Shown here: one piece after another, positions 1 through 53,684 of the stretch
Layout: each line of letters opens with the position of its first letter
How positions within the stretch are numbered: position 1 is the stretch's first letter
Assembly: GCA_946411205.1 (NCBI GenBank)
Contig: CAMKDG010000004.1
Location: 1 to 53,684, forward strand
DNA from: an uncultured Desulfotomaculum sp.
GTDB taxonomy: Bacteria > Bacillota > Desulfotomaculia > Desulfotomaculales > Desulfotomaculaceae
DNA: 53,684 nucleotides
Direction of reading: 5' to 3'
Program-made: the position numbers and the translations under genes
The notes under the pieces: generated by a model
Told to the model about the DNA's origin: nothing
Seen by the model: only the letters and a program-made list of their open reading frames with translations
Database searches by the model: none

Positions 1-1
1 T

Positions 2-199
2 AATACGCCCTGGGACGGCGCCAAAGTCGTCGGAGAGAAAGTTAGAATGCGTCTGGCCGAAGTCGCAGAACCTCCCTTTACCGTTTCCATGGGGATCGCA
101 GAATGGCCCAAAAACGGCCGCAAAGAAAAAGATCTCCTGGCCTATGCAGACGAAGCGCTCTACTTAGCCAAGGAAAAAGGAAAAAACCGGGTGGAGTAG
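2..199 (+). CDS. GGDEF-domain protein, C-terminal fragment
   Basis: Only the last 65 codons are inside the window; the gene begins upstream. The frame reads VSMGIAEWP and then YADEALYLAKEKGKNRVE before TAG at 197-199. This is the usual C-terminal end of a GGDEF (diguanylate cyclase) domain, where the YxADxALYxAKxxGKNR helix closes the fold. The active-site GG(D/E)EF loop lies outside the window, so whether the enzyme makes c-di-GMP or is a degenerate receptor cannot be judged. A copy of the dispersed hairpin repeat follows 46 bases after the stop. Confidence 0.85.
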   Translation, partial: NTPWDGAKVVGEKVRMRLAEVAEPPFTVSMGIAEWPKNGRKEKDLLAYADEALYLAKEKGKNRVE

Positions 200-245
200 G
201 AGGCAACAAATAGACGAAACTCCTCTGCCATGCTATCCTGTAGTT

Positions 246-310
246 AGAAAAACTTGGCTTACGCCAAGTCTTTAGACTTCGGCGGAAGCCTTAGTTTTTC
301 TTATACTTTC
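246..310 (+). repeat. Dispersed hairpin repeat, copy A
   Basis: A 65-base element starts AGAAAAACTTGGCTTACGCC and ends TTAGTTTTTCTTATACTTTC. Its two halves are an imperfect inverted repeat: the left arm and the reverse complement of the right arm share AGAAAAACT, GGCTT, CGCC and AAGTCT. It lies just after the GGDEF gene and ends in a T-rich tract, so it can also act as that gene's terminator. Copies B (2975-3040), C (3343-3423) and D (35998-36132) share its ends. Confidence 0.75.
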
Positions 311-367
311 ATCAATAGAAATTTTTTCTCTCTGAAAGTGAAAAAATAGGGCAGGGGGAATAGCGTA

Positions 368-1186
368 GTGGAAAGTTTTAAAATCGGGCTTTGCCAGATG
401 CAAGTTGATCAATCGAAGGAGCTAAATCTAGAAAGGGCTGCCTCAGCCATCCAAAAGGCAGCCCAACAGGGCTGTCAGTTGGTTGCACTGCCCGAAATGT
501 TCAATTGCCCCTACGGAAACCAGTATTTTGCAAGCTATGCAGAAGAATTTCCCGGTGGTAAAACAATAAACCGCCTGTCTCAGCTGGCCAAGGAAAACTC
601 CGTTTATTTAGTTGGCGGTTCCATCCCAGAACAGGAGAATGGTAAATTCTATAATTCCTCCTTTATTTTCAGCCCCACGGGAGACCTGCTGGCCCGACAT
701 CGAAAAGTTCATTTATTTGATATTGATATTCCCGATGGCATCACTTTTAAAGAATCAGATACACTTTCCCCTGGTCATGCCGCCACAAGCTTCGATACAC
801 CCTTTGGTCGGGTGGGGGTAGCCATTTGCTACGATATCCGCTTTCCCGAACTAATTCGCACCATGACCTTACAAGGCATTGTTTTACTCATTTTACCTGC
901 AGCCTTCACCATGGTTACCGGTCCTGCTCACTGGGAAGTAACCATGCGAGCGAGGGCTTTGGATAACCAAATTTATGTAGCAGCAATCTCCCCTGCCAGG
1001 GACAAAGGCGCCGATTTTATTGCCTATGGTCATTCCTTGGTCACCTCCCCCTGGGGTGAAGTAATCGTGCAAGCGGCGGAACAACCCACTGTCCTCACGG
1101 CAACCATAGATCTGAAGCTGCTAGCTCAGATAAGACAGCAATTACCACTGTTGAAACATCGTCAAGTAAAGGTATATCAGGCATAG
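368..1186 (+). CDS. Nitrilase-family amidohydrolase (omega-amidase/Nit2-like)
   Basis: A 272-residue carbon-nitrogen hydrolase with the Glu-Lys-Cys triad of the nitrilase superfamily: Glu43 in LPEMF, Lys113 in RKVHLF and Cys154 in AICYDIRFPE. Length and these motifs fit the Nit2/omega-amidase branch, which hydrolyses alpha-ketoglutaramate or alpha-ketosuccinamate to the keto acid and ammonia in the cytoplasm. The substrate is inferred from family resemblance only. The start is GTG 368, preceded by AGGGGGAA at a normal distance. No signal peptide or membrane segment is visible. The next gene (1231) is in the same direction with its own ribosome binding site, but a functional link to a cell-wall amidase is not evident. 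Confidence 0.85.
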   Translation: MESFKIGLCQMQVDQSKELNLERAASAIQKAAQQGCQLVALPEMFNCPYGNQYFASYAEEFPGGKTINRLSQLAKENSVYLVGGSIPEQENGKFYNSSFIFSPTGDLLARHRKVHLFDIDIPDGITFKESDTLSPGHAATSFDTPFGRVGVAICYDIRFPELIRTMTLQGIVLLILPAAFTMVTGPAHWEVTMRARALDNQIYVAAISPARDKGADFIAYGHSLVTSPWGEVIVQAAEQPTVLTATIDLKLLAQIRQQLPLLKHRQVKVYQA

Positions 1187-1230
1187 CCGATTCTTTTTAG
1201 AATATCCTTTACTGGAAGGAGGTTTTAACA

Positions 1231-1962
1231 GTGGCAAAAAAAATTATTGTACTTGATCCAGGCCACGGAGGTAAGGATCCAGGTGCAGTTGGCAATGATT
1301 TATTAGAAAAAGAAATTACCCTGATGGTAGCTCGTAAAGTGGCGAAAAGATTAGGCAATTATGATGTTACTGTACGATTAACCCGGGATGACGACACCTT
1401 CCTTTCCCTTGACACCCGTGCTACCTTCGCCAACAACCTAAGGGCAGATTATTTTCTATCGATCCACGTCAATGCCGGCGGCGGAACTGGCTTTGAGAGC
1501 TTTATTTACAACGGTCCGGTGAACTCCGTCACAGGGAATCTTCGCACCGCCTTGCATCAAACCATCACTACCTTTGTAAAAAGTTACGGCATTGTCGACA
1601 GAGGCGAAAAGAAAGCTAACTTTGCCGTGTTAAGACAAACCAATATGCCTGCCTGCCTCATTGAGATACTTTTTATAGACACAGCGAAGGATGCCGCCTT
1701 TTTAAAAGACGATGAATTTATGAGAGGCATGAGCGATGCCATCACGGCTGGGCTGGTGCGCATTTTAAACTTGGCAGCCGTAACGCCTGAACCACAACCG
1801 GAGCCTACCCAACCCTCGACACCCGTCTGGAATCCCCAAGGAGAGATTCAAAAACTAATTGATGCGGGTGTTATCTTTAATAACCATCCTGTAGATGCAC
1901 CGGTAACCTGGGGCGAATTTGCCGCGGTTATTAACAGACTCCTCAATAGTAACAAGCAGTAA
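1231..1962 (+). CDS. N-acetylmuramoyl-L-alanine amidase (Amidase_3) with C-terminal appendage
   Basis: A 243-residue peptidoglycan amidase of the Amidase_3 (CwlC/CwlB) family, a zinc enzyme that cuts between MurNAc and L-Ala. Zinc ligands are visible as His12 in DPGHGGKDPGA, Glu26 in LLEKEITL and His79 in LSIHVNA; Glu145 in CLIEILFID is the catalytic glutamate. The catalytic domain ends near residue 175. A Pro/Glu/Gln/Thr linker follows, then about 43 residues (GEIQKLIDAGVI to VTWGEFAAVINRLL) that look like a small wall- or spore-associated module. There is no signal peptide, as in mother-cell amidases such as CwlC, which suggests a role in sporulation or release by lysis. Start GTG 1231 follows GGAGG. 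Confidence 0.88.
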   Translation: MAKKIIVLDPGHGGKDPGAVGNDLLEKEITLMVARKVAKRLGNYDVTVRLTRDDDTFLSLDTRATFANNLRADYFLSIHVNAGGGTGFESFIYNGPVNSVTGNLRTALHQTITTFVKSYGIVDRGEKKANFAVLRQTNMPACLIEILFIDTAKDAAFLKDDEFMRGMSDAITAGLVRILNLAAVTPEPQPEPTQPSTPVWNPQGEIQKLIDAGVIFNNHPVDAPVTWGEFAAVINRLLNSNKQ

Positions 1963-2029
1963 ATAAAACTCTGTTAAGTTATTATGTTAATCGTGTATCG
2001 AAAGTGTTATACTATTCCTGGTGATTATA

Positions 2030-2929
2030 ATGAATATAACTACATTACAAACTTTCATCGCTGTAGCAGAGAAAAAAAACCTTTCCCTAGCGGCTCAAGA
2101 CATTCATATTACGCAACCCGCTATTAGTAAACAGTTAAGTGTACTAGAAACACATTTTGGCACTCCTTTGGTAGAACGAAGGGGTCGTGGGGTAAGCCTA
2201 ACTCCTGCCGGTGAAATTTTCTACCGGCATGCCAAAGAAATATTAGACCTATTAAACCGTGCCGATCGGGAAATACGCCAAATGTCCGGAGAAATTCGAG
2301 GACGTATGATCATCTGGGCCAGTACCATTCCGGGTCATTATATTTTGCCTCCCATTATTGCTTCCTTTAAAAGAGCACACCCCGATGTTCATACCGTCTT
2401 GCACATTGGTGATTCCAAAGAAGCTACCCGTAAGCTGTTGGAAGAAGCCGCTCATGTAGCAGCGGTTGGTATTCTACCGAACAACAAACGTATTGAAGGC
2501 ATCAAATTCTTTTCAGATGAACTGGTGGTCATTGCTCCCCCGGACCATCCCTTTGCAAAGGTATCTGAAATATCCTTAGAAAAGCTAGCCAAGGAACCTT
2601 TGGTTTGGCGAGAATTGGGGTCTGGCACTCGCACGGTGGTAGAGACTTATTTAGCCAAAGGCGGCTTATCCTCCGATAAGCTAAACATCGTTCTAGAACT
2701 CGGCAGTACCGGAGCCATTGTAACGGCGGTGGAAGCCGGTGCCGGAGTCTCCGTAGTATCTCGTTGGGCGGTATTAAAGGAACTGGCCCTGGGCAAAATT
2801 GTCACCCTTAAAATAAAAGATGTGCCGATGGAACGAGATCTCTATTTGGTCTATCCCCGCCGAAAAAACAAAAGCCCTATGGTAGAGGCTTTTATAGATT
2901 TTGCCCTAAAGCAACATCCCCCTGCCTAA
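2030..2929 (+). CDS. LysR-family transcriptional regulator
   Basis: A LysR-type regulator of about 299 residues. The N-terminal winged helix-turn-helix (TLQTFIAVAEKKNLSLAAQ, then TQPAISKQLSVLE) is followed by a periplasmic-binding-like effector domain. The sequence resembles the CysL/CbbR group, but the effector cannot be deduced. The ATG at 2030 is preferred over the in-frame GTG at 2021, because a -10-like TATACT (2008-2013) would place transcription start almost on the GTG. No divergent partner gene adjoins it: the upstream gene is co-directional and the downstream genes are convergent. Confidence 0.88.
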   Translation: MNITTLQTFIAVAEKKNLSLAAQDIHITQPAISKQLSVLETHFGTPLVERRGRGVSLTPAGEIFYRHAKEILDLLNRADREIRQMSGEIRGRMIIWASTIPGHYILPPIIASFKRAHPDVHTVLHIGDSKEATRKLLEEAAHVAAVGILPNNKRIEGIKFFSDELVVIAPPDHPFAKVSEISLEKLAKEPLVWRELGSGTRTVVETYLAKGGLSSDKLNIVLELGSTGAIVTAVEAGAGVSVVSRWAVLKELALGKIVTLKIKDVPMERDLYLVYPRRKNKSPMVEAFIDFALKQHPPA

Positions 2930-2946
2930 GCAAGGGGATTTGTTTA
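2915..2946 (+). terminator. Terminator of the LysR gene
   Basis: The inverted repeat ATCCCCCTGC / GCAAGGGGAT with a CTAA loop is followed by TTGTTTA. The stop codon of the LysR gene lies in the hairpin. Confidence 0.75.
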
Positions 2947-2974
2947 CTTTCAGAAAATATAAATTTCCATTGAC

Positions 2975-3040
2975 GAAAGTATTAGAAAAACTAAGGTTTG
3001 CGCCGACGTCTAAAGACTTGGCGCAAACCTTAGTTTTTCT
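2975..3040 (-). repeat. Dispersed hairpin repeat, copy B (terminator-like)
   Basis: On the minus strand the element starts AGAAAAACTAAGGTTTGCGC and ends CCTTAGTTTTTCTAATACTTTC. The arms are almost perfectly complementary over about 27 bases. It begins at the very stop codon (TAG, 3041-3039) of the candidate selenoprotein gene and is oriented with it, so it can serve as its terminator. It is the most symmetric copy. Confidence 0.8.
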
Positions 3041-3266
3041 AATTTACTTGAACTACTTCTTTTACTTCTGGAACAGCCTGCTTGAGCGACCGCTCAATCC
3101 CATTTTTCAGGGTATAGGTTGCACCGGGTCAGCCACCACAGGCACCCTTTAGTTTCACCTTGACAATACCGGATGTTTCATCAACATCTACCAGTTCAAC
3201 ATCGCCACCATCTCTTTGTAAAAAGGGACGAACCTGCTCTAGAGCTGCTTTAACTTCTTCACGCAT
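3039..3266 (-). CDS. NFU-type Fe-S scaffold protein with in-frame TGA at the CxxC cysteine (candidate selenoprotein)
   Basis: Reading from ATG 3266 to TAG 3041-3039 gives 75 codons. It starts [20 protein letters not shown] and, around the cluster site, reads GACGG-(TGA)[10 protein letters not shown]. The only interruption is TGA at 3131-3129, exactly where the neighbouring paralogue (3488-3712) has the second Cys of its CxxC. All other differences between the two proteins are conservative, and AAGGGGGTGA sits before the ATG. This is the pattern of a UGA-encoded selenocysteine, giving Cys-Gly-Gly-Sec. NFU domains bridge a [4Fe-4S] cluster between two subunits through CxxC and pass it to apoproteins. 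Sec insertion is an inference; a recent nonsense mutation is the alternative. No selA/B/C/D gene is in the window, but a YedE/TusA-like pair is. Confidence 0.75.
3082..3131 (-). promoter_or_regulatory. Candidate bacterial SECIS region downstream of the in-frame TGA
   Basis: After the TGA (3131-3129) the mRNA can form two small stems. One is CCC/GGG with a UGAAAAAU loop, about 17-30 bases after UGA. The other is a perfect UUGAGC-GGUC-GCUCAA hairpin at 3097-3082, about 32-47 bases after UGA. The second hairpin is absent from the Cys-encoding paralogue at the same codons. Bacterial SECIS elements sit immediately 3' of UGA within the coding sequence and are poorly conserved, so this is only a candidate. 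Confidence 0.4.
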
Positions 3267-3342
3267 TTATTTCACCCCCTTATCAACAGCCATAATCTAA
3301 ATATCTCCAGATGGAAAGAAATTTAGTACAAAATACGCTGCT

Positions 3343-3423
3343 AGAAAAACTTGGCTTGCTTACCTGTCCTATCGGATAAGGTTAACAAGCCGTTAGTTTG
3401 CCCTTATGCAGCTTTATACTTTC
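3343..3423 (+). repeat. Dispersed hairpin repeat, copy C
   Basis: The element starts AGAAAAACTTGGCTTGCTTA and ends GCAGCTTTATACTTTC, the same ends as copy A with a different centre. Its inner part can pair as GGCTTGCTTACC with GGTTAACAAGCC. It lies between the two NFU genes, oriented opposite to them. Confidence 0.65.
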
Positions 3424-3440
3424 CAAATAGATTAAAATAA

Positions 3441-3480
3441 AAAACCACAGGTCATGTACGAATACATCCCTGTGGTTCTT
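3441..3480 (-). terminator. Terminator of the Cys-type NFU gene
   Basis: On the minus strand AAGAACCACAGG pairs with CCTGTGGTTTTTT, followed by a T-rich run, directly after the stop at 3488. It separates the two NFU genes into distinct transcription units unless it is read through. Confidence 0.8.
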
Positions 3481-3487
3481 CTAGTAA

Positions 3488-3712
3488 CTAGTCTACACGA
3501 ATAACTTCTTTAACTTCTGGAATATGTTGTTGTAAAGTACGTTCAATGCCGTTCTTCAAAGTGTAAAGTGCTCCAGGGCAACTACCGCAAGCACCTCTTA
3601 ACTTAACTTTGACTACACCGGCATCATCCACATCTACAAACTCCACATCGCCACCATCTCTCTGAAGAAAGGGACGAACTTGTTCTAATACTTCAATAAC
3701 TTTTTCTTTCAT
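3488..3712 (-). CDS. NFU-domain Fe-S cluster protein (Cys form)
   Basis: A 74-residue stand-alone NFU domain (the C-terminal domain of NifU). It has [13 protein letters not shown] followed by the cluster motif [18 protein letters not shown], with Cys at both CxxC positions. Such proteins carry a [4Fe-4S] cluster at a dimer interface and deliver it to target apoproteins in the cytoplasm. Start ATG 3712 is preceded by GAAGGAGG. It is a clear paralogue of the TGA-containing gene 220 bases downstream and supplies the reference showing that the TGA replaces the second cysteine. No suf or isc genes adjoin it. Confidence 0.92.
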
Positions 3713-3861
3713 TTAGAGTAACCTCCTTCATAAATTGGTTAGTTCACTAGAAATATAGACTTATTGTAAACCATTTTTATATAGCAAACAAGCAGTTAAT
3801 TTCCATATCCTTGCTAGAAAATTAATTCCTCGAAAAATTAGCAAAAGCTGGTGGACCATGA

Positions 3862-3903
3862 TAAAAAAGGAGTGGCACAAAAAATAATTTTTGCTCCACT
3901 CCC
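3862..3903 (-). terminator. Terminator of the ECF sigma/anti-sigma operon
   Basis: On the minus strand GGGAGTGGAGC pairs with GTGCCACTCC across an A/T-rich loop that can itself pair, followed by TTTTTTA. It lies 12 bases after the anti-sigma stop codon. Confidence 0.75.
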
Positions 3904-3914
3904 GTTATAATTCG

Positions 3915-4973
3915 TTATTGAAGAGTTATATTGATCAAGCAGTGGTTGGTTCGATCTTCCAGTTGTTTCATCGTGTCTATTTGCTTTAAAAGTGCTTGGT
4001 TCAAATCAGCAAGCTGTCTTTCCAATTCTTGACTGGACTCACTGGTGAGTTTCGTCTGTAGCACCCCTTGCTCAGTCTTCAGGCGTTCTAACTCCGCCTT
4101 TGCTGTTTGGTGCTGAGCGCTTACGTCCTTTTCAGTGGGCAAATAGGATAAGACACCACCCAATTTTTGCAAAGCACCAATAACCCGTTCAAAGCTTTGC
4201 CGAGGAACTTTTATACCAATGGAACCACTATCTTGAGAACCTAAATAGGTCCCCCCATTACTTAGGGCAATAGAACCTACGGATTTTAAGGCAGCCTCAA
4301 TATCTACAACATCCAACCTCAAGGTAGCACTAACCACTGCCATCTCGGTACTTGGCTTCGGCACATAACCTTCTACCTGCTTTTTCAACGCTTCAGTTAT
4401 CGCGGGAACTGTGGCATGCCCCTGCTGGGGTTCGGGTTGTTTCACTCCAGAGCCTTTATTATTGACCGCACCCTGAGGTTCACTTGACTGCTGCTGCCCC
4501 ATCTGGGAGGGCTGTTGCGCTTTCACTACAGGGGATTCTTTAGTTGCTTTCTGTGGTTCATGAACAGCTACTACACCCTTAGGATTTTGTTCCAGGGGAG
4601 AAAACTGCATACCTTCTTTCTCCCATAGAGAGGTAAGCCCTACAGCCATGGCCATAACGGCAGCTACCGCAACCACCCGATACCAAGAACTCTTGGCAAT
4701 ACCGGTGATATGATCAAAAATATTTTTGTCTTGGGAACTAGCTTGTTGGGACGGCAATTGATCAATTTTCTCCATCAGGCCAACTCTAAATCCGGTTGGC
4801 GGAGCAACCAGGGGTAGTTCCTTAAGCATGCCAATGCAAGCCCTGAGTTCTTCTAACTCAGCACTACATTTTGGACAACGAGCCACATGCAACCGAACAG
4901 CCTCCCGCTCTTCAGTGGCAAGTGCCCCATCCAGATATGGAGATAATAATTCCATAACATCTTGGCAACGCAC
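3915..4973 (-). CDS. Membrane anti-sigma factor (zf-HC2 plus DUF4349-like domain)
   Basis: A 352-residue protein. Residues 1-45 form a ZAS/zf-HC2 zinc anti-sigma domain (His29-x3-Cys33-x2-Cys36 in HVARCPKC). One membrane helix (WYRVVAVAAVMAMAVGLTSLW) sits near residues 97-117, followed by a Gln/Pro/Ser-rich linker. An extracytoplasmic C-terminal part (LRLDVVDIEAALKSVGSIA, then a coiled coil of Glu/Leu/Gln) resembles DUF4349. It starts 14 bases after the stop of the ECF sigma gene, so the two are translated from one message. The zinc domain should hold the sigma factor at the membrane and the outer domain should sense the signal, which is unknown. Confidence 0.85.
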   Translation of the reverse strand: MRCQDVMELLSPYLDGALATEEREAVRLHVARCPKCSAELEELRACIGMLKELPLVAPPTGFRVGLMEKIDQLPSQQASSQDKNIFDHITGIAKSSWYRVVAVAAVMAMAVGLTSLWEKEGMQFSPLEQNPKGVVAVHEPQKATKESPVVKAQQPSQMGQQQSSEPQGAVNNKGSGVKQPEPQQGHATVPAITEALKKQVEGYVPKPSTEMAVVSATLRLDVVDIEAALKSVGSIALSNGGTYLGSQDSGSIGIKVPRQSFERVIGALQKLGGVLSYLPTEKDVSAQHQTAKAELERLKTEQGVLQTKLTSESSQELERQLADLNQALLKQIDTMKQLEDRTNHCLINITLQ

Positions 4974-4987
4974 GGGAACATCCCTCC

Positions 4988-5587
4988 TTACTTTGCTAGA
5001 CGTTTACAAGGGGATAGAGGTTCCATCTGTTTGCTGATTTTCTCCTTTAATGCTTGCCTGGCACGACTCAACCGAGATTTTACAGTACCCAAAGAACACC
5101 CTAAGATTTCTGCGATTTCTTCGTAGGCCAGTTCTTGAATCTCTCGCATAATCAGTATGGTGCGATAATCATCATTCAGACTATCCAAACATTGCTGGAT
5201 CATCACCTGTGTTTCACTACGGTCTAGCATTTCCTCAGGACCTGGTGCTGTGCTTCGTATCTCGTATGTATAGTTATTCCCATCACCATTATTATCATCC
5301 AAGGATACGGTTGGCCTTCTTTGCCTTTTTCGTAGTTCATCCCGGCACACATTGACTGTAATGTGATAAATCCAGGTACTAAAACTAGAATCACCCCGAA
5401 AATTAGGCAATGCCTGATATATTTTAATAAAAGCGTCCTGTGCTAAATCCGCAGCGTCAGCATGGTTTCCCATTAATCGGTAGGCAATGGTATAAACCTT
5501 TTGTTCATATATCCCTACCAAATGTTCAAAGGCTTCCCTATCACCTTTTTTACTGCGCTCTACTAACAACTGATCTTCCAGGGGCAA
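4988..5587 (-). CDS. ECF RNA polymerase sigma factor
   Basis: A 199-residue ECF sigma factor of the SigW/RpoE kind. Region 2 shows YRLMGNHADAADLAQDAFIK and NFRGDSSFSTWIYHITVNVC; region 4 shows LNDDYRTILIMREIQELAY, then GCSLGTVKSRLSRARQAL. Start TTG 5587 is preceded by AGGAGGGGGA. It is encoded with its anti-sigma factor immediately downstream. Transcription is probably autoregulated, as is usual for such pairs, but I could not identify a convincing ECF promoter upstream. Confidence 0.92.
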   Translation of the reverse strand: MPLEDQLLVERSKKGDREAFEHLVGIYEQKVYTIAYRLMGNHADAADLAQDAFIKIYQALPNFRGDSSFSTWIYHITVNVCRDELRKRQRRPTVSLDDNNGDGNNYTYEIRSTAPGPEEMLDRSETQVMIQQCLDSLNDDYRTILIMREIQELAYEEIAEILGCSLGTVKSRLSRARQALKEKISKQMEPLSPCKRLAK

Positions 5588-5862
5588 GGGTCCCCCTCCT
5601 CTACCAGTTTTTACTTACAGAGTATTATCCACAAATAGTTTCCAATTAGTTAAAAAGAAACTTAAAAACCCTGCGTTTAGTAAATGTTCTACGTTTACTA
5701 TTAGAATCCTTTAGCTAATAAAACCCATGTTTGGTACCCATCACCACAAAAAAAAATACCGTGTCATAATTATGACTCACTAACTCCTTCTTTTGTAACA
5801 GAAAATATGATTTTATACAAATTTTTTTGAGGATATATTTAAAAAAAATTATGCTTTTGGAC
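5588..5862. other. A/T-rich intergenic region between divergent sigma gene and tRNA
   Basis: No gene is supported here. On the minus strand it must hold the promoter of the sigma/anti-sigma operon. A minus-strand reading frame (5715-5912) is of very low complexity, lacks a ribosome binding site and overlaps the tRNA promoter. Confidence 0.6.
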
Positions 5863-5891
5863 TTGAAAGTTTCTTTCTGTTTTCGTATAAT
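5863..5891 (+). promoter_or_regulatory. Sigma-A promoter of tRNA-Leu
   Basis: TTGAAA (5863-5868) and TATAAT (5886-5891) are separated by exactly 17 bases and lie 21 bases before the mature tRNA. Confidence 0.85.
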
Positions 5892-5912
5892 GAACAAGCA
5901 GTCAAACTTCAT

Positions 5913-5999
5913 GCCGAAGTGGCGGAACTGGCAGACGCACTGGACTCAAAATCCAGCGGTGTAACAACCGTGTGGGTTCGACTCCCACCTTCGGCACCA
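5913..5999 (+). tRNA. tRNA-Leu (anticodon CAA)
   Basis: A class II tRNA with a long variable arm. The acceptor stem GCCGAAG pairs with CTTCGGC, followed by ACCA, so the CCA end is encoded. The D-arm contains GGCGGAACTGGCAGACGC. The anticodon stem CTGGA/TCCAG encloses the loop CTCAAAA, giving CAA, which reads UUG. The T-arm contains GTGGGTTCGACTCCCAC. It has its own promoter and terminator, so it is a single-gene unit. Confidence 0.97.
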
Positions 6000-6003
6000 C
6001 ACT

Positions 6004-6058
6004 AAAGACTACAAAATTCTGGCTATTAACGAGTCAAGAATTTTGTAGTCTTTATTTC
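6004..6058 (+). terminator. Terminator of tRNA-Leu
   Basis: AAAGACTACAAAATTCT pairs perfectly with AGAATTTTGTAGTCTTT across a 16-base loop, followed by ATTTCTT. Confidence 0.85.
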
Positions 6059-6129
6059 TTTACCAAAATTCCTAAAATTAGATCCCCTTTGCTCAAAGCA
6101 GGCCAGATGAACATAGTATCCCTTTCTGA

Positions 6130-6939
6130 TCACCTACATTTTTTCTTCAGATTTCCCGACTTCACGGAAACGACTCCACTATTATGATTAAATTGAGGAT
6201 TGGAATTACAGATGGTCATCTGAAATTTTGCGTGGCAGCCACAATCCCAAAACCTAAAGATGAAACGAACGGTACACTGTACTAATTTTTGTCCCACTTC
6301 TTTAATAGCCATAATTCCCTGTCCTTTGATGATCAATAGCTCAGGCTCCTCCCGGCTGGAGCAAGGCTGAGACTTTTGGGGGCAGTAAACCTCGAGGCTT
6401 TCTGGAATAGCCAGTAAAATAGCTGAAATAACCTGACTTCCCCCTTTTTTGCATAAAGTGTATTTTAAAGACTGAGGCGCTCCCTGATTGCAACTGGGGC
6501 ATACGCTACTTTCTACAGAAGCAATACCCCCATAGAATATGTCAGACTTATTGGTTAAACATCCCTCTCCAAATCCTGTTAAGATACAATCTGGTTTGCC
6601 TTGGGGTTCTGTGGGGCAAGAACAGGGTGGCTCGGAACATTGCGGCCTCTGATGAATTAGGCTAATAATATTTTCAAGTTTTTCTTGCAGGAGCATTTGC
6701 AGCTTAGTTGTACTTCGTATAACTCTTTCCACTCCTTGGTTAATCTCTTGAATCTCTTGAATGGACACCGATTTATTTATTTCTGTGTTTAATACATACT
6801 GAATTTTTTCTCCTTCGGCATTGATAATATGTGCCAGTCCCATCTCTTCTAGAGCGATGGAGGCCAAAAGCATGGTAAGTGCTTCCTCCCGGTCTATGGT
6901 AATAATGGGCGTTATATTGGGGATATTGGGCAAAGACAT
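6130..6939 (-). CDS. Cysteine-rich protein with the N-terminal domain of the adjacent collagen-like proteins
   Basis: A 269-residue protein of unknown function. Residues 1-85 (MSLPNIPNITPIITIDREEA, then [20 protein letters not shown] and a helical IQEINQGVERV segment) match the N-terminus of the two collagen-like proteins upstream. From about residue 98 the collagen part is replaced by a cysteine-rich region with CSEPPCSCP, CPSCNQGAP and CGCHAKFQ motifs. No signal peptide is visible, as in spore-coat or exosporium proteins made in the mother cell. The shared N-terminus may be a targeting or assembly domain; that is an inference. Start ATG 6939 follows GGGAGG. A strong Cys content suggests disulfide cross-linking or metal binding. 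Confidence 0.8.
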   Translation of the reverse strand: MSLPNIPNITPIITIDREEALTMLLASIALEEMGLAHIINAEGEKIQYVLNTEINKSVSIQEIQEINQGVERVIRSTTKLQMLLQEKLENIISLIHQRPQCSEPPCSCPTEPQGKPDCILTGFGEGCLTNKSDIFYGGIASVESSVCPSCNQGAPQSLKYTLCKKGGSQVISAILLAIPESLEVYCPQKSQPCSSREEPELLIIKGQGIMAIKEVGQKLVQCTVRFIFRFWDCGCHAKFQMTICNSNPQFNHNSGVVSVKSGNLKKKCR

Positions 6940-7115
6940 GCAGCATCCTCCCTTCAGACTTATTTAAAAATCCTATCTCTGGCATACTCGGACAGAGTAC
7001 TTCTTCTCTTTTCGTCTAGATTGCTTACTCTTTCCAGCTATATGGAGAGAGGCTGCAACAGAAAAACTCCTGACAGCAGCCTCAATGGAAAAGAAATTCT
7101 TCGTTACCGTTTAGA

Positions 7116-8225
7116 TTAACTGAGACGGATCATCATGAGAGAAGCCCCCGCTGAACTTCCCAACAAAGTGGCCAGCCCCGCAAGCCCGAACATTTGCAGC
7201 GACACCGTAGCTCCAACTGCTAAATCGATAACGATTTCATTGGCATAATTTGATAAGGCTACCACCGGCGATAATATTGAAGCAGTATTCGCTGAACCGT
7301 TAATCAGCAGTCTGGAACTCGTTAAAAGGGCAGCAGTGGTGTTGATATGATAGGAGATACGGTAACGGCCTGCCGTATTTATTGTAAAGACAGTATTGGC
7401 ACCGTTAACGCTAATACCTGAAAGTAGTTGTGCGTTAGGCAGAGGGATAGAGGTTCCTCCTAGTAGAACAGTAATAATTGCTCCCGTTGTATTGGCTGCA
7501 AAGCCTGCGGTAGCCGTAGGATTAGGTCCTGGCGCACCGGTCGGTCCGGTGGGGCCTGTGGGTCCGGTGTCTCCTGTCGATCCGGTAGCCCCCGTAACGC
7601 CGGCGATTCCAGTAGCCCCGGTGGGTCCAGTGGCACCCGTAGGACCGGCGGGACCGGTAGCCCCCGTTGCTCCGGTAGCTCCGGTGACTCCTGTGGGACC
7701 CGTCGCACCGGTTGCCCCACCGGCACCATTTGCACCCGTAGGACCTACTGCACCGTCAGCACCCGTCGCCCCAACAACTCCGGTAGGACCTATTGCACCC
7801 ACGGGGCCGGTGCCACCGGTAGCTCCCGTAGCTCCGGTAGCCCCGGTGGCACCGCTCGCACCGGTGGCTCCGGTAGGACCCTCAACGGGTCCAGTGGCTC
7901 CTGTAGGTCCGGTGACTCCGGTTGCTCCGGGCAATACAGGCGAGTTCATTGCCGTATTGGCTTTTGATTTTAAGAACAATTGGTTGTGAGCAATACTATT
8001 AAGCATCTCCTGTACGCTATCATTAACAGCCAAAATGTCGCTGATGGTTGCAAAATCACCCGTTAATCCAGGAAGAGTTCCTAAAACAAACTGAAGCTTC
8101 TCCCCTTCCGCATTGATTATATGACTTAAGCTAAGTTCTTCCATGGCAATTGATGAAATAATTAAATTGATTGCTTCCTCTCTTGTCAGGGCAGGGCTAA
8201 TAGTGGGAATAGTGGGCAGTGACAT
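7116..8225 (-). CDS. Collagen-like spore-surface protein (BclA-type)
   Basis: About 369 residues in three parts. The N-terminal domain ([20 protein letters not shown], then [17 protein letters not shown]) is shared with both neighbours. A central stretch of some 45 G-X-Y triplets, mostly GAT/GPT, forms a collagen-like triple-helical stalk. The C-terminal beta-rich domain of about 130 residues ([20 protein letters not shown], then [10 protein letters not shown]) resembles the trimeric C1q/TNF-like head of BclA. By analogy with Bacillus BclA it should form hair-like filaments on the spore, with Thr residues available for glycosylation. The ATG at 8225 is chosen because AAAGGAGG lies 10 bases upstream; the longer frame starts inside that site. 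Confidence 0.85.
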
Positions 8226-8266
8226 AATGTAACGGCCTCCTTTCAATAAATACTACGATTACTGTT

Positions 8267-9436
<1,170 letters not shown>

Positions 9437-9497
9437 TTACTAGTTTGCTTCTAAAAATCTTTTAGCTATTTATTCATAACAAGCCTACTAGAATTAT

Positions 9498-10607
9498 TTA
9501 ACCCAGTGTAAGCAATCTTTGCTGTGCTTCTTTATGGTTTGGATATTGACTGACTGTTTGGCTATACGCATTGACCGCTTCTTTGCGGTTACCCAGTTTT
9601 TCATAGCACTGCCCCATGAAATACCAGGCCTGGTATCCGCCGCAGCCTACCAGTGTGAGATATCCTTGAACCTGTTTTTTCCCTAGTTCAAGACAATGTT
9701 TAAACACTGGAATGGCTTCCGCAAACATCTCTTTGGCAAAAAAAATTAGGCCTTTGTAAAAATGAAGATCCACATATTCCGGATAGAGGGCTATGGCCTT
9801 TTCAATACCCGGCCACGCCCCCTCAAAGCTTCCCAAAGTAATCAAAATATCATATTTCAATTTATATAATAAGGACGGGGGAATCTGTTTTCTCTCAAGA
9901 AATCGCCTCAGGGAAAGGTTCACCTGTGTAAAGGCTTCTTCATACTTCTTAGCGCGATAATATTCACTGGCAATATGATAATCAATCCACGGACTGTATT
10001 CTGGATGTTTTCTTTCCTTTTCCAGCATCAAGAGATTTCTTTTGTTTTTTCCCTTTGCTTCAGTAACATAATCCAGGTAGCCATAATGATGGATTGTAGT
10101 AGACGGCATTATTTCCGGTTGGCCGGCTTTCCGAATTTCAGCTACATCCAAGTATTCATGGATATTTCCTATGAATTTAAAACCTTTATGATTTCGGAAT
10201 AGCCTATGGCTGGCAAACAAATACGCCCTGTTTACATCCGCTGGTAGGCTGCCATAGTAGTTGATAAGAGGAAGCAGAAAAAGGTCCTTATCTACAGACT
10301 GAAGTGCCTTCCGAAATTCTTGGATATTTTCAATTCTCAATTCCTCATCAGCATCCAACCATAATATCCATTCACCGGATGCTCTCTCAATGCTAAAATT
10401 TCGGGCTTCGGCAAAGCTTTCCGTCCAAGTAAAATCATATACCTTCGCAGAATACCTACGACAAATTTCTTTTGTTTTGTCAGTAGAGCCGGTATCCACG
10501 ACAACCACTTCATCCACTACCCGTTGTACACTGGTAAGACACCTTTCCAACCACGCTTCTTCATTTCTGACAATCATGCATAAAGATAAAGAGAAATTTT
10601 CTTGCAT
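9498..10607 (-). CDS. GT2 glycosyltransferase with C-terminal TPR-like repeats
   Basis: A 369-residue family 2 glycosyltransferase. The GT-A nucleotide-binding core shows SLSLCMIVRNEEAWLERCL, VVDTGSTDKT and the metal-binding WLDADEEL. From about residue 200, helical pairs resemble tetratricopeptide repeats (YRAKKYEEAFTQV, LHFYKGLIFFAKEMFAEAIP, YFMGQCYEKLGNRKEAVNAY). GT2-TPR proteins are often linked to glycosylation of surface proteins. It lies directly downstream of, and in the same direction as, the collagen-like gene's upstream region, so glycosylation of the Thr-rich stalks is a reasonable inference. Confidence 0.85.
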   Translation of the reverse strand: MQENFSLSLCMIVRNEEAWLERCLTSVQRVVDEVVVVDTGSTDKTKEICRRYSAKVYDFTWTESFAEARNFSIERASGEWILWLDADEELRIENIQEFRKALQSVDKDLFLLPLINYYGSLPADVNRAYLFASHRLFRNHKGFKFIGNIHEYLDVAEIRKAGQPEIMPSTTIHHYGYLDYVTEAKGKNKRNLLMLEKERKHPEYSPWIDYHIASEYYRAKKYEEAFTQVNLSLRRFLERKQIPPSLLYKLKYDILITLGSFEGAWPGIEKAIALYPEYVDLHFYKGLIFFAKEMFAEAIPVFKHCLELGKKQVQGYLTLVGCGGYQAWYFMGQCYEKLGNRKEAVNAYSQTVSQYPNHKEAQQRLLTLG

Positions 10608-10790
10608 ACTATCCTCCCACTACCAACAATGCAGCATATCATTAGGACACAAGGCCGTCATCCTATCATAATGTATGTTTGCTTCCTAAACATGGTTACC
10701 AAACAGGCACTCCTTTCCCCTAAACCAAGCACCTGTTAACGCCAACCAGAATAATAATGAATAAAGTACGATAAGTTGGGAGTAAAAGCT

Positions 10791-11888
10791 ATGATCACCA
10801 TTAGCCTTTGCATGATTGTTAAAAATGAGGAAGCGGTGCTAGGGCGATGCCTGGATTCCGTAGCAAACCTGGTAGATGAAATCATCATCTTGGATACAGG
10901 TTCTACCGACAGTACAAAATCCATTGCCGCTCAGTATACCAACCAAATATTTGATTTCAATTGGATTGAAGATTTCTCTGCCGCCCGTAATGCTGCCTTC
11001 ACTAAGGCAACCATGGAATACATTCTTTGGTTAGATGCAGATGATGTTTTAGAAACGGACGACCAGATAAAATTTGTAACCTTAAAAGAAGATCTTGCTA
11101 CCACCGTGGATTCGGTAACCATGAAATACCATTTAGCCTTTGATGAAGACGGCAATGTATCCTTTAGTACACGACGCAACCGTTTAGTAAAGAGGGCAAA
11201 TAACTTTCAATGGATCGGCGCGGTTCACGAATATCTTGAGGTATGGGGTAATCTTCTGCATAGTGATGTTGCCATAACTCATAAAAGCATCCATCATGAC
11301 AGTGATAGAAATCTAAAAATATATGAAAAACGTTTGGCGCAGGGAGAAGAATTTTCTCCCCGGGATCTCTATTACTTTGCCAATGAGCTACTGGATCACC
11401 ACATGTATGAACGGGCTGCTACCTTTTATGAAAAATTTCTTGCAGAAGGCAAAGGATGGATTGAAGATAATATTTCAAGCTGTGGCAAGCTGGCTGACTG
11501 CTATCATGCTTTAGGTGACAACGAGCAGGAACTGCAAGCCGTTCTGCGTTCATTTCGTTACGGCAGTGCGCGGGCTGAATTTTGCTGCCGTCTGGGCTAT
11601 TATTTTATAGACCAGGGTGATTTAACCTCAGCAATTTTTTGGTATAAGCTGGCTACACAAGTGGGACGGCAGGAAAATCACCTAGGATTTTTAAATCCTG
11701 CATTTTCTACCTGGTTGCCACACCTGCAGTTATGCGTCTGCTATGATGGTTTAGGTATGCACAAACTGGCCTATCTTCACAATGAGGTAGCCCGTCAATA
11801 CCGCCCTAAGGATGGCAAAATATTGCAAAATAAAAAATTCTTAGAAGCTCTGCTACAGGAGAAAAATGATCCCGTTAACAAGAATTAA
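10791..11888 (+). CDS. GT2 glycosyltransferase with TPR-like C-terminus
   Basis: About 365 residues, related to the divergent gene at 9498-10607. It has ISLCMIVKNEEAVLGRCLDS, ILDTGSTDST and WLDADDVLE, then a helical C-terminal half (DLYYFANELLDHHMYERAAT; GDNEQELQAVLRS) like TPR units. The two GT2 genes are transcribed away from each other from 10608-10790. The ATG at 10791 is preferred because GGGAG lies 8-9 bases before it; the TTG at 10776 overlaps that site. The function is likely sugar transfer to a spore or cell-surface protein, with the collagen-like proteins as the nearest candidates. Confidence 0.82.
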   Translation: MITISLCMIVKNEEAVLGRCLDSVANLVDEIIILDTGSTDSTKSIAAQYTNQIFDFNWIEDFSAARNAAFTKATMEYILWLDADDVLETDDQIKFVTLKEDLATTVDSVTMKYHLAFDEDGNVSFSTRRNRLVKRANNFQWIGAVHEYLEVWGNLLHSDVAITHKSIHHDSDRNLKIYEKRLAQGEEFSPRDLYYFANELLDHHMYERAATFYEKFLAEGKGWIEDNISSCGKLADCYHALGDNEQELQAVLRSFRYGSARAEFCCRLGYYFIDQGDLTSAIFWYKLATQVGRQENHLGFLNPAFSTWLPHLQLCVCYDGLGMHKLAYLHNEVARQYRPKDGKILQNKKFLEALLQEKNDPVNKN

Positions 11889-11903
11889 ATTAGCGTAATC
11901 TTT

Positions 11904-11952
11904 AAAAGTTAAAAGCCAATCGGGCTATAAGCACCGTTGGCTTTTAACTTTT
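11904..11952 (+). terminator. Terminator of the plus-strand GT2 gene
   Basis: AAAAGTTAAAAGCCAA pairs with TTGGCTTTTAACTTTT across an 17-base loop. The symmetrical ends would let it act in both directions. Confidence 0.8.
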
Positions 11953-12202
11953 AAGGGCCAATTGCCCTAAACAAGTTGTCAATTAAAACATCCCCAATTC
12001 TAAACTAACATACAAATGATAAATCGTTATGATCCAAACTTATTATTTTAAGTTATCAAAAATAACACTACTATAAAAATTATTCATAACAGTTATAAAG
12101 GATAATTATTTCATTATAGATAATATTACCCAAAACGGCATATAAGTGAGGTGGTCAAAAGAAGGGTTGGTTTTTTCTACTGTTATGAAGGAGGGATTTC
12201 AT
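11953..12202. other. A/T-rich intergenic region upstream of yedE
   Basis: It holds no supported gene. The region is strongly A/T-rich and should contain the yedE promoter, but several weak TATAAT-like sequences prevent a single choice. The reading frame that runs into yedE from 12146 lacks a good start signal. Confidence 0.5.
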
Positions 12203-13288
12203 TTGCAAAAACATGCACTAATTATTTTAAGCGGCTTACTCCTAGGTGCCTTGGCCGTTTTTCTTGTTTTCATGGGCAATCCAGGAAATTACGGTGTTTG
12301 TATTGCTTGCATGTTACGGGATATTGCAGGCGCTTTAGGACTGCATCAGGCCCAGGTCGTTCAGTATTTGCGGCCGGAAATTATTGGTCTTAGTTTAGGT
12401 GCCACCCTTGCTGCCCTAATTACCAAAGAATTTCGCGCCAGCGGCGGCTCCAGCCCAATCATACGCTTTTCCCTTGGCTTTGCGGGTATGCTGGGTATGC
12501 TTGTGTTTCTCGGTTGTCCTGTAAGAACGGTTTTACGCCTGGCCGGTGGTGATTTTAATGCCGGCATCGGTCTGATTGGTCTGATAATCGGTATTATTAT
12601 GGGCACTATGTTCCTAAGAAGAGGTTTTTCCCTTGGGCGAGCTGCCAAAATGTCTCCGGCCAACGGTTATGTTTTTCCTCTCTTTATTCTTAGTTTATTA
12701 ACAGCCGCACTTATCATTCCGTCCTTCTTTTTTGCTAGTAAAACGGGTCCCGGTTCCATGCATGCACCGTTATTGCTGTCCCTTGGAGCGGGTATCGTCA
12801 TTGGCATAATGGCTCAACGCTCCAGGCTTTGTATGGCTGGGGGAATTCGAGATGCCATCTTCTTTAAAGACTATCATCTAATGTATGGCTTTCTGGCAGT
12901 ATTCGTTGCTGCCTTAGTGGGAAATTTACTGGTTGGAAGTTTTAAGTTAGGTTTTATGGGTCAGCCACTGGCCCATACTGACGGCTTATGGAATTTTTTA
13001 GGGATGTTACTTGCCGGACTAACTGCCATTCTTTTAGGGGGTTGTCCCCTGCGACAATTGGTAGCTGCTTCTGAGGGTAATACCGATGCAGTTGCCACCG
13101 TTCTTGGCTTACTGGCCGGTGCCGCCTTTGCTCATAATTTTGGTTGGGCGGCAAGTGCCAAAGGTGTCCCTCAGGCAGGTCAAGTTGCAGTTGTTCTAGG
13201 ACTTATCTTTACTCTGGGTATGGCCTTTGCTCTTTGCAAGTTTAAGGTTGGGGGTGAAGTAAAAAATGAAAAAACATGTGGATGCTAG
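12203..13288 (+). CDS. yedE: YedE-type membrane transporter linked to selenium/sulfur metabolism
   Basis: About 361 residues with roughly nine to ten membrane segments. Cysteine signatures recur: GVCIACMLRDIAGALG near the N-terminus, FLGCPVRTVLRLAGGD, SRLCMAGGIRD and LLGGCPLRQLVAASEGNTDA. These are the duplicated YeeE/YedE (DUF395) motifs and match the subgroup proposed from comparative genomics to move selenium compounds. It overlaps the TusA-like gene by 23 bases, the typical pairing. The start is set at TTG 12203 because AAGGAGGGA lies six bases upstream; longer frames from 12146 have no such site. The presence of a selenium-type YedE supports reading the TGA at 3131-3129 as selenocysteine. 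Confidence 0.82.
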   Translation: MQKHALIILSGLLLGALAVFLVFMGNPGNYGVCIACMLRDIAGALGLHQAQVVQYLRPEIIGLSLGATLAALITKEFRASGGSSPIIRFSLGFAGMLGMLVFLGCPVRTVLRLAGGDFNAGIGLIGLIIGIIMGTMFLRRGFSLGRAAKMSPANGYVFPLFILSLLTAALIIPSFFFASKTGPGSMHAPLLLSLGAGIVIGIMAQRSRLCMAGGIRDAIFFKDYHLMYGFLAVFVAALVGNLLVGSFKLGFMGQPLAHTDGLWNFLGMLLAGLTAILLGGCPLRQLVAASEGNTDAVATVLGLLAGAAFAHNFGWAASAKGVPQAGQVAVVLGLIFTLGMAFALCKFKVGGEVKNEKTCGC

Positions 13289-13484
13289 GGGACTTTCTTG
13301 TCCTGAACCTGTGCTCCTAACCAGACAGGCTCTCCAGGATCAAGTTGTTAAAGAAATTACCGTATTGGTAGACAACAAGGTAGCGGTGGAGAATGTAACT
13401 CGCATGGCGGAAAACTCAAACTGTCAGGTTAAAATAGAAAAACAAGACAGTGACTTTATTCTTACTCTGATAAAAACTAAATAA
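13266..13484 (+). CDS. TusA/SirA-family sulfur (selenium) carrier protein
   Basis: A 72-residue TusA-like protein with the hallmark CPxP motif (ARGLSCPEPVLLTRQAL, Cys12). TusA proteins carry persulfide on this cysteine. Homologues encoded beside YedE, including the N-terminal domain of YedF, are associated with selenium utilisation. The start codon lies inside the end of yedE (23-base overlap), so translational coupling is likely. It ends with a terminator at 13501-13542, closing a two-gene operon. Whether it carries S or Se cannot be told from sequence. Confidence 0.88.
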   Translation: MKKHVDARGLSCPEPVLLTRQALQDQVVKEITVLVDNKVAVENVTRMAENSNCQVKIEKQDSDFILTLIKTK

Positions 13485-13500
13485 ATATCTCAACTCTCTA

Positions 13501-13542
13501 AAAAAACCAAGTTGACCGGATGTTTGCGTCAACTTGGTTTTA
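13501..13542 (+). terminator. Terminator between yedE/tusA and the convergent lipoprotein gene
   Basis: AAAACCAAGTTGA pairs with TCAACTTGGTTTT across CCGGATGTTTGCG. A/T runs on both sides make it potentially bidirectional. Confidence 0.82.
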
Positions 13543-13561
13543 TTGTAAGGTCACTTTTGGC

Positions 13562-14050
13562 TTATTTGGTTTTGGGTTGCAGCCGATTGCCAATATCCCG
13601 CATTTCTTGATCAAAGCTCTCGATAGGTTTGCCGGCAGCTACCCCTTGAGATACCTTTTTAATTCTGGTAACGGTATCTACATCGGAGGAGACTGTTACC
13701 ATATAGTTACTTTGTCTTTTCTTAACCCTGTCTAAAACTTCTTTTTCCACCGCTACTGATTTGTTTTTTTCTAAATTACTGTTTAAATCCAGTCCCACGT
13801 AAATATTTTTGCCAGATACAATGGCTGTGCAACCACGAACTCCATTTACCTGGTTAGCCTCGGACACGGTGCGGTCTGCTACTTCCCTAGGATAGCCTGG
13901 TGCAGGTGTGGTAGCTCGAGGGGTGGTAGGGGCAGGAGTGGTTGGTTCAGGGCTTAGAGGCTTCTTGGCAGCAGTACAACCGCCAAAAACCAGGGATGCC
14001 CCCAATAGCACCGTCATGGGCAGAAGAATTAATTTGTTGATATCCTTCAT
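13562..14050 (-). CDS. YhcN/YlaJ-family sporulation lipoprotein
   Basis: A 162-residue lipoprotein. A hydrophobic leader ends in a lipobox (SLVFGGC, Cys25), followed by a Pro/Thr-rich linker. The YhcN/YlaJ domain (EVADRTVSEANQVNGVRGCT, then IYVGLDLN and VKKRQSNYMVTVSSDVDTVT) completes it. In Bacillus this family contributes to spore germination or outgrowth and sits in spore membranes. Start ATG 14050 is preceded by AGGAGGCG. It ends next to the shared terminator at 13501-13542. Confidence 0.88.
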   Translation of the reverse strand: MKDINKLILLPMTVLLGASLVFGGCTAAKKPLSPEPTTPAPTTPRATTPAPGYPREVADRTVSEANQVNGVRGCTAIVSGKNIYVGLDLNSNLEKNKSVAVEKEVLDRVKKRQSNYMVTVSSDVDTVTRIKKVSQGVAAGKPIESFDQEMRDIGNRLQPKTK

Positions 14051-14177
14051 GTTGTGACGCCTCCTAATAATTGATCAATGCTATTATGCCCCTGCTACTC
14101 TGCGCTATGCGAGGACAGGTATTTTTCTTTGCAGGTAAGCATATACAAAATTGGAGAAACTTTCAGGGGGCAATGAT

Positions 14178-14597
14178 ATGGCTATTCTTTATGCCTTCTT
14201 AGGCATGTTCTGCTGGGGCATAGCACCACTTTTTGGCAAACTGGGTTTATACAATGTACACCCACTGACAGCTCTCTGCTTACGAACCATGATTGCCGCC
14301 ACCCTAGTGCTGGGCTGGTTAATTGGCTCCCGTGGCTTTCAACAAATGCTACAAATTCCTCCCCTGTTCTGGATTTTTATCGGTATTGAGGCCATTTTGG
14401 CTACACTTCTGGGAGATTTAGCGTATTTTGCTGCCCTGAAAAAGGGGAACATCAATGAGGTTTCCCTTGTGATGGCTTGCGCTCCCCTGGTGACCATGTT
14501 ATTTAGCTTTCTTTTTTTCAGCGAAATAGTAACCGGTCAGCAATTGATTGGGGCAGCCTTTATCACCATCGGACTCATTTTTATTAGTCTGTCGTAA
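14178..14597 (+). CDS. Single-domain EamA (DMT) membrane protein
   Basis: About 139 residues with one EamA domain of five predicted membrane segments (AILYAFLGMFCWGIAPLFGK, TALCLRTMIAATLVLGW, FSFLFFSEIVTGQQLIGAAF). Full-length drug/metabolite transporters carry two such domains, so this half-size form probably works as a dimer, like small multidrug-resistance proteins. The ATG at 14178 is preferred because AGGGGG lies seven bases upstream; an upstream in-frame start at 14151 has no clear site. The substrate is unknown. Confidence 0.82.
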   Translation: MAILYAFLGMFCWGIAPLFGKLGLYNVHPLTALCLRTMIAATLVLGWLIGSRGFQQMLQIPPLFWIFIGIEAILATLLGDLAYFAALKKGNINEVSLVMACAPLVTMLFSFLFFSEIVTGQQLIGAAFITIGLIFISLS

Positions 14598-14665
14598 TTT
14601 ATTTCCACTAGCAAGTAACCCTCCCGCTGCATAGTAAGGTATAGAAAATATGCGGGGGAATGACT

Positions 14666-16132
14666 ATGTATAAAATAAAAACCCCTATCATTGATGCGCT
14701 GCAAAAATATAACAGTGATAGGGTCATTCGCTGGCACATGCCTGGCCATAAGGGGGGGCAGATGACGCATAACCCCACCCTCCAATTTTTGGGTGATCGA
14801 GTCTATCAGGCGGATGTCACCAATGTTCCAGGGATGGATGATTTGCATCAGCCCCAGGGTATTATTAAGGAAGCCCAAGAACTGGCTGCCGCTACCTTCG
14901 GAGCTGATCAGACTTACTTTTTAATTAACGGCAGTTCTTGCGGCTTACAGGCTCTGGTGATGGCTTCCTGCGAGCCTGGCGAAAAAATTCTTGTTCCCAG
15001 GAATATTCACCGGTCCATCCTAAGTGGTATTATTTTAAGCGGGGCAGTGCCGGTTTTTTTTATGCCAGAGTATGATGATACTTATGGTATTCCCTTGGGT
15101 ACAACCTCGGCCAGCATTGCAAGGTGTCTGCAAAACCATCCCGATATCAAAGCTGTTTTGCTGGTCTATCCCACCTATCAAGGCATTGCTTCGGATATTG
15201 AAGCCATTGCCCAAATCGTGCATCAACATGGCGTGCCCCTGCTGGTAGATGAAGCTCATGGCCCGCACTTTGGTTTTCATGAGGATTTGCCTAAAGCCGC
15301 CCTGCTGGCCGGTGCTGATGCTGTAGTACAAGGAACCCATAAAATGCTGTCCTCCTTTACCCAGGCCTCTATGTTGCATCTCAAGGGTAATCGCCTCAAT
15401 CGACAGCGTCTGGAGGGCATGCTACGACTTTTGCAAAGCACTAGCACCTCTTACTTACTATTAAGTTCCCTGGACGGAGCCAGAGCTCAACTAGCCCATC
15501 ATGGTAGGGAACTGATGGAGAGTGCTCTGGAACTGTCTCATTTTTTAAGGGACGAATTAAAAGCACTGGGATTACAGGTATTAGGGGAAGAAATGATTGG
15601 CCAACCGGGAGTATATGGTCTGGATTTTACAAAGATCACCATTTCTCTGCGCAGCCTTAAAGTCAGCGGCCTGTGGGCGGAAAAGTGGCTGCGGGAAACA
15701 TGCCGACTGCAGGTAGAAATGGCGGATGTGTTTAACCTGCTACTGCTAGTCACCTTTGGTAATTGGCGCAGCGATGCCAATAATCTGCTGTCTGCCCTGA
15801 GCGACATGGCCAATACCTTGAAGACTTCTCCACAGATCACAGAGGCCCACGGGGCCGTCGAAACGATTAACCCTTATCCTGTTATTCCTGAGTTAGCCCT
15901 GCCACCTCGGGAGGCCTTTTGGTCCTCTCCCACTGCCGTGCCTTTATCTGCAGCAGTAGGGCACATCAGCGCTGAGGTCATCACTTGCTATCCACCGGGC
16001 ATCCCTGTTATTTGCCCCGGCGAAAGATATAACCAGGATATTATTGATTACCTCATTGCTATGCGCCGTCTGGGGGTGCATTTCCAAGGGAGTTTTGATA
16101 CCAGTCTGGCAACCGTGCAAGTACTAAAATAA
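14666..16132 (+). CDS. Orn/Lys/Arg decarboxylase (PLP-dependent)
   Basis: A 488-residue PLP enzyme of the Orn/Lys/Arg decarboxylase major family, SpeA/YaaO-like, without the N-terminal wing domain of the inducible forms. The signature RWHMPGHKGG lies near residue 23. The catalytic core has HGVPLLVDEAHGPHFGFH and the Schiff-base lysine in VQGTHKMLSS (Lys226). A C-terminal domain with ITCYPPGIPVICPGE completes it. The likely reaction is decarboxylation of lysine, arginine or ornithine for polyamine synthesis; specificity is not readable. Start ATG 14666 is better placed relative to GCGGGGG than the ATG at 14660. Confidence 0.9.
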   Translation: MYKIKTPIIDALQKYNSDRVIRWHMPGHKGGQMTHNPTLQFLGDRVYQADVTNVPGMDDLHQPQGIIKEAQELAAATFGADQTYFLINGSSCGLQALVMASCEPGEKILVPRNIHRSILSGIILSGAVPVFFMPEYDDTYGIPLGTTSASIARCLQNHPDIKAVLLVYPTYQGIASDIEAIAQIVHQHGVPLLVDEAHGPHFGFHEDLPKAALLAGADAVVQGTHKMLSSFTQASMLHLKGNRLNRQRLEGMLRLLQSTSTSYLLLSSLDGARAQLAHHGRELMESALELSHFLRDELKALGLQVLGEEMIGQPGVYGLDFTKITISLRSLKVSGLWAEKWLRETCRLQVEMADVFNLLLLVTFGNWRSDANNLLSALSDMANTLKTSPQITEAHGAVETINPYPVIPELALPPREAFWSSPTAVPLSAAVGHISAEVITCYPPGIPVICPGERYNQDIIDYLIAMRRLGVHFQGSFDTSLATVQVLK

Positions 16133-16410
16133 ATTAATTGCTAAAATATGCTGCTGGATTCCATAAAACTTTACGCGGACAAATTAAACAGATACTGTGT
16201 GTGGGATTGATATGCTCTCCTTAAGGTAGACAGGTTAAAGAATAAAACCAACTACCGCGAGGGGAGCATCTTCAATTAAAGAGCTTGCTTTTTAATGTAA
16301 ATACAGGTTCATTCTCTCTGAAAGATATTATTTATCTGGATATTGATTAATTCAAATATAGATACTAAATATGCGATAGTCTAAGCTTGGTACTAGGAGG
16401 TGCCTGCCCT
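16133..16410. other. Intergenic region with a long imperfect hairpin (16209-16273)
   Basis: No gene is supported. Bases 16209-16229 (GATATGCTCTCCTTAAGGTAG) and 16252-16273 form an imperfect inverted repeat whose arms share GCTC, CCT and GGTAG, with a 22-base A-rich loop. It has no T-run. It could be an RNA structure upstream of the DUF202 gene, or an end fragment of a lost mobile element. The rest is A/T-rich. Confidence 0.4.
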
Positions 16411-16812
16411 TTGGAGAGAAGTAAAAAAGAAGAAACCCATCGTTCCATCCAGGGAGATCGTATGCATATCCGTGAACACCTGTCCAATGAACGAACCTTT
16501 TTGTCATGGATCAGAACCGCTATCACCATAATGGGACTTGGATTTATTTTGGAAAAATTCTCCTTTTATCTTTCTCCCTTTAAGAAAGGCGTTGAACTAT
16601 CTCCTGTTCACTTTTTGTCAAATTATTTGGGGGCAGCGCTCAATGTTCTGGCTGGCATTGTCATAATTCTGGCGGTAATTCGTTTTCAACAAACCAGACG
16701 CCAAATTAATGAAGGGCAATATATCACCTCCATTACGCTGAACCTTATTGTGGCCTCCATTGTTGTTCTAGTTACTGTTTTAGCCACCTTTCTCCTAACC
16801 ATGTTCCCCTAA
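16411..16812 (+). CDS. DUF202 (YidH-like) membrane protein
   Basis: About 133 residues with a hydrophilic N-terminus, the DUF202 signature HLSNERTFLSWIRTAITIMG, and three membrane segments (residues roughly 35-55, 75-97 and 108-132). The function of the family is unknown. The TTG at 16411 has AGGAGG 10 bases upstream. An ATG at 16462 with AGGGAG five bases before it, just ahead of HIREHLSNE, is a reasonable alternative start. The gene stands alone. Confidence 0.8.
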   Translation: MERSKKEETHRSIQGDRMHIREHLSNERTFLSWIRTAITIMGLGFILEKFSFYLSPFKKGVELSPVHFLSNYLGAALNVLAGIVIILAVIRFQQTRRQINEGQYITSITLNLIVASIVVLVTVLATFLLTMFP

Positions 16813-16902
16813 ACATACACCTTCCTCCACTTCGAGTAGGTGATCGTAGTTATTGTGCTGTCACTTGTGAACTATGGGATATACTACCCCCGAGGTGATA
16901 CT

Positions 16903-17745
16903 ATGCTTCCCTTTCCGATTAAACCAATGCTGCTGAAAATTGCTAAAGATCCCTTTGATTCCCCAGATCATCTATTTGAGTGGAAGGTTGACGGAGTTCG
17001 CTGCCTCCTACACTACAATCAAGGCCAAGTGCGCCTGCAAAGTAGAACCGGCAGGGATTGTACCCAGGCCTTTCCCGAATTGCAAAACCCGCCGGTAAAT
17101 GCTACCGATTGTATTCTCGATGGAGAGATCGCCGTTTTTACCGATAGTAAACCAGACATTGAAGGGATTATGGGAAGATATCTGGCCAGCCCCCGGACGG
17201 CAAAGGATTTAATGATCAAAAAACCCGTCAGTTATGTGGTGTGGGATATTCTTTGGTATAACGGTGAATCCCTAACTAACAAACCGCTGCTCGAAAGAAA
17301 AAGTCTGTTAGCTCAGGCCTTGCAAAATAATCAATATGTAACAAAGATGGATTGGCTGGAGAATAACGGCCTGGCCCTCTGGGAAGCGGTAAAAAAGAAC
17401 GGCCTGGAAGGCATCGTGGCCAAACAAAAAAATAGCCCCTATGTACACGGGCGCTCGGAAAAGTGGCTAAAAATTAAGAATTACCAGGAAGCTCTGATTA
17501 ACGTATTGGGCTTTAAGCCGCAGGATGGTTTTGTTTTGGTTGGCACTGGCCATGAGGTACAAGGTCATGCTGTGGGCATTGGTAAAAATGATAAAGCTGC
17601 GTTATGGGAGATCATAGCCAGATACGGCACCACCGATGGCCCCACTACCTGGCTGCCAGCAGGAATTCGCGGTAGAGTAAAATTCACCACCTGGTCCCTT
17701 AAGGGCAATATGCGGGACTGTCATTGGCTAGGTTTTGAGGTATGA
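16903..17745 (+). CDS. ATP-dependent DNA ligase (LigD ligase-domain type)
   Basis: About 280 residues. Motif I is EWKVDGVRCLLHY, whose Lys is the adenylation site; motif III is CILDGEIAVF; motif IV is GLEGIVAKQ; motif V is SEKWLKIKNYQ. An OB-fold follows and is complete (INVLGFKPQDG to WLGFEV). It resembles the ligase domain of bacterial NHEJ LigD, standing alone without polymerase or nuclease domains. No ku gene is in the window, so a role in NHEJ, perhaps in spores, is only an inference. Start ATG 16903 is preceded by GAGGTGAT; the upstream in-frame extension is A/T-rich and unlikely. Confidence 0.85.
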   Translation: MLPFPIKPMLLKIAKDPFDSPDHLFEWKVDGVRCLLHYNQGQVRLQSRTGRDCTQAFPELQNPPVNATDCILDGEIAVFTDSKPDIEGIMGRYLASPRTAKDLMIKKPVSYVVWDILWYNGESLTNKPLLERKSLLAQALQNNQYVTKMDWLENNGLALWEAVKKNGLEGIVAKQKNSPYVHGRSEKWLKIKNYQEALINVLGFKPQDGFVLVGTGHEVQGHAVGIGKNDKAALWEIIARYGTTDGPTTWLPAGIRGRVKFTTWSLKGNMRDCHWLGFEV

Positions 17746-17823
17746 ATGAATCCGTAGAAAAGTATTAGAACGTTGTAATATTTCTGCTAGCATTTGATAT
17801 GTTGATTAAAGGGGGTGGTATTC

Positions 17824-18237
17824 TTGTTGTCTCCCAGCTTAGAAGATTACCTGGAAGAAATCTACCGCATCAGCCTAAGCGGAGAAACCATCAGAGCAAC
17901 TGATATTGCTGCTTGTCTAAACGTTAGTTTGCCTTCCGTCACGAAAGCCATGCAAAAACTCGATGAAAGTAATTATATTAACTACCGTCGTTACAGGGAA
18001 ATTATTTTAACTGATCAGGGTAAGAAGTTAGGTCATTTTTTGGTTGAGAGAAATCGTATTATCCGTGAATTTTTAAAATTAATTGGCTCGACATGCGATG
18101 TTGCGGCAGAAGCCGAAGCAATGGAGCATTATCTTTCTCTTCCCACCCTATCGGCAATCATTAATTTTGTAAAATTCAGCCACGAGCATCCTGCTTGGTT
18201 GGATCAATACAAAGACTTCTGTCAAAAAAACATCTAA
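17824..18237 (+). CDS. DtxR/MntR-family metal-dependent regulator, atypical ligand set
   Basis: About 137 residues. An N-terminal winged helix (SPSLEDYLEEIYRI, then LNVSLPSVTKAMQKLDE) is followed by the metal-dependent dimerisation domain (EAMEHYLS); there is no SH3 domain, as in MntR. Aligned by eye with Bacillus MntR, Asp8, Glu11, Glu99, Glu102 and His103 equivalents are present. The position of His77, however, is Asn (VERNRIIREFL). That could change metal specificity or affinity. The starts TTG 17824 and 17827 both follow AAGGGGGTGG. No transporter gene adjoins it. Confidence 0.82.
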   Translation: MLSPSLEDYLEEIYRISLSGETIRATDIAACLNVSLPSVTKAMQKLDESNYINYRRYREIILTDQGKKLGHFLVERNRIIREFLKLIGSTCDVAAEAEAMEHYLSLPTLSAIINFVKFSHEHPAWLDQYKDFCQKNI

Positions 18238-18260
18238 TCAATTCTGTTGGCTGTGTTGTG

Positions 18261-19079
18261 CTAATACGGTATTAAGCCGCAGTCTTCCAGGAGTTGTTGG
18301 CCTCTTTTGCTTAAAATCAGTTCCAAAAAGACCTTCGCTATAGCCGTATTTTCGGCATTTTTAGGGATAGCGACGGCAAATTCAAGAGGTGCTCCGGCAA
18401 TGGTAATCATCTCACCAGAGCTTTTTCCCTGCAAGCTGACGGTGGCCTGGCTATAATAGGCCGCATGTGCCGGATTGGAGAGATTTATCTTCTCTGGCAA
18501 AGTCAGGTACTTAAGACCAAATTGATTGGTTACACAAAGATAGGCAAAGGCATAATCCAGTTTACCCACCAGCACATCTGCAGCTAAATCGTAGGACTTA
18601 GCATAAATCAAATCTCCTCGGCACCTTCGATCGAGGTTCCTGAAAAGATCCGGGCGTTGATAATAGTGTTCTGCTAATTGCCACACCATGAGAGTTCGGT
18701 AACCGCAAGGGTCTAAGTTTTGGTTGGATCTCCCATAAATGACCTCCTCTTGGCAAAGGATGTCAAACCAATTTTGCCCATCGATTTCCCCGCTACCCTT
18801 AGAAAACTCGTTATAGGCCAGCACAATCTGGTCATTCGCAAAAATATAGTATTTATCTATATATTCCGGCCCTAGCAGTTCTTCAAAAAGCATCGGGTCC
18901 GCCAACGCCAGAATATCCACTACCTTACCTTCCCGCACCTGCCTCGCACAGGCCCGTGAACCAAAAGATTCCGGCCGGATGTCCACTTCCGGATAAACCT
19001 CCTGCAAGAGTTTAGCACAATCCACCATTGGTTTACGCAAAGCACCGGCATGTAATATTTTTAAGACCTGATTGCTCAC
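18261..19079 (-). CDS. Cytoplasmic tungstate/molybdate-binding-like protein (WtpA/ModA fold)
   Basis: A 272-residue substrate-binding protein of the WtpA type: LKILHAGALRKPM, RPESFGSRACARQV, DILALADPMLFEELL, and DPCGYRTLMVWQLAEHYYQ match the oxyanion-binding family. A signal peptide or lipobox is missing, and the start is fixed because its ATG overlaps the stop of the PadR gene by four bases. It should therefore stay in the cytoplasm. No ABC permease or ATPase is nearby. With a regulator and a TSUP permease in the same operon, an intracellular sensor or storage role for molybdate, tungstate or a similar oxyanion is an inference. Confidence 0.82.
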   Translation of the reverse strand: MSNQVLKILHAGALRKPMVDCAKLLQEVYPEVDIRPESFGSRACARQVREGKVVDILALADPMLFEELLGPEYIDKYYIFANDQIVLAYNEFSKGSGEIDGQNWFDILCQEEVIYGRSNQNLDPCGYRTLMVWQLAEHYYQRPDLFRNLDRRCRGDLIYAKSYDLAADVLVGKLDYAFAYLCVTNQFGLKYLTLPEKINLSNPAHAAYYSQATVSLQGKSSGEMITIAGAPLEFAVAIPKNAENTAIAKVFLELILSKRGQQLLEDCGLIPY

Positions 19080-19453
19080 CTATCCTTCACCTCCCGCCGA
19101 TATTCCTCTAAAAAAGCCTGCATTTTTCCTACTTTCTCACTGATTAATTTTACACAGTAATCCAGGGCCTGATGCCCCTCGGTACTTAACTGGTAAGACC
19201 GTCGGGCAGGGCCCGTGTGCTCGGTTTCCCAATGGGAGATGACCAAGCCGTCTTCCTCCATCCGACGGAGGTTTCTATAAATGGTGGCAGGATCTGCCTC
19301 AATTTCTGAAAAACCGGATTCATTAATTTTTTGAATTAACTCATAGCCATGGGCAGGTTTTTGAGCTAACTGATAGAGCAAAGTAGGCACCAGCATCTTA
19401 TCGATGCGTCCCGTAATATAAACATAGGCGGAGCTTTGCTGTTCTTCCTGCAT
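19076..19453 (-). CDS. PadR-family transcriptional regulator
   Basis: About 125 residues. The PadR winged helix spans LVPTLLYQLAQKPAHGYELI to PATIYRNLRRMEEDGLVISH, with RRSYQLSTEGHQAL in the wing. A C-terminal helix serves for dimerisation. The ATG at 19453 is chosen because GAGGTGA lies five bases before it; the longer frame to 19525 would overlap the control region. It overlaps the downstream binding-protein gene by four bases and follows the TSUP permease gene by about 75, so all three are probably one operon. It is likely to regulate that operon, but the ligand is unknown. Confidence 0.87.
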   Translation of the reverse strand: MQEEQQSSAYVYITGRIDKMLVPTLLYQLAQKPAHGYELIQKINESGFSEIEADPATIYRNLRRMEEDGLVISHWETEHTGPARRSYQLSTEGHQALDYCVKLISEKVGKMQAFLEEYRREVKDR

Positions 19454-19528
19454 CGGGTTCACCTCAAATTCTATCCCAAGAGTATGCCTAATACTACCAT
19501 GATTAAGATACGATGAAAACGGCACTTT

Positions 19529-20497
19529 TTAAAAGAAATACTGGCTAATGTAACCAAAGGCCAGGAACAAAATAAGGATCGTGAGGATAACTTTGATCAC
19601 TTTATCTGGCATAAATTTCTGAATGCGGGCCCCCACGTAAGTTCCCAGTAAGCCGCCAATACCAAAAAGAGCACCCAGTTGCCAATCCGGCGCTACGGCA
19701 ACCTGACTGGCAATAGCCGTGGTAGCCAAAATGTGGTAATAAACAACACCGGCAATGGAGGTAATAAAGGTGCCCGCTAAAGCAGCACCGGCCACGGTGT
19801 AAACAGGGAGACCCAACACGGCTACGCAGAAGGGGGAAATAATAGCCCCACCCCCAATACCATAAATACCCCCAATGAAACCAACCACTAAAGCTAAACT
19901 GAGAATGGCTGTCGTGCTAAAGGAATAGGTTTCACCCCAAAATTCGTACTCAATCTTTTTCCAGGAAACAGTTTTTGTTTTTACCACTGCCTCGGCAGGC
20001 AAACCTGCTGCCAGACGGCCGGAGTTTTCCTCCTTCTTTTTTGCCACCTGTTCAGCAAATTTTTTCTGCATCAGCTCATTCTGTTCTTTTACTTTCTTGT
20101 TCCAGCCCAGCACTTCGGAGAGCAGCCGATAGCCCAGGTATAGAAGCACTAGCCCCATAAACAGTTTGAATGCTTTGGGATCGGGTAGATACAGAATCCT
20201 AATATAAGCTCCAAAGAAAACCCCCGGCAGGGTACCGATAACCACGATCCAGGTAAGGGGCCAGGCCATACGGCCTTCTTTAATATAGCGGTAGAGACCG
20301 CCTGGAATAGCGATGATATTGTAAATTAAGTTTGTGGGACTTACCGAGGGGCTGGTATAATGCAGTACACTAACTTGGAAGGGTAGCAGTAAAAAGGCTC
20401 CAGACACACCGGCAGAAGCTACCAGCGAAGATACTAAAAATGCCACCAATGGCGGAATAAAAGGTAGTACATCGACACCGGAGACAGAAAAATGCAT
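19529..20497 (-). CDS. TSUP (TauE/SafE) family permease
   Basis: A 322-residue membrane protein with the two-part TauE/SafE pattern. The N-terminal half reads VASAGVSGAFLLLPFQVSVL and SPTNLIYNIIAIPGGLYRYI. A charged cytoplasmic loop of about 65 residues follows (KKVKEQNELMQKKF). The C-terminal half has VVGFIGGIYGIGGGAIISPF and FGIGGLLGTYVGARIQKFMP. TSUP proteins move sulfite, sulfoacetate, sulfate-related or other oxyanions. As first gene of the operon with PadR and the WtpA-like protein it probably transports the anion that they sense. Start ATG 20497 follows GGAGGGAG. Confidence 0.9.
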   Translation of the reverse strand: MHFSVSGVDVLPFIPPLVAFLVSSLVASAGVSGAFLLLPFQVSVLHYTSPSVSPTNLIYNIIAIPGGLYRYIKEGRMAWPLTWIVVIGTLPGVFFGAYIRILYLPDPKAFKLFMGLVLLYLGYRLLSEVLGWNKKVKEQNELMQKKFAEQVAKKKEENSGRLAAGLPAEAVVKTKTVSWKKIEYEFWGETYSFSTTAILSLALVVGFIGGIYGIGGGAIISPFCVAVLGLPVYTVAGAALAGTFITSIAGVVYYHILATTAIASQVAVAPDWQLGALFGIGGLLGTYVGARIQKFMPDKVIKVILTILILFLAFGYISQYFF

Positions 20498-20569
20498 AAG
20501 CTCCCTCCTTTACGTTAGTTAAACAACAAATCCCTTACATAAGTGCACGATGCATATATGATTGTTATA

Positions 20570-20598
20570 ATAATATGTTTATTAAAAAAATCTGTCAA
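20570..20598 (-). promoter_or_regulatory. Sigma-A promoter of the TSUP-padR-binding protein operon
   Basis: On the minus strand TTGACA (20598-20593) and TATTAT (20575-20570) are spaced 17 bases apart, about 75 bases before the permease start. A further TATAAC just downstream makes the exact -10 uncertain. Confidence 0.6.
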
Positions 20599-20716
20599 CT
20601 AAAACCCGTAACAACAAAGAAAATTTTTCTTTTAATGGCAATGTTGTATTACCTGTAGCCTATTGGCAATGGCGTTAATATCATACAGTAGAGTTTTAAT
20701 CATGGGGGTGAAACAT

Positions 20717-21172
20717 TTGTCGAGGGAGAACCCTGGCCTTTGCCCGCTTTCTGTAGCAGCACATCAAAACCGGTCATCCTTTGAGATACTTTGCATCGTC
20801 AAGGAGATACGGGATCATTTGCTGAGCCAAACGGAGAAAGGCCGCACTATCATCTCACTATATGCAAGCTGCTCACCAGCTCTGGTGAAGGCTGTTCTTT
20901 TAGATGGGCGTTTTCGTTCAACAGTCTTGGATGGTCTTGCCAGGCTTAAGCCTGCTATTGTGGGTATTCGGGCAACTTTAGGTGAGGGGGATAGAGATTA
21001 TGTTTTTACCGAAGAAGATGCTAATACGATCGCTTTTCTAATGGATATAACAATCGCCAAATTGCCAAAAAGTTTAGCTACACAAGCCAAAGCCTTAGGG
21101 CAAGAACTTCATCTTTATGCTATGCCCGGCAAAACTGTTGCCGAGTACTTACGGGCCGTTAGACTTTTATAA
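20717..21172 (+). CDS. Conserved-looking hypothetical protein
   Basis: About 151 residues that I do not recognise. It is predicted soluble and mixed alpha/beta, with RTIISLYASCSPALVKAVLL in the middle and KPAIVGIRATLGEGDRDYVF after it. There is no signal peptide. The TTG at 20717 is chosen because GGGGGTGA lies five bases upstream; the longer frame from 20663 (ISYSRVLIMG) has no ribosome binding site. It is followed by a strong bidirectional terminator, so it is a single-gene unit. Confidence 0.65.
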   Translation: MSRENPGLCPLSVAAHQNRSSFEILCIVKEIRDHLLSQTEKGRTIISLYASCSPALVKAVLLDGRFRSTVLDGLARLKPAIVGIRATLGEGDRDYVFTEEDANTIAFLMDITIAKLPKSLATQAKALGQELHLYAMPGKTVAEYLRAVRLL

Positions 21173-21229
21173 AAAATAGCATTGTCCTTGGACATCTGGA
21201 GAAAGACCTACCGAACTGCGTTAATTCAA

Positions 21230-21272
21230 ACTACGAACCCCTCAACATAGATTTGTTGAGGGGTTCGCTTTA
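21230..21272 (+). terminator. Bidirectional terminator
   Basis: CGAACCCCTCAACA pairs with TGTTGAGGGGTTCG, followed by CTTT on the plus strand. It separates the hypothetical gene from the convergent 55-residue gene, whose stop codon lies at its edge. Confidence 0.85.
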
Positions 21273-21437
21273 CTTCTGTTTAAGCAACTCTTTTAATGCC
21301 TTTGCTAAGTCTTTGGTATCGGTACCCTGGATGGTATTCATAGAAATAGTTTGCTCTAGTTTTCTTAGCTGCTCTGGTGATAATTCCAAGGTACCCGTTT
21401 TAGGCAGACCCTTTTTTTCCGAACCCTTTTTCTCCAT
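21270..21437 (-). CDS. Small hypothetical protein (55 residues)
   Basis: A short gene with ATG 21437 preceded by TTAGAGGAGGAATTTT, an excellent ribosome binding site, and TAA at 21272-21270. The protein begins MEKKGSEKKGLPKTG and continues LELSPEQLRKLEQTISM; it ends LAKALKELLKQK. It is charged and helical, without a membrane segment or signal peptide. It lies 56 bases downstream of the terminator of the hydrogenase-like gene in the same direction. The function is unknown; a small regulatory or spore protein is possible. Confidence 0.7.
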   Translation of the reverse strand: MEKKGSEKKGLPKTGTLELSPEQLRKLEQTISMNTIQGTDTKDLAKALKELLKQK

Positions 21438-21492
21438 TAAAATTCCTCCTCTAAGTAGACGCTTCGTCAGTGTTTATCCTTTACTAGCTACA

Positions 21493-21529
21493 CCAAAAAG
21501 AACATCCGGTAGCCAAGTTACCGGATGTT
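21493..21529 (-). terminator. Terminator of the hydrogenase-like gene
   Basis: On the minus strand AACATCCGGTA pairs with TACCGGATGTT, followed by CTTTTTGG. The hairpin touches the last codon of the gene. Confidence 0.82.
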
Positions 21530-23244
21530 TAAACATAATTTCTTCCTATGTTAGCCATGGCCGCTCCGATGTTAAGTAATTGATCGTAGGTGGCCACAAT
21601 TTGCTCCAGGGAGTTGGTAACCACTTTAATGGCTTTTTCTTGTTCCAAAATCATATCACTATCTTCTTGAAGCCGTGTAAGAACACTGGCAATATCTTCA
21701 AAAACACGAGTGGCATTTTCGGACTGCAGCTTACTTTGGGCGGCAATTTGCTTGATATCTGCCACCTCTGCGGCAGCCAAGTTGACTGGCCCGTTATGAC
21801 CAGCTGAGGGAACCTCGTACTGGGAAACCATGGTCAAGACTTTATGGGCTAAGCCCAAGGTATCGCTGGCAATCACATTAGTTTCCGCCAAGAGGGTTTC
21901 TAAATGTTGATTCTTACTATTCATCTTTGAGGTAGTACCCTTTAAGGTTAGGGTAGAGAAATTAATGGACTCCATGGAAAGCATTAATTTGTTGCTCATA
22001 TCCATCAAACTATTGGTTAAAGAAGGGACTTGCCTTAATAAAAAGGGCAAACACATTTCTTTTTCTGCCATCCCTTGCAGACAGGCAACTGCCTTTTCCC
22101 AACAAGTATCATAACCACAGGCACTACAATTAATCAAATCATGATTACTGTATTTGCCGGTTTCTTTTAAGGTCTGCCAAATTTCCTCCTCTGTAAAGCT
22201 TTTCTTGGCTAGAGGTTGGGGAGTAAATACTCGTTCAAAGGTCAACTGACTCACCAGCGTAGGTAACTTTTCATTTTCCTTGTTTTGATTTTGATGAATC
22301 TGTTCAGCAACTTGTCGAGCACGAACGACATAGGATTTATCACTTAACATACCAGGGCCCATTACACAGCCCTCGCAAACTAACATATCTAAAAAACGCG
22401 GCGTAAACTCGCCGTTTTCCATCGCCTTTAACACTTCAATACAACGGCCGGCCCCTTCCACCACCACAATTTCCATACTGGCTATATCTTCCTGGATATT
22501 AGAAGATTTTAGCAACCCGCCACTGATCGGAAAGGCCCGGGACAGCTCCGGCTTGGGATTATCCCAAAGGGCATCCTCCAACTCATGCCAAACAAGGTTT
22601 TCTTGAGCAAACCACTGGTTAAGCTGCCGAAAGGTAACAACCGCATCTATGTAACCAGCAGTATTAACATCCTCGGCTTCGTATTTTTTGGCTAAACAAG
22701 GTCCCAAAAAAACGATTTTATGATCGGGATACAGGGCTTTCACGATCTTGGACTGTATTAGCATCGGTGAATCGATGGGTGCCAGATGAGGCAGCAAACT
22801 AGGGAAATGTTTCTCAACCAATTGAACAACAGCCGGACAGGCGGTTGAAATCGTCATCTGTGCCGGGTGCTGTTGATAATAACGGGCATATTCCTTGGCG
22901 CATACTCCAGCACCATAAGCCACTTCTTGAACGGTAGAAAATCCCAGGCGACGCAAAGCACTTACCATTTTACCGCCTGGGATCGCAAAGGATGCTGGAA
23001 AAGAAGGGGCTACAATGGCTGCTACCGATTGCCCTTGGGCAATCCACTGCTGTACCATGGCTGTATCATCATGAACAACCTTAGCACCAATGGAACAGGC
23101 CAAAACACAATGACCACAGGCCAAACAACCTTCTTCCATAATCTCTGGCAATCCTTTTTTGATGGCAATCGTTTTAACAGGACAAGCCCTGACACAGGCA
23201 TAACACTTACGGCAATTTTCATGATCAGTTATTATGAGTGGCAT
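21529..23244 (-). CDS. [FeFe]-hydrogenase-like iron-sulfur protein with signalling-type C-terminus
   Basis: About 571 residues. Two [4Fe-4S] motifs come first (CRKCYACVRACP, Cys11-21; CLACGHCVLACS, Cys40-50). Next is an [FeFe]-hydrogenase large-subunit core with altered H-cluster loops: STACPAVV for TSCCPxW, FLGPCLAKKYEAE for MPCxxKxxE, and MLVCEGCVMGPG for the third motif. A Fe4 domain (INCSACGYDTCWEKAV) follows. About 150 helical residues, rich in Ser/Gln/Ala heptads, resemble the signalling helices of chemoreceptors. There is no catalytic partner nearby. The layout fits the putatively sensory hydrogenase groups rather than a bulk enzyme; that is an inference. The ATG at 23244 follows GGGGGGTGA. 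Confidence 0.85.
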   Translation of the reverse strand: MPLIITDHENCRKCYACVRACPVKTIAIKKGLPEIMEEGCLACGHCVLACSIGAKVVHDDTAMVQQWIAQGQSVAAIVAPSFPASFAIPGGKMVSALRRLGFSTVQEVAYGAGVCAKEYARYYQQHPAQMTISTACPAVVQLVEKHFPSLLPHLAPIDSPMLIQSKIVKALYPDHKIVFLGPCLAKKYEAEDVNTAGYIDAVVTFRQLNQWFAQENLVWHELEDALWDNPKPELSRAFPISGGLLKSSNIQEDIASMEIVVVEGAGRCIEVLKAMENGEFTPRFLDMLVCEGCVMGPGMLSDKSYVVRARQVAEQIHQNQNKENEKLPTLVSQLTFERVFTPQPLAKKSFTEEEIWQTLKETGKYSNHDLINCSACGYDTCWEKAVACLQGMAEKEMCLPFLLRQVPSLTNSLMDMSNKLMLSMESINFSTLTLKGTTSKMNSKNQHLETLLAETNVIASDTLGLAHKVLTMVSQYEVPSAGHNGPVNLAAAEVADIKQIAAQSKLQSENATRVFEDIASVLTRLQEDSDMILEQEKAIKVVTNSLEQIVATYDQLLNIGAAMANIGRNYV

Positions 23245-23581
23245 GGGAATCACCCCCCGGTAAAGAAGTCACTAGTATCTGTATTTCGACAGAATACTTA
23301 TTTATCCTTTTAACATTCAATTAGTTTTAGGAATACATATCAAACATACTTTTAAGGTTGTTTATACTTGTTTAATCCATTGGGTAAAACAATCTACTAT
23401 GCTTACCCTTTTCTATGCAAAAATAGTGCCTTAGTATAAGAAAGGGCTGCTTTAGTTTTTTCTAACTGAGTTTTCCCAATCGAAACACTTCACCTGTATT
23501 ATTATTGAACGACGTGTTCAATCCTCGTCAGTTGTCTTGGCTGGTGTGGTATAATGGATACCGATCAAAAGGAGGGAAACT
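23245..23581. other. Intergenic region upstream of two divergent genes
   Basis: No gene is supported. It contains a short copy of the dispersed repeat (23432-23463, minus), the perfect palindrome TTGAACGACGTGTTCAA (23505-23521), and a TATAAT (23550-23555) that is probably the -10 of the UPF0489 gene; no good -35 is seen at 17 bases. The palindrome lies just upstream of the -35 position and may be an operator. Confidence 0.5.
23432..23463 (-). repeat. Dispersed hairpin repeat, short copy E
   Basis: On the minus strand it reads AGAAAAAACTAAAGC, then CCCTTTCTTATACTAAGG. It has both ends of the repeat family but lacks the central inverted part, as after an internal deletion. Confidence 0.45.
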
Positions 23582-24313
23582 ATGTCCCTTTATCTGGATA
23601 TAGACTTAGATTACTTTGTAGCACCTATTATTAAGCAATCCATTGCCAATCACCGTCCCACGGCTCACCAACCTGTTCATATCGGGGAACCACAGGAGTT
23701 ATTTCATTTGCTGCAGCAAAAAGGTATCACCCTGGGTGATCGGCGTTATCTCTTTATTAATCATATGCAAAGTCACCTACGCTGGTGGTTACATGGCAAA
23801 AAGAATAATGTAGTTATTCATATTGATGCCCATAGTGATTTATATGGGCACTCACATCCCGATTTATCTACTTTACCAATGCTTGGTTGCCAAAATTATT
23901 TATGGCACTCCATCCGGGAGGGTTTAGTCGGGGAAATCTACTGGGTGTTACCCGAAAACGCAGTGGATATCACAGATCCAGCAATTCTTTACTCCATGTT
24001 TACGCCTGCTCAGGTGGGAAAGATACAAATAAGAGATCATATTTTACATGCAGAACTGAACTGCGTGTTACCGGGAGAGCGACCTAAAGTGATCCCCTAT
24101 CATTTGCTAAAGGCTAAAAACCTGCCTGTTTTTCGGGAACCAGCTGAGATCGTAACGGTGGCTAGCTCACCCGAGTTTATCCCTAGACAAGCCGACCCGT
24201 TAATTAACGCAGTCGGTAAAATAGTGGGTTTGGATGACCATCTTCTTATCAAAGTTTTGCGTCAGCACCAAGAAATGAACATCATCGAGGGTCATTGGAA
24301 TGGAAAGAATTAA
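23582..24313 (+). CDS. UPF0489-family protein (arginase-like fold)
   Basis: A 243-residue protein. It has the motifs LDIDLDYFVAP near the N-terminus and VVIHIDAHSDLYGHSHPDLS near residue 80. These Asp/His clusters resemble the metal-binding loops of the arginase/deacetylase fold and are typical of UPF0489 proteins. The biochemical role is not established in the family. Start ATG 23582 follows AAAGGAGGG. It is monocistronic, with the M-box promoter starting about 100 bases after its stop. Confidence 0.75.
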   Translation: MSLYLDIDLDYFVAPIIKQSIANHRPTAHQPVHIGEPQELFHLLQQKGITLGDRRYLFINHMQSHLRWWLHGKKNNVVIHIDAHSDLYGHSHPDLSTLPMLGCQNYLWHSIREGLVGEIYWVLPENAVDITDPAILYSMFTPAQVGKIQIRDHILHAELNCVLPGERPKVIPYHLLKAKNLPVFREPAEIVTVASSPEFIPRQADPLINAVGKIVGLDDHLLIKVLRQHQEMNIIEGHWNGKN

Positions 24314-24411
24314 AGATATCGCTAGATTGACTTAGCTATCATTAGCTAATTAAAATACTTTTTAGACAATAATCGTAAAAAGCAAAAAACGATAGTATTT
24401 AACAAAATTTG

Positions 24412-24440
24412 TTGACATGCAGGTTTGTTTGGCCTATATT
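24412..24440 (+). promoter_or_regulatory. Sigma-A promoter of the M-box/corA unit
   Basis: TTGACA (24412-24417) and TATATT (24435-24440) are spaced exactly 17 bases apart, directly upstream of the riboswitch. Confidence 0.88.
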
Positions 24441-24455
24441 TTAGGTAAGAGAATA

Positions 24456-24622
24456 GTTTCTTCGTTAGGTGAGGCTTCTACATAGACATATGCCACTGCC
24501 CGGACTGTCGAGAGACTCTAACGGGCCAACAGGTTCTACCGAATTAAGGTTTTACCTAATGTGGCTGGGTAATCTAACCCTAGCTATGTATGTGCTAAAG
24601 CTTGTACGAGTGAAGAAGGCTA
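24456..24622 (+). promoter_or_regulatory. M-box (ykoK) magnesium riboswitch
   Basis: The conserved M-box core is readable: TTCGTTAGGTGAGGCTTCTA, GCCACTGCCCGGA, CGAGAGACT, AACGGGCCAACAGGT, ACCGAATTAAGG and TGGCTGGGTAATC. TACATAG near 24480 pairs with CTATGTA near 24585 to close the long arm. The outer stem pairs the TTTCTTC region with GAAGAAGG near 24613-24620. It precedes a Mg2+ transporter gene. By analogy with the Bacillus element, high Mg2+ stabilises the aptamer and exposes the terminator at 24646-24680, while low Mg2+ frees the TGAAGAAGG strand to pair with the terminator arm. Confidence 0.93.
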
Positions 24623-24645
24623 AATGCCCTTTTAGGGTGTGTTTT

Positions 24646-24680
24646 TAACCTTCACATTTTGCATGAAGGTTTTTTTATTT
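24646..24680 (+). terminator. Riboswitch-controlled terminator before corA
   Basis: AACCTTCA pairs with TGAAGGTT across CATTTTGCA, followed by TTTTTATTTT. Its left arm is complementary to TGAAG in the 3' closing strand of the M-box, giving mutually exclusive structures. Confidence 0.88.
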
Positions 24681-24704
24681 TGTCGCCAAGAGGAGGTGGT
24701 AGGA

Positions 24705-24776
24705 GTGGACGATCCGTATCCTGCGAGAATTTCTAAATACTGTTCCTTCATTCTTACCCTGACCCCTTGGAGGTGA
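24705..24776 (+). CDS. Possible leader peptide between the M-box terminator and corA
   Basis: A 23-codon frame starts at GTG 24705, with AGGAGGTGG five bases before it. It encodes MDDPYPARISKYCSFILTLT followed by PWR and ends at TGA 24774-24776, which lies inside the GGAGGTGA ribosome binding site of corA. The placement would couple its translation to corA, or let a stalled ribosome affect it. It recalls the Pro-containing mgtL leaders of enterobacterial Mg2+ transporter genes, but there is no sequence similarity. Its existence is unproven. Confidence 0.4.
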   Translation: MDDPYPARISKYCSFILTLTPWR

Positions 24777-24781
24777 ATTCC

Positions 24782-25750
24782 TTGATTAAAACCTATCTAT
24801 ACGATAATAGCGACCAAAACATGCGGCACGATATCAGTTTGGACAATTTGCACCCGGTTTTGGCTAATAAAGAAAATATGCTCTGGGTAGATTTATACAA
24901 CTTCACCGAGCAGGAAATTAAGTATGTGGCCAATGCCTTTGATTTTCACGAATTAGCGGTAGAGGACTGTATGCATTACAGCCCCAGAGCTAAGTTAGAT
25001 CGTTATGACGATTATCATTTCTTGGTCATTCACGCCATTCGTTATAATGAAGAGCGTGACGAAGAAATTATGTTGGTACAGCTAAACATTTTTCTGGGTG
25101 AAAACTATATCGTTACCATTCATAAAAATACGCTGCCTAGTCTCGGTCGCCTAGCTAAGATTTGTCTAACGGACATTAAGGTTTCTGATAAAGGTCGTGA
25201 TTTTTTTCTCTATTCCATCATTGATGGCTTAGTAGACGAGTACTTTCCTGTACTGGATCGCATCGGCGATCGTATTGAAGACTTAGAGGACGAGATTTAT
25301 GAAAGACCCAGCCGGGAAACCACTGACGAATTCTTAGCCTTGAAAAGAACCATTTTAACCATGCGTCGGGCCATTACACCGCAACGACGAATCTTTTATA
25401 ATCTAACCGGTAGTTCCTTTATCATCAATGAAGATAATCATCCCTACTATTTAGATCTGAAGGATCACCTAGAGCGAATCTCGGACACGATCGATGGCTA
25501 TAAGGATCTGGTAGACGGTGCCCTAGCAACGTATTCTTCCATTATTAGTGCCCGAACCAACGAAACCATGCGGGTGTTAACTGTGATTTCTACTATTTTT
25601 ATGCCCCTTACCTTTGTGACCGGTTTTTTCGGTATGAACGTGCCTTTGCCGGACCAAGAATCTATCTGGTCTACCGTCAGCATTACCATGGGCTTAATTA
25701 TGGTTTCATTGTGGATGGTGGTACTTTTCCGTCAAAAGAAATGGATGTAG
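24782..25750 (+). CDS. corA: CorA-family magnesium transporter
   Basis: About 322 residues. A large N-terminal cytoplasmic domain (LWVDLYNFTEQEIKYVANAF, HELAVEDCMHYSPRAKLDRY) is followed by two C-terminal membrane helices. The signature GMN loop appears in LTFVTGFFGMNVPLPDQ, and a positively charged tail (RQKKWM) ends the protein. Pentameric CorA proteins take up Mg2+ (also Co2+/Ni2+). The TTG at 24782 is chosen because GGAGGTGA ends five bases before it. Expression should be controlled by the M-box, with synthesis when Mg2+ is low. Confidence 0.93.
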   Translation: MIKTYLYDNSDQNMRHDISLDNLHPVLANKENMLWVDLYNFTEQEIKYVANAFDFHELAVEDCMHYSPRAKLDRYDDYHFLVIHAIRYNEERDEEIMLVQLNIFLGENYIVTIHKNTLPSLGRLAKICLTDIKVSDKGRDFFLYSIIDGLVDEYFPVLDRIGDRIEDLEDEIYERPSRETTDEFLALKRTILTMRRAITPQRRIFYNLTGSSFIINEDNHPYYLDLKDHLERISDTIDGYKDLVDGALATYSSIISARTNETMRVLTVISTIFMPLTFVTGFFGMNVPLPDQESIWSTVSITMGLIMVSLWMVVLFRQKKWM

Positions 25751-25756
25751 TTAACT

Positions 25757-25797
25757 TAAAAAAGGCCTCTGCCAGTTCAATTGGCAGAGGCCTTTTC
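25757..25797. terminator. Bidirectional terminator between corA and rsgI
   Basis: AAAAAGGCCTCTGCCA pairs with TGGCAGAGGCCTTTT across GTTCAAT, with A and T runs on the two sides, between convergent genes. Confidence 0.88.
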
Positions 25798-25812
25798 AGT
25801 AACCTTACAACC

Positions 25813-26886
25813 TCAATCATCCTTGCGATACTTAGAGTCTGGTCGCTTTTCCTCCTCGGGTTTATCCTTGCCTTGATCTTTCCCTGGATCTCTATTTCCC
25901 TTATCAGAACCGTTCGTTTTATCAAATTTTTTATCATTTTTAGGATCGTTTAAACGATTGTGGCGACGGTCCTCTGGTCGCCTTTTATTGTCTTTCTCAT
26001 CTCGAATGGGCTTCATTACTTTACTGTCTGCTTTAGGTTTATCCTGAACGTTCTTCGGTTCCTGTTTTTTCATCCCTTTTGCTTTAGTAGGCGCCGGATG
26101 CTCCACCTGTTTCTTCGCTACGGGTGTTATCCAGACTTTGCCTTTAAAGTTGGCTTGGGGTACCATCTGTTCTAGCCTAATGCCCTTTTCTTTCTCCAAC
26201 TGGCCCAAACCCTTTGTCTTTACCTCTTCAATGGATACTTCTTTCCCCTTGTGAGAACTCCCCTGATAAATTAAATAACGCCCCACCGATAACCCCCGAT
26301 GATTGGCTTCTTTGTGTTCTTTGGCGGTAGCCTCTTGGGAAACTATCTTCACAGGAGTTGTCAGTTTTTCAGCCTTCTTCTTTACAGCCAATTGCAGCTT
26401 CTCTTCATCGATCACCACTGCATTTTCCTTAATCGAAGTTACAGTCGTTAATACTACGTTATTCCTATCATTCAGATAGTGGCTTTGGGCGGCTCCTTCT
26501 ACCAGCAATTCCACAGCCCGGTATATTTCCAACTTTTTAGGATGTACTTTTGCCAATAAATCCCGCCCATCCTGATCTAAGCCCTTGGCCCCGATGACTA
26601 CTCCGGTGTCATTGACAGCCAACTCCAGGCTGGGGTTAATATCCAATGCTACATAGGCAACAGCCGGGTTAATCCTGAAATTAGCCCATAAACCCGTTAG
26701 TAGTATCAGCAGGATCGAAGCCACAGCGAGACCCTGCTTGAGGGACGGAAGTGTCAGCTCTCTGCCTTCCACCTCCTGGCCGGGGATACAATCCTTTGTC
26801 GTTACGAAAACCCGGACAAACCGTCCGTCCGCTGTCATAACCACCCCAAAGGGTCCCTTTAGTTGCAACAATATCCCCTTAACCAC
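25813..26886 (-). CDS. rsgI: RsgI-type anti-sigma-I factor
   Basis: A 357-residue membrane protein. The N-terminal RsgI domain (VKGILLQLKGPFGVVMTADG, then KDCIPGQEVEGRELTLPS) is cytoplasmic and should bind SigI. One membrane helix (GLAVASILLILLTGLWANF) lies near residues 51-70. The extracytoplasmic part starts with the conserved YVALDINPSLELAVNDTG domain. The last 130 residues are a disordered Lys/Asp/Glu/Arg-rich tail, perhaps wall-associated, in place of the carbohydrate-binding modules seen in cellulolytic relatives. It overlaps sigI by eight bases. Confidence 0.9.
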   Translation of the reverse strand: MVKGILLQLKGPFGVVMTADGRFVRVFVTTKDCIPGQEVEGRELTLPSLKQGLAVASILLILLTGLWANFRINPAVAYVALDINPSLELAVNDTGVVIGAKGLDQDGRDLLAKVHPKKLEIYRAVELLVEGAAQSHYLNDRNNVVLTTVTSIKENAVVIDEEKLQLAVKKKAEKLTTPVKIVSQEATAKEHKEANHRGLSVGRYLIYQGSSHKGKEVSIEEVKTKGLGQLEKEKGIRLEQMVPQANFKGKVWITPVAKKQVEHPAPTKAKGMKKQEPKNVQDKPKADSKVMKPIRDEKDNKRRPEDRRHNRLNDPKNDKKFDKTNGSDKGNRDPGKDQGKDKPEEEKRPDSKYRKDD

Positions 26887-27625
26887 TCTGACTTCCCCCC
26901 TCTCCTGCTGACCAACTGGTTAGTTTTAAGTAGGAGAATAAATAGATAAAACGTTCCCTCTGCGATAACAGAAGTGCCATAGCAATGATATAGCGACGTC
27001 CTTTTTCGATGGTTTTCCGATGCAAACCGGACAGTAATGTCAGTTCCTTTATCGGCAACCGCTTGGTTCGCAGTAGATGCCCCAGTAAAGTTGGTTCATC
27101 GGCTACCTGCCGGGCCACGGCAATAAGATTGTCTCTCGAATCTCTATGTTTAGGTGAAGCTTCTACCAATTCACTAACACTAATACCGTAGACAAGAAGT
27201 TCTTTTTGAAATTCCAGAATTTCCTCTTGTCGTTCCTGCGCCTCTGCTGCAAGCAAATATTTTTCCCAGGCCTGGGCTGTTTCCAATTGTATGGGGGCCT
27301 GATCGGCCGTCTGATATTCCAAGGGTTGGTGCTTATGCCGGGACTCTCTGCGAAAATAATCCGCCAACCGACTTTTGATTACTAACCTGGCAAACCCTAA
27401 AAATGGGATGTTTCTTCCTGCGTCGAAACGATCAATCGCTTCATTAAAGGCCATCAATCCAACACTTAATTCATCATCCCGCCCCCACTCCAAAGGACGG
27501 TTACAATATCTTATACAAGTACTTAAAACAAAAGATCGCGCCTCTGCCAAGAGGTTCTCTCTGGCCTCTGCATCCCCTTGTTTGACCTGGTTCAGGTACT
27601 GTGCCGTAGGTTGCTCTAATGTCAA
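26879..27625 (-). CDS. sigI: RNA polymerase sigma-I factor
   Basis: A 248-residue SigI-family sigma factor. The sigma-2 region shows LEWGRDDELSVGLMAFNEAI and then PFLGFARLVIKSRLADYFRR. A SigI-specific C-terminal helix-turn-helix (RLPIKELTLLSGLHRKTIEK, then GRRYIIAMALL) replaces region 4. It is co-transcribed with rsgI, whose product should keep it at the membrane until a surface signal, in Bacillus heat stress or polysaccharide, arrives. Start TTG 27625 follows AGGGGGAG. Autoregulation is expected, but I could not confirm a SigI promoter (ACCCCC/CGAA type) upstream. Confidence 0.92.
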   Translation of the reverse strand: MTLEQPTAQYLNQVKQGDAEARENLLAEARSFVLSTCIRYCNRPLEWGRDDELSVGLMAFNEAIDRFDAGRNIPFLGFARLVIKSRLADYFRRESRHKHQPLEYQTADQAPIQLETAQAWEKYLLAAEAQERQEEILEFQKELLVYGISVSELVEASPKHRDSRDNLIAVARQVADEPTLLGHLLRTKRLPIKELTLLSGLHRKTIEKGRRYIIAMALLLSQRERFIYLFSYLKLTSWSAGEGGSQSG

Positions 27626-27733
27626 ACGTGGTCACTCCCCCTGACCCCGAACTGCTCCCTCCTGGTTTTACTTTCTACTTCATAATACGAAGCCACGATT
27701 CTTTTTAAAGGGTAAACCGGAGGGTATCGGTAA

Positions 27734-27768
27734 TAAAAAATCCCCTAACCTATACAATAAGCAGGGGA
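27734..27768 (-). terminator. Terminator of the trp operon
   Basis: On the minus strand TGTCCCCT pairs with AGGGGA, followed by TTTTTTATTA, 54 bases after the trpA stop. Confidence 0.72.
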
Positions 27769-27821
27769 CAAAGATAACTTTATTTTACCTTGTTTGACAA
27801 TATGATACAACCCGCAAAGTT

Positions 27822-28643
27822 TTATCCTTGCATTCCAATATTTTCCACAACAAGGGCTTCCTTCAATTGCCTGGTTAGATCGGCCACGGCCTGGGTGCTG
27901 TTTTCTCCAAGTTCCTCGATCAATCGTACCAAGGCACTGCCCACCACCACACCGTCACAATGTTGAGCCACCGCCGCTGCCTGCTCTGGTGTGGCAATAC
28001 CAAATCCAGCTACCACAGGAAGTTCCGTAAATTCTTTAATTTGGCGCGCTAATCCAGCTATTTCCCCGGTAACCACCTGCTTGGTACCAGTAATACCAGT
28101 TACCGTAACGCAGTAGATAAACCCTTGGGCTAGGGACGCAATTTTAGCCAGCCGTTGCCTGGTACTGGTAGGTGCAGCCAAGGGAATAACAGCTAGCCCC
28201 TTGGACAAAGCAACCGTTGCCAAAGGATCTGCTTCTTCCACCGGTAGATCCGGTATAATCACACCATCCACGCCGGCTTGTGCCGCATCCTGACAAAATC
28301 GTGTTAAACCATACTGTAAGATCGGATTATAATAAGACATAAAAATCAGTGGGATGGTCACCCGCTGTCGGACCTCGGACACCACTTGCAAAACAGCGGC
28401 CAGCTGGGTGCCTTGGCTGAGAGCCCTGACAGAGGCCCGTTGGATCACCGGCCCATCCGCTGAAGGATCTGAAAAGGGAATTCCTAATTCAATGACATCC
28501 GCCCCCGCCTGAGCCATTGCTTCAATCTGTCGGGCGGTGGCTTTAAGGTCGGGGTCACCGGCTACTAGGTAGGTGATCAAGGCCTTCTCCCGGCGCTTTT
28601 TTAAGGTTGTAAAGGTTTGGTAGAGGCGCTCTATTCCGGTCAT
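27822..28643 (-). CDS. trpA: Tryptophan synthase alpha chain
   Basis: A 273-residue TIM barrel that splits indole-3-glycerol phosphate into indole and glyceraldehyde 3-phosphate. The catalytic glutamate is in [20 protein letters not shown], and the catalytic aspartate in [15 protein letters not shown]. The phosphate-binding [11 protein letters not shown] and [11 protein letters not shown] are present. It overlaps the trpB stop by four bases (last gene of trpEGDCFBA), so translation is coupled and the alpha2-beta2 complex can be made stoichiometrically. Confidence 0.96.
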
Positions 28644-29830
28644 AGCAGTGCCACCCCCATTTCTTTAGCCACCGTATGCACATCCTTGTCACCCCGACCG
28701 GACAAGCAAACTAATAGGCTTTGTTGGTTATTCATTTGAGCCGCCAGCTTGACAGCACCGGACAAGGCGTGGGAACTCTCCAGGGCAGGTAAGATTCCTT
28801 CGGTACGAGAGAGTACGTGAAAGGAATCCAGTGCTTCCGCATCGGTGACCGTGATGTATTGCACTCTACCGCTGTCCTTTAGATAACTGTGCTCCGGACC
28901 CACACCGGGGTAATCCAGTCCAGCCGATATGGAATGAACCGGACTGATCTGTCCCGCTGCATCCTGCACCAGATAACTGTAGGAACCATGCAGTACACCC
29001 GGACGACCGGCACTTAACGCCGCGGCATGCCGAGCGGTGTGCAATCCCAAGCCACCGGCCTCGACACCTACTAGTTTTACTTGCTTATAGGGCAAAAAGT
29101 GGTAAAACATCCCAATTGAATTACTGCCCCCTCCCACGCAGGCCACTACGCAATCCGGCAAAGTTCCCCGTTGATCCAACATTTGCTCTCGGGCTTCCAG
29201 TCCAATGATCGCTTGAAAATCCCGTACCATCATGGGATACGGATGGGGACCGGCCACCGAGCCAATGCAATAAAAGGTGTCCCTGACGTGGGTTACCCAG
29301 TCCCGCATGGCCTCATTCATGGCATCCTTCAGGGTACCACTGCCAGAGCTTACCTTTACCACTTCCGCACCTAATAATCGCATACGAAAAACATTAGGAG
29401 ACTGGCGGTAAATATCTTCTTCACCCATGTACACCACACATTTCATCCCTAGCATAGCGGCCACGGTGGCGGTGGCTACCCCGTGCTGCCCCGCTCCGGT
29501 CTCCGCCACAATGCGTTGTTTGCCCATGCGACGAGCCAGCAGCAGTTGACCCACTGTGTTATTAATTTTGTGAGCACCGGTGTGGTTTAGATCCTCCCGT
29601 TTTAGATAAATATCTGCCCCACCGATTTGCTTACTAAGGGTCGCTGCATAATAAATCGGTGAGGGCCTTCCTACGTAATGTTTTAAATAATAGGCCACTT
29701 CCCTTTGGAAATCCGCTTGTTCTTGAACCTTCTGGTAGGCCGCAATGAGTTCTTCCAGGGCTGGCATAAGAGTTTCCGGTACAAAGGCTCCCCCGTAGGA
29801 ACCAAAATAACCTTTTTTATCCGGCAGCAC
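28640..29830 (-). CDS. trpB: Tryptophan synthase beta chain
   Basis: A 396-residue PLP enzyme that condenses indole and serine to tryptophan. It has the PLP lysine in [35 protein letters not shown] and the phosphate loop [12 protein letters not shown]. This is the TrpB1 type that works with TrpA. GTG 29830 is preceded by GGAGGTGA and overlaps the end of trpF by 14 bases. Confidence 0.96.
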
Positions 29831-30449
29831 CGACAGTCACCTCCCTAACACGTTGAATAAAGGCTTTCATCAATGTTCTATCCTTTTGGCCGTTTACTTC
29901 CACCCCACTGGAAACATCCACCCCGTAAGGACGGACCAACGCCACTGCTCGCCCTACGTTGCCAGGATGGAGCCCTCCCGCCAGGATTAGGGGAGCTTGT
30001 AAGGGTAGTCCCTCCAATAGTTGCCAATGGAAGGCTTGGCCGCTTCCCCCGATGCTTCCTGGTACAAAGGTATCCACTAGGATAGCACTAACCGGATAAT
30101 CATTAGCCCGTTCCAGGGTAACGCGATCCCTGGCAGGAATGGCTTTGATACACCGCAAACTCAATTGGCGGCAATAGCCCGGACTTTCTTGGCCGTGTAA
30201 TTGAACGCTATCTAAGCCACAAAAGTTGGTAATCTGCCGTACTTCGTCTGCCGGAGAGTCTACAAAGACCCCCACCCGAGTCACCAGGGGTGGTAAAGCC
30301 TGACATATTTCCCTGGCCCGCTCCGGGGTTACCCGGCGTCTGGATGGGGCAAACACCAAACCGATGGCATCGACTCCAGCTTTAGCTGCTGCCAGTGCCG
30401 TTGGTGCATCCTGCAAACCGCAAATTTTAATGCGTACAGACTGATCCAT
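29817..30449 (-). CDS. trpF: Phosphoribosylanthranilate isomerase
   Basis: About 210 residues. It isomerises phosphoribosylanthranilate to CdRP. The motifs are [19 protein letters not shown] (catalytic Cys), [33 protein letters not shown] and [12 protein letters not shown]. The ATG at 30449 has GGAGGTG nine bases before it; a longer frame from 30461 starts inside that site. The start lies inside the end of trpC, consistent with coupling. Confidence 0.94.
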
Positions 30450-31239
30450 CAACAGTGCCACCTCCCTTTACCAGTTCCCGTACTTTAGCGGGGATATCCT
30501 CTGCAATAACCAAGGCCTCTCCCACCAGGGCTGCGTTAACTCCTTGTTCTTGAAGAAACTTCATCTGTTGGAAAGAATGAATACCACTTTCACTAACCAC
30601 GGTAACATCCGGTTGCTTGATTAATTCTATTAGCCGGGCGGTAACCGTCACATCAGTGTGGAAACTCTGCAAATCCCGGTTATTAATACCAATCATCGTC
30701 ATTCCCAAATCCAATACCCACTGTAATTCATCGGCAGTGTGCACCTCCACCAGTGTTTGCAGACCGCAATCCCGGGCTAGGTTCGTTAGATAAACAAGTT
30801 CCTCTGCCTTAAGCAACGCCGCAATTAATAAGATGGCATCGGCACCGAACAACCTGCTCTGATAAACCTGCAGCGGATGTAGGATAAAGTCCTTCCTTAA
30901 CAAAGGCAGTTCGATGACTTGACGAACCTCTGCTAGATACTGTAGGTGACCGCCAAAAAAAGAGCTATCCGTCAGCACTGATACCGCTGCCGCACCGTGA
31001 TCCCGGTAGATGACGGCTAACTGGCGGTGGTTAAAATTTTTACAGAGTACTCCTTTGGTCGGAGAGCGGTGTTTTATTTCGGCAATCAGCTTAACGCCAC
31101 TCCCGGTAAGAATAGCCTGTTGAAAATTGCGGGCTGGTGGTAAGGCACTAACTGCCTTTTCCATTTGAGATCTGTTTAGTTGGGATAGCAGTTCATGAAT
31201 TTCTTGTTTCTTTGCCGCTACAATTTGTTCTAAAATCAC
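30427..31239 (-). CDS. trpC: Indole-3-glycerol phosphate synthase
   Basis: A 270-residue TIM barrel that closes the indole ring. It has KLIAEIKHRSPTKGVLC (catalytic Lys), LLRKDFILHPLQVYQSRLFG, ADAILLIAALL, GINNRDLQSFHTD and VVSESGIHS. It overlaps trpD by four bases. It is separate from TrpF, as in Bacillus, not fused as in enterobacteria. Confidence 0.96.
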   Translation of the reverse strand: MILEQIVAAKKQEIHELLSQLNRSQMEKAVSALPPARNFQQAILTGSGVKLIAEIKHRSPTKGVLCKNFNHRQLAVIYRDHGAAAVSVLTDSSFFGGHLQYLAEVRQVIELPLLRKDFILHPLQVYQSRLFGADAILLIAALLKAEELVYLTNLARDCGLQTLVEVHTADELQWVLDLGMTMIGINNRDLQSFHTDVTVTARLIELIKQPDVTVVSESGIHSFQQMKFLQEQGVNAALVGEALVIAEDIPAKVRELVKGGGTVDGSVCTH

Positions 31240-32273
31240 CGTACTGCTACCCTCCCTCCCACCAAAAACTGGCTGAATTCCACCAATTCCTTTAGTTTTT
31301 TGCGAGCCTTCCCAGAATCTATAACATCCCCCGCCAAGCGAACAGCCACAGCTAAATCGTTGGTCAGACCACCCGCCATTAGACCCAGGGCCGCATTAAT
31401 CATAACCGCATGCCTTTGGGGGCCAGGAGCACCCTCTAAAATATTTTTGATAATTCTTGCATTCATTTTGACATCTCCCCCGGCCAATGCCGCCACCGGG
31501 GAACGCGGTAGCCCGTACTCCGCCGGGTCTAAGATCCTCCGGCTAACCTTGCCATCTGTCACTTCATAGACCAGGGCTGCACCGGCTAAGGAAATCTCAT
31601 CCACACCCCCACAACCGTGGATAACAAAGGATTTTTTGCTGCCCAAATTGGCTAATACCTGGGCCAACACCGGAGTTAAATCCGCACTGTAAACCCCCAA
31701 TACCTGCCTTTCTGCAAAGGCAGGGTTGGTCAGAGGCCCTAGGATATTAAACACTGTCCGAATCCCTAGTTCCTTGCGGGGAGCAGCGGCATATTTCATT
31801 GCCCCGTGCAGTAAGGGGGCGTAAAGGAAGGAAATACCCACTTTATCCAGGCAATGACCGGCCTCTTCGGGAGTAAGGCTAACCGCTACTCCCAGGTACT
31901 CCAACACATCGGCACTACCGCACTTGCTGGAAACCGAGCGGTTGCCGTGTTTGGCCACAGACAATCCCGCACCCGCCAGCACAAAGGCACAGGCGGTAGA
32001 AATATTAAAAGTGTTGGCACCGTCCCCACCGGTACCACAGGTATCTACCAATCTCTGGCGCTGAGTCGCTACCGCTGTTACTTTGGCCCGCATGGTCCGG
32101 GCAAAACCGGTAATCTCTTCCACCGTTTCCCCCTTTAGATGAAGGGCTGTTAACAAGCCGGCAATTTGCGCCTGGGTGGCCAAACCTTCCATCATTTCAT
32201 CCATGGTTTGTTTGGCCTCATTTTCAGACAGACTTTCCCCCGCCACTACTTTTTTAATGGCTTCACTAATCAC
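31236..32273 (-). CDS. trpD: Anthranilate phosphoribosyltransferase
   Basis: About 345 residues. It transfers phosphoribose from PRPP to anthranilate. The PRPP loop is DTCGTGGDGANTFNISTA; KHGNRSVSSKCGSADVLE and RTVFNILGPLTNPA are family hallmarks. The start is set at GTG 32273, eight bases after AAGGAGG; the longer frame to 32312 (RRVEEDEKEERR) is encoded by the purine-rich region before that site and is unlikely to be translated. The TrpG and TrpD functions are separate genes. Confidence 0.94.
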   Translation of the reverse strand: MISEAIKKVVAGESLSENEAKQTMDEMMEGLATQAQIAGLLTALHLKGETVEEITGFARTMRAKVTAVATQRQRLVDTCGTGGDGANTFNISTACAFVLAGAGLSVAKHGNRSVSSKCGSADVLEYLGVAVSLTPEEAGHCLDKVGISFLYAPLLHGAMKYAAAPRKELGIRTVFNILGPLTNPAFAERQVLGVYSADLTPVLAQVLANLGSKKSFVIHGCGGVDEISLAGAALVYEVTDGKVSRRILDPAEYGLPRSPVAALAGGDVKMNARIIKNILEGAPGPQRHAVMINAALGLMAGGLTNDLAVAVRLAGDVIDSGKARKKLKELVEFSQFLVGGRVAVR

Positions 32274-32298
32274 TCGTCTCTCCTCCTTCTCGTCTTCC

Positions 32299-32880
32299 TC
32301 AACTCTTCTCAACTTGGCACTGTTTTAGAAAATTCATTAGTAAGGCTTTTCCCTGGGGGGTGGCTATGGATTCAGGGTGATACTGAACTCCTTCCACCGG
32401 ATACCGGGTGTGCCGGATACCCATCACCTCTCCTTCCGGTGTTCTGGCCGATATGGTTAGATTGTCGGGTAAACTTTCCTCCGCTACAGCTAATGAATGA
32501 TAGCGCGCGGCAGTAAAGGCTGGTGGAATCTTTTCGTAGATGCCTCGTCCGTCGTGGAGGATGGTCGAGGTTTTGCCGTGCATTAACCTACCGGCTTGTA
32601 TCACTTGCCCCCCCAATGCCTGGGCAATGGTTTGATGACCCAAGCAAACCCCCAGGATGGGTTTTTTGCCTATCAGCTGCCGTACCACGGCCAGACAAAT
32701 TCCTGCATCTTCGGGTCTGCCCGGTCCGGGCGAAATCAGTATGCCGCTATACCTTGGATCCAACAGGCTTTCTGTAGCAACGGCATCATTTCGGTAAACC
32801 TTGACCGGCCACCCTAATTCCCTCACCAACTGAACTAGGTTGTAGGTAAAAGAATCATAATTATCGATTACCGCCAGCAT
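32299..32880 (-). CDS. trpG: Anthranilate synthase glutamine amidotransferase subunit
   Basis: A 193-residue class I glutamine amidotransferase. Its nucleophile is the Cys in ILGVCLGHQTIAQALGG, and the His-Glu pair is in VEGVQYHPESIATP. It starts MLAVIDNYDSFTYNLVQLV. It provides ammonia to TrpE and starts two bases after the trpE stop. It may also serve PabB in folate synthesis, as in Bacillus, but no pab gene is here. Confidence 0.95.
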   Translation of the reverse strand: MLAVIDNYDSFTYNLVQLVRELGWPVKVYRNDAVATESLLDPRYSGILISPGPGRPEDAGICLAVVRQLIGKKPILGVCLGHQTIAQALGGQVIQAGRLMHGKTSTILHDGRGIYEKIPPAFTAARYHSLAVAEESLPDNLTISARTPEGEVMGIRHTRYPVEGVQYHPESIATPQGKALLMNFLKQCQVEKS

Positions 32881-32882
32881 TC

Positions 32883-34385
32883 CTAAGCCTCCCCTCCCTT
32901 CTGACAGGCCAGTACAGCCACGGCCATGGCCCTGGCCTTGTGTAACGTTTCCAGGTATTCTTGCGTGGGGTCAGAGTCGGCCACAATACCTGCCCCGGCC
33001 TGGAAATAAACCTTTCCTTGATGAATGACAGCGGTACGGATGGTAATGGCTGTGTCCATATTCCCTGCAAAATCCAGATAACCCACCGCACCGGCATAAA
33101 TCCCCCTCTGGGTTGGCTCCAATTCCTCGATAATCTCCATCGCCCGAATTTTGGGTGCTCCAGAGACAGTACCTGCCGGAAAGCAAGCAGCCAATGCCTC
33201 CAATTGCTGGCCAGTTGCTTCTAGTTGCCCTCTCACTTCCGACACCAGATGCATGACGTGGGAATAACGTTCCACCTCCATATACCGGGAAACTTCAACA
33301 GTTCCCGGCTGGCAAACTTTTCCCAGATCATTGCGCCCTAAATCTACCAACATAAGATGTTCGGCTCTTTCCTTTTCGTCTGTCAGCAGTTCTTTAGCCA
33401 ACTGTTGGTCCGCCTGCTCATTGGCTCCCCTGGGCCTGGTTCCGGCAATGGGGTGGCTATAAAGTTGCTTTCCTGCCAAACGTACCAGCATCTCCGGTGA
33501 TGCTCCCACTAAGTAGGTATCGCCAAAATTAAAATAATAAAGATATGGGGAGGGATTAATAGCCCGTAACCTTCGGTATAGTTCAAAAGCACTGCCGGAG
33601 AAAGGAAGGTTAAATCTTTGGGATAGGACCACCTGAAAGATATCACCGCGCCGAATATACGCCAATGCCTGTTTGACGGATTCCTCAAACTGTTCTCTGG
33701 TCGTTGTGGAAAATTTGGTAAGTTCCCGGTAGAGTTTTTCTTCTTCCCAGGGTAGGACTTCTGGGAGAGGCTCCAGGGCATACTGTTGTGGGGTTTGAAA
33801 AATCCTCTCGGCCATCTGGTCAATGGTGGCTATGGCTTGCTGGTAAGTATCTTCCGGTGCCCCTTGTCGAGGTTCGTTAGCAACGATTAGGAGGGTTCGT
33901 TTGACATGGTCAAAGATTAACACTACCCCTGGCAGCATCATCTGGCAAAGGGGCAAACAAAGACTCTCCTTTTGCAGATCCGGTAATTTTTCCAGGTAAC
34001 GAACCAGGTCATAGCTAAAATATCCCACCAAACCGGAAGTAAAGCGGGGCAATCCCGGCATCTGGGGGGAGCGAAACCTACTTAGCAGACCCTGTAAAGC
34101 TTCCAGCGGACCTCCGTGCAGTTTGGCGCTGCCCGCTGTCCCCCGATAACTGGCACAGTCCTGGTGGAATTGGTAATTCAACAAACTGTTTAGGCCGATA
34201 AAAGAATACCTAGCTAAGTGGGTACCTCCCTCTACACTTTCCAGCAGAAAACTGGGTCCCGTGGGTGATAATTTGCCATAGAGTGACACGGGTGTTTCGG
34301 TGTCCACCAGATATTCCCGGTAAACAGGAATTAAATTATACTCTTTACTCAAACGGCAATAACTTTTAAGGGGGGGATTATACAT
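32883..34385 (-). CDS. trpE: Anthranilate synthase component I
   Basis: A 500-residue chorismate-using enzyme and first gene of the operon. The N-terminal regulatory part carries the tryptophan-binding LLES motif ([14 protein letters not shown], residues 47-50), so feedback inhibition is expected. The chorismate-binding core has [61 protein letters not shown] and [16 protein letters not shown] 34385 is preceded by GGAGGTG. Upstream lies a 200-base leader with a TRAP site and attenuator. Confidence 0.96.
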
Positions 34386-34412
34386 CTTAGGACACCTCCA
34401 AATTAGCTTGCA

Positions 34413-34456
34413 CCAAGTTTTGAGATGCCGACGGAAGCTTCGTTTGCCCTTATATT
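34413..34456 (+). repeat. Degenerate half-copy F of the dispersed repeat in the trpE leader
   Basis: The plus strand reads CCAAGTTTTGAGATGCCGAC, then GGAAGCTTCGTTTGCCCTTATATT. It aligns with the right half of copy A (CCAAGTCTTTAGA..CGGCGGAAGCCTTAGTTTTTCTTATACTT) and with copy C (GTTTGCCCTTAT). It lies between the attenuator T-run and the trpE ribosome binding site. Confidence 0.45.
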
Positions 34457-34463
34457 GGCAAAC

Positions 34464-34497
34464 AAAAAAACCGGCAGCTCAAAGAATGAGCACCGGT
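34464..34497 (-). terminator. Attenuator terminator of the trp operon
   Basis: On the minus strand CCGGTGCTCA pairs with TGAGCTGCCGG (one mismatch/bulge) around TTCTT, followed by TTTTTTTGTTT. The left arm is shared with the antiterminator at 34489-34522. Confidence 0.9.
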
Positions 34498-34522
34498 TAT
34501 AAACTTACTTTATAACTCTGCT
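34489..34522 (-). promoter_or_regulatory. Antiterminator of the trp leader
   Basis: On the minus strand GTTATAAA (34516-34509) pairs with TTTATAAC (34503-34496) around GTAAG. AGCA (34522-34519) pairs with TGCT (34492-34489) outside a small internal loop. The structure uses TRAP triplets 11-12 on one side and the terminator's left arm on the other, so TRAP binding and terminator formation both exclude it. Confidence 0.82.
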
Positions 34523-34577
34523 ACCCTCAGCTAATCTCATCTCAACTATTTAACTCAGCTATTCTCAAACTCTTCTC
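34516..34577 (-). promoter_or_regulatory. TRAP-binding site: twelve GAG/TAG triplets
   Basis: On the minus strand the RNA has, 5' to 3', GAG, GAG, GAG, TAG, GAG, TAG, GAG, GAG, TAG, GAG, TAG, GAG. Nine of the eleven gaps are two bases; one is three and one is five. This is the classic substrate for the ring-shaped TRAP protein, each subunit binding one triplet when tryptophan is bound. The mtrB gene for TRAP is at 42022-42252. Confidence 0.93.
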
Positions 34578-34600
34578 ATAGGTAACTAAACTTATTTTAT

Positions 34601-34630
34601 AACTTAGCACACAGTGGCAGAATTTGTCAA
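34601..34630 (-). promoter_or_regulatory. Sigma-A promoter of the trp operon
   Basis: On the minus strand TTGACA (34630-34625) and a weak -10 TAAGTT (34606-34601) are 18 bases apart. The transcript would start about 15-20 bases before the first TRAP triplet. Confidence 0.65.
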
Positions 34631-34741
34631 TGACTTTTTTAAAAAGTATCGTAAAAAAATTAGGACTATTTGGAAGGAAATTTTATCTTTCCTGCATAAC
34701 CTATTAAAAGACATGATTTACCAGAAAGGTGGCTTAAGAAG

Positions 34742-34969
34742 TTGACAGATAAAAAAAGCATAACATTATTTGAGCCTTATGCAGTAGGAAATTTAGTGGT
34801 GTATGTCACTGGGGAGGATCGAGGTTCCGTGATTGAAGCAGACTGTCGCTGGGAATTGACCACCACGTTAACTAGCTGCGACTGTTGCACCTTCCACTGG
34901 CGTTCCAGTACGGACCCAACCTTTCAGTGTCGTCATATCTTGGCGTTGCGTGAGGTATTAGGAAAATAG
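34742..34969 (+). CDS. Small SWIM-type zinc-finger protein
   Basis: A 75-residue protein whose C-terminal half carries a SWIM-like zinc motif: CDCCTFHWRSSTDPTFQCRH, i.e. CxC with a distant Cys-x-His, followed by ILALREVL. SWIM domains occur in DNA-binding and Snf2-associated proteins, usually as part of larger proteins, so this stand-alone form is unusual. TTG 34742 is preceded by AAAGGTGG. It is divergent from trpE and monocistronic. Confidence 0.7.
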   Translation: MTDKKSITLFEPYAVGNLVVYVTGEDRGSVIEADCRWELTTTLTSCDCCTFHWRSSTDPTFQCRHILALREVLGK

Positions 34970-34975
34970 CTTGTC

Positions 34976-34999
34976 ACCCCTGGGTAACCGGGGGTTTTT
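34976..34999 (+). terminator. Terminator of the SWIM gene
   Basis: CCCCTGG pairs with CCGGGGG (one G-T pair) around GTAA, followed by TTTTTA. Confidence 0.75.
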
Positions 35000-35927
35000 A
35001 CATATGCAACCGACCCTGCAATTGCTGCCTGGCCGCTTCCCCCAGCACCCGGTAACCTTCATGGGAAGGGTGACCCCCATCTAGCAACAAACGGGGAATA
35101 CCCTGACCTGTACTATCTAGCAGGGGTGAATAATAGTCCAGGGTAAAAAGTTCGTTGTCCGCAGCATATTGAGCAATCCACTTCCTAATTTGCTGCAAAG
35201 AATGGTTATATTTTTCCGCATCCTCCCGTGTTCCTTGAAAGTTTTGCAGCAGCTGTTCTATATTGAGTGGGGAAGGCAAAACCAAGATTGGACAAATCCC
35301 CTGCTGCACTGCCAGTTCTGCCACCTGACGGATATTGTTTTCTACCTCCCTGATTGCTATGCCCATCCAGCCATCATTATGACCTCCGGCGAAAATAACA
35401 TAGGCCGGATTTTCTGCAACTACATCATTAGCAAAACGGGCCAACATTTGGCTGGTGGTTTCGCCATTAATGCCCCGGTTGATCAACCTATACCCGGTAG
35501 CTTCGGCCACCACCTTGACCCAGGAGTAATCCGGTCCATCGGGATAACCATAGGTGATACTATCTCCCAGGCAAACTATTTTTTTCCGCTCGATGACTTT
35601 CTGAAAGGCCTGCACACCGGCTTCATCTGCCAAAGCAAACGTAACATCCCGAATGTTTAGATCCAAGGACAAGTGCCTTCTGGCCTCGGCAACCATGATC
35701 CGTGACAGGGCATCCGGTGAGATTTCTTTTTGCCGAGTGTGAATCACCGGAATCAACAAAGACTGCAGTTTTTTGGTTTCAGCAGTCTTAAAAGCTTTTC
35801 TGATAACGGTTCTGATGCTATCAATCGGAGACTGCTGATCCCGAAAATCCTCAGCCTTTAACACCTGTTCCCGTTCTTGATGCTGCAAACCAAACGTAGA
35901 TAAATCCGCTTGGATAACTTGAATCAT
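34998..35927 (-). CDS. SGNH hydrolase fused to a macro-domain-like N-terminal fragment
   Basis: A 309-residue protein. Residues from about 118 form a GDSL/SGNH esterase: block I CLGDSITYGYP (Ser nucleophile), block II Gly in INRGINGETTSQ, block III GGHND, and block V DGGHPSHEGYRV with the Asp/His pair. Residues 1-115 (SPIDSIRTVIRKAFKTAETK, LQSLLIPVIHTRQKEISPDA, IRDVTFALADEAGVQAFQKV) resemble the C-terminal half of a macro domain, including the usual late strand-helix (VxFxLxDExxxxxF). The N-terminal ADP-ribose-binding half is missing. The substrate is unknown; a deacylase acting on a nucleotide-linked ester is conceivable. ATG 35927 follows AAGGAGG. Confidence 0.75.
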   Translation of the reverse strand: MIQVIQADLSTFGLQHQEREQVLKAEDFRDQQSPIDSIRTVIRKAFKTAETKKLQSLLIPVIHTRQKEISPDALSRIMVAEARRHLSLDLNIRDVTFALADEAGVQAFQKVIERKKIVCLGDSITYGYPDGPDYSWVKVVAEATGYRLINRGINGETTSQMLARFANDVVAENPAYVIFAGGHNDGWMGIAIREVENNIRQVAELAVQQGICPILVLPSPLNIEQLLQNFQGTREDAEKYNHSLQQIRKWIAQYAADNELFTLDYYSPLLDSTGQGIPRLLLDGGHPSHEGYRVLGEAARQQLQGRLHM

Positions 35928-35997
35928 CTGCCAACCTCCTTCTTTAAGAAAACCTTATTTATCTTTTCGCTTACGATTAGGGAATTCCTTCCAAACC

Positions 35998-36132
35998 AGA
36001 AAAACTTGGCTTAGGCCAAGTCAGCTTGTTGAGAAACTACAGGCCTGTCGATAGACTGGCTTGCCCTCAGCCTCAGCGAAGCACCTGAAAAAGACCGGCA
36101 GGAATGCAGTATGATGCCTCTGCTTATACTTT
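35998..36132 (+). repeat. Dispersed hairpin repeat, long copy D
   Basis: The element starts AGAAAAACTTGGCTTAGGCC and ends CTGCTTATACTTT, the family ends, but carries a longer centre (about 135 bases in total). Its distal end overlaps the stop codon of the DedA gene on the other strand. Confidence 0.6.
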
Positions 36133-36723
36133 ATTTTTTTGCGGTGCTAACCACAGATGTCGAATTAAATAAAACGCTAACAACAATCCCCCGGCCACGG
36201 CCAGCCAAGTAACCCAGGACCCATTGACAAACTTTTGCCAGCCTTTACCCAGCAAGGCACCTGCCCCTAAGAAGGTGGTTAGCCAAAGAATCGCGTGGAT
36301 AGTGTCGTAAAGTAGAAATTTTTTCATAGAAATGCCGCTAATACCTGCCACATAGGGCGTTACATTGCCCACCGTGGGTAAAAATCTCCCCCCAATGATA
36401 TAGCCCGGGGCAGAGTTGGTTAGAAGTTCCTGAGCCTTGGCAAAACGTTTTGGGGTTACACCAATATACTTACCCCACTTTTTTAGAAAGGGTTCGCCAA
36501 GATAACGTCCAATAGAAAAGGCTGATAGGGAGCCAAGAATGTAGGCTAGCAGGGATACCAACCAAGCTAAAACAATATTTAATTGCCCCTGCCGGGACAA
36601 AAAACCGATCAAAGCCAATAATACACTGCCTGGAAAAGGAAGTCCCAAAGCTTCCAAATAGATGCCTATAAACAAACCTGGTAACCCCAGCCCTGTAAAA
36701 ATATCCAAAATCCGGTCAACCAA
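36124..36723 (-). CDS. DedA-family membrane protein
   Basis: A 199-residue member of the DedA/SNARE-associated family with four or five membrane segments. Hallmarks are YLEALGLPFPGSVLLALIGF, the motif SIGRYLGEPFLKKWGKYI, and GGRFLPTVGNVTPYVAGISG with the conserved Arg-Pro-Gly pattern. DedA proteins act as lipid flippases or transporters needed for envelope integrity and pH homeostasis. Start TTG 36723 has AGGGAG seven bases upstream. Its last residues come from the repeat end. Confidence 0.88.
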   Translation of the reverse strand: MVDRILDIFTGLGLPGLFIGIYLEALGLPFPGSVLLALIGFLSRQGQLNIVLAWLVSLLAYILGSLSAFSIGRYLGEPFLKKWGKYIGVTPKRFAKAQELLTNSAPGYIIGGRFLPTVGNVTPYVAGISGISMKKFLLYDTIHAILWLTTFLGAGALLGKGWQKFVNGSWVTWLAVAGGLLLAFYLIRHLWLAPQKNKV

Positions 36724-36992
36724 AGCATCTCCCTCCCCAGCTTATTATGGCAAAAAAGCGGCATTAATATGAAAAACCACCTGCGGCAAAATGCAGATGG
36801 TTTATTGGATAACGCTAAAGGCTTTATGACAATCCATTTGGGTCGTCGGCTTTCAATCATTGGCTTGGCTAGCTTACTTAATTCTTTTTAACAAATTGCC
36901 TGTCCTACACCAATTCAACATTTATGTTAAACAGTGGGAGCTTCAACCAATAAAGCCGATGGCCGATAGCTGATGGCTGACGGCCCATATTC
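36724..36992. other. Intergenic region with the pyk terminator
   Basis: Besides the terminator at 36772-36803 it holds short direct repeats near 36955-36985 (GCCGATGGCCGATAGCTGAT style) that I cannot assign. No gene is supported. Confidence 0.5.
36772..36803 (-). terminator. Terminator of the accDA-pfkA-pyk operon
   Basis: On the minus strand AAACCATCTGC pairs with GCAGGTGGTTTTT around ATTTTGCC. It lies about 190 bases beyond the pyk stop. Confidence 0.72.
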
Positions 36993-38744
36993 CTACAACA
37001 CCCTCGCCGCTCCACCGTAAATCAACCCTCGCTGCCCGTCCACGGTAATCACTGCACCATCTGTCAGCTGAGTTACGGCATTCTCCACTCCCACAATGGC
37101 CGGAATACCGAACTCCAGACCAACAATGGCAGCATGGGAGGTTAAACCGCCTTCTTCGGTAATCACGGCGGCTGCTTTTCCCATAATCGGCACAAAATCG
37201 CGGTCAGTGGCCATGGTCACCAAGATATCTCCCGGTTGTACCTTCGTCAAAGCTTCCTCAGCAGTCTGGCAAATTCTTACTTTGCCGGTTACACTACGGC
37301 GGCCAATGCCAGTTCCCTTGGCTAAAATGGTACTGACGGTATGTACCTTCATCATGTTAGTGGTACCATGCACACCAACAGGCACACCTGCGGTTATTAC
37401 TACCAAATCTCCGCCAGAAATAAGCCCCTTGGCCAGCGAAACATCTACTGAACTGGCAATCATTTCGTCAGTGCCGGTAACATCACTGATGGGCAAAGGC
37501 TCCACACCCCATACCAGGCACAGCTTTCTGAGCACCTTCTCCCTCGGAGTAACAGCTATCACATTTACTTTGGGGCGATACTTGGCAATCATTCTGGCAG
37601 TATGACCGCTGGCCGTGGCCGTGATAATAGCGGTTACACCCAGTTCCTTAGCCAAGGTACACACCGCATGGCTGATACCATCGGTAACGGTTCTTTGGAT
37701 AACTGCTCCCCGGGCCACCAATAAATCATCGAAGTCTACCGCCAACTCTGCCCGCCGGGCAATACGTGCCATCGTTTCTACCGTCTGCACCGGGTATTTG
37801 CCCGCAGCGGTTTCACCGGATAACATAATGGCATCACTGCCATCAAAAATAGCGTTCGCCACATCACTGGCCTCAGCCCGGGTAGGTCTAGGGTTCTGGG
37901 TCATGGACTCCAGCATTTGCGTAGCGGTAATCACTGGCTTACCGGCGAGGTTACACCTTTCAATCATGGTCTTTTGTAAAACAGGTACCTCTTCGGCCGG
38001 AATTTCTACACCTAGATCTCCTCTGGCGACCATGATGCCATTGGCAACGTTAATGATCTCATCGAGGTTATCTACACCTTGGCTGCTTTCGATTTTGGCA
38101 ATAATATCCACATCTGCTCCATATTCTTCGACAATTTGACGGATGGCTAAAACATCCGCTGCTTTACGAATGAAAGACGCCGCAATAAAGTCGACTCCTT
38201 GCTCCAATCCAAAACGAATATCAGCAATATCACGATCTGTAATAGAAGGTAAATTGACATTAACACCCGGTAGATTAACACCCTTTTGATTGGAAAGCGG
38301 TCCCCCGTTAATTACCTTGCAGTGTACATCCTGTCCGTCGATCGCCTCTACTTCCAGTTCAATTAAGCCGTCTGCCACTGCCACAAGGCTGCCAGGCTGC
38401 ACATCCTTGGGTAAATCCAGATAGGTTACAGAAACAATGGTATTATCCCCCACCAGATCCCGGGTGGTTAGGGTAAACCGCTGATCTTTTTCTAACGTTA
38501 TCGGTGGTTGGGCAAAAGTTTTTAAACGAATTTCCGGTCCCTTGGTATCTAGCATAATGGCAATATTTTTACCAATTGCCGCAGCAGCTTGGCGGATTGC
38601 AGCGATCCTTCTGCCGTGGTCTTCATGGGTACCATGCGAAAAATTGAGTCTGGCTACATTCATACCTGCCAGCATCATTTTCTGTAGCGTTTCTACATTT
38701 TCACTAGCAGGACCAATGGTGCAAACAATCTTTGTCCGCCTCAT
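36993..38744 (-). CDS. pyk: Pyruvate kinase with C-terminal PEP-utiliser domain
   Basis: A 583-residue pyruvate kinase that turns PEP and ADP into pyruvate and ATP. It starts RRTKIVCTIGPASENVETLQ; the substrate site is in DIIAKIESSQGVDNLDEII, MVARGDLGVEIPAEEVP and the signature ATQMLESM. The allosteric domain follows. The last ~110 residues form an extra phosphohistidine (PEP-utiliser) domain with TEEGGLTSHAAIVGLEFGIP, as in Bacillus-type enzymes. It is last in an accD-accA-pfkA-pyk set, 28 bases after pfkA. Confidence 0.96.
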   Translation of the reverse strand: MRRTKIVCTIGPASENVETLQKMMLAGMNVARLNFSHGTHEDHGRRIAAIRQAAAAIGKNIAIMLDTKGPEIRLKTFAQPPITLEKDQRFTLTTRDLVGDNTIVSVTYLDLPKDVQPGSLVAVADGLIELEVEAIDGQDVHCKVINGGPLSNQKGVNLPGVNVNLPSITDRDIADIRFGLEQGVDFIAASFIRKAADVLAIRQIVEEYGADVDIIAKIESSQGVDNLDEIINVANGIMVARGDLGVEIPAEEVPVLQKTMIERCNLAGKPVITATQMLESMTQNPRPTRAEASDVANAIFDGSDAIMLSGETAAGKYPVQTVETMARIARRAELAVDFDDLLVARGAVIQRTVTDGISHAVCTLAKELGVTAIITATASGHTARMIAKYRPKVNVIAVTPREKVLRKLCLVWGVEPLPISDVTGTDEMIASSVDVSLAKGLISGGDLVVITAGVPVGVHGTTNMMKVHTVSTILAKGTGIGRRSVTGKVRICQTAEEALTKVQPGDILVTMATDRDFVPIMGKAAAVITEEGGLTSHAAIVGLEFGIPAIVGVENAVTQLTDGAVITVDGQRGLIYGGAARVL

Positions 38745-38772
38745 AGAAGAACCCCCTGTCGTTTAGAAAAAC

Positions 38773-39735
38773 TTAAATAGAGAGAATTTTGGCCAATTCG
38801 TACATTTCCTTATTAATTGGGCTGGCCTTGCCGATAACTTCCGATAAATCGCTGGCCACAATCTCCCCGGCTTTCATCCCAACCATTTTGTTAGTTTCTC
38901 CAGCCATTAGTAATTCTACTGCTTTAGCACCTAACCTGGCGGCGAGAATTCGGTCAAAGGCACTGGGGCTACCGCCGCGTTGCAAATGACCTAGAATGGT
39001 AACCTTGGTATCAAAACCGGTAAAGTCTTTAATTCTCTGGCCGATTTCTATCCCGCTGGCTGCCCCTTCGGCCACCAGGATTACTGAATGAAGCTTACCC
39101 CGTTTGATCCCACTTAGTAGTTTTTTGCAGATATCCTCTACATTAAAAGGTATCTCAGGAATTAAGATGCTTTCGGCCCCGCCAGCTAAGCCCGCGGCCA
39201 AAGCAATGTTACCAGAATTGCGACCCATGACCTCAATGACAAAGGTACGCTCATGGGAGGTTGCGGTATCACGGATTTTATTAATGGCCTCCACCACATT
39301 ATTAACCGCTGTATCGAAGCCAATGGTATAGTCTGTGCCGGCAATATCATTATCAATGGTTCCCGGTACCCCAATCACGGGTATCCCATATTCTTGTTGA
39401 AAAAGATTGGCCCCGGTAAAAGAACCATCCCCGCCAATAACCACCAATCCCTGTACTCCAAAACGCTGCACATTCTCAAAGGCCAAAGCCCGTCCTTCTT
39501 TGGTTTGAAAGCGCTTTGACCTGGCCGTATGTAAAATGGTACCACCCCTGCCGATAATGTCAGCAACAGAGCCTAAATTCATCGGTCCCATGTCAGCATC
39601 GACAAAACCACTATACCCTCGGTTGATCCCGATAATTTCCAAGCCGTGGTAAATGGCCTTACGGACAACTGCCCGAATACAGGAGTTCATGCCCGAGGCA
39701 TCGCCGCCACTTGTTAAAACACCAATCCTCTGCAC
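38773..39735 (-). CDS. pfkA: ATP-dependent 6-phosphofructokinase
   Basis: A 320-residue PfkA. It starts QRIGVLTSGGDASGMN (the usual GGDAPGMN with Ser for Pro). GGDGS and PGTIDNDI carry the Gly residues of ATP-using enzymes rather than the Asp/Lys of PPi-using ones, and Asp of TIDND is the catalytic base. EVMGRNSGNIAL and GHLQRGGSPSAFDR complete the fructose 6-phosphate site. It is followed by pyk, so two glycolytic control enzymes are made together. Confidence 0.96.
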   Translation of the reverse strand: MQRIGVLTSGGDASGMNSCIRAVVRKAIYHGLEIIGINRGYSGFVDADMGPMNLGSVADIIGRGGTILHTARSKRFQTKEGRALAFENVQRFGVQGLVVIGGDGSFTGANLFQQEYGIPVIGVPGTIDNDIAGTDYTIGFDTAVNNVVEAINKIRDTATSHERTFVIEVMGRNSGNIALAAGLAGGAESILIPEIPFNVEDICKKLLSGIKRGKLHSVILVAEGAASGIEIGQRIKDFTGFDTKVTILGHLQRGGSPSAFDRILAARLGAKAVELLMAGETNKMVGMKAGEIVASDLSEVIGKASPINKEMYELAKILSI

Positions 39736-39775
39736 CTACTTAACTCCTCCTTCAAATACCTTATTATGCACTTAT

Positions 39776-39798
39776 AGCCTGCCGCGAAGCGGCAGGCT
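39776..39798. repeat. Perfect short hairpin between accA and pfkA
   Basis: AGCCTGCCGC and GCGGCAGGCT are perfect complements around a three-base loop. There is no adjoining T-run on the minus strand, so it is more likely an RNA processing or stability element than a terminator. Confidence 0.6.
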
Positions 39799-39822
39799 TA
39801 TCCAAGTTTATATAAATTATTT

Positions 39823-40767
39823 TTATCCTGTTTGTCCCATGGCACGGAATTTGGCATAGCGCGTCTCAACCAACTGTTCCGTGGACTGTTGTAATAATTC
39901 CTTTAAATGGCGCTCCAGAGCTTCGTCCAATAGGCTGTAACTAGCGGCTAAATCACTATGCGCCCCACCCAGGGGTTCTGGAAGGATCTCATCAATAACC
40001 CCCAGCCGCAACAAATCTTCCGCCGTCAGATTCAAAGCCTCTGCTGCTTCCTTGGCTTTATTGCCGTCCTTCCAGAGGATACTGGCTGCAGCCTCCGGGG
40101 AACTAACCGAAAAAATGGCATGTTCTTGCATCAGGATTTTATTAGCCACACCCAGAGCCAGTGCACCCCCGCTGCCACCTTCGCCAATCACCACAGAAAT
40201 GATCGGTACTTTTAAAGCGGACATCACCATGAGATTTCTGGCAATAGCCTCTCCCTGGCCCCGTTCTTCAGCACCCATACCGCAGTAGGCACCGGCCGTA
40301 TCAATAAAGCAAACTACCGGGCGACCAAACTTTTCTGCTTGTTTCATTAATCGTAAAGCCTTACGAAATCCTTCCGGGTGAGCCATACCAAAATTTCGTT
40401 GAACATTTTCTTTGGTATCGTGGCCCTTTAAATGCCCTATTACCGTAACGGGAATTCCTTTGTAGCGGGCGAGGCCGCCTAAGATCGCAGGGTCATCCCC
40501 AAATAATCTGTCACCATGTAGTTCCAAGAAATCTGTAAAAAGGGCTTTACAATAATCTAAGGTGTTGGGCCGAGCAGCATGTCTGGCTATTTGCACCTTT
40601 TGCCAAGGACTTAGATTACTGTAGATATTTTCCTTCATATCCCTGGATTTTTTTTCTAAGAGAGCAATTTCCTCGGAAAAATCAATCCCTTTTTCTTGGG
40701 TAAAACGATTTAATTCTTCGATTTTAGCCTCAAGCTCCAGCAAGGGCCGTTCAAAATCAAGTGCCAT
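39823..40767 (-). CDS. accA: Acetyl-CoA carboxylase carboxyltransferase alpha subunit
   Basis: A 314-residue crotonase-fold protein. With AccD it transfers CO2 from biotin to acetyl-CoA, giving malonyl-CoA. It starts [20 protein letters not shown]; the core includes [60 protein letters not shown] and [16 protein letters not shown]. It lies 12 bases after accD. accB and accC are not in the window. Confidence 0.96.
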
Positions 40768-40779
40768 GCTTGGCCTCCT

Positions 40780-41631
40780 TTAAACCTGATGGAGTGAAAG
40801 AATCTTGGCCAACGTATCTCGTAACGTAAGACGGTTGATAATCATATCCACCATCCCATGTTGGCGCATAAATTCTGCTCTTTGGAAACCCTCCGGTAGT
40901 TTTTGACGGATGGTTTGCTCAATCACCCGAGGTCCGGTGAAACCAATCAGTGCCCCTGGTTCTGCGATGATAATATCTCCCAAGGAAGCAAAACTGGCCG
41001 TAACGCCACCAGTGGTGGGATCGGTAAAGACCGAAATAAACAACAACCCCGCCTCGTCCAGCTTGGCCAAAGCAGCGGAAGTCTTAGCCATTTGCATTAG
41101 AGAAAGAATCCCTTCCTGCATCCTTGCTCCACCAGAGGTAGAAAAGAGAAGCATCGGACATCGCCGTTCGATCGCCTTCTCAATCGTCCGGGCAATTTGC
41201 TCCCCCACTACGGAGCCCATGCTACCCATGATAAAATGGGAATCCATCACACCGATCATGACTGGGTTCCCTTCTATGGTAGCTTCACCGACCAGGATCG
41301 CTTCCTTGAGACCGGTGCTTTCTTGCACAGTTGCAATCTTTTCACTATAGTTGGGAAAATGTAGCGGATTTATTGTAGTCAACTCATGATCAAGCTCTTG
41401 AAAAGATCCCTCATCCACCGTCATGCGTATTCTTTCCTGGGCATTAAGACGGAAATGATAATTGCATTTCTGACAAACCTTACAGTTTTTATCCAATTCT
41501 TTGGTATACAGGATTTCATTGCATCGTGGGCATTTAACCCATAAACCCTCGGGAATATCCCTTTTTTCTGTTTGGTTACCCTCTGGTCGTACGGTTACAT
41601 ATTTGGTTTTACGAAAAATATCTAAAGCCAA
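40780..41631 (-). CDS. accD: Acetyl-CoA carboxylase carboxyltransferase beta subunit
   Basis: A 283-residue AccD with an N-terminal zinc ribbon (Cys34, Cys37, Cys53, Cys56 in VKCPRCNEI and [11 protein letters not shown]). The carboxyltransferase core includes [40 protein letters not shown] and [20 protein letters not shown]. It is the partner of AccA and first of the accDA-pfkA-pyk set. Confidence 0.96.
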
Positions 41632-41661
41632 AACTCACCTCTCCCTTAACTTAGCAGACGA

Positions 41662-41853
41662 TTATACTGTATTAATAATCTCTAATGCTTCGTCAACCTC
41701 GGATTCAGGTACCAAAATTTCTACCGATCCATTATCATTACCATTCGGTAGTCCGATATTGCGTAATTTTACAAGCAAGCCCTCCTGCGAAAGCGCTTGT
41801 TGTAATTTTTCGGCTTGTTTTTTGTTGGGCGCAATATATACCACCGTCCACAC
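41662..41853 (-). CDS. Small DUF2007-like protein
   Basis: A 63-residue alpha/beta protein (WTVVYIAPNKKQAEKLQQAL, GLLVKLRN, VEILVPESEVDEALEIINT). It resembles the ferredoxin-like fold of putative signal-transducing DUF2007 proteins. It lies 30 bases upstream of accD in the same direction and is probably co-transcribed. The start has an AGGGGGC-type site upstream. Its role is unknown. Confidence 0.72.
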   Translation of the reverse strand: MWTVVYIAPNKKQAEKLQQALSQEGLLVKLRNIGLPNGNDNGSVEILVPESEVDEALEIINTV

Positions 41854-41941
41854 ACCATAAGCCCCCTCAAATTACATTTAGATAGGATAAATCATATTAT
41901 GTTTGTTTCTATTAAATCCCTGGGTATTCCTCTTTTTCCCT

Positions 41942-41977
41942 ACAAAAATAAGTATATCCAGAGTTTAATCTCTGGAT
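41942..41977 (-). terminator. Terminator of mtrB
   Basis: On the minus strand ATCCAGAG pairs perfectly with CTCTGGAT around ATTAAA, followed by ATACTTATTTTTG. Confidence 0.7.
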
Positions 41978-42021
41978 ACTGATGCCTCATGCCAGATCAG
42001 CTTCTCCGCTCATGCTGCATT

Positions 42022-42252
42022 TTATTCGTCTGTCCGGATACGCCCGTGTTTAGTCATTAAATCTGCCCGTCCACGAATTTTAATGGCGGAAGTGTGCTCA
42101 GTAAACTGAGCAATCATGATTTCACCCTTATCCAATTTCTCGGAATGATGAAACTTGGTTGCTCCACCTCTGGTTAAACCAATAATCGTAACACCATTTT
42201 CCAACGCTTTAATAACAACGTAGTCGCCGCCAATCTGGTTGTTATCTGCCAT
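42022..42252 (-). CDS. mtrB: TRAP, trp RNA-binding attenuation protein
   Basis: A 76-residue TRAP. It matches Bacillus MtrB along its length: [30 protein letters not shown] and [17 protein letters not shown]. The RNA-contacting residues are kept (Lys39, Lys58 and Arg60, equivalent to Lys37, Lys56 and Arg58 in Bacillus). Eleven subunits form a ring; with tryptophan bound, it wraps GAG/UAG-rich RNA, promoting termination in the trp leader at 34516-34577. The ATG at 42252 follows GAGGTGG; the longer frame to 42279 lacks a site. No anti-TRAP gene is seen, and mtrB is not next to folE as in Bacillus. Confidence 0.95.
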
Positions 42253-42342
42253 TTGTGACCACCTCAAAAATTTCCTCATTTTTACAGCTTACATCATATC
42301 ATATTTAACCCTGGTTGACAAGCTGGAAAGCTCAGCCTTGCT

Positions 42343-43011
42343 TTAGCCAGTGCAGTCGGCACACAGTAGCAGCTGAAGGTTACGCATCTTGCCATAGGCT
42401 ATCAGCTTATCTCCTGCTTGCAGTCGTTGACTCCCCCTTGGTGAATGGATAAAATCATCCTGGCGTTCAATGGCTAAAATAAAAATTTCTTTGTCTCTAA
42501 TTTTACTTTCCACAATGGTCTTCCCGGTGAGAATCGTATTCTCTTGTAAAATAACCTCTGCCACCCCATATTCCTGATTTAAATGAAGTACTTGTTCAAC
42601 CGTTTGTTTTTCCATTCTATAGCGGCGGGATAGCTGCCGTTCGATGCCTCTATCTAAGTGACCACGAAATTGGCGGCTGGAAGCCAAACTAATGACCACT
42701 AAAAAAATCATGATGGCGGTAGCCACCTGGACCAAGGTCAAGGGGTGACGCATAACGTCGATTAAAACGGTCACAATGGTGGCTGTACCCAAGTAGCCCA
42801 ACACCATCAAAACCATAATAATACGCCGCCGAGCATGGTGCCTTACCACAACTTCGGAATGGGAGGTGGTATAGCCCACTGTTACCAGGGCCGAAAGGGC
42901 TTGAAAACGAGCCATGGGTAAATCCATACCGGTTAACTTCAAAACAATGGCAGAAATCTCCACCAGTATAAACAGCACTAAAATAAAAGACACCAAGAAG
43001 ATTAAATTCAT
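42343..43011 (-). CDS. Membrane protein with RCK_C (TrkA-C) domain
   Basis: A 222-residue protein. Residues 1-115 hold three membrane helices (NLIFLVSFILVLFILVEISA, IIMVLMVLGYLGTATIVTVL, ATAIMIFLVVISLA) and the VTVGYTTSHSEVVVRHHARR loop. The C-terminal 80 residues form a TrkA-C domain (VAEVILQENTILTGKTIVES to LQAGDKLIAYGKM), which binds ligands such as c-di-AMP or nucleotides in potassium and other transporters. It may be a regulatory membrane protein rather than a channel, since no selectivity filter is visible. It is monocistronic between mtrB and dnaE. Confidence 0.8.
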   Translation of the reverse strand: MNLIFLVSFILVLFILVEISAIVLKLTGMDLPMARFQALSALVTVGYTTSHSEVVVRHHARRRIIMVLMVLGYLGTATIVTVLIDVMRHPLTLVQVATAIMIFLVVISLASSRQFRGHLDRGIERQLSRRYRMEKQTVEQVLHLNQEYGVAEVILQENTILTGKTIVESKIRDKEIFILAIERQDDFIHSPRGSQRLQAGDKLIAYGKMRNLQLLLCADCTG

Positions 43012-43075
43012 AGTATCACCCCTCGGTAGGAAATTGCCTGGTTCTTTATTTTGTGTTGATGTCAGTACATAAATA

Positions 43076-43113
43076 CAAAAAGCCAGGGGCTTTTTGTAGC
43101 CTCTGGCTTTTGC
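43076..43113 (-). terminator. Terminator of dnaE
   Basis: On the minus strand AAAAGCCAGAGGC pairs with GCCCCTGGCTTTTT around TACAAAAA, directly after the dnaE stop codon. Confidence 0.88.
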
Positions 43114-43115
43114 AT

Positions 43116-46100
43116 TTACAGATCTAACAAACTAGTGGGTAGCAAGTAGGTGTCTGGATCAAAGGTAGAGGAGCCCGACTGCTCTTGGCGTGGTCTCTCC
43201 CTGCTCACCGTTTTTAGTGGTTTGTTGGGCTCCGGGGGCCGAGACCTACCTCCCTGAGTCACTCTGCTCCGTTGCTCTCTGGTAGCTGCCAGCGGAACTT
43301 TCAAGGGAGTTAAACAACGTAGTTTAACATTCTCTTCACCTAGAAGTTTTGTTAAATCTTTCCTCAGCTGCGGCTGCAGATTGACCCATAAACACTCTGC
43401 CAATCGTCGAGGTGTTCTCGTGGTCTGATGAAAGATAATAACCGGTGTATTTCCCTTGCTTTGTCCCAATATTGCTTCGACCGAATTGATTCTTTCCGGG
43501 TCATCGCCAACCTGCAACCATAGTTCTAGCTGCATACTGTCCAAGGGAATTATTTCTTCCGCCAACACCTTGGCTTCTTCACCATTGTTGCTGGACCGCC
43601 CCTTGATCAGCAGTGGATCTCGCAAATCGAGCATGCCCGCTTGACGGCGGTAAACCTCCGGGAAAACAATCACTTCGCAAGCACCTGTTAGATCTTCTAC
43701 ACTGACAAAGGCCATGGGATCTCCCCTGCGGGAAGTAATCCGCTTTACCGTAGAAATCATACCCGCTAACAGCAGGGATTGACCGTCCGGTATTTCTAGC
43801 AGATCTGCTGCCCGCTGTACTTCCAAGGATTCCAGCAACCAAGTAAACTCCGTCAGAGGATGGCCGGAGATATACAGTCCCAGAGCTTCCTTTTCAAAAT
43901 CTAATTGCTGTTTGGACGTAAAGGGAGAAACCTCCGGCAGTCTCACCTGCAGATCTTCCTGAGGGCTGTCGGCCATTAAGTCAAATAGATTCACTTGTCC
44001 ATTTTCTCGGTCCTGTTGAGCCCGCACTGCGAATTCGATAGCGGTATCGAGACCCGCCATAAGTTGTGCCCGATGACCAAAAATGTCCAGGGCTCCCGCC
44101 TTGATTAAACTTTCTAGTACCCGCCGATTGACCACGCGGGTATCCACTCGGCTGCAGAAATCAGAAAAACCGGTAAAGGGACCACCTTTTTGACGAGCCT
44201 GAATAATTTCTTGTACCGCTCCCCCACCCACATTTTTCACCGCTGCCAGACCAAAGCGAATGGCACCTTTGGTTGCTGTAAAATTCTCCAAGCTATGATT
44301 AATATCCGGCGGTAACACTTGAATGCCCAGACGCCGGCATTCTTCAATGTAAAGCACTACTTTATCTGTATTATCCCGGACAGAGGTTAGTAAAGCAGCC
44401 ATATATTCCACCGGGTAATTAGCCTTCAAATAAGCCGTCTGATAGGAAACCAGCGCATAGGCAGCGGAGTGAGATTTGTTAAAGCCGTAGCCGGCAAAGT
44501 ACTCCATCAGATCAAACATTTTTTCTGCCAATTGCCTATCGTAACCCCGCGCCACCGACCCTGCAATGGGATATTTCAGGGGCTTGCCCTTTTCATCCAA
44601 GGAACTTCCACTGACAAACCACTGACGATGCAGAGCCATAATTTGGGCTATTTTCTTCCCCATGGCTTTCCGTAAAGAGTCTGCTTGTCCTAGGGAATAC
44701 CCGGCCATAATACGGGCAATCATCATTACTTGTTCCTGGTACAAAATCACGCCATAGGTTTCTTTAAGAACGGATTCCAGGTCTGGATGAAAATAGTCCA
44801 CCTGGGTTTGCCCATGCTTCCGCTGAATAAAATCCTCCACCATACCGCTGCCCAAAGGTCCCGGTCGGTACAGTGCTACCAAAGCGATAATGTCTTCAAA
44901 GGCGTTCGGCTTAAGTTCCCGCAGGATACTGCGCATGCCGCTGCTTTCCAACTGGAAGACACCGATCCCTTCCCCTCTGGTCAACATAGCAAAGGTGGCT
45001 TGGTCATTCAATGGAATGCTATTGATATCAAGCTGCTTGCCCGTTTGTTTTTCAATCATCAAAATGGCTTCGCCGATCACTGTAAGGTTACGTAACCCCA
45101 ACAAATCCATTTTTAAAAGACCTAATTCTTCTACCGTGTTCATGGGAAATTGGGTGGTAATCAGCCCGTCGGAGGTTTTATTTAAAGGCAAATACTCCAC
45201 CAGCGGTTCCCGGGAGATCACCACCCCGGCAGCGTGGGTGGAAGCATGCCGGGGCATGCCCTCCAGTTCTACCGCGGTGTTAATGAGTCGTTTGACGTTC
45301 TCGTCCTGCTCATAGATATTGTTTAAATTGGGGGCATTTTTCAGAGCTTTGGCGATGGTCATATTAAGCTCCATAGGCACCAGTTTAGCCACCTTATCCA
45401 CATCACCATAGGGCATATCCAAAGCTCGCCCGACATCCCGAATGGCCGCCCGGGCAGCCATGGTACCAAAGGTAATGATTTGAGCTACCCGTTCGGTGCC
45501 ATATTTCTCGACAATATATTCAATGACCTCGCCCCGTCGCTCATAATCAAAGTCTATATCAATATCCGGCATGGAAATTCTTTCTGGATTTAAAAACCGT
45601 TCAAACAACAATCCATACTGCAATGGATCAATGTTGGTAATTTCTAATACATAGGCCACGATGCTGCCCGCAGCGGAGCCCCGGCCAGGCCCTACGGCAA
45701 TGCCTCGATCCTTAGCATATTTAACAAAGTCCCAGACGATTAGAAAATATTCTTCATAGCCCATCTGGCCAATTACTTGTAGCTCATAGTCCAGGCGTTC
45801 CTGCACCGGACCGGTGCAGTGGCCATAACGTTTGATGGCTCCGGCTACACATTTTTCCCGCAGGTAAGAGGCCGCTGAAGAACTCTCCGGCACAACAAAA
45901 TAGGGGAGATGCAGCTTACCAAACTCCAGTTCTACCTGACAGCGTTCCGCAATTCTTACCGTATTGCTAAGGGCCTCGGGTACTTCCCCGAACAGCAGGT
46001 TCATTTCATGATAGTCTTTTAGGTACATTTCTTGGGAGTCAAACTTCATGCGATCCGCGGAGTTGATACTCTTACCGGTTTGGATGCAAAGTAAAACATC

Positions 46101-46763
46101 CTGAATTTCCGCATGCTCTCGCTTCAAGTAGTGTACATCGTTGGTGGCCACCAGAGGAATTTTTAGTTCTTTGCTAATACTTAGTAAGCCACGATTAACC
46201 TGCCGTTGTTCCTGAAAACCATGGTCCTGCATTTCCAGAAAAAAATTACCCGGTCCGAAAATATCCGCCAATTCCCGGGCCGACTGACGGGCTTTGTCGG
46301 GTTGACCATTGACTATTTTATCCGCCACTTCTCCGGCCAGACAACCGCTTAGGGCAATAATTCCGTCATGGTAACGAGCTAACAATTCTTTATCCACCCG
46401 AGGTTTATAATAAAAACCTTCCGTATAGCCAAGGGACACCAGCTTCAGTAAATTTTGATACCCCCTTTGGTTTTCAGCCAACAACACCAGGTGGTTAGGC
46501 TGGTCATCCAATTTAGGGGTACGATCCGTGCGGCGGCGAGGTGCCACGTACACTTCACAACCCAAGAGGGGCTTGACTCCTTCTTTATGGCACGCTTTAT
46601 AAAAATCCACTACGCCAAACATACAACCATGGTCGGTAATGGCTAATGCCTCCATACCACTTGCCTTGGCCTGCTTGGCTACCTGGTTAATTCTGGTTGC
46701 CCCATCCAGTAAACTATACTCACTGTGAAGATGGAGGTGCACAAATTGTTTATCCAGCACCAC
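43116..46763 (-). CDS. dnaE: DNA polymerase III alpha subunit
   Basis: A 1215-residue DnaE. The N-terminal PHP domain (FVHLHLHSEYSLLDGATRI) keeps its metal-binding His/Asp residues. The palm holds PDIDIDFDYERRGEVIEYIV with catalytic aspartates and GPGRGSAAGSIVAYVLEITN. The fingers carry GVILYQEQVMMIARIMAGYS. Helix-hairpin-helix repeats follow, then the internal clamp-binding-like GQVNLFDLMAD and an OB-fold (LLLAGMISTVKRITSRRGDP). A poorly conserved Arg/Pro/Ser-rich tail ends TSLLDL. It is the replicative-type DnaE, not PolC. GTG 46763 follows AAAGGAGTGA. Confidence 0.97.
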   Translation of the reverse strand: MVLDKQFVHLHLHSEYSLLDGATRINQVAKQAKASGMEALAITDHGCMFGVVDFYKACHKEGVKPLLGCEVYVAPRRRTDRTPKLDDQPNHLVLLAENQRGYQNLLKLVSLGYTEGFYYKPRVDKELLARYHDGIIALSGCLAGEVADKIVNGQPDKARQSARELADIFGPGNFFLEMQDHGFQEQRQVNRGLLSISKELKIPLVATNDVHYLKREHAEIQDVLLCIQTGKSINSADRMKFDSQEMYLKDYHEMNLLFGEVPEALSNTVRIAERCQVELEFGKLHLPYFVVPESSSAASYLREKCVAGAIKRYGHCTGPVQERLDYELQVIGQMGYEEYFLIVWDFVKYAKDRGIAVGPGRGSAAGSIVAYVLEITNIDPLQYGLLFERFLNPERISMPDIDIDFDYERRGEVIEYIVEKYGTERVAQIITFGTMAARAAIRDVGRALDMPYGDVDKVAKLVPMELNMTIAKALKNAPNLNNIYEQDENVKRLINTAVELEGMPRHASTHAAGVVISREPLVEYLPLNKTSDGLITTQFPMNTVEELGLLKMDLLGLRNLTVIGEAILMIEKQTGKQLDINSIPLNDQATFAMLTRGEGIGVFQLESSGMRSILRELKPNAFEDIIALVALYRPGPLGSGMVEDFIQRKHGQTQVDYFHPDLESVLKETYGVILYQEQVMMIARIMAGYSLGQADSLRKAMGKKIAQIMALHRQWFVSGSSLDEKGKPLKYPIAGSVARGYDRQLAEKMFDLMEYFAGYGFNKSHSAAYALVSYQTAYLKANYPVEYMAALLTSVRDNTDKVVLYIEECRRLGIQVLPPDINHSLENFTATKGAIRFGLAAVKNVGGGAVQEIIQARQKGGPFTGFSDFCSRVDTRVVNRRVLESLIKAGALDIFGHRAQLMAGLDTAIEFAVRAQQDRENGQVNLFDLMADSPQEDLQVRLPEVSPFTSKQQLDFEKEALGLYISGHPLTEFTWLLESLEVQRAADLLEIPDGQSLLLAGMISTVKRITSRRGDPMAFVSVEDLTGACEVIVFPEVYRRQAGMLDLRDPLLIKGRSSNNGEEAKVLAEEIIPLDSMQLELWLQVGDDPERINSVEAILGQSKGNTPVIIFHQTTRTPRRLAECLWVNLQPQLRKDLTKLLGEENVKLRCLTPLKVPLAATREQRSRVTQGGRSRPPEPNKPLKTVSRERPRQEQSGSSTFDPDTYLLPTSLLDL

Positions 46764-46876
46764 TCACTCCTTTACTACCAATACTACCATTTTACCACGG
46801 ATACCAAGACATCGGTATTGCTTTGGAAACCACTACTTTATGCGGCAGTAAGATTCTCCATGATATCAGACTGCAA

Positions 46877-46902
46877 TAAAAAAGGTGCCTCTCCGGGCAC
46901 CG
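46877..46902 (-). terminator. Terminator of the DUF2225 gene
   Basis: On the minus strand GGTGCC pairs with GGCACC around CGGAGA, followed by TTTTTTATT. Confidence 0.8.
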
Positions 46903-46909
46903 TAGTAAA

Positions 46910-47599
46910 CTAATTATTTTGCTTGTACTCCTCCCTGGCATCCTGCCAGCGGGAACGAGCCATCCTGGTGAAGACCGGGTAGTTCTCCGCCTGCGGGTGG
47001 TGAATAACTGCCTGATACCACTTTACCGCTTCCTTATAATCGCCGGTACGGAAAGACAATTCACCGATTAAATACATCATCCGTATTTCCTTTTTTAATT
47101 CAGAGAAGGCTTCCCGTTCATAGGCTCGTTTGGAAAATTCCAGCGCCCTCTGTAAGGACTTTATTTCATTTTCCTGATTTCCCAGATAACGGTTAAGCCA
47201 AGCCAACCGGAGATAAAGCGAAGCTTTAACAGAATCCTTAGCATTTCGTAACTCTTGGCAAAGAATGGCTAAGTTATAAATTTTAATAGCCTGATCCAAG
47301 GTGCGCAAGCCGCCATATTGGTGACCCTCTTTGCGCCAACCGGACATAATCGTTTTAATGGTAGCCTTTTCCTCATCCAGCAACGGTGTGTGGGAATCCC
47401 TGGTAAAGGCATAGCCACAATCCTTGCAGACGAAAACATCATAGAAAATAGGATTAATTCCGGTATAGTAACCACAAAAATCGCTATCTTGTTTCTCCAA
47501 AGAGATGTATTTACTTCTTACCTCCGGGTGTTGAAATTCTCGTTGACAATTGGGACAAGTCATTTTTGAATAATACAACATATCTTCACTAATTTGCAT
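46910..47599 (-). CDS. DUF2225 protein (zinc ribbon plus TPR)
   Basis: About 229 residues. The N-terminal part has two zinc-type pairs: MTCPNCQREFQHPEVRSKY and FVCKDCGYAFTRDSH. The remainder is helical with TPR-like repeats (GELSFRTGDYKEAVKWYQAV). This layout defines DUF2225, common in spore-forming Firmicutes and without known function. The ATG at 47599 is chosen; the TTG at 47608 is too close to the GGGAGG site. It has its own terminator. Confidence 0.82.
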   Translation of the reverse strand: MQISEDMLYYSKMTCPNCQREFQHPEVRSKYISLEKQDSDFCGYYTGINPIFYDVFVCKDCGYAFTRDSHTPLLDEEKATIKTIMSGWRKEGHQYGGLRTLDQAIKIYNLAILCQELRNAKDSVKASLYLRLAWLNRYLGNQENEIKSLQRALEFSKRAYEREAFSELKKEIRMMYLIGELSFRTGDYKEAVKWYQAVIHHPQAENYPVFTRMARSRWQDAREEYKQNN

Positions 47600-47682
47600 C
47601 GTTGTCAAAGGCCTCCCAAAAAATGCTTACCTATATTATACATGTTTGCTAACTAACTGGGGAGAATAGTTTTTTAAACAAA

Positions 47683-48471
47683 TTAAATATACCTTCTCGC
47701 CCCCAGATAGCGCGTGGCAAAAAAAGCATCTTCAAAGGAAGTGACGGTAACCCCTTCCTTCGTTCTGGCATTTAAAAAAAATCCATCCTGGAGATAAATA
47801 CCCACATGGGATGGACCCGGATCAACGGTTGAAAAAAATACTAAATCCCCCGCCTGCAGTTGGTCCTTGGTCACAGGCACTCCCACCTTAAATTGATCTT
47901 GGGCATCTCTAGGCAAGTAGTAGCCCTGGCTAAAGTAAGCCATATACGTGAGCCCGGAACAATCGATGCCCCGGACAGACATCCCGCCCCAGAGGTAAGG
48001 TGCCCCGGTAAATTGCTTGGCAACAGCTACAATTTCCTGCGGCTGGTAGATTGTACGGTTCTTTACAATAGCTGCCTGGTTTTTTGGCACCAGAGCTTTA
48101 TCTCCCCCGGGTAATACAACCTGGTAAAACTGATTTCCTGACTCATAGACCTCCAAGCGGCTGCCCATATACAAGGTAGCAAGCTGGACAGACCCCGCAT
48201 ATAAAGGAGTGGCGGCTTGCTTAATTTCGATCTGGGGGTTATTTTCCAGTCTGCCTGGCAAGGTAAAGTGATCCATCCTAACCCAGCCTGGAGAGCCATC
48301 ATAGGACTGAATGTGCAACCATTCTCCCTCAACTCCCATCACCAGAGCAGGCCAGCCCAAGAGGGACTGGGTTACCAAGGGGATTCCCGCCTGCGGTTGT
48401 TCTAACACATCCACCAGGGGTACCGCCGTGATCACGGTAGTACCCGCTTCCACATTCCGGAGATCTGGCAT
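47683..48471 (-). CDS. NlpC/P60 cell-wall peptidase with SH3-like domains
   Basis: A 262-residue protein with two SH3b-like N-terminal domains (WLHIQSYDGSPGWVRMDHF and ATPLYAGSVQLATLYMG) and a C-terminal NlpC/P60 cysteine peptidase. The nucleophile Cys171 is in GIDCSGLTYMAYFSQG; His222 is in GPSHVGIYLQDG. The layout matches gamma-D-glutamyl-L-diamino-acid endopeptidases of the YkfC type, which recycle peptidoglycan peptides. No signal peptide is present, which fits such a cytoplasmic recycling role. ATG 48471 follows AAGGGAGTGA. Confidence 0.88.
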   Translation of the reverse strand: MPDLRNVEAGTTVITAVPLVDVLEQPQAGIPLVTQSLLGWPALVMGVEGEWLHIQSYDGSPGWVRMDHFTLPGRLENNPQIEIKQAATPLYAGSVQLATLYMGSRLEVYESGNQFYQVVLPGGDKALVPKNQAAIVKNRTIYQPQEIVAVAKQFTGAPYLWGGMSVRGIDCSGLTYMAYFSQGYYLPRDAQDQFKVGVPVTKDQLQAGDLVFFSTVDPGPSHVGIYLQDGFFLNARTKEGVTVTSFEDAFFATRYLGARRYI

Positions 48472-48512
48472 AAGATCACTCCCTTGCCGGTTACCCTACT
48501 TTATTCATTTAT

Positions 48513-48824
48513 TTATTTAGTTATGCTTTCCACCAGGTAATTTGCCAAATCCGGCTGTCCCTTTAGGCACTGCATCATTTGCAGAAAACCAGTCGTAGCA
48601 TCCGGATGGCTGCTTAATTTTGTCATGGCAGCCTGTTGGGCCTCTTCGCTTTCCCATACCGAAATCACCAGCAGCTTGTCACGGTTGCCCTTAGCCCTGC
48701 CAATATAGCCATGCAACAATCCTGGTTGCCCATTAAGATATTTCATATGATCTTTGATCACTTCCATGAGCGTTTCGTGCTTACCTTCCTGGGCCTCCAG
48801 CAGGCCAAAGGTAATCATGTTCAA
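48513..48824 (-). CDS. ABM-like dimeric alpha-beta barrel protein
   Basis: A 103-residue protein of the antibiotic-biosynthesis-monooxygenase-like fold (MITFGLLEAQEGKHETLMEV, PGLLHGYIGRAKGNRDKLLV, ISVWESEEAQQAAM). Such proteins are small oxygenases, haem-degrading enzymes or stress proteins; no catalytic assignment is possible here. It starts only five bases after the bshA stop and is probably in that operon. TTG 48824 has GGGAGG nine bases upstream; the ATG two codons later is possible. Confidence 0.78.
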   Translation of the reverse strand: MNMITFGLLEAQEGKHETLMEVIKDHMKYLNGQPGLLHGYIGRAKGNRDKLLVISVWESEEAQQAAMTKLSSHPDATTGFLQMMQCLKGQPDLANYLVESITK

Positions 48825-48829
48825 ATTTC

Positions 48830-49954
48830 TTACCTCCCAGTTTGCTGTAGTACTTCTTGATAGATCTGTTCATATCTTGCCACCCAGCGCTCTGCCTTAA
48901 ACCTGGTAGAGGCATGCTCTCTGGCTAGATGAGACATTCTCTGTCGTAAAAGATCATCTTTTAGCAGCAGCAACGTGTAGTTGGCCATCTCTGCCACTTG
49001 ACCCACACCCGTTAGAAAACCAACTTCTCCGTGTAAAATAACCTCCGGGACACCGCCAGAGTTGGTAGCAATGACAGGCACGCCGCAGGCCAGTGCTTCC
49101 AATGCAGCTAAGCCAAAACTCTCACAGCATGAGGGAAACAGCATAACATCCGCCGCAGCCAGAATTGGGGCCACGGTATCCTGTTGACCCAGAAATAAAA
49201 CATCTTCAGCCAGATTAAGCTCGGCGGCTAATTTTTCCGCCGCCGGTAGCTCTGGGCCGTCGCCAATCATAACCAGGCGGGCCGGTTGCTGCTGCCTAAC
49301 TCTATCAAATACATGCAGTACATCCAATACCCTTTTCAAGGGGCGAAAATTAGAAAGATGAACAATGAGCGCTTCTCCCTGGGGTGTCAGTTGATTACGC
49401 AGGGACTGATCCGTTGGTCTAAAGACTTCGGTATCTACAAAGTTATAGACGACCGGTAATTCTCCTTGGTATTCAAAAGTACCCCTGGTTTGTTTAGCCA
49501 AAAAGTTGGATACCACCGTTACTAAATCACTAACCTCTAAACTGTAGCGAGTTAGTTCATAAAATTCCTCATGAGCTCCTACCAGGGAGGTATCAGTACC
49601 GTGCAAAGTAGTAATGACCGGTACCTGTCTGCCGGCAATCTGTCTGGCCAAATGAGCCCCTAGAGAGTGGGGCACCGCATAATGAGCGTGCAGTAAATCC
49701 AATTGATGCTGCTGCAGTACCTCCACCGTTTTGGTCACCTGGGTAAGAAAATAAGGCGGTGCCTGAAAGAGCGGATGCTGAAAAGCAGCTACTTCGTGGA
49801 TAAAAATATTCGGCTCAAAACTCGCCAGCCGAAAGGGATATCCCACCGTAATAAAATGCACCTGGTGACCCCGTCTGGCCAGGTGTTTTCCCAATTCCGA
49901 AGCCACTACCCCGCTGCCACCATACGTAGAATGACACAAAATACCAATTTTCAC
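48830..49954 (-). CDS. bshA: GT4 glycosyltransferase, BshA-type (GlcNAc-malate synthase)
   Basis: A 374-residue GT4 enzyme whose sequence follows BshA closely: KIGILCHSTYGGSGVVASEL, HEVAAFQHPLFQAPPY, LLHAHYAVPHSLGAHLA, TTLHGTDTSLVG, and the GT4 donor loop ESFGLAALEALACGVPVIAT. BshA joins malate and UDP-GlcNAc in the first step of bacillithiol synthesis. GTG 49954 overlaps the upstream deacetylase by four bases, and the pair strengthens the assignment. bshC is not in the window. Confidence 0.88.
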   Translation of the reverse strand: MKIGILCHSTYGGSGVVASELGKHLARRGHQVHFITVGYPFRLASFEPNIFIHEVAAFQHPLFQAPPYFLTQVTKTVEVLQQHQLDLLHAHYAVPHSLGAHLARQIAGRQVPVITTLHGTDTSLVGAHEEFYELTRYSLEVSDLVTVVSNFLAKQTRGTFEYQGELPVVYNFVDTEVFRPTDQSLRNQLTPQGEALIVHLSNFRPLKRVLDVLHVFDRVRQQQPARLVMIGDGPELPAAEKLAAELNLAEDVLFLGQQDTVAPILAAADVMLFPSCCESFGLAALEALACGVPVIATNSGGVPEVILHGEVGFLTGVGQVAEMANYTLLLLKDDLLRQRMSHLAREHASTRFKAERWVARYEQIYQEVLQQTGR

Positions 49955-50679
49955 CGTGGCACCCCCATCAATCCCAAGGGGTTGTCAATGGCCAAAGGTG
50001 TTCTGGTGGTGAAGCCTTCCCCATAGGTGCAGCCAATGCTTGAACCAAAAAAACGATCCCTGCTTTCGACAACGGCTAGCATACTACCTGGTCCACAGTT
50101 AAGAAAGGTCTCCTGGCTGTTGGCCTGTTTGCCAAATTGAGACAGGTGAGCTAAAATAGCCTCTCGCTTTAGCGCATAATCATCCGATACATCCACAATG
50201 AATTTCGGTTCCCCGGCTCTGGACAAGAAGTAATGCCAAAGTTGCAGTGGCCGATAGGGTTTGCTTTGAGTTTGTATTTTAGTCAACCCGGCATCAAACC
50301 AAGCCTCCTCAACCAATTGGGCTGCCTGAACATGGTCTGGATGACGGTCTTCCCAATAGGGACTTAGCATAAGTCTCGGACGGCTTTCCCGAATAATCCG
50401 AACCAACTTATCGATATTGAAGCGGCTCGTTTTTAGACCTCGATCTGGTAGGTTAAGGCATTTTCGCCAACTAAGCCTTAGCACCTGAGCAGCCTGTAAA
50501 GCCTCTTGTTCTCTAATTTCAGGAGTACCGTTGGTGGCCAGTTCCCCTGCGGATAAATCAATGATGGCGGTTTTTAAACCCAGTTTATGAAATTTAGCCA
50601 TCAGTCCCCCGGCACCTACTTCCACATCATCAGGATGAGCACCAATCGCCAGGATATCTATGTTGCTGATCACGGTCAC
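49951..50679 (-). CDS. bshB1: LmbE-family deacetylase, BshB1-type
   Basis: A 242-residue PIG-L/LmbE zinc deacetylase. The metal-binding AIGAHPDDVEVGAGG, catalytic Asp in DLSAGELATNGTPEIREQEA and the third ligand in DRHPDHVQAAQLVEEAWFDA are all visible. This matches BshB1, which deacetylates GlcNAc-malate in bacillithiol synthesis. It overlaps bshA by four bases. GTG 50679 follows GGAGATGG. BshB1-like enzymes can also act on other GlcNAc conjugates, so the pathway assignment rests on the bshA neighbour. Confidence 0.9.
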   Translation of the reverse strand: MTVISNIDILAIGAHPDDVEVGAGGLMAKFHKLGLKTAIIDLSAGELATNGTPEIREQEALQAAQVLRLSWRKCLNLPDRGLKTSRFNIDKLVRIIRESRPRLMLSPYWEDRHPDHVQAAQLVEEAWFDAGLTKIQTQSKPYRPLQLWHYFLSRAGEPKFIVDVSDDYALKREAILAHLSQFGKQANSQETFLNCGPGSMLAVVESRDRFFGSSIGCTYGEGFTTRTPLAIDNPLGLMGVPR

Positions 50680-50762
50680 TAAACCATCTCCTTATTTCTA
50701 TAAGTAATTCGATGGTCGGCAAGATATTCCCTTTTGGCTTTGACTAGGCCAATGGCTAAAAG

Positions 50763-50795
50763 AAAAAACAAAAGGCTACTTCAAAGAGCAGCCTC
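50763..50795 (-). terminator. Terminator of the GH57 gene
   Basis: On the minus strand AGGCTGCT pairs with AGTAGCCT around CTTTGA, followed by TTTGTTTTTTC. It separates the GH57 pair from bshB1. Confidence 0.78.
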
Positions 50796-50806
50796 TTGCC
50801 AAAAAA

Positions 50807-52420
50807 TTATGATATCGCCCTGGCCTGATTGGCCTCCCGGGTCCGCCAGGAGCGGTAATCAATGTCGGGGAAGATATTATTTTGCCATTCCAGCTGGGAA
50901 ACGAATGCTTCATCAATATGACAATACTTGATATCGTCGTATAGTCGTACAAAGTTAGCTAAATGTTCTTTGGTTCTTTTCTGGGCATAGGAAACCATGG
51001 TACCGGTGGAGATAATAAAGGCCCAATCACTGCTTTGGGCCAGCAGTAATTCCCGTCCTGCTTGGTTTAAGGCCCGACGAAGATTACCCTCTGCCGTCGG
51101 AAACAGATCTGCTAACTCATTCATGCGATCGGCAGCCATGTGTAAATGGCGGTAAATCCAGTGATTTTTTTCATTTAGCCATACCTCATTGTAGCCGGCA
51201 TTTCCCCAGGTGGACTGACAAGGCCTGGTCATCTGATTGTGTTGATGGAGCTTTAAATAATCCGAAGGTGTGATTAGTTCTATTGTGTTATTAGTGGCCA
51301 CCTTACGAATAAAAAATTCCAGCCACATAGGCCCTTCAAACCACCAATGACCAAATAATTCGGCATCATAGGGTGCCACGATAAGGGGTGGCCGCTCCAT
51401 TATATCGGCTAAATACTCGATCTGTTTTTCCCGGTCAAACATAAAATTGGCCGCATGAATATCCGCCTTATGACTGGCCCACTCTGGCTGGTAGGGTTGT
51501 TTCTCCGACAGGTCAACTCTGCCGGTAATTCGGTGGTATTTTAGCCCGGTATGGATACGAATTCCGTCTGGATGGATGTAATCTTTGATGTATTCATAAT
51601 CCAGATCATAACCAATATCACGATAGAACTCTCGGTAATCACCGTCTCCCGGATAACCCTCATCGGCACTCCAAACTTGTTTGGAACTTTCCGTATCCCT
51701 GCCAAAAGCAGCCACTCCCGCAGGAGTATAGATGGGAGCAAAGACACCAAAACGGGGTCGATGATCGGCGTACAGCACACCATGACTGTCTGTGAAAAAG
51801 AATTTGAGCCCATATTCAGAGAGAATTTCATCTAACCCCGGGACATAACCGCATTCCGGCAGCCAAATACCCTTCGGTTTACTACCGATTTGCTGCTCAT
51901 GCAAGTTTACCGCTGTCTCCAGCTGAGCACGCACAGCTTGTTTGTTGGTCATCATTAAGGGCAAAAAGCCATGGGTAGCCGCACAGGTGGTAATTTCTAA
52001 GTAGCCTAACCTTTGCAATCTGCTAAAAGCCTGCACTAGATTACGCTGGTACCGAGTAACAAAGATTTCATAAGCCCGTTGAAATTTCTCTTTATACAGT
52101 AAAGCCGCTTGATGAAAGGGACCGCCGTAGGTTCGGGCTTCCTCTTTATAAGATAATTCCATGAGCTTCTCCAAATGCCGTACATAGCGGTCCTGTAGCA
52201 GGGGATCCGATAACATGGTTAACAATGGTGGAGAAATAGAAAAAGTAAGACGAAAGGGAACCTGCTCCCATGCCAGGCGGTCAAAGACATCAATCATCGG
52301 GAGATAGGTTTCCGTTAAGGCTTCGTAAAGCCATCTTTCTTCCAGAAAGTTTTCACTCTCCGGATGTCTAACATAGGGTAAGTGAGCATGTAAAACCAGA
52401 GCCAGATATCCTTTGGCCAA
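50807..52420 (-). CDS. GH57 1,4-alpha-glucan branching enzyme
   Basis: A 537-residue GH57 protein of the branching-enzyme subgroup. It starts GYLALVLHAHLPYVRHPESE. The nucleophile Glu189 is in KGIWLPECGYVPG, and the general acid Asp352 is in VAPYDAELFGHWWFEG. The C-terminal DUF1957-type helices (FRLYDDIKYCHIDEAFVSQL) complete it. It should make alpha-1,6 branches in glycogen-like polysaccharide in the cytoplasm. The DUF4912 gene lies 14 bases upstream, a recurring pairing. Confidence 0.9.
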   Translation of the reverse strand: MAKGYLALVLHAHLPYVRHPESENFLEERWLYEALTETYLPMIDVFDRLAWEQVPFRLTFSISPPLLTMLSDPLLQDRYVRHLEKLMELSYKEEARTYGGPFHQAALLYKEKFQRAYEIFVTRYQRNLVQAFSRLQRLGYLEITTCAATHGFLPLMMTNKQAVRAQLETAVNLHEQQIGSKPKGIWLPECGYVPGLDEILSEYGLKFFFTDSHGVLYADHRPRFGVFAPIYTPAGVAAFGRDTESSKQVWSADEGYPGDGDYREFYRDIGYDLDYEYIKDYIHPDGIRIHTGLKYHRITGRVDLSEKQPYQPEWASHKADIHAANFMFDREKQIEYLADIMERPPLIVAPYDAELFGHWWFEGPMWLEFFIRKVATNNTIELITPSDYLKLHQHNQMTRPCQSTWGNAGYNEVWLNEKNHWIYRHLHMAADRMNELADLFPTAEGNLRRALNQAGRELLLAQSSDWAFIISTGTMVSYAQKRTKEHLANFVRLYDDIKYCHIDEAFVSQLEWQNNIFPDIDYRSWRTREANQARAIS

Positions 52421-52434
52421 GGGAATTCCCCCTC

Positions 52435-53112
52435 TTACTGTTTGTATCCTTCCTCTTTACCAGCCAACATTAAGGAGCTGGTACCATATCGCAGATTGCC
52501 CAAGTTCCGGTAAATTCCGTCTATCCCCATCCACTGTTCTTCCATGCGCGGAGAAATCGTATCCCTTGGCGTGCAAACTCTATTGGAAGTAAGCAGATTA
52601 ACGTAAGTTCCATCGGGAAGTAGTCTGCCTAATTCCAGGAAGAAGCTACGTTCCGGTTGGCCTAGATGGATAAACCAATTATCTGCAAAGGGGTCCAAGT
52701 AGATCTCCTGAAAGCTGTGTCCGGTTAAAGGCCTCCGATCATCTAAGCCGGTGACGTCATAGATTCGCAATATCTGCCGCGAATTGTGCCACGCTGCCTG
52801 GCCATATTGCCTGATAAAATCCTTTTGTTTGTCTAGGGAGACTTCCCAATAGGCATAAAGCCAATAGGGATCCTTTACTAGCGCCACTAATCGGCTAACT
52901 CCGTAGTGATGGGGTATAAAAGGTTCCTCTTGCTGCCCTTTGCTGGGTGGAACAGGGCAAATTTCTTCGGCCATTTCCTCAACCTGTCGTTTGGGAGGTA
53001 ATTCTACTTTTTTTGAGGCTAAGGTGGTGTGCTTACGGAGTGATGGAAGCATAAACACAATCAAGGCGATTATTATCACCAAGCCCAGTAACCAGAGCCA
53101 TACATGATCCAT
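52435..53112 (-). CDS. DUF4912 membrane-anchored protein
   Basis: About 225 residues with one N-terminal membrane helix (VWLWLLGLVIIIALIVFML) and a DUF4912 domain (RLVALVKDPYWLYAYWEVSL, then LRIYDVTGLDD and FFLELGRLLPDGTYVNLLTS). DUF4912 proteins are commonly encoded with GH57 enzymes and may bind polysaccharide or anchor the enzyme at the membrane; that is inferred from neighbourhood. The second ATG (53112) has better spacing from AAGGAGG than the first (53118). Confidence 0.82.
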   Translation of the reverse strand: MDHVWLWLLGLVIIIALIVFMLPSLRKHTTLASKKVELPPKRQVEEMAEEICPVPPSKGQQEEPFIPHHYGVSRLVALVKDPYWLYAYWEVSLDKQKDFIRQYGQAAWHNSRQILRIYDVTGLDDRRPLTGHSFQEIYLDPFADNWFIHLGQPERSFFLELGRLLPDGTYVNLLTSNRVCTPRDTISPRMEEQWMGIDGIYRNLGNLRYGTSSLMLAGKEEGYKQ

Positions 53113-53356
53113 ATCCATTCCCTCCTTTTTATTTGAAATTATTTTTTAGAACCGAAAATGAAGTTTTCCTATACTAAAAAGAAAATAATGAGGCAAATTA
53201 ACACTCATAACATGACTTTACATAGTATTGCCCAGCAGTTTTGGCTTTATTATCTGGGGCTTTTAACAAGTTTGGAAATTTTTAAAAAATGTAGTCCTTG
53301 GCTGTTAGCTAAAACAAAAAAAGCCATCAACATCCCACTCTCTGGAGGTAGTAAAC
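53113..53356. other. Intergenic region between divergent DUF4912 and CPBP genes
   Basis: It should carry the promoters of both genes. A plus-strand frame (53158-53367) exists but has no ribosome binding site and overlaps the next gene. Confidence 0.5.
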
Positions 53357-53684
53357 ATGAAATTTGACACCACCGCCCATCCGTGGACCATCTCCGACGT
53401 TCTCTGGGTATTTCTTTTGCGTTTGGCCTTGGTATATTTAATAGGAAAAGGGCTGCTGCCACTGCTGCCGGGCATCTCTCCCCGTTTCGTTGAGGTGATG
53501 GATCGGTCTATTCTGTTGGGGTTAACCTTGTTTTTTGTGCTGAGGAAAAGTAATTTGCGTCAGCTCGGGCTTCGCTTTGATCAATTTGGCAGGCAAATAT
53601 TGTATGGCGTGCTGGGGGGGGTTTTGCTCTTTATCATTGCTGAGGGCAGTCAGCGGGCTTTGGTGTGGCTGCTGGCAGCCGATG
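53357..53684 (+). CDS. CPBP-type membrane protease, N-terminal part
   Basis: The first 109 codons of a membrane protein that runs off the window. It starts at ATG 53357 with CTGGAGG upstream. Membrane helices appear as LWVFLLRLALVYLIGKGLLP, SILLGLTLFFVLRKSN and ILYGVLGGVLLFIIAEGSQR, separated by the LRQLGLRFDQ linker common in CPBP (CAAX-like) intramembrane proteases. The catalytic EExxxR and HxxxN motifs would lie beyond the window, so the assignment is provisional. Confidence 0.65.
   Translation, partial: MKFDTTAHPWTISDVLWVFLLRLALVYLIGKGLLPLLPGISPRFVEVMDRSILLGLTLFFVLRKSNLRQLGLRFDQFGRQILYGVLGGVLLFIIAEGSQRALVWLLAAD

Follow-up and report, generated by a model that had tools for sequence, protein, structure and literature searches.

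A PadR repressor paired with a signal-less WtpA-like protein: a predicted oxyanion-responsive switch of transporter genes in Gram-positive sulfate reducers

In the 53,684-nucleotide stretch of DNA that was analyzed (the window), which makes up contig C4 of a Desulforamulus-like genome of 3.6 Mb, genes for a TSUP permease, a PadR-family protein, and a WtpA-like binding protein lacking a signal peptide form a single minus-strand operon (Table 1). There is strong computational support that PadR and the signal-less WtpA-like protein are an obligate pair, which in one case is fused. We suggest that together they probably constitute one intracellular oxyanion-responsive repressor acting on oxyanion transporters, for which the likeliest ligand would be a group-6 oxyanion.

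Results

The three genes are found where the earlier note on this DNA had placed them, on the minus strand, and the products match PF01925 with 127 bits (gathering score, 32.6), PF03551 with 68 bits (gathering cut-off, 27), and PF13531 with 88 bits. The translational coupling proposed for padR and the WtpA-like gene fits with the 4-bp overlap (GTGA) of the padR stop with the start of the WtpA-like gene. The padR ORF as listed, starting at 19525, is longer than its homologues, which are mostly 113–147 aa, and an ATG at 19453, preceded by GAGGTG, yields a PadR of 125 aa; the listed ORF is probably too long, and this ATG the true start. The best NCBIfam match of PadR is of the PhaQ type, under the cut-off. 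The WtpA-like protein is 96% identical to that of the closest named locus, in Desulforamulus aeronauticus DSM 10349.

Table 1. Predicted features of the operon and its surroundings, in window coordinates.
Feature	Position	Strand	Remarks
TSUP-family permease (TauE/SafE)	19529..20497	-	322 aa; first gene of the operon; PF01925
PadR-family winged-helix repressor	19076..19525	-	PF03551; adjoins the WtpA-like gene in all loci
Signal-less WtpA-like protein of periplasmic-binding fold	18261..19079	-	272 aa; PF13531
Predicted palindromic operator TATATGCATCGTGCACTTA (minus-strand reading)	20540..20558		Sole exact match in the genome
Sigma-70-type promoter TTGACA-N17-TATTAT	20570..20598	-	Directly upstream of the operator
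Stand-alone ATP-dependent DNA ligase	16840..17745		NHEJ LigD type
MntR/DtxR-like metal-dependent regulator	17815..18237		Convergent with the WtpA-like gene
[FeFe]-hydrogenase large-subunit C domain, ferredoxin clusters, FeS domain	21529..23253		574 aa; far under hydrogenase cut-offs; possibly a sensory hydrogenase-like protein

The absence of ABC genes, which the earlier note had also asserted, holds for the locus, where none adjoin, but not for the genome, since ModABC, a second Mod-like ABC system, and a fused HTH-PBP_like regulator are present on another contig. Thus, the classical uptake of molybdate seems to be handled by separate systems. On that contig (L112, G000:C130, 86–6329), the HTH_17-PBP_like (PF12727) regulator, which represents intracellular PBP sensors in their classic, fused form, is divergent from modABC, and the second Mod-like system follows.

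Across the genomes compared, padR is directly upstream and on the same strand in 54 of 54 signal-less WtpA loci, that is, the window and 53 further loci, including one in which padR and WtpA are a single gene. The two genes often overlap, by 4, 8, or 11 bp. The single gene (L076, G068:C66, 5406–6659) is a continuous ORF of 417 aa that contains both PF03551 (28–100) and PF13531 (151–414). Of 150 related genomes, 60 encode a WtpA-like homologue, a count that takes in secreted WtpA. The module is present across many genera and many families of the order; outside the order, among 398 genomes of the phylum, the pair occurs only in G115 and G263, of one genus. Hence the conserved TSUP-padR-wtpA synteny that the earlier note had wanted checked spans many genera, with TSUP as the usual transporter, and the 53 further loci with the pair led us to reject a synteny limited to the genome of the window.

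There are also departures from the simple pair. In L095 (G007:C51), the WtpA-like gene is broken by an internal stop while PadR is intact, and the TSUP of that genome keeps an operator elsewhere (L131). Extra PadR genes that have no WtpA-like partner of their own (L168, G087:C1:2815644–2815787; L074; L090; L092) are divergent from or unlinked to the pair, and the same operator stands in front of them, once or twice. PadR-family members may cross-talk.

The WtpA-like protein matches archaeal WtpA/ModA structures, but with 245 bits (cut-off, 355) and 221 bits (cut-off, 242.75) it is under both NCBIfam WtpA equivalog cut-offs; a secreted homologue (L097) is above both. The first strand has the conserved HAGAL motif, which begins at residue 10 and leaves no room for a signal peptide, and the conserved domain begins at residue 5–10 throughout the signal-less clade, so the missing signal peptide was correctly recognized. 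Secreted WtpA proteins (L096–L106) are 335–366 aa long and carry a lipobox cysteine (10 of 10 sequences) that every signal-less sequence lacks, and most of their genes are followed by wtpB and wtpC (permease cluster c3 and ATPase cluster c2). No wtpBC genes were found in the neighborhoods of the signal-less members, and an ABC-linked function is therefore rejected. In the maximum-likelihood tree, a branch with 99% support separates the signal-less from the secreted proteins. Homologues with a signal peptide and ABC genes, which would have refuted the original proposal, are thus missing from the signal-less clade and belong to a clade of their own. Distant relatives of the secreted type, with at most about 35% identity, are encoded on plasmids of haloarchaea, Pantoea, and Burkholderia-group bacteria.

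An AlphaFold2 model of the WtpA-like protein, made with an alignment of 11 homologues, has a pLDDT of 95. The best PDB matches of the model are tungstate- or molybdate-bound WtpA/ModA (3cfx, 3cij, and 2onr), with a TM score of 0.92, and as modeled, the protein has the WtpA/ModA fold. The Pfam scan gave no PF12727 match in the WtpA-like protein or in the PadR-WtpA fusion.

The regions upstream of the first gene of the module, 54 in number, were searched for dyads. The dyad TGCAN3TGCA was observed in 14 of them, with 0.3 expected, and was extended to TAWNTGCANNNTGCANWTA, a 19-bp palindromic predicted operator that is conserved across the clade. In the 665 kb of module loci, a matrix of 15 sites finds 46 places with at least 14 bits, almost all of them just upstream of TSUP or PadR. 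These lie in about 40 of the 54 loci (counted from the listing, seed sites included), and the operator is not recognizable at the score used in about a quarter of the module loci. In the loci in which TSUP lies apart from the pair or converges with it (L059, L062, L065, L071, and L072), the site precedes TSUP. In the window, the promoter agrees with the consensus at 11 of 12 bases, more than any other match in the region, and the operator is at about +5 to +23, ahead of TSUP. A repressor bound there, just downstream of the promoter, would block transcription.

The exact pattern occurs at 26 sites in 120 genomes, compared with 1 for the reversed control pattern. Twenty-one of these are at the module, and 3 are elsewhere in module genomes, ahead of TSUP (G007 and G008) or ChrA (G024); the 2 in module-less genomes are inside ORFs, as expected by chance. 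When one mismatch was allowed, G002 and G004 each gave a single site, ahead of a TSUP gene unlinked to the pair, and G001 and G006 also have a site ahead of an unlinked TSUP. Further sites precede ChrA (G036), MOT1 (G044), and a DASS transporter (G069). These single cases are weaker than the TSUP series, because one-mismatch matches include chance sites. The placement of the predicted operator before TSUP, unlinked TSUP genes included, has strong computational support, and the pairing, the fusion, and the operator with its targets are all computed results. Control of oxyanion transporters by PadR, as predicted from these sites, is well supported by the genomic evidence, as are the pairing and the operator, with several lines of evidence that are independent of each other. 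The predicted regulon extends beyond TSUP, to MOT1, ChrA, and probably DASS. The suggestion that PadR controls the permease can be retained for the operator before TSUP, but the permease is not a fixed component.

The exchange of the neighboring transporter was followed on a tree of 53 signal-less proteins, with the window included and the broken G007 copy left out. The pair is adjacent to TSUP in 43, to a MOT1-type molybdate transporter (PF16983) in 4, to ChrA (PF02417) in 2, and to none of these in 4. The tree requires at least 3 separate acquisitions or losses of MOT1 and 2 for ChrA. A TSUP orthologue (E 1e-80) is present in 74 of 120 relatives, nearly always in single copy. Since four genomes with MOT1 or ChrA beside the pair (G026, G034, G036, and G082) are not among them, MOT1 or ChrA seems to replace TSUP. 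The idea that this TSUP is purely a sulfate-reducer gene was rejected, as the orthologue is also found in genomes without dsrA over the cut-off (e.g., G016, G033, and G056). In Desulforamulus putei, the module has a TSUP fragment of 109 aa (L047, about 4010–4339), and an intact TSUP with the operator is located elsewhere (L149, G001:C11), with a 25-aa WtpA-like remnant just downstream.

DsrA is over the cut-off in 46 of 48 module genomes, with fragments in the other two, and in 34 of 102 module-less genomes (Fisher test, p = 2.7e-14, which ignores shared ancestry and is descriptive only). The module is confined to dsrA-bearing genomes, and this suggests sulfur oxyanions as much as molybdenum.

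In P. furiosus WtpA, Asp160 and Glu218 coordinate the metal directly, and Asp160 sets the tungstate selectivity (PMC10221389, PMC4139814). These columns were located in our alignment via the A. fulgidus, M. jannaschii, and M. acetivorans sequences. The Asp (Asp123 in the window protein) is invariant in 53 of 53 signal-less proteins. The Glu, which is Glu in the three archaeal proteins, is Ser in 52 of 53 (Ser162 in the window protein). Thus, one of the two carboxylates of WtpA is kept and the other lost, and the loss of the second suggests that the ligand, or its geometry, may differ from that of WtpA.

Discussion

How might the two proteins work together? We infer that the WtpA-like protein is a ligand sensor because of the fusion, the coupling, and the pocket. 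PadR would be the DNA-binding half, and the WtpA-like protein the sensing half, of one repressor. PadR dimers would bind the operator just downstream of the promoter, and the bound repressor would keep down the expression of oxyanion transporters organized as an operon or regulon, mostly TSUP, also MOT1 and ChrA, and occasionally DASS, together with the padR and WtpA-like genes themselves. The WtpA-like protein would stay in the cytoplasm and close around a tetrahedral oxyanion, and in its anion-bound form it would signal to PadR by direct contact, with the anion either releasing or tightening PadR. The expression of the transporter would thereby track the intracellular level of the anion. In this scheme, the contact with PadR, the binding of a ligand, its identity, and its effect on PadR are all predicted steps. 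Four observations speak against it: the replacement of the second carboxylate by Ser, the confinement of the module to dsrA-bearing genomes, the ModABC system that the genome of the window already has, with an HTH-PBP regulator of its own, and the module loci in which the operator is not recognizable.

What is the ligand? ModA-type proteins are known to bind group-6 oxyanions (PMC9171197). We favor molybdate, tungstate, or chromate, because the Asp is retained and because MOT1 and ChrA are the exchanged transporters, and a group-6 ligand appears fairly likely. Since the Glu is lost and the module is linked to dsrA, sulfate is also a candidate, and a sulfur oxyanion of some kind is possible, with clearly lower probability. 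The same switch might then respond to sulfate, or to sulfite or thiosulfate, and tune sulfate transport to supply, with the lost carboxylate marking a shift from metal coordination to plain hydrogen bonding of a tetrahedral anion. This is in keeping with the occurrence of the module solely in genomes with dissimilatory sulfite reductase, with the absence of Glu218, and, in single genomes, with DASS and SulP genes that lie close to the operator or under it. Furthermore, TSUP and DASS are among the putative sulfate transporters of sulfate reducers, which switch high-affinity sulfate uptake by a molecular regulation that is unknown (PMC5840216). However, sulfate would be repelled by the invariant Asp123, the tungstate-selectivity ligand; MOT1 and ChrA, the exchanged transporters, belong to molybdate and chromate families, respectively; and the TSUP orthologue occurs without dsrA as well. 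We regard the sulfur-oxyanion version of the switch as rather doubtful.

Two further explanations would give the WtpA-like protein no part in sensing. It could be an intracellular carrier or store of oxyanion for molybdenum-enzyme assembly, with PadR sensing alone and merely sharing the operon; a soluble binding protein could buffer molybdate, and many PadR proteins bind ligands directly. This is quite improbable in view of the PadR-WtpA fusion and of an adjacency that persists in every locus, even with the transporter elsewhere or exchanged; in addition, no recurrent molybdenum-enzyme genes were found beside the pair in the neighborhoods of the signal-less loci. It could also be a relic: a former WtpA, now without signal peptide and ABC partners, that drifts and is retained by operon structure alone. 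The broken copy in G007 is what a relic would produce, but conservation is at least 95% in about 65 alignment columns of the 53 sequences, with pocket residues among them, and the protein has persisted in many families of the order, so that a relic is hardly credible.

The preferred reading, an oxyanion-responsive PadR/WtpA-like repressor, has a bolder form. Molybdate is a classical inhibitor of sulfate reduction. The WtpA-like protein might be a detachable sensing subunit of PadR whose ligand in sulfate reducers is a Mo or W species, possibly thiomolybdate, and the module might guard sulfate activation. We put this forward as speculation and consider it unlikely. If true, a repurposed transport binding protein would define a new class of anion switch in bacteria, the Glu-to-Ser change would accommodate the ligand, possibly thiomolybdate that arises with sulfide from the cell itself, and the module would protect sulfate activation from molybdate.

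For oxyanion transport in Gram-positive sulfate reducers, these results supply a regulator, a sensor, an operator, and a set of targets, all of them predicted. In the literature consulted, we found no named regulator in these organisms for sulfate-transport switching or for the control of molybdate, tungstate, and chromate, which resemble sulfate. The results also point to the conversion of a transport binding protein to an intracellular sensor through loss of the signal peptide, and they predict that the conserved, uncharacterized TSUP permease performs a job that MOT1 or ChrA can assume. In the PMC literature, which was searched non-exhaustively, we found no description of such a pair in connection with PadR and molybdate/tungstate, TSUP, or oxyanion binding proteins, nor of a PadR protein that uses this operator and has a WtpA-like protein as its separate partner.

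Several known systems share parts of this arrangement. The WtpA of WtpABC has the same fold (TM 0.92 to its structures), sequence family, and tungstate-selectivity Asp (PMC10221389), whereas the WtpA-like protein has no signal peptide, lipobox, or wtpBC, scores under both NCBIfam cut-offs, has Ser in place of Glu218, and is always paired with PadR. ModE is a repressor in the cytoplasm that responds to an oxyanion and acts on an oxyanion transporter operon (PMC4139814), as the proposed switch would. Here, however, the sensor would be WtpA-like and the DNA-binding part is PadR, and no ModE similarity was reported for the window proteins in the Pfam and NCBIfam scans. Repressors of the PadR/PhaQ/LmrR type share PF03551 and have a palindromic operator, like the one predicted here, overlapping the start of their own operon; known members sense by themselves, whereas this PadR comes with a binding-protein partner. 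TunR is a tungstate-responsive regulator. The use of a binding-protein fold inside the cell with a DNA-binding domain is already known in kind. The HTH-PBP_like regulators (PF12728/HTH_17 with PF12727), one of which is encoded in the same genome (L112:86–1045) next to molybdate transport genes, a setting that the PadR/WtpA-like pair may share, also combine an intracellular PBP fold with a DNA-binding domain. They are, however, of another PBP family, with an excisionase-type HTH in a single chain, whereas here a PadR protein is joined by a stand-alone WtpA-like partner, and the two have been fused once.

Follow-up and report, generated by a model that had tools for sequence, protein, structure and literature searches.

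A probable TRAP attenuator with a split triplet array before the trp operon of an uncultured Desulfotomaculum

The leader of the trp operon in an uncultured Desulfotomaculum sp. is very probably a tryptophan-dependent TRAP attenuator, a reading that we draw from the nucleotide sequence and its comparison with related genomes. It is a variant of the known kind, set apart by a split triplet array and by a CUC-bearing terminator arm. The TRAP mechanism is understood from a small number of Bacilli. In the class of anaerobes considered here it is near universal (105 of 113 genomes), and the natural leaders of these bacteria break the rule of eleven triplets separated by 2-3 nt. The window, i.e., the whole stretch of 53,684 nucleotides that was analyzed, holds the following parts of the system:

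34601..34630, minus strand: likely promoter (-35 TTGACA at 34630-34625; extended -10 TG-C-TAAGTT at 34609-34601)
34516..34577, minus strand: predicted TRAP-binding array, 12 (G/U)AG triplets in blocks of 5 + 7 split by UUAAA
34549..34553, minus strand: central 5-nt gap UUAAA; TTAAATAG is exact in 6/9 genus leaders, with near-matches in the remaining three
34464..34498, minus strand: intrinsic terminator, a hairpin at 34498-34469 whose 5' arm carries CUC, with a U-run at 34470-34464
34400..34453, minus strand: copy of a dispersed repeat, between the terminator and the trpE ribosome-binding site
34393..34399, minus strand: trpE Shine-Dalgarno sequence GGAGGTG, as read from the sequence
32883..34385, minus strand: trpE, first gene of trpEGDCFBA
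32266..32310, minus strand: second TRAP-like site, whose 8 triplets cover the trpD Shine-Dalgarno sequence AAGGAGGAG and the GTG proposed as start codon (32273)
42022..42279, minus strand: mtrB, encoding the TRAP subunit (called at 85 aa; the start may be Met11)

The operon runs in the order trpE, trpG, trpD, trpC, trpF, trpB, trpA; trpE and trpG were named through a family search, trpD through a separate search, and trpC, trpF, trpB and trpA by eye from their translations. Upstream of the array, the leader (minus strand, read 5' to 3') contains the promoter-like stretch TTGACA / TGCTAAGTT. TTGAC stands at the aligned place in eight of the nine leaders of the genus, and a consensus promoter scan did not flag 34601..34630. 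Divergent from the trp leader, a 75-aa protein with a C-x-C...C-x-H motif is encoded at 34742-34969 on the plus strand; it gave no Pfam or NCBIfam match, and the motif is present in the trp loci of four of the nine genus members. The window also carries an M-box magnesium riboswitch at 24454-24621 on the plus strand (139.4 bits).

The twelve GAG/UAG triplets of the original prediction are indeed present on the minus strand at 34577-34516, and its account of one three-base and one five-base gap is exact, as the spacers run, in order, 2, 3, 2, 2, 5, 2, 2, 2, 2, 2 and 2 nt. Set beside the expectation of an array of about 11 (G/U)AG triplets, at least 7, with spacers of 2-3 nt and located upstream of trpE, the leader thus has 12 triplets, ten of whose 11 spacers measure 2-3 nt and one 5 nt. 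The B. subtilis ring binds stably to at least seven triplets (PMC4027176). In a chain score that gives 1 for GAG and 0.8 for UAG and that carries a penalty where a spacer differs from 2, the array reaches 10.25; the maximum among 2100 first-order Markov resamples of 70 trpE upstream stretches from the class was 4.3, and no chain of at least 5.5 arose when 90 records, amounting to 1.43 Mb, were each resampled twice and read on both strands. One might still attribute the triplets to a purine-rich composition and see in the leader a simple terminator or a T-box that escaped recognition, and some relatives do match a 6-triplet pattern about as well as its reversed control. We consider this explanation highly improbable: the arrays exceed all 2100 resamples, and T-boxes occur instead at five of the 14 array-less trpE leaders of the class that were scanned. 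An Rfam scan found no family at the trp leader of the window, and a T-box was rejected there for want of a match to RF00230.

Related genomes without the triplets, named beforehand as the observation that would speak against an attenuator, were not encountered within the genus. All eight same-genus genomes encode TRAP, and all eight carry an array before trpE. From G000 (the window genome) through G008 the chain counts run 12, 11, 12, 12, 12, 9, 12, 11 and 11, where the counts of 12 in G002, G004 and G006 take in triplets joined across gaps of 6-10 nt. G003 has its 12 triplets in the same 5+7 layout as the window. Spacers and flanks vary widely among the nine leaders, yet the UUAAA gap splits the array. 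Over the nine trp loci (345 kb, both strands), exactly two sites per locus score at least 4.3. Both are in sense orientation, one in the trpE leader and the other at the trpD ribosome-binding site.

For the class as a whole we examined the trpE leaders of 94 of the 98 genomes with a TIGR00564 match; G013, G047, G066 and G069 were left out, as they had PabB-like matches only or their N-terminal part was not located, and nine of the 94 lie below the family cut-off, two of them (G002, G040) because the gene is fragmented or cut by the end of a contig. Sixty-six of these leaders carry an array above 4.3, and hence above all 2100 resampled controls, although relatives are not independent, so that class-wide counts such as this overstate the number of events. 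Their chains comprise 6, 7, 8, 9, 10, 11 and 12 triplets in 7, 13, 12, 15, 7, 7 and 5 leaders, respectively. Seventy-two leaders possess a main run of four or more triplets at 2-3 nt spacing; in 32 of them a second run of at least two triplets lies 4-12 nt away, with 2.6 expected from shuffled flanks. Split arrays are therefore a real feature of the class, and the window, with its 5-nt gap, provides one example. No array above the threshold was found in the other 28 of the 94 leaders, and among 14 of these that were scanned, T-boxes were present in five (G051, G028, G030, G033, G103). The leader of G051 (locus L216) has two tandem T-boxes before trpE, and this genome also has TRAP along with TRAP-like arrays at trpP and iorA; judged by these sites, T-box and TRAP controls appear to be split between genes in this organism. 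Arrays occur in 65 of the 90 leaders from genomes with TRAP vs. one of four from genomes without it, an association that is not significant on its own (p 0.078) because only four leader-bearing genomes lack TRAP, three of them without an array. The exception, G037 (L118), has a 10-triplet trpE array, yet its assembly, 99% complete, yielded no TRAP gene, which may reflect a lost gene, an assembly gap or another binder. In the literature that we searched, subscription papers such as comparative studies of trp regulation in Gram-positive bacteria excepted, we met no account of TRAP leaders of this class.

The terminator that had been predicted to follow the array is real: the hairpin at 34498-34469 (about -17 kcal/mol, z -4.3) lies behind a linker of 17 nt and carries seven U. 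A strict gap-free terminator scan returned no terminators in 34350-34760, in our view owing to a one-base bulge in the stem. Terminators stand behind the arrays of many families, their stems altered on both sides yet still paired (ACCGG, ACCAG, ACCAAU and GCGGC versions). The finder gave 56 terminators, of which four misplaced ones (G015, G024, G027, G068) were dropped by hand and another two (G018, G044) because their energy was weak. After the addition of G003, and with terminators taken from the alignment in place of the finder's choices for G002 and G006, the final set numbered 51. With seven over-long hairpins left out, own partners paired much better than swapped ones in the remaining 44 leaders (0 of 10,000 permutations), as they also did in the nine leaders of the genus alone (p 0.013). 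CUC is found in the 5' arm of 46 of the 51 terminators and in the 3' arm of none, and no more than 37 retain GAG in the 3' arm. That CUC is retained while its partner in the terminator drifts suggests that it has another partner, for which the GAG triplets are the obvious choice.

Such pairing would correspond to the antiterminator that the original prediction had assembled from triplets 11 and 12. Predicted folding of the nascent leader of the window, in which the 3' arm is not yet made, lends it plausibility: the 5' arm pairs upstream with a mean pair probability of 0.82, CTC-array pairing amounts to 0.91, and the fold draws on the region of triplets 10-12 and on a UUAUAAA/UUUAUAA hairpin. 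Over the nine genus members the upstream pairing probability of the nascent 5' arm ranges from 0.38 to 0.91, and CTC-array pairing is at least 0.75 in six of them and at most 0.21 in G001, G003 and G008. Partner swapping, on the other hand, revealed no coevolved helix (p 0.45 for the nine genus leaders and 0.16 for all 44), while the terminator control in the same test worked; this null result is to be expected if any GAG serves, and equally if no antiterminator exists. The comparison of folds with and without the triplets constrained, likewise proposed in advance, gave a divided answer. Blocking the triplets clearly lowers capture of the nascent 5' arm in six of nine genus members, does not do so appreciably in G003 and G008, and raises it in G006. 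In whole-leader equilibrium folding, however, the terminator forms with or without blocked triplets in eight of nine members (0.97 vs. 0.92 in the window), and G005 alone switches. As the terminator is favoured at equilibrium either way, the switch, if working, would be kinetic.

A stretch of 64 nt separates the terminator from the trpE ribosome-binding site, with the trpE ATG at 34385. We rejected a control element between the terminator and the Shine-Dalgarno sequence, since this stretch is a dispersed repeat of about 54 nt with 10 matches in the window genome, 19 in G001, 11 in G007 and none in the five other genus genomes searched. No copy occupies this position in the eight other genus leaders; the repeat lengthens the leader of the window genome only. 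It bears on the proposal that TRAP acts mainly by hiding the trpE ribosome-binding site, which is one arm of the B. subtilis system, and not through termination. The CATCTC of the repeat is complementary to GAGGTG of the Shine-Dalgarno region (with one G-U pair) and to GAGATG of triplets 7-8, and in the predicted folds of the window leader the unpaired fraction of the Shine-Dalgarno sequence drops from 0.24 to 0.17 on blocking the triplets. This shift is small, however, and the change in Shine-Dalgarno access stays at or below 0.09 in all nine genus members, so that a TRAP-promoted hairpin hiding the trpE Shine-Dalgarno sequence is not supported; moreover, the repeat is an insertion peculiar to one leader, and a strong and conserved terminator is present. 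We therefore judge the proposal very unlikely and retain attenuation through termination as the probable function of the leader.

The second TRAP-like site, over the start of trpD, is GAG-rich in all nine genus members, with the triplets kept while the spacers vary. Outside the genus, we looked at 30 of 91 trpD-bearing genomes, of which three score above 5.5 at the trpD ribosome-binding site (G048, G111, G112), and 4-5 triplets are present there in a few others. In the window genome, trpP (contig C30, L281) is preceded by 5+3 triplets and then by a terminator-like hairpin, and a TRAP-like array with such a hairpin stands before trpP in all seven genus genomes with TrpP (L281, L273-L275, L279, L282, L283), several of which have extra GAG triplets at the trpP ribosome-binding site. 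The indolepyruvate oxidoreductase gene iorA is located on the same contig of the window genome, about 2.5 kb beyond trpP. Arrays lie directly upstream of iorA in G005, G051 and G060, and were noted before iorA (indolepyruvate ferredoxin oxidoreductase) at L285, L287 and L288 and before a PaaK-like ligase gene (phenylacetate-CoA-ligase-like by eye) at L140 and L141; to judge by these arrays, both genes are possible new TRAP targets. Further arrays precede a putative gene for a tryptophan ABC-transporter binding protein (L114, L159), a putative trpB (L156, L157, L160) and a putative trpG/pabA (L142, L143), all named by eye from translations. In five genomes of one genus, the gene for a DctP-like binding protein is preceded, at a distance of about 90-165 nt, by 5-6 GAG triplets (L136, L146, L147, L148, L150), and these arrays may be due to chance, because the reversed-pattern control also matches in those genomes.

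The mtrB gene lies in the same window, 7.5 kb upstream of the trp leader. Its product matches the profiles NF009724 (138.7 bits; cut-off 117) and PF02081 (134.7 bits), and the window genome has a single TRAP gene (134.3 bits vs. a cut-off of 21.3). F32, E36, K37, D39, K56 and R58, which are among the RNA-binding residues in Table 3 of PMC3184956, are all present. Anti-TRAP (PF15777) was not found above the cut-off in any of the nine genus genomes, and it is also lacking in some Bacilli that have TRAP (PMC11255114). All nine TRAP proteins of the genus share V11, L15 and T72, have R or K at position 71 and end at residues 74-76.

The original prediction had offered, for the spare triplet, either a register choice or a different ring number, and one may accordingly envisage a twelve-subunit ring with one triplet per subunit. 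Thr72 and a short C-terminus, features that PMC3184956 ties to the B. halodurans 12-mer or to engineered 12-mers, would agree with this, as would the matching 5+7 layout of G003. The markers of ring size in the window TRAP are mixed, however: L15 resembles the B. stearothermophilus 11-mer, T72 the B. halodurans 12-mer, and R71 neither. According to the same source, 11-mer TRAPs have V or L at position 15 and S72, whereas the B. halodurans 12-mer has K15, D71 and T72, and the leader in that species carries 19 triplets, more than the ring has subunits. Lys15 and Asp71, which pull the C-terminus out in the B. halodurans type, are absent from the window TRAP, and ring size cannot be read from its sequence. 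Nor does the triplet number provide a readout, as counts of 9, 11 and 12 occur in the genus with the same residues at positions 11, 15 and 72, and the trpP and trpD sites of the window genome have only eight triplets each; the 5-nt gap, in addition, breaks the pitch. Deriving ring size from the triplet count was consequently rejected. The ring-number idea is not favoured by the evidence, and we consider a twelve-subunit ring unlikely; the twelve triplets are a generous binding site and not a subunit count.

For the tryptophan-dependent attenuator that we favor, the arrangement of these parts suggests the following course of events. When tryptophan is plentiful, tryptophan-loaded TRAP would wrap the nascent leader on both triplet blocks, leaving the CUC-bearing 5' arm free for its own 3' arm, and transcription would end ahead of trpE. 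Under tryptophan shortage, the emerging 5' arm would be captured by the linker together with the GAG-rich 3' block, and RNA polymerase would read through. On such read-through mRNA, TRAP would most likely also block translation of trpD by binding to the second site over its ribosome-binding site. More tentatively, and with well less than even confidence, we envisage a two-step device throughout the class: a 5' block of 3-5 triplets might tether the ring, and the 3' block past a short hinge might serve both as binding site and as the antiterminator strand that pairs with the conserved CUC, so that TRAP and the terminator arm would compete for the same GAG bases, and the same ring would shut off trpD translation. 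The leaders of the class represent ready variants for testing ring size against triplet number and gaps, and for testing triplets as antiterminator.

The element shares with the B. subtilis trp attenuator TRAP itself, a (G/U)AG array upstream of trpE, a terminator just downstream, and, by prediction here, an antiterminator that would involve the last triplets. In B. subtilis, too, the antiterminator, at +60 to +111, has just a few bases in common with the terminator, at +108 to +133 (PMC4027176). The B. subtilis leader has 11 triplets with spacers of 2-3 nt, whereas that of the window has the 5+7 arrangement with its wide gap; the window terminator is strong and its U-run unbroken, whereas the B. 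subtilis terminator is weak and needs TRAP (PMC3913778). If the promoter is read rightly, only about 20 nt precede the first triplet in the window leader, which again differs from B. subtilis, as does the position of trpG inside the trp operon. The B. subtilis hairpin that hides the Shine-Dalgarno sequence, an added layer that does not define attenuation, has no supported counterpart here. The T-box trp operons of Firmicutes represent an alternative control, which certain trpE leaders within the class use and which is missing from that of the window. With B. halodurans, the window shares more than eleven triplets and Thr72, and differs from it by having 12 instead of 19 triplets and by carrying Leu15 and Arg71 where B. 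halodurans has Lys15 and Asp71. Finally, the trpD site resembles the B. subtilis trpG, trpP and ycbK sites, where the triplets likewise overlap the ribosome-binding site (PMC11255114); the target here is trpD within the trp operon, and the trpP leader of the genus, in contrast to its B. subtilis counterpart, combines an array with a terminator-like hairpin.
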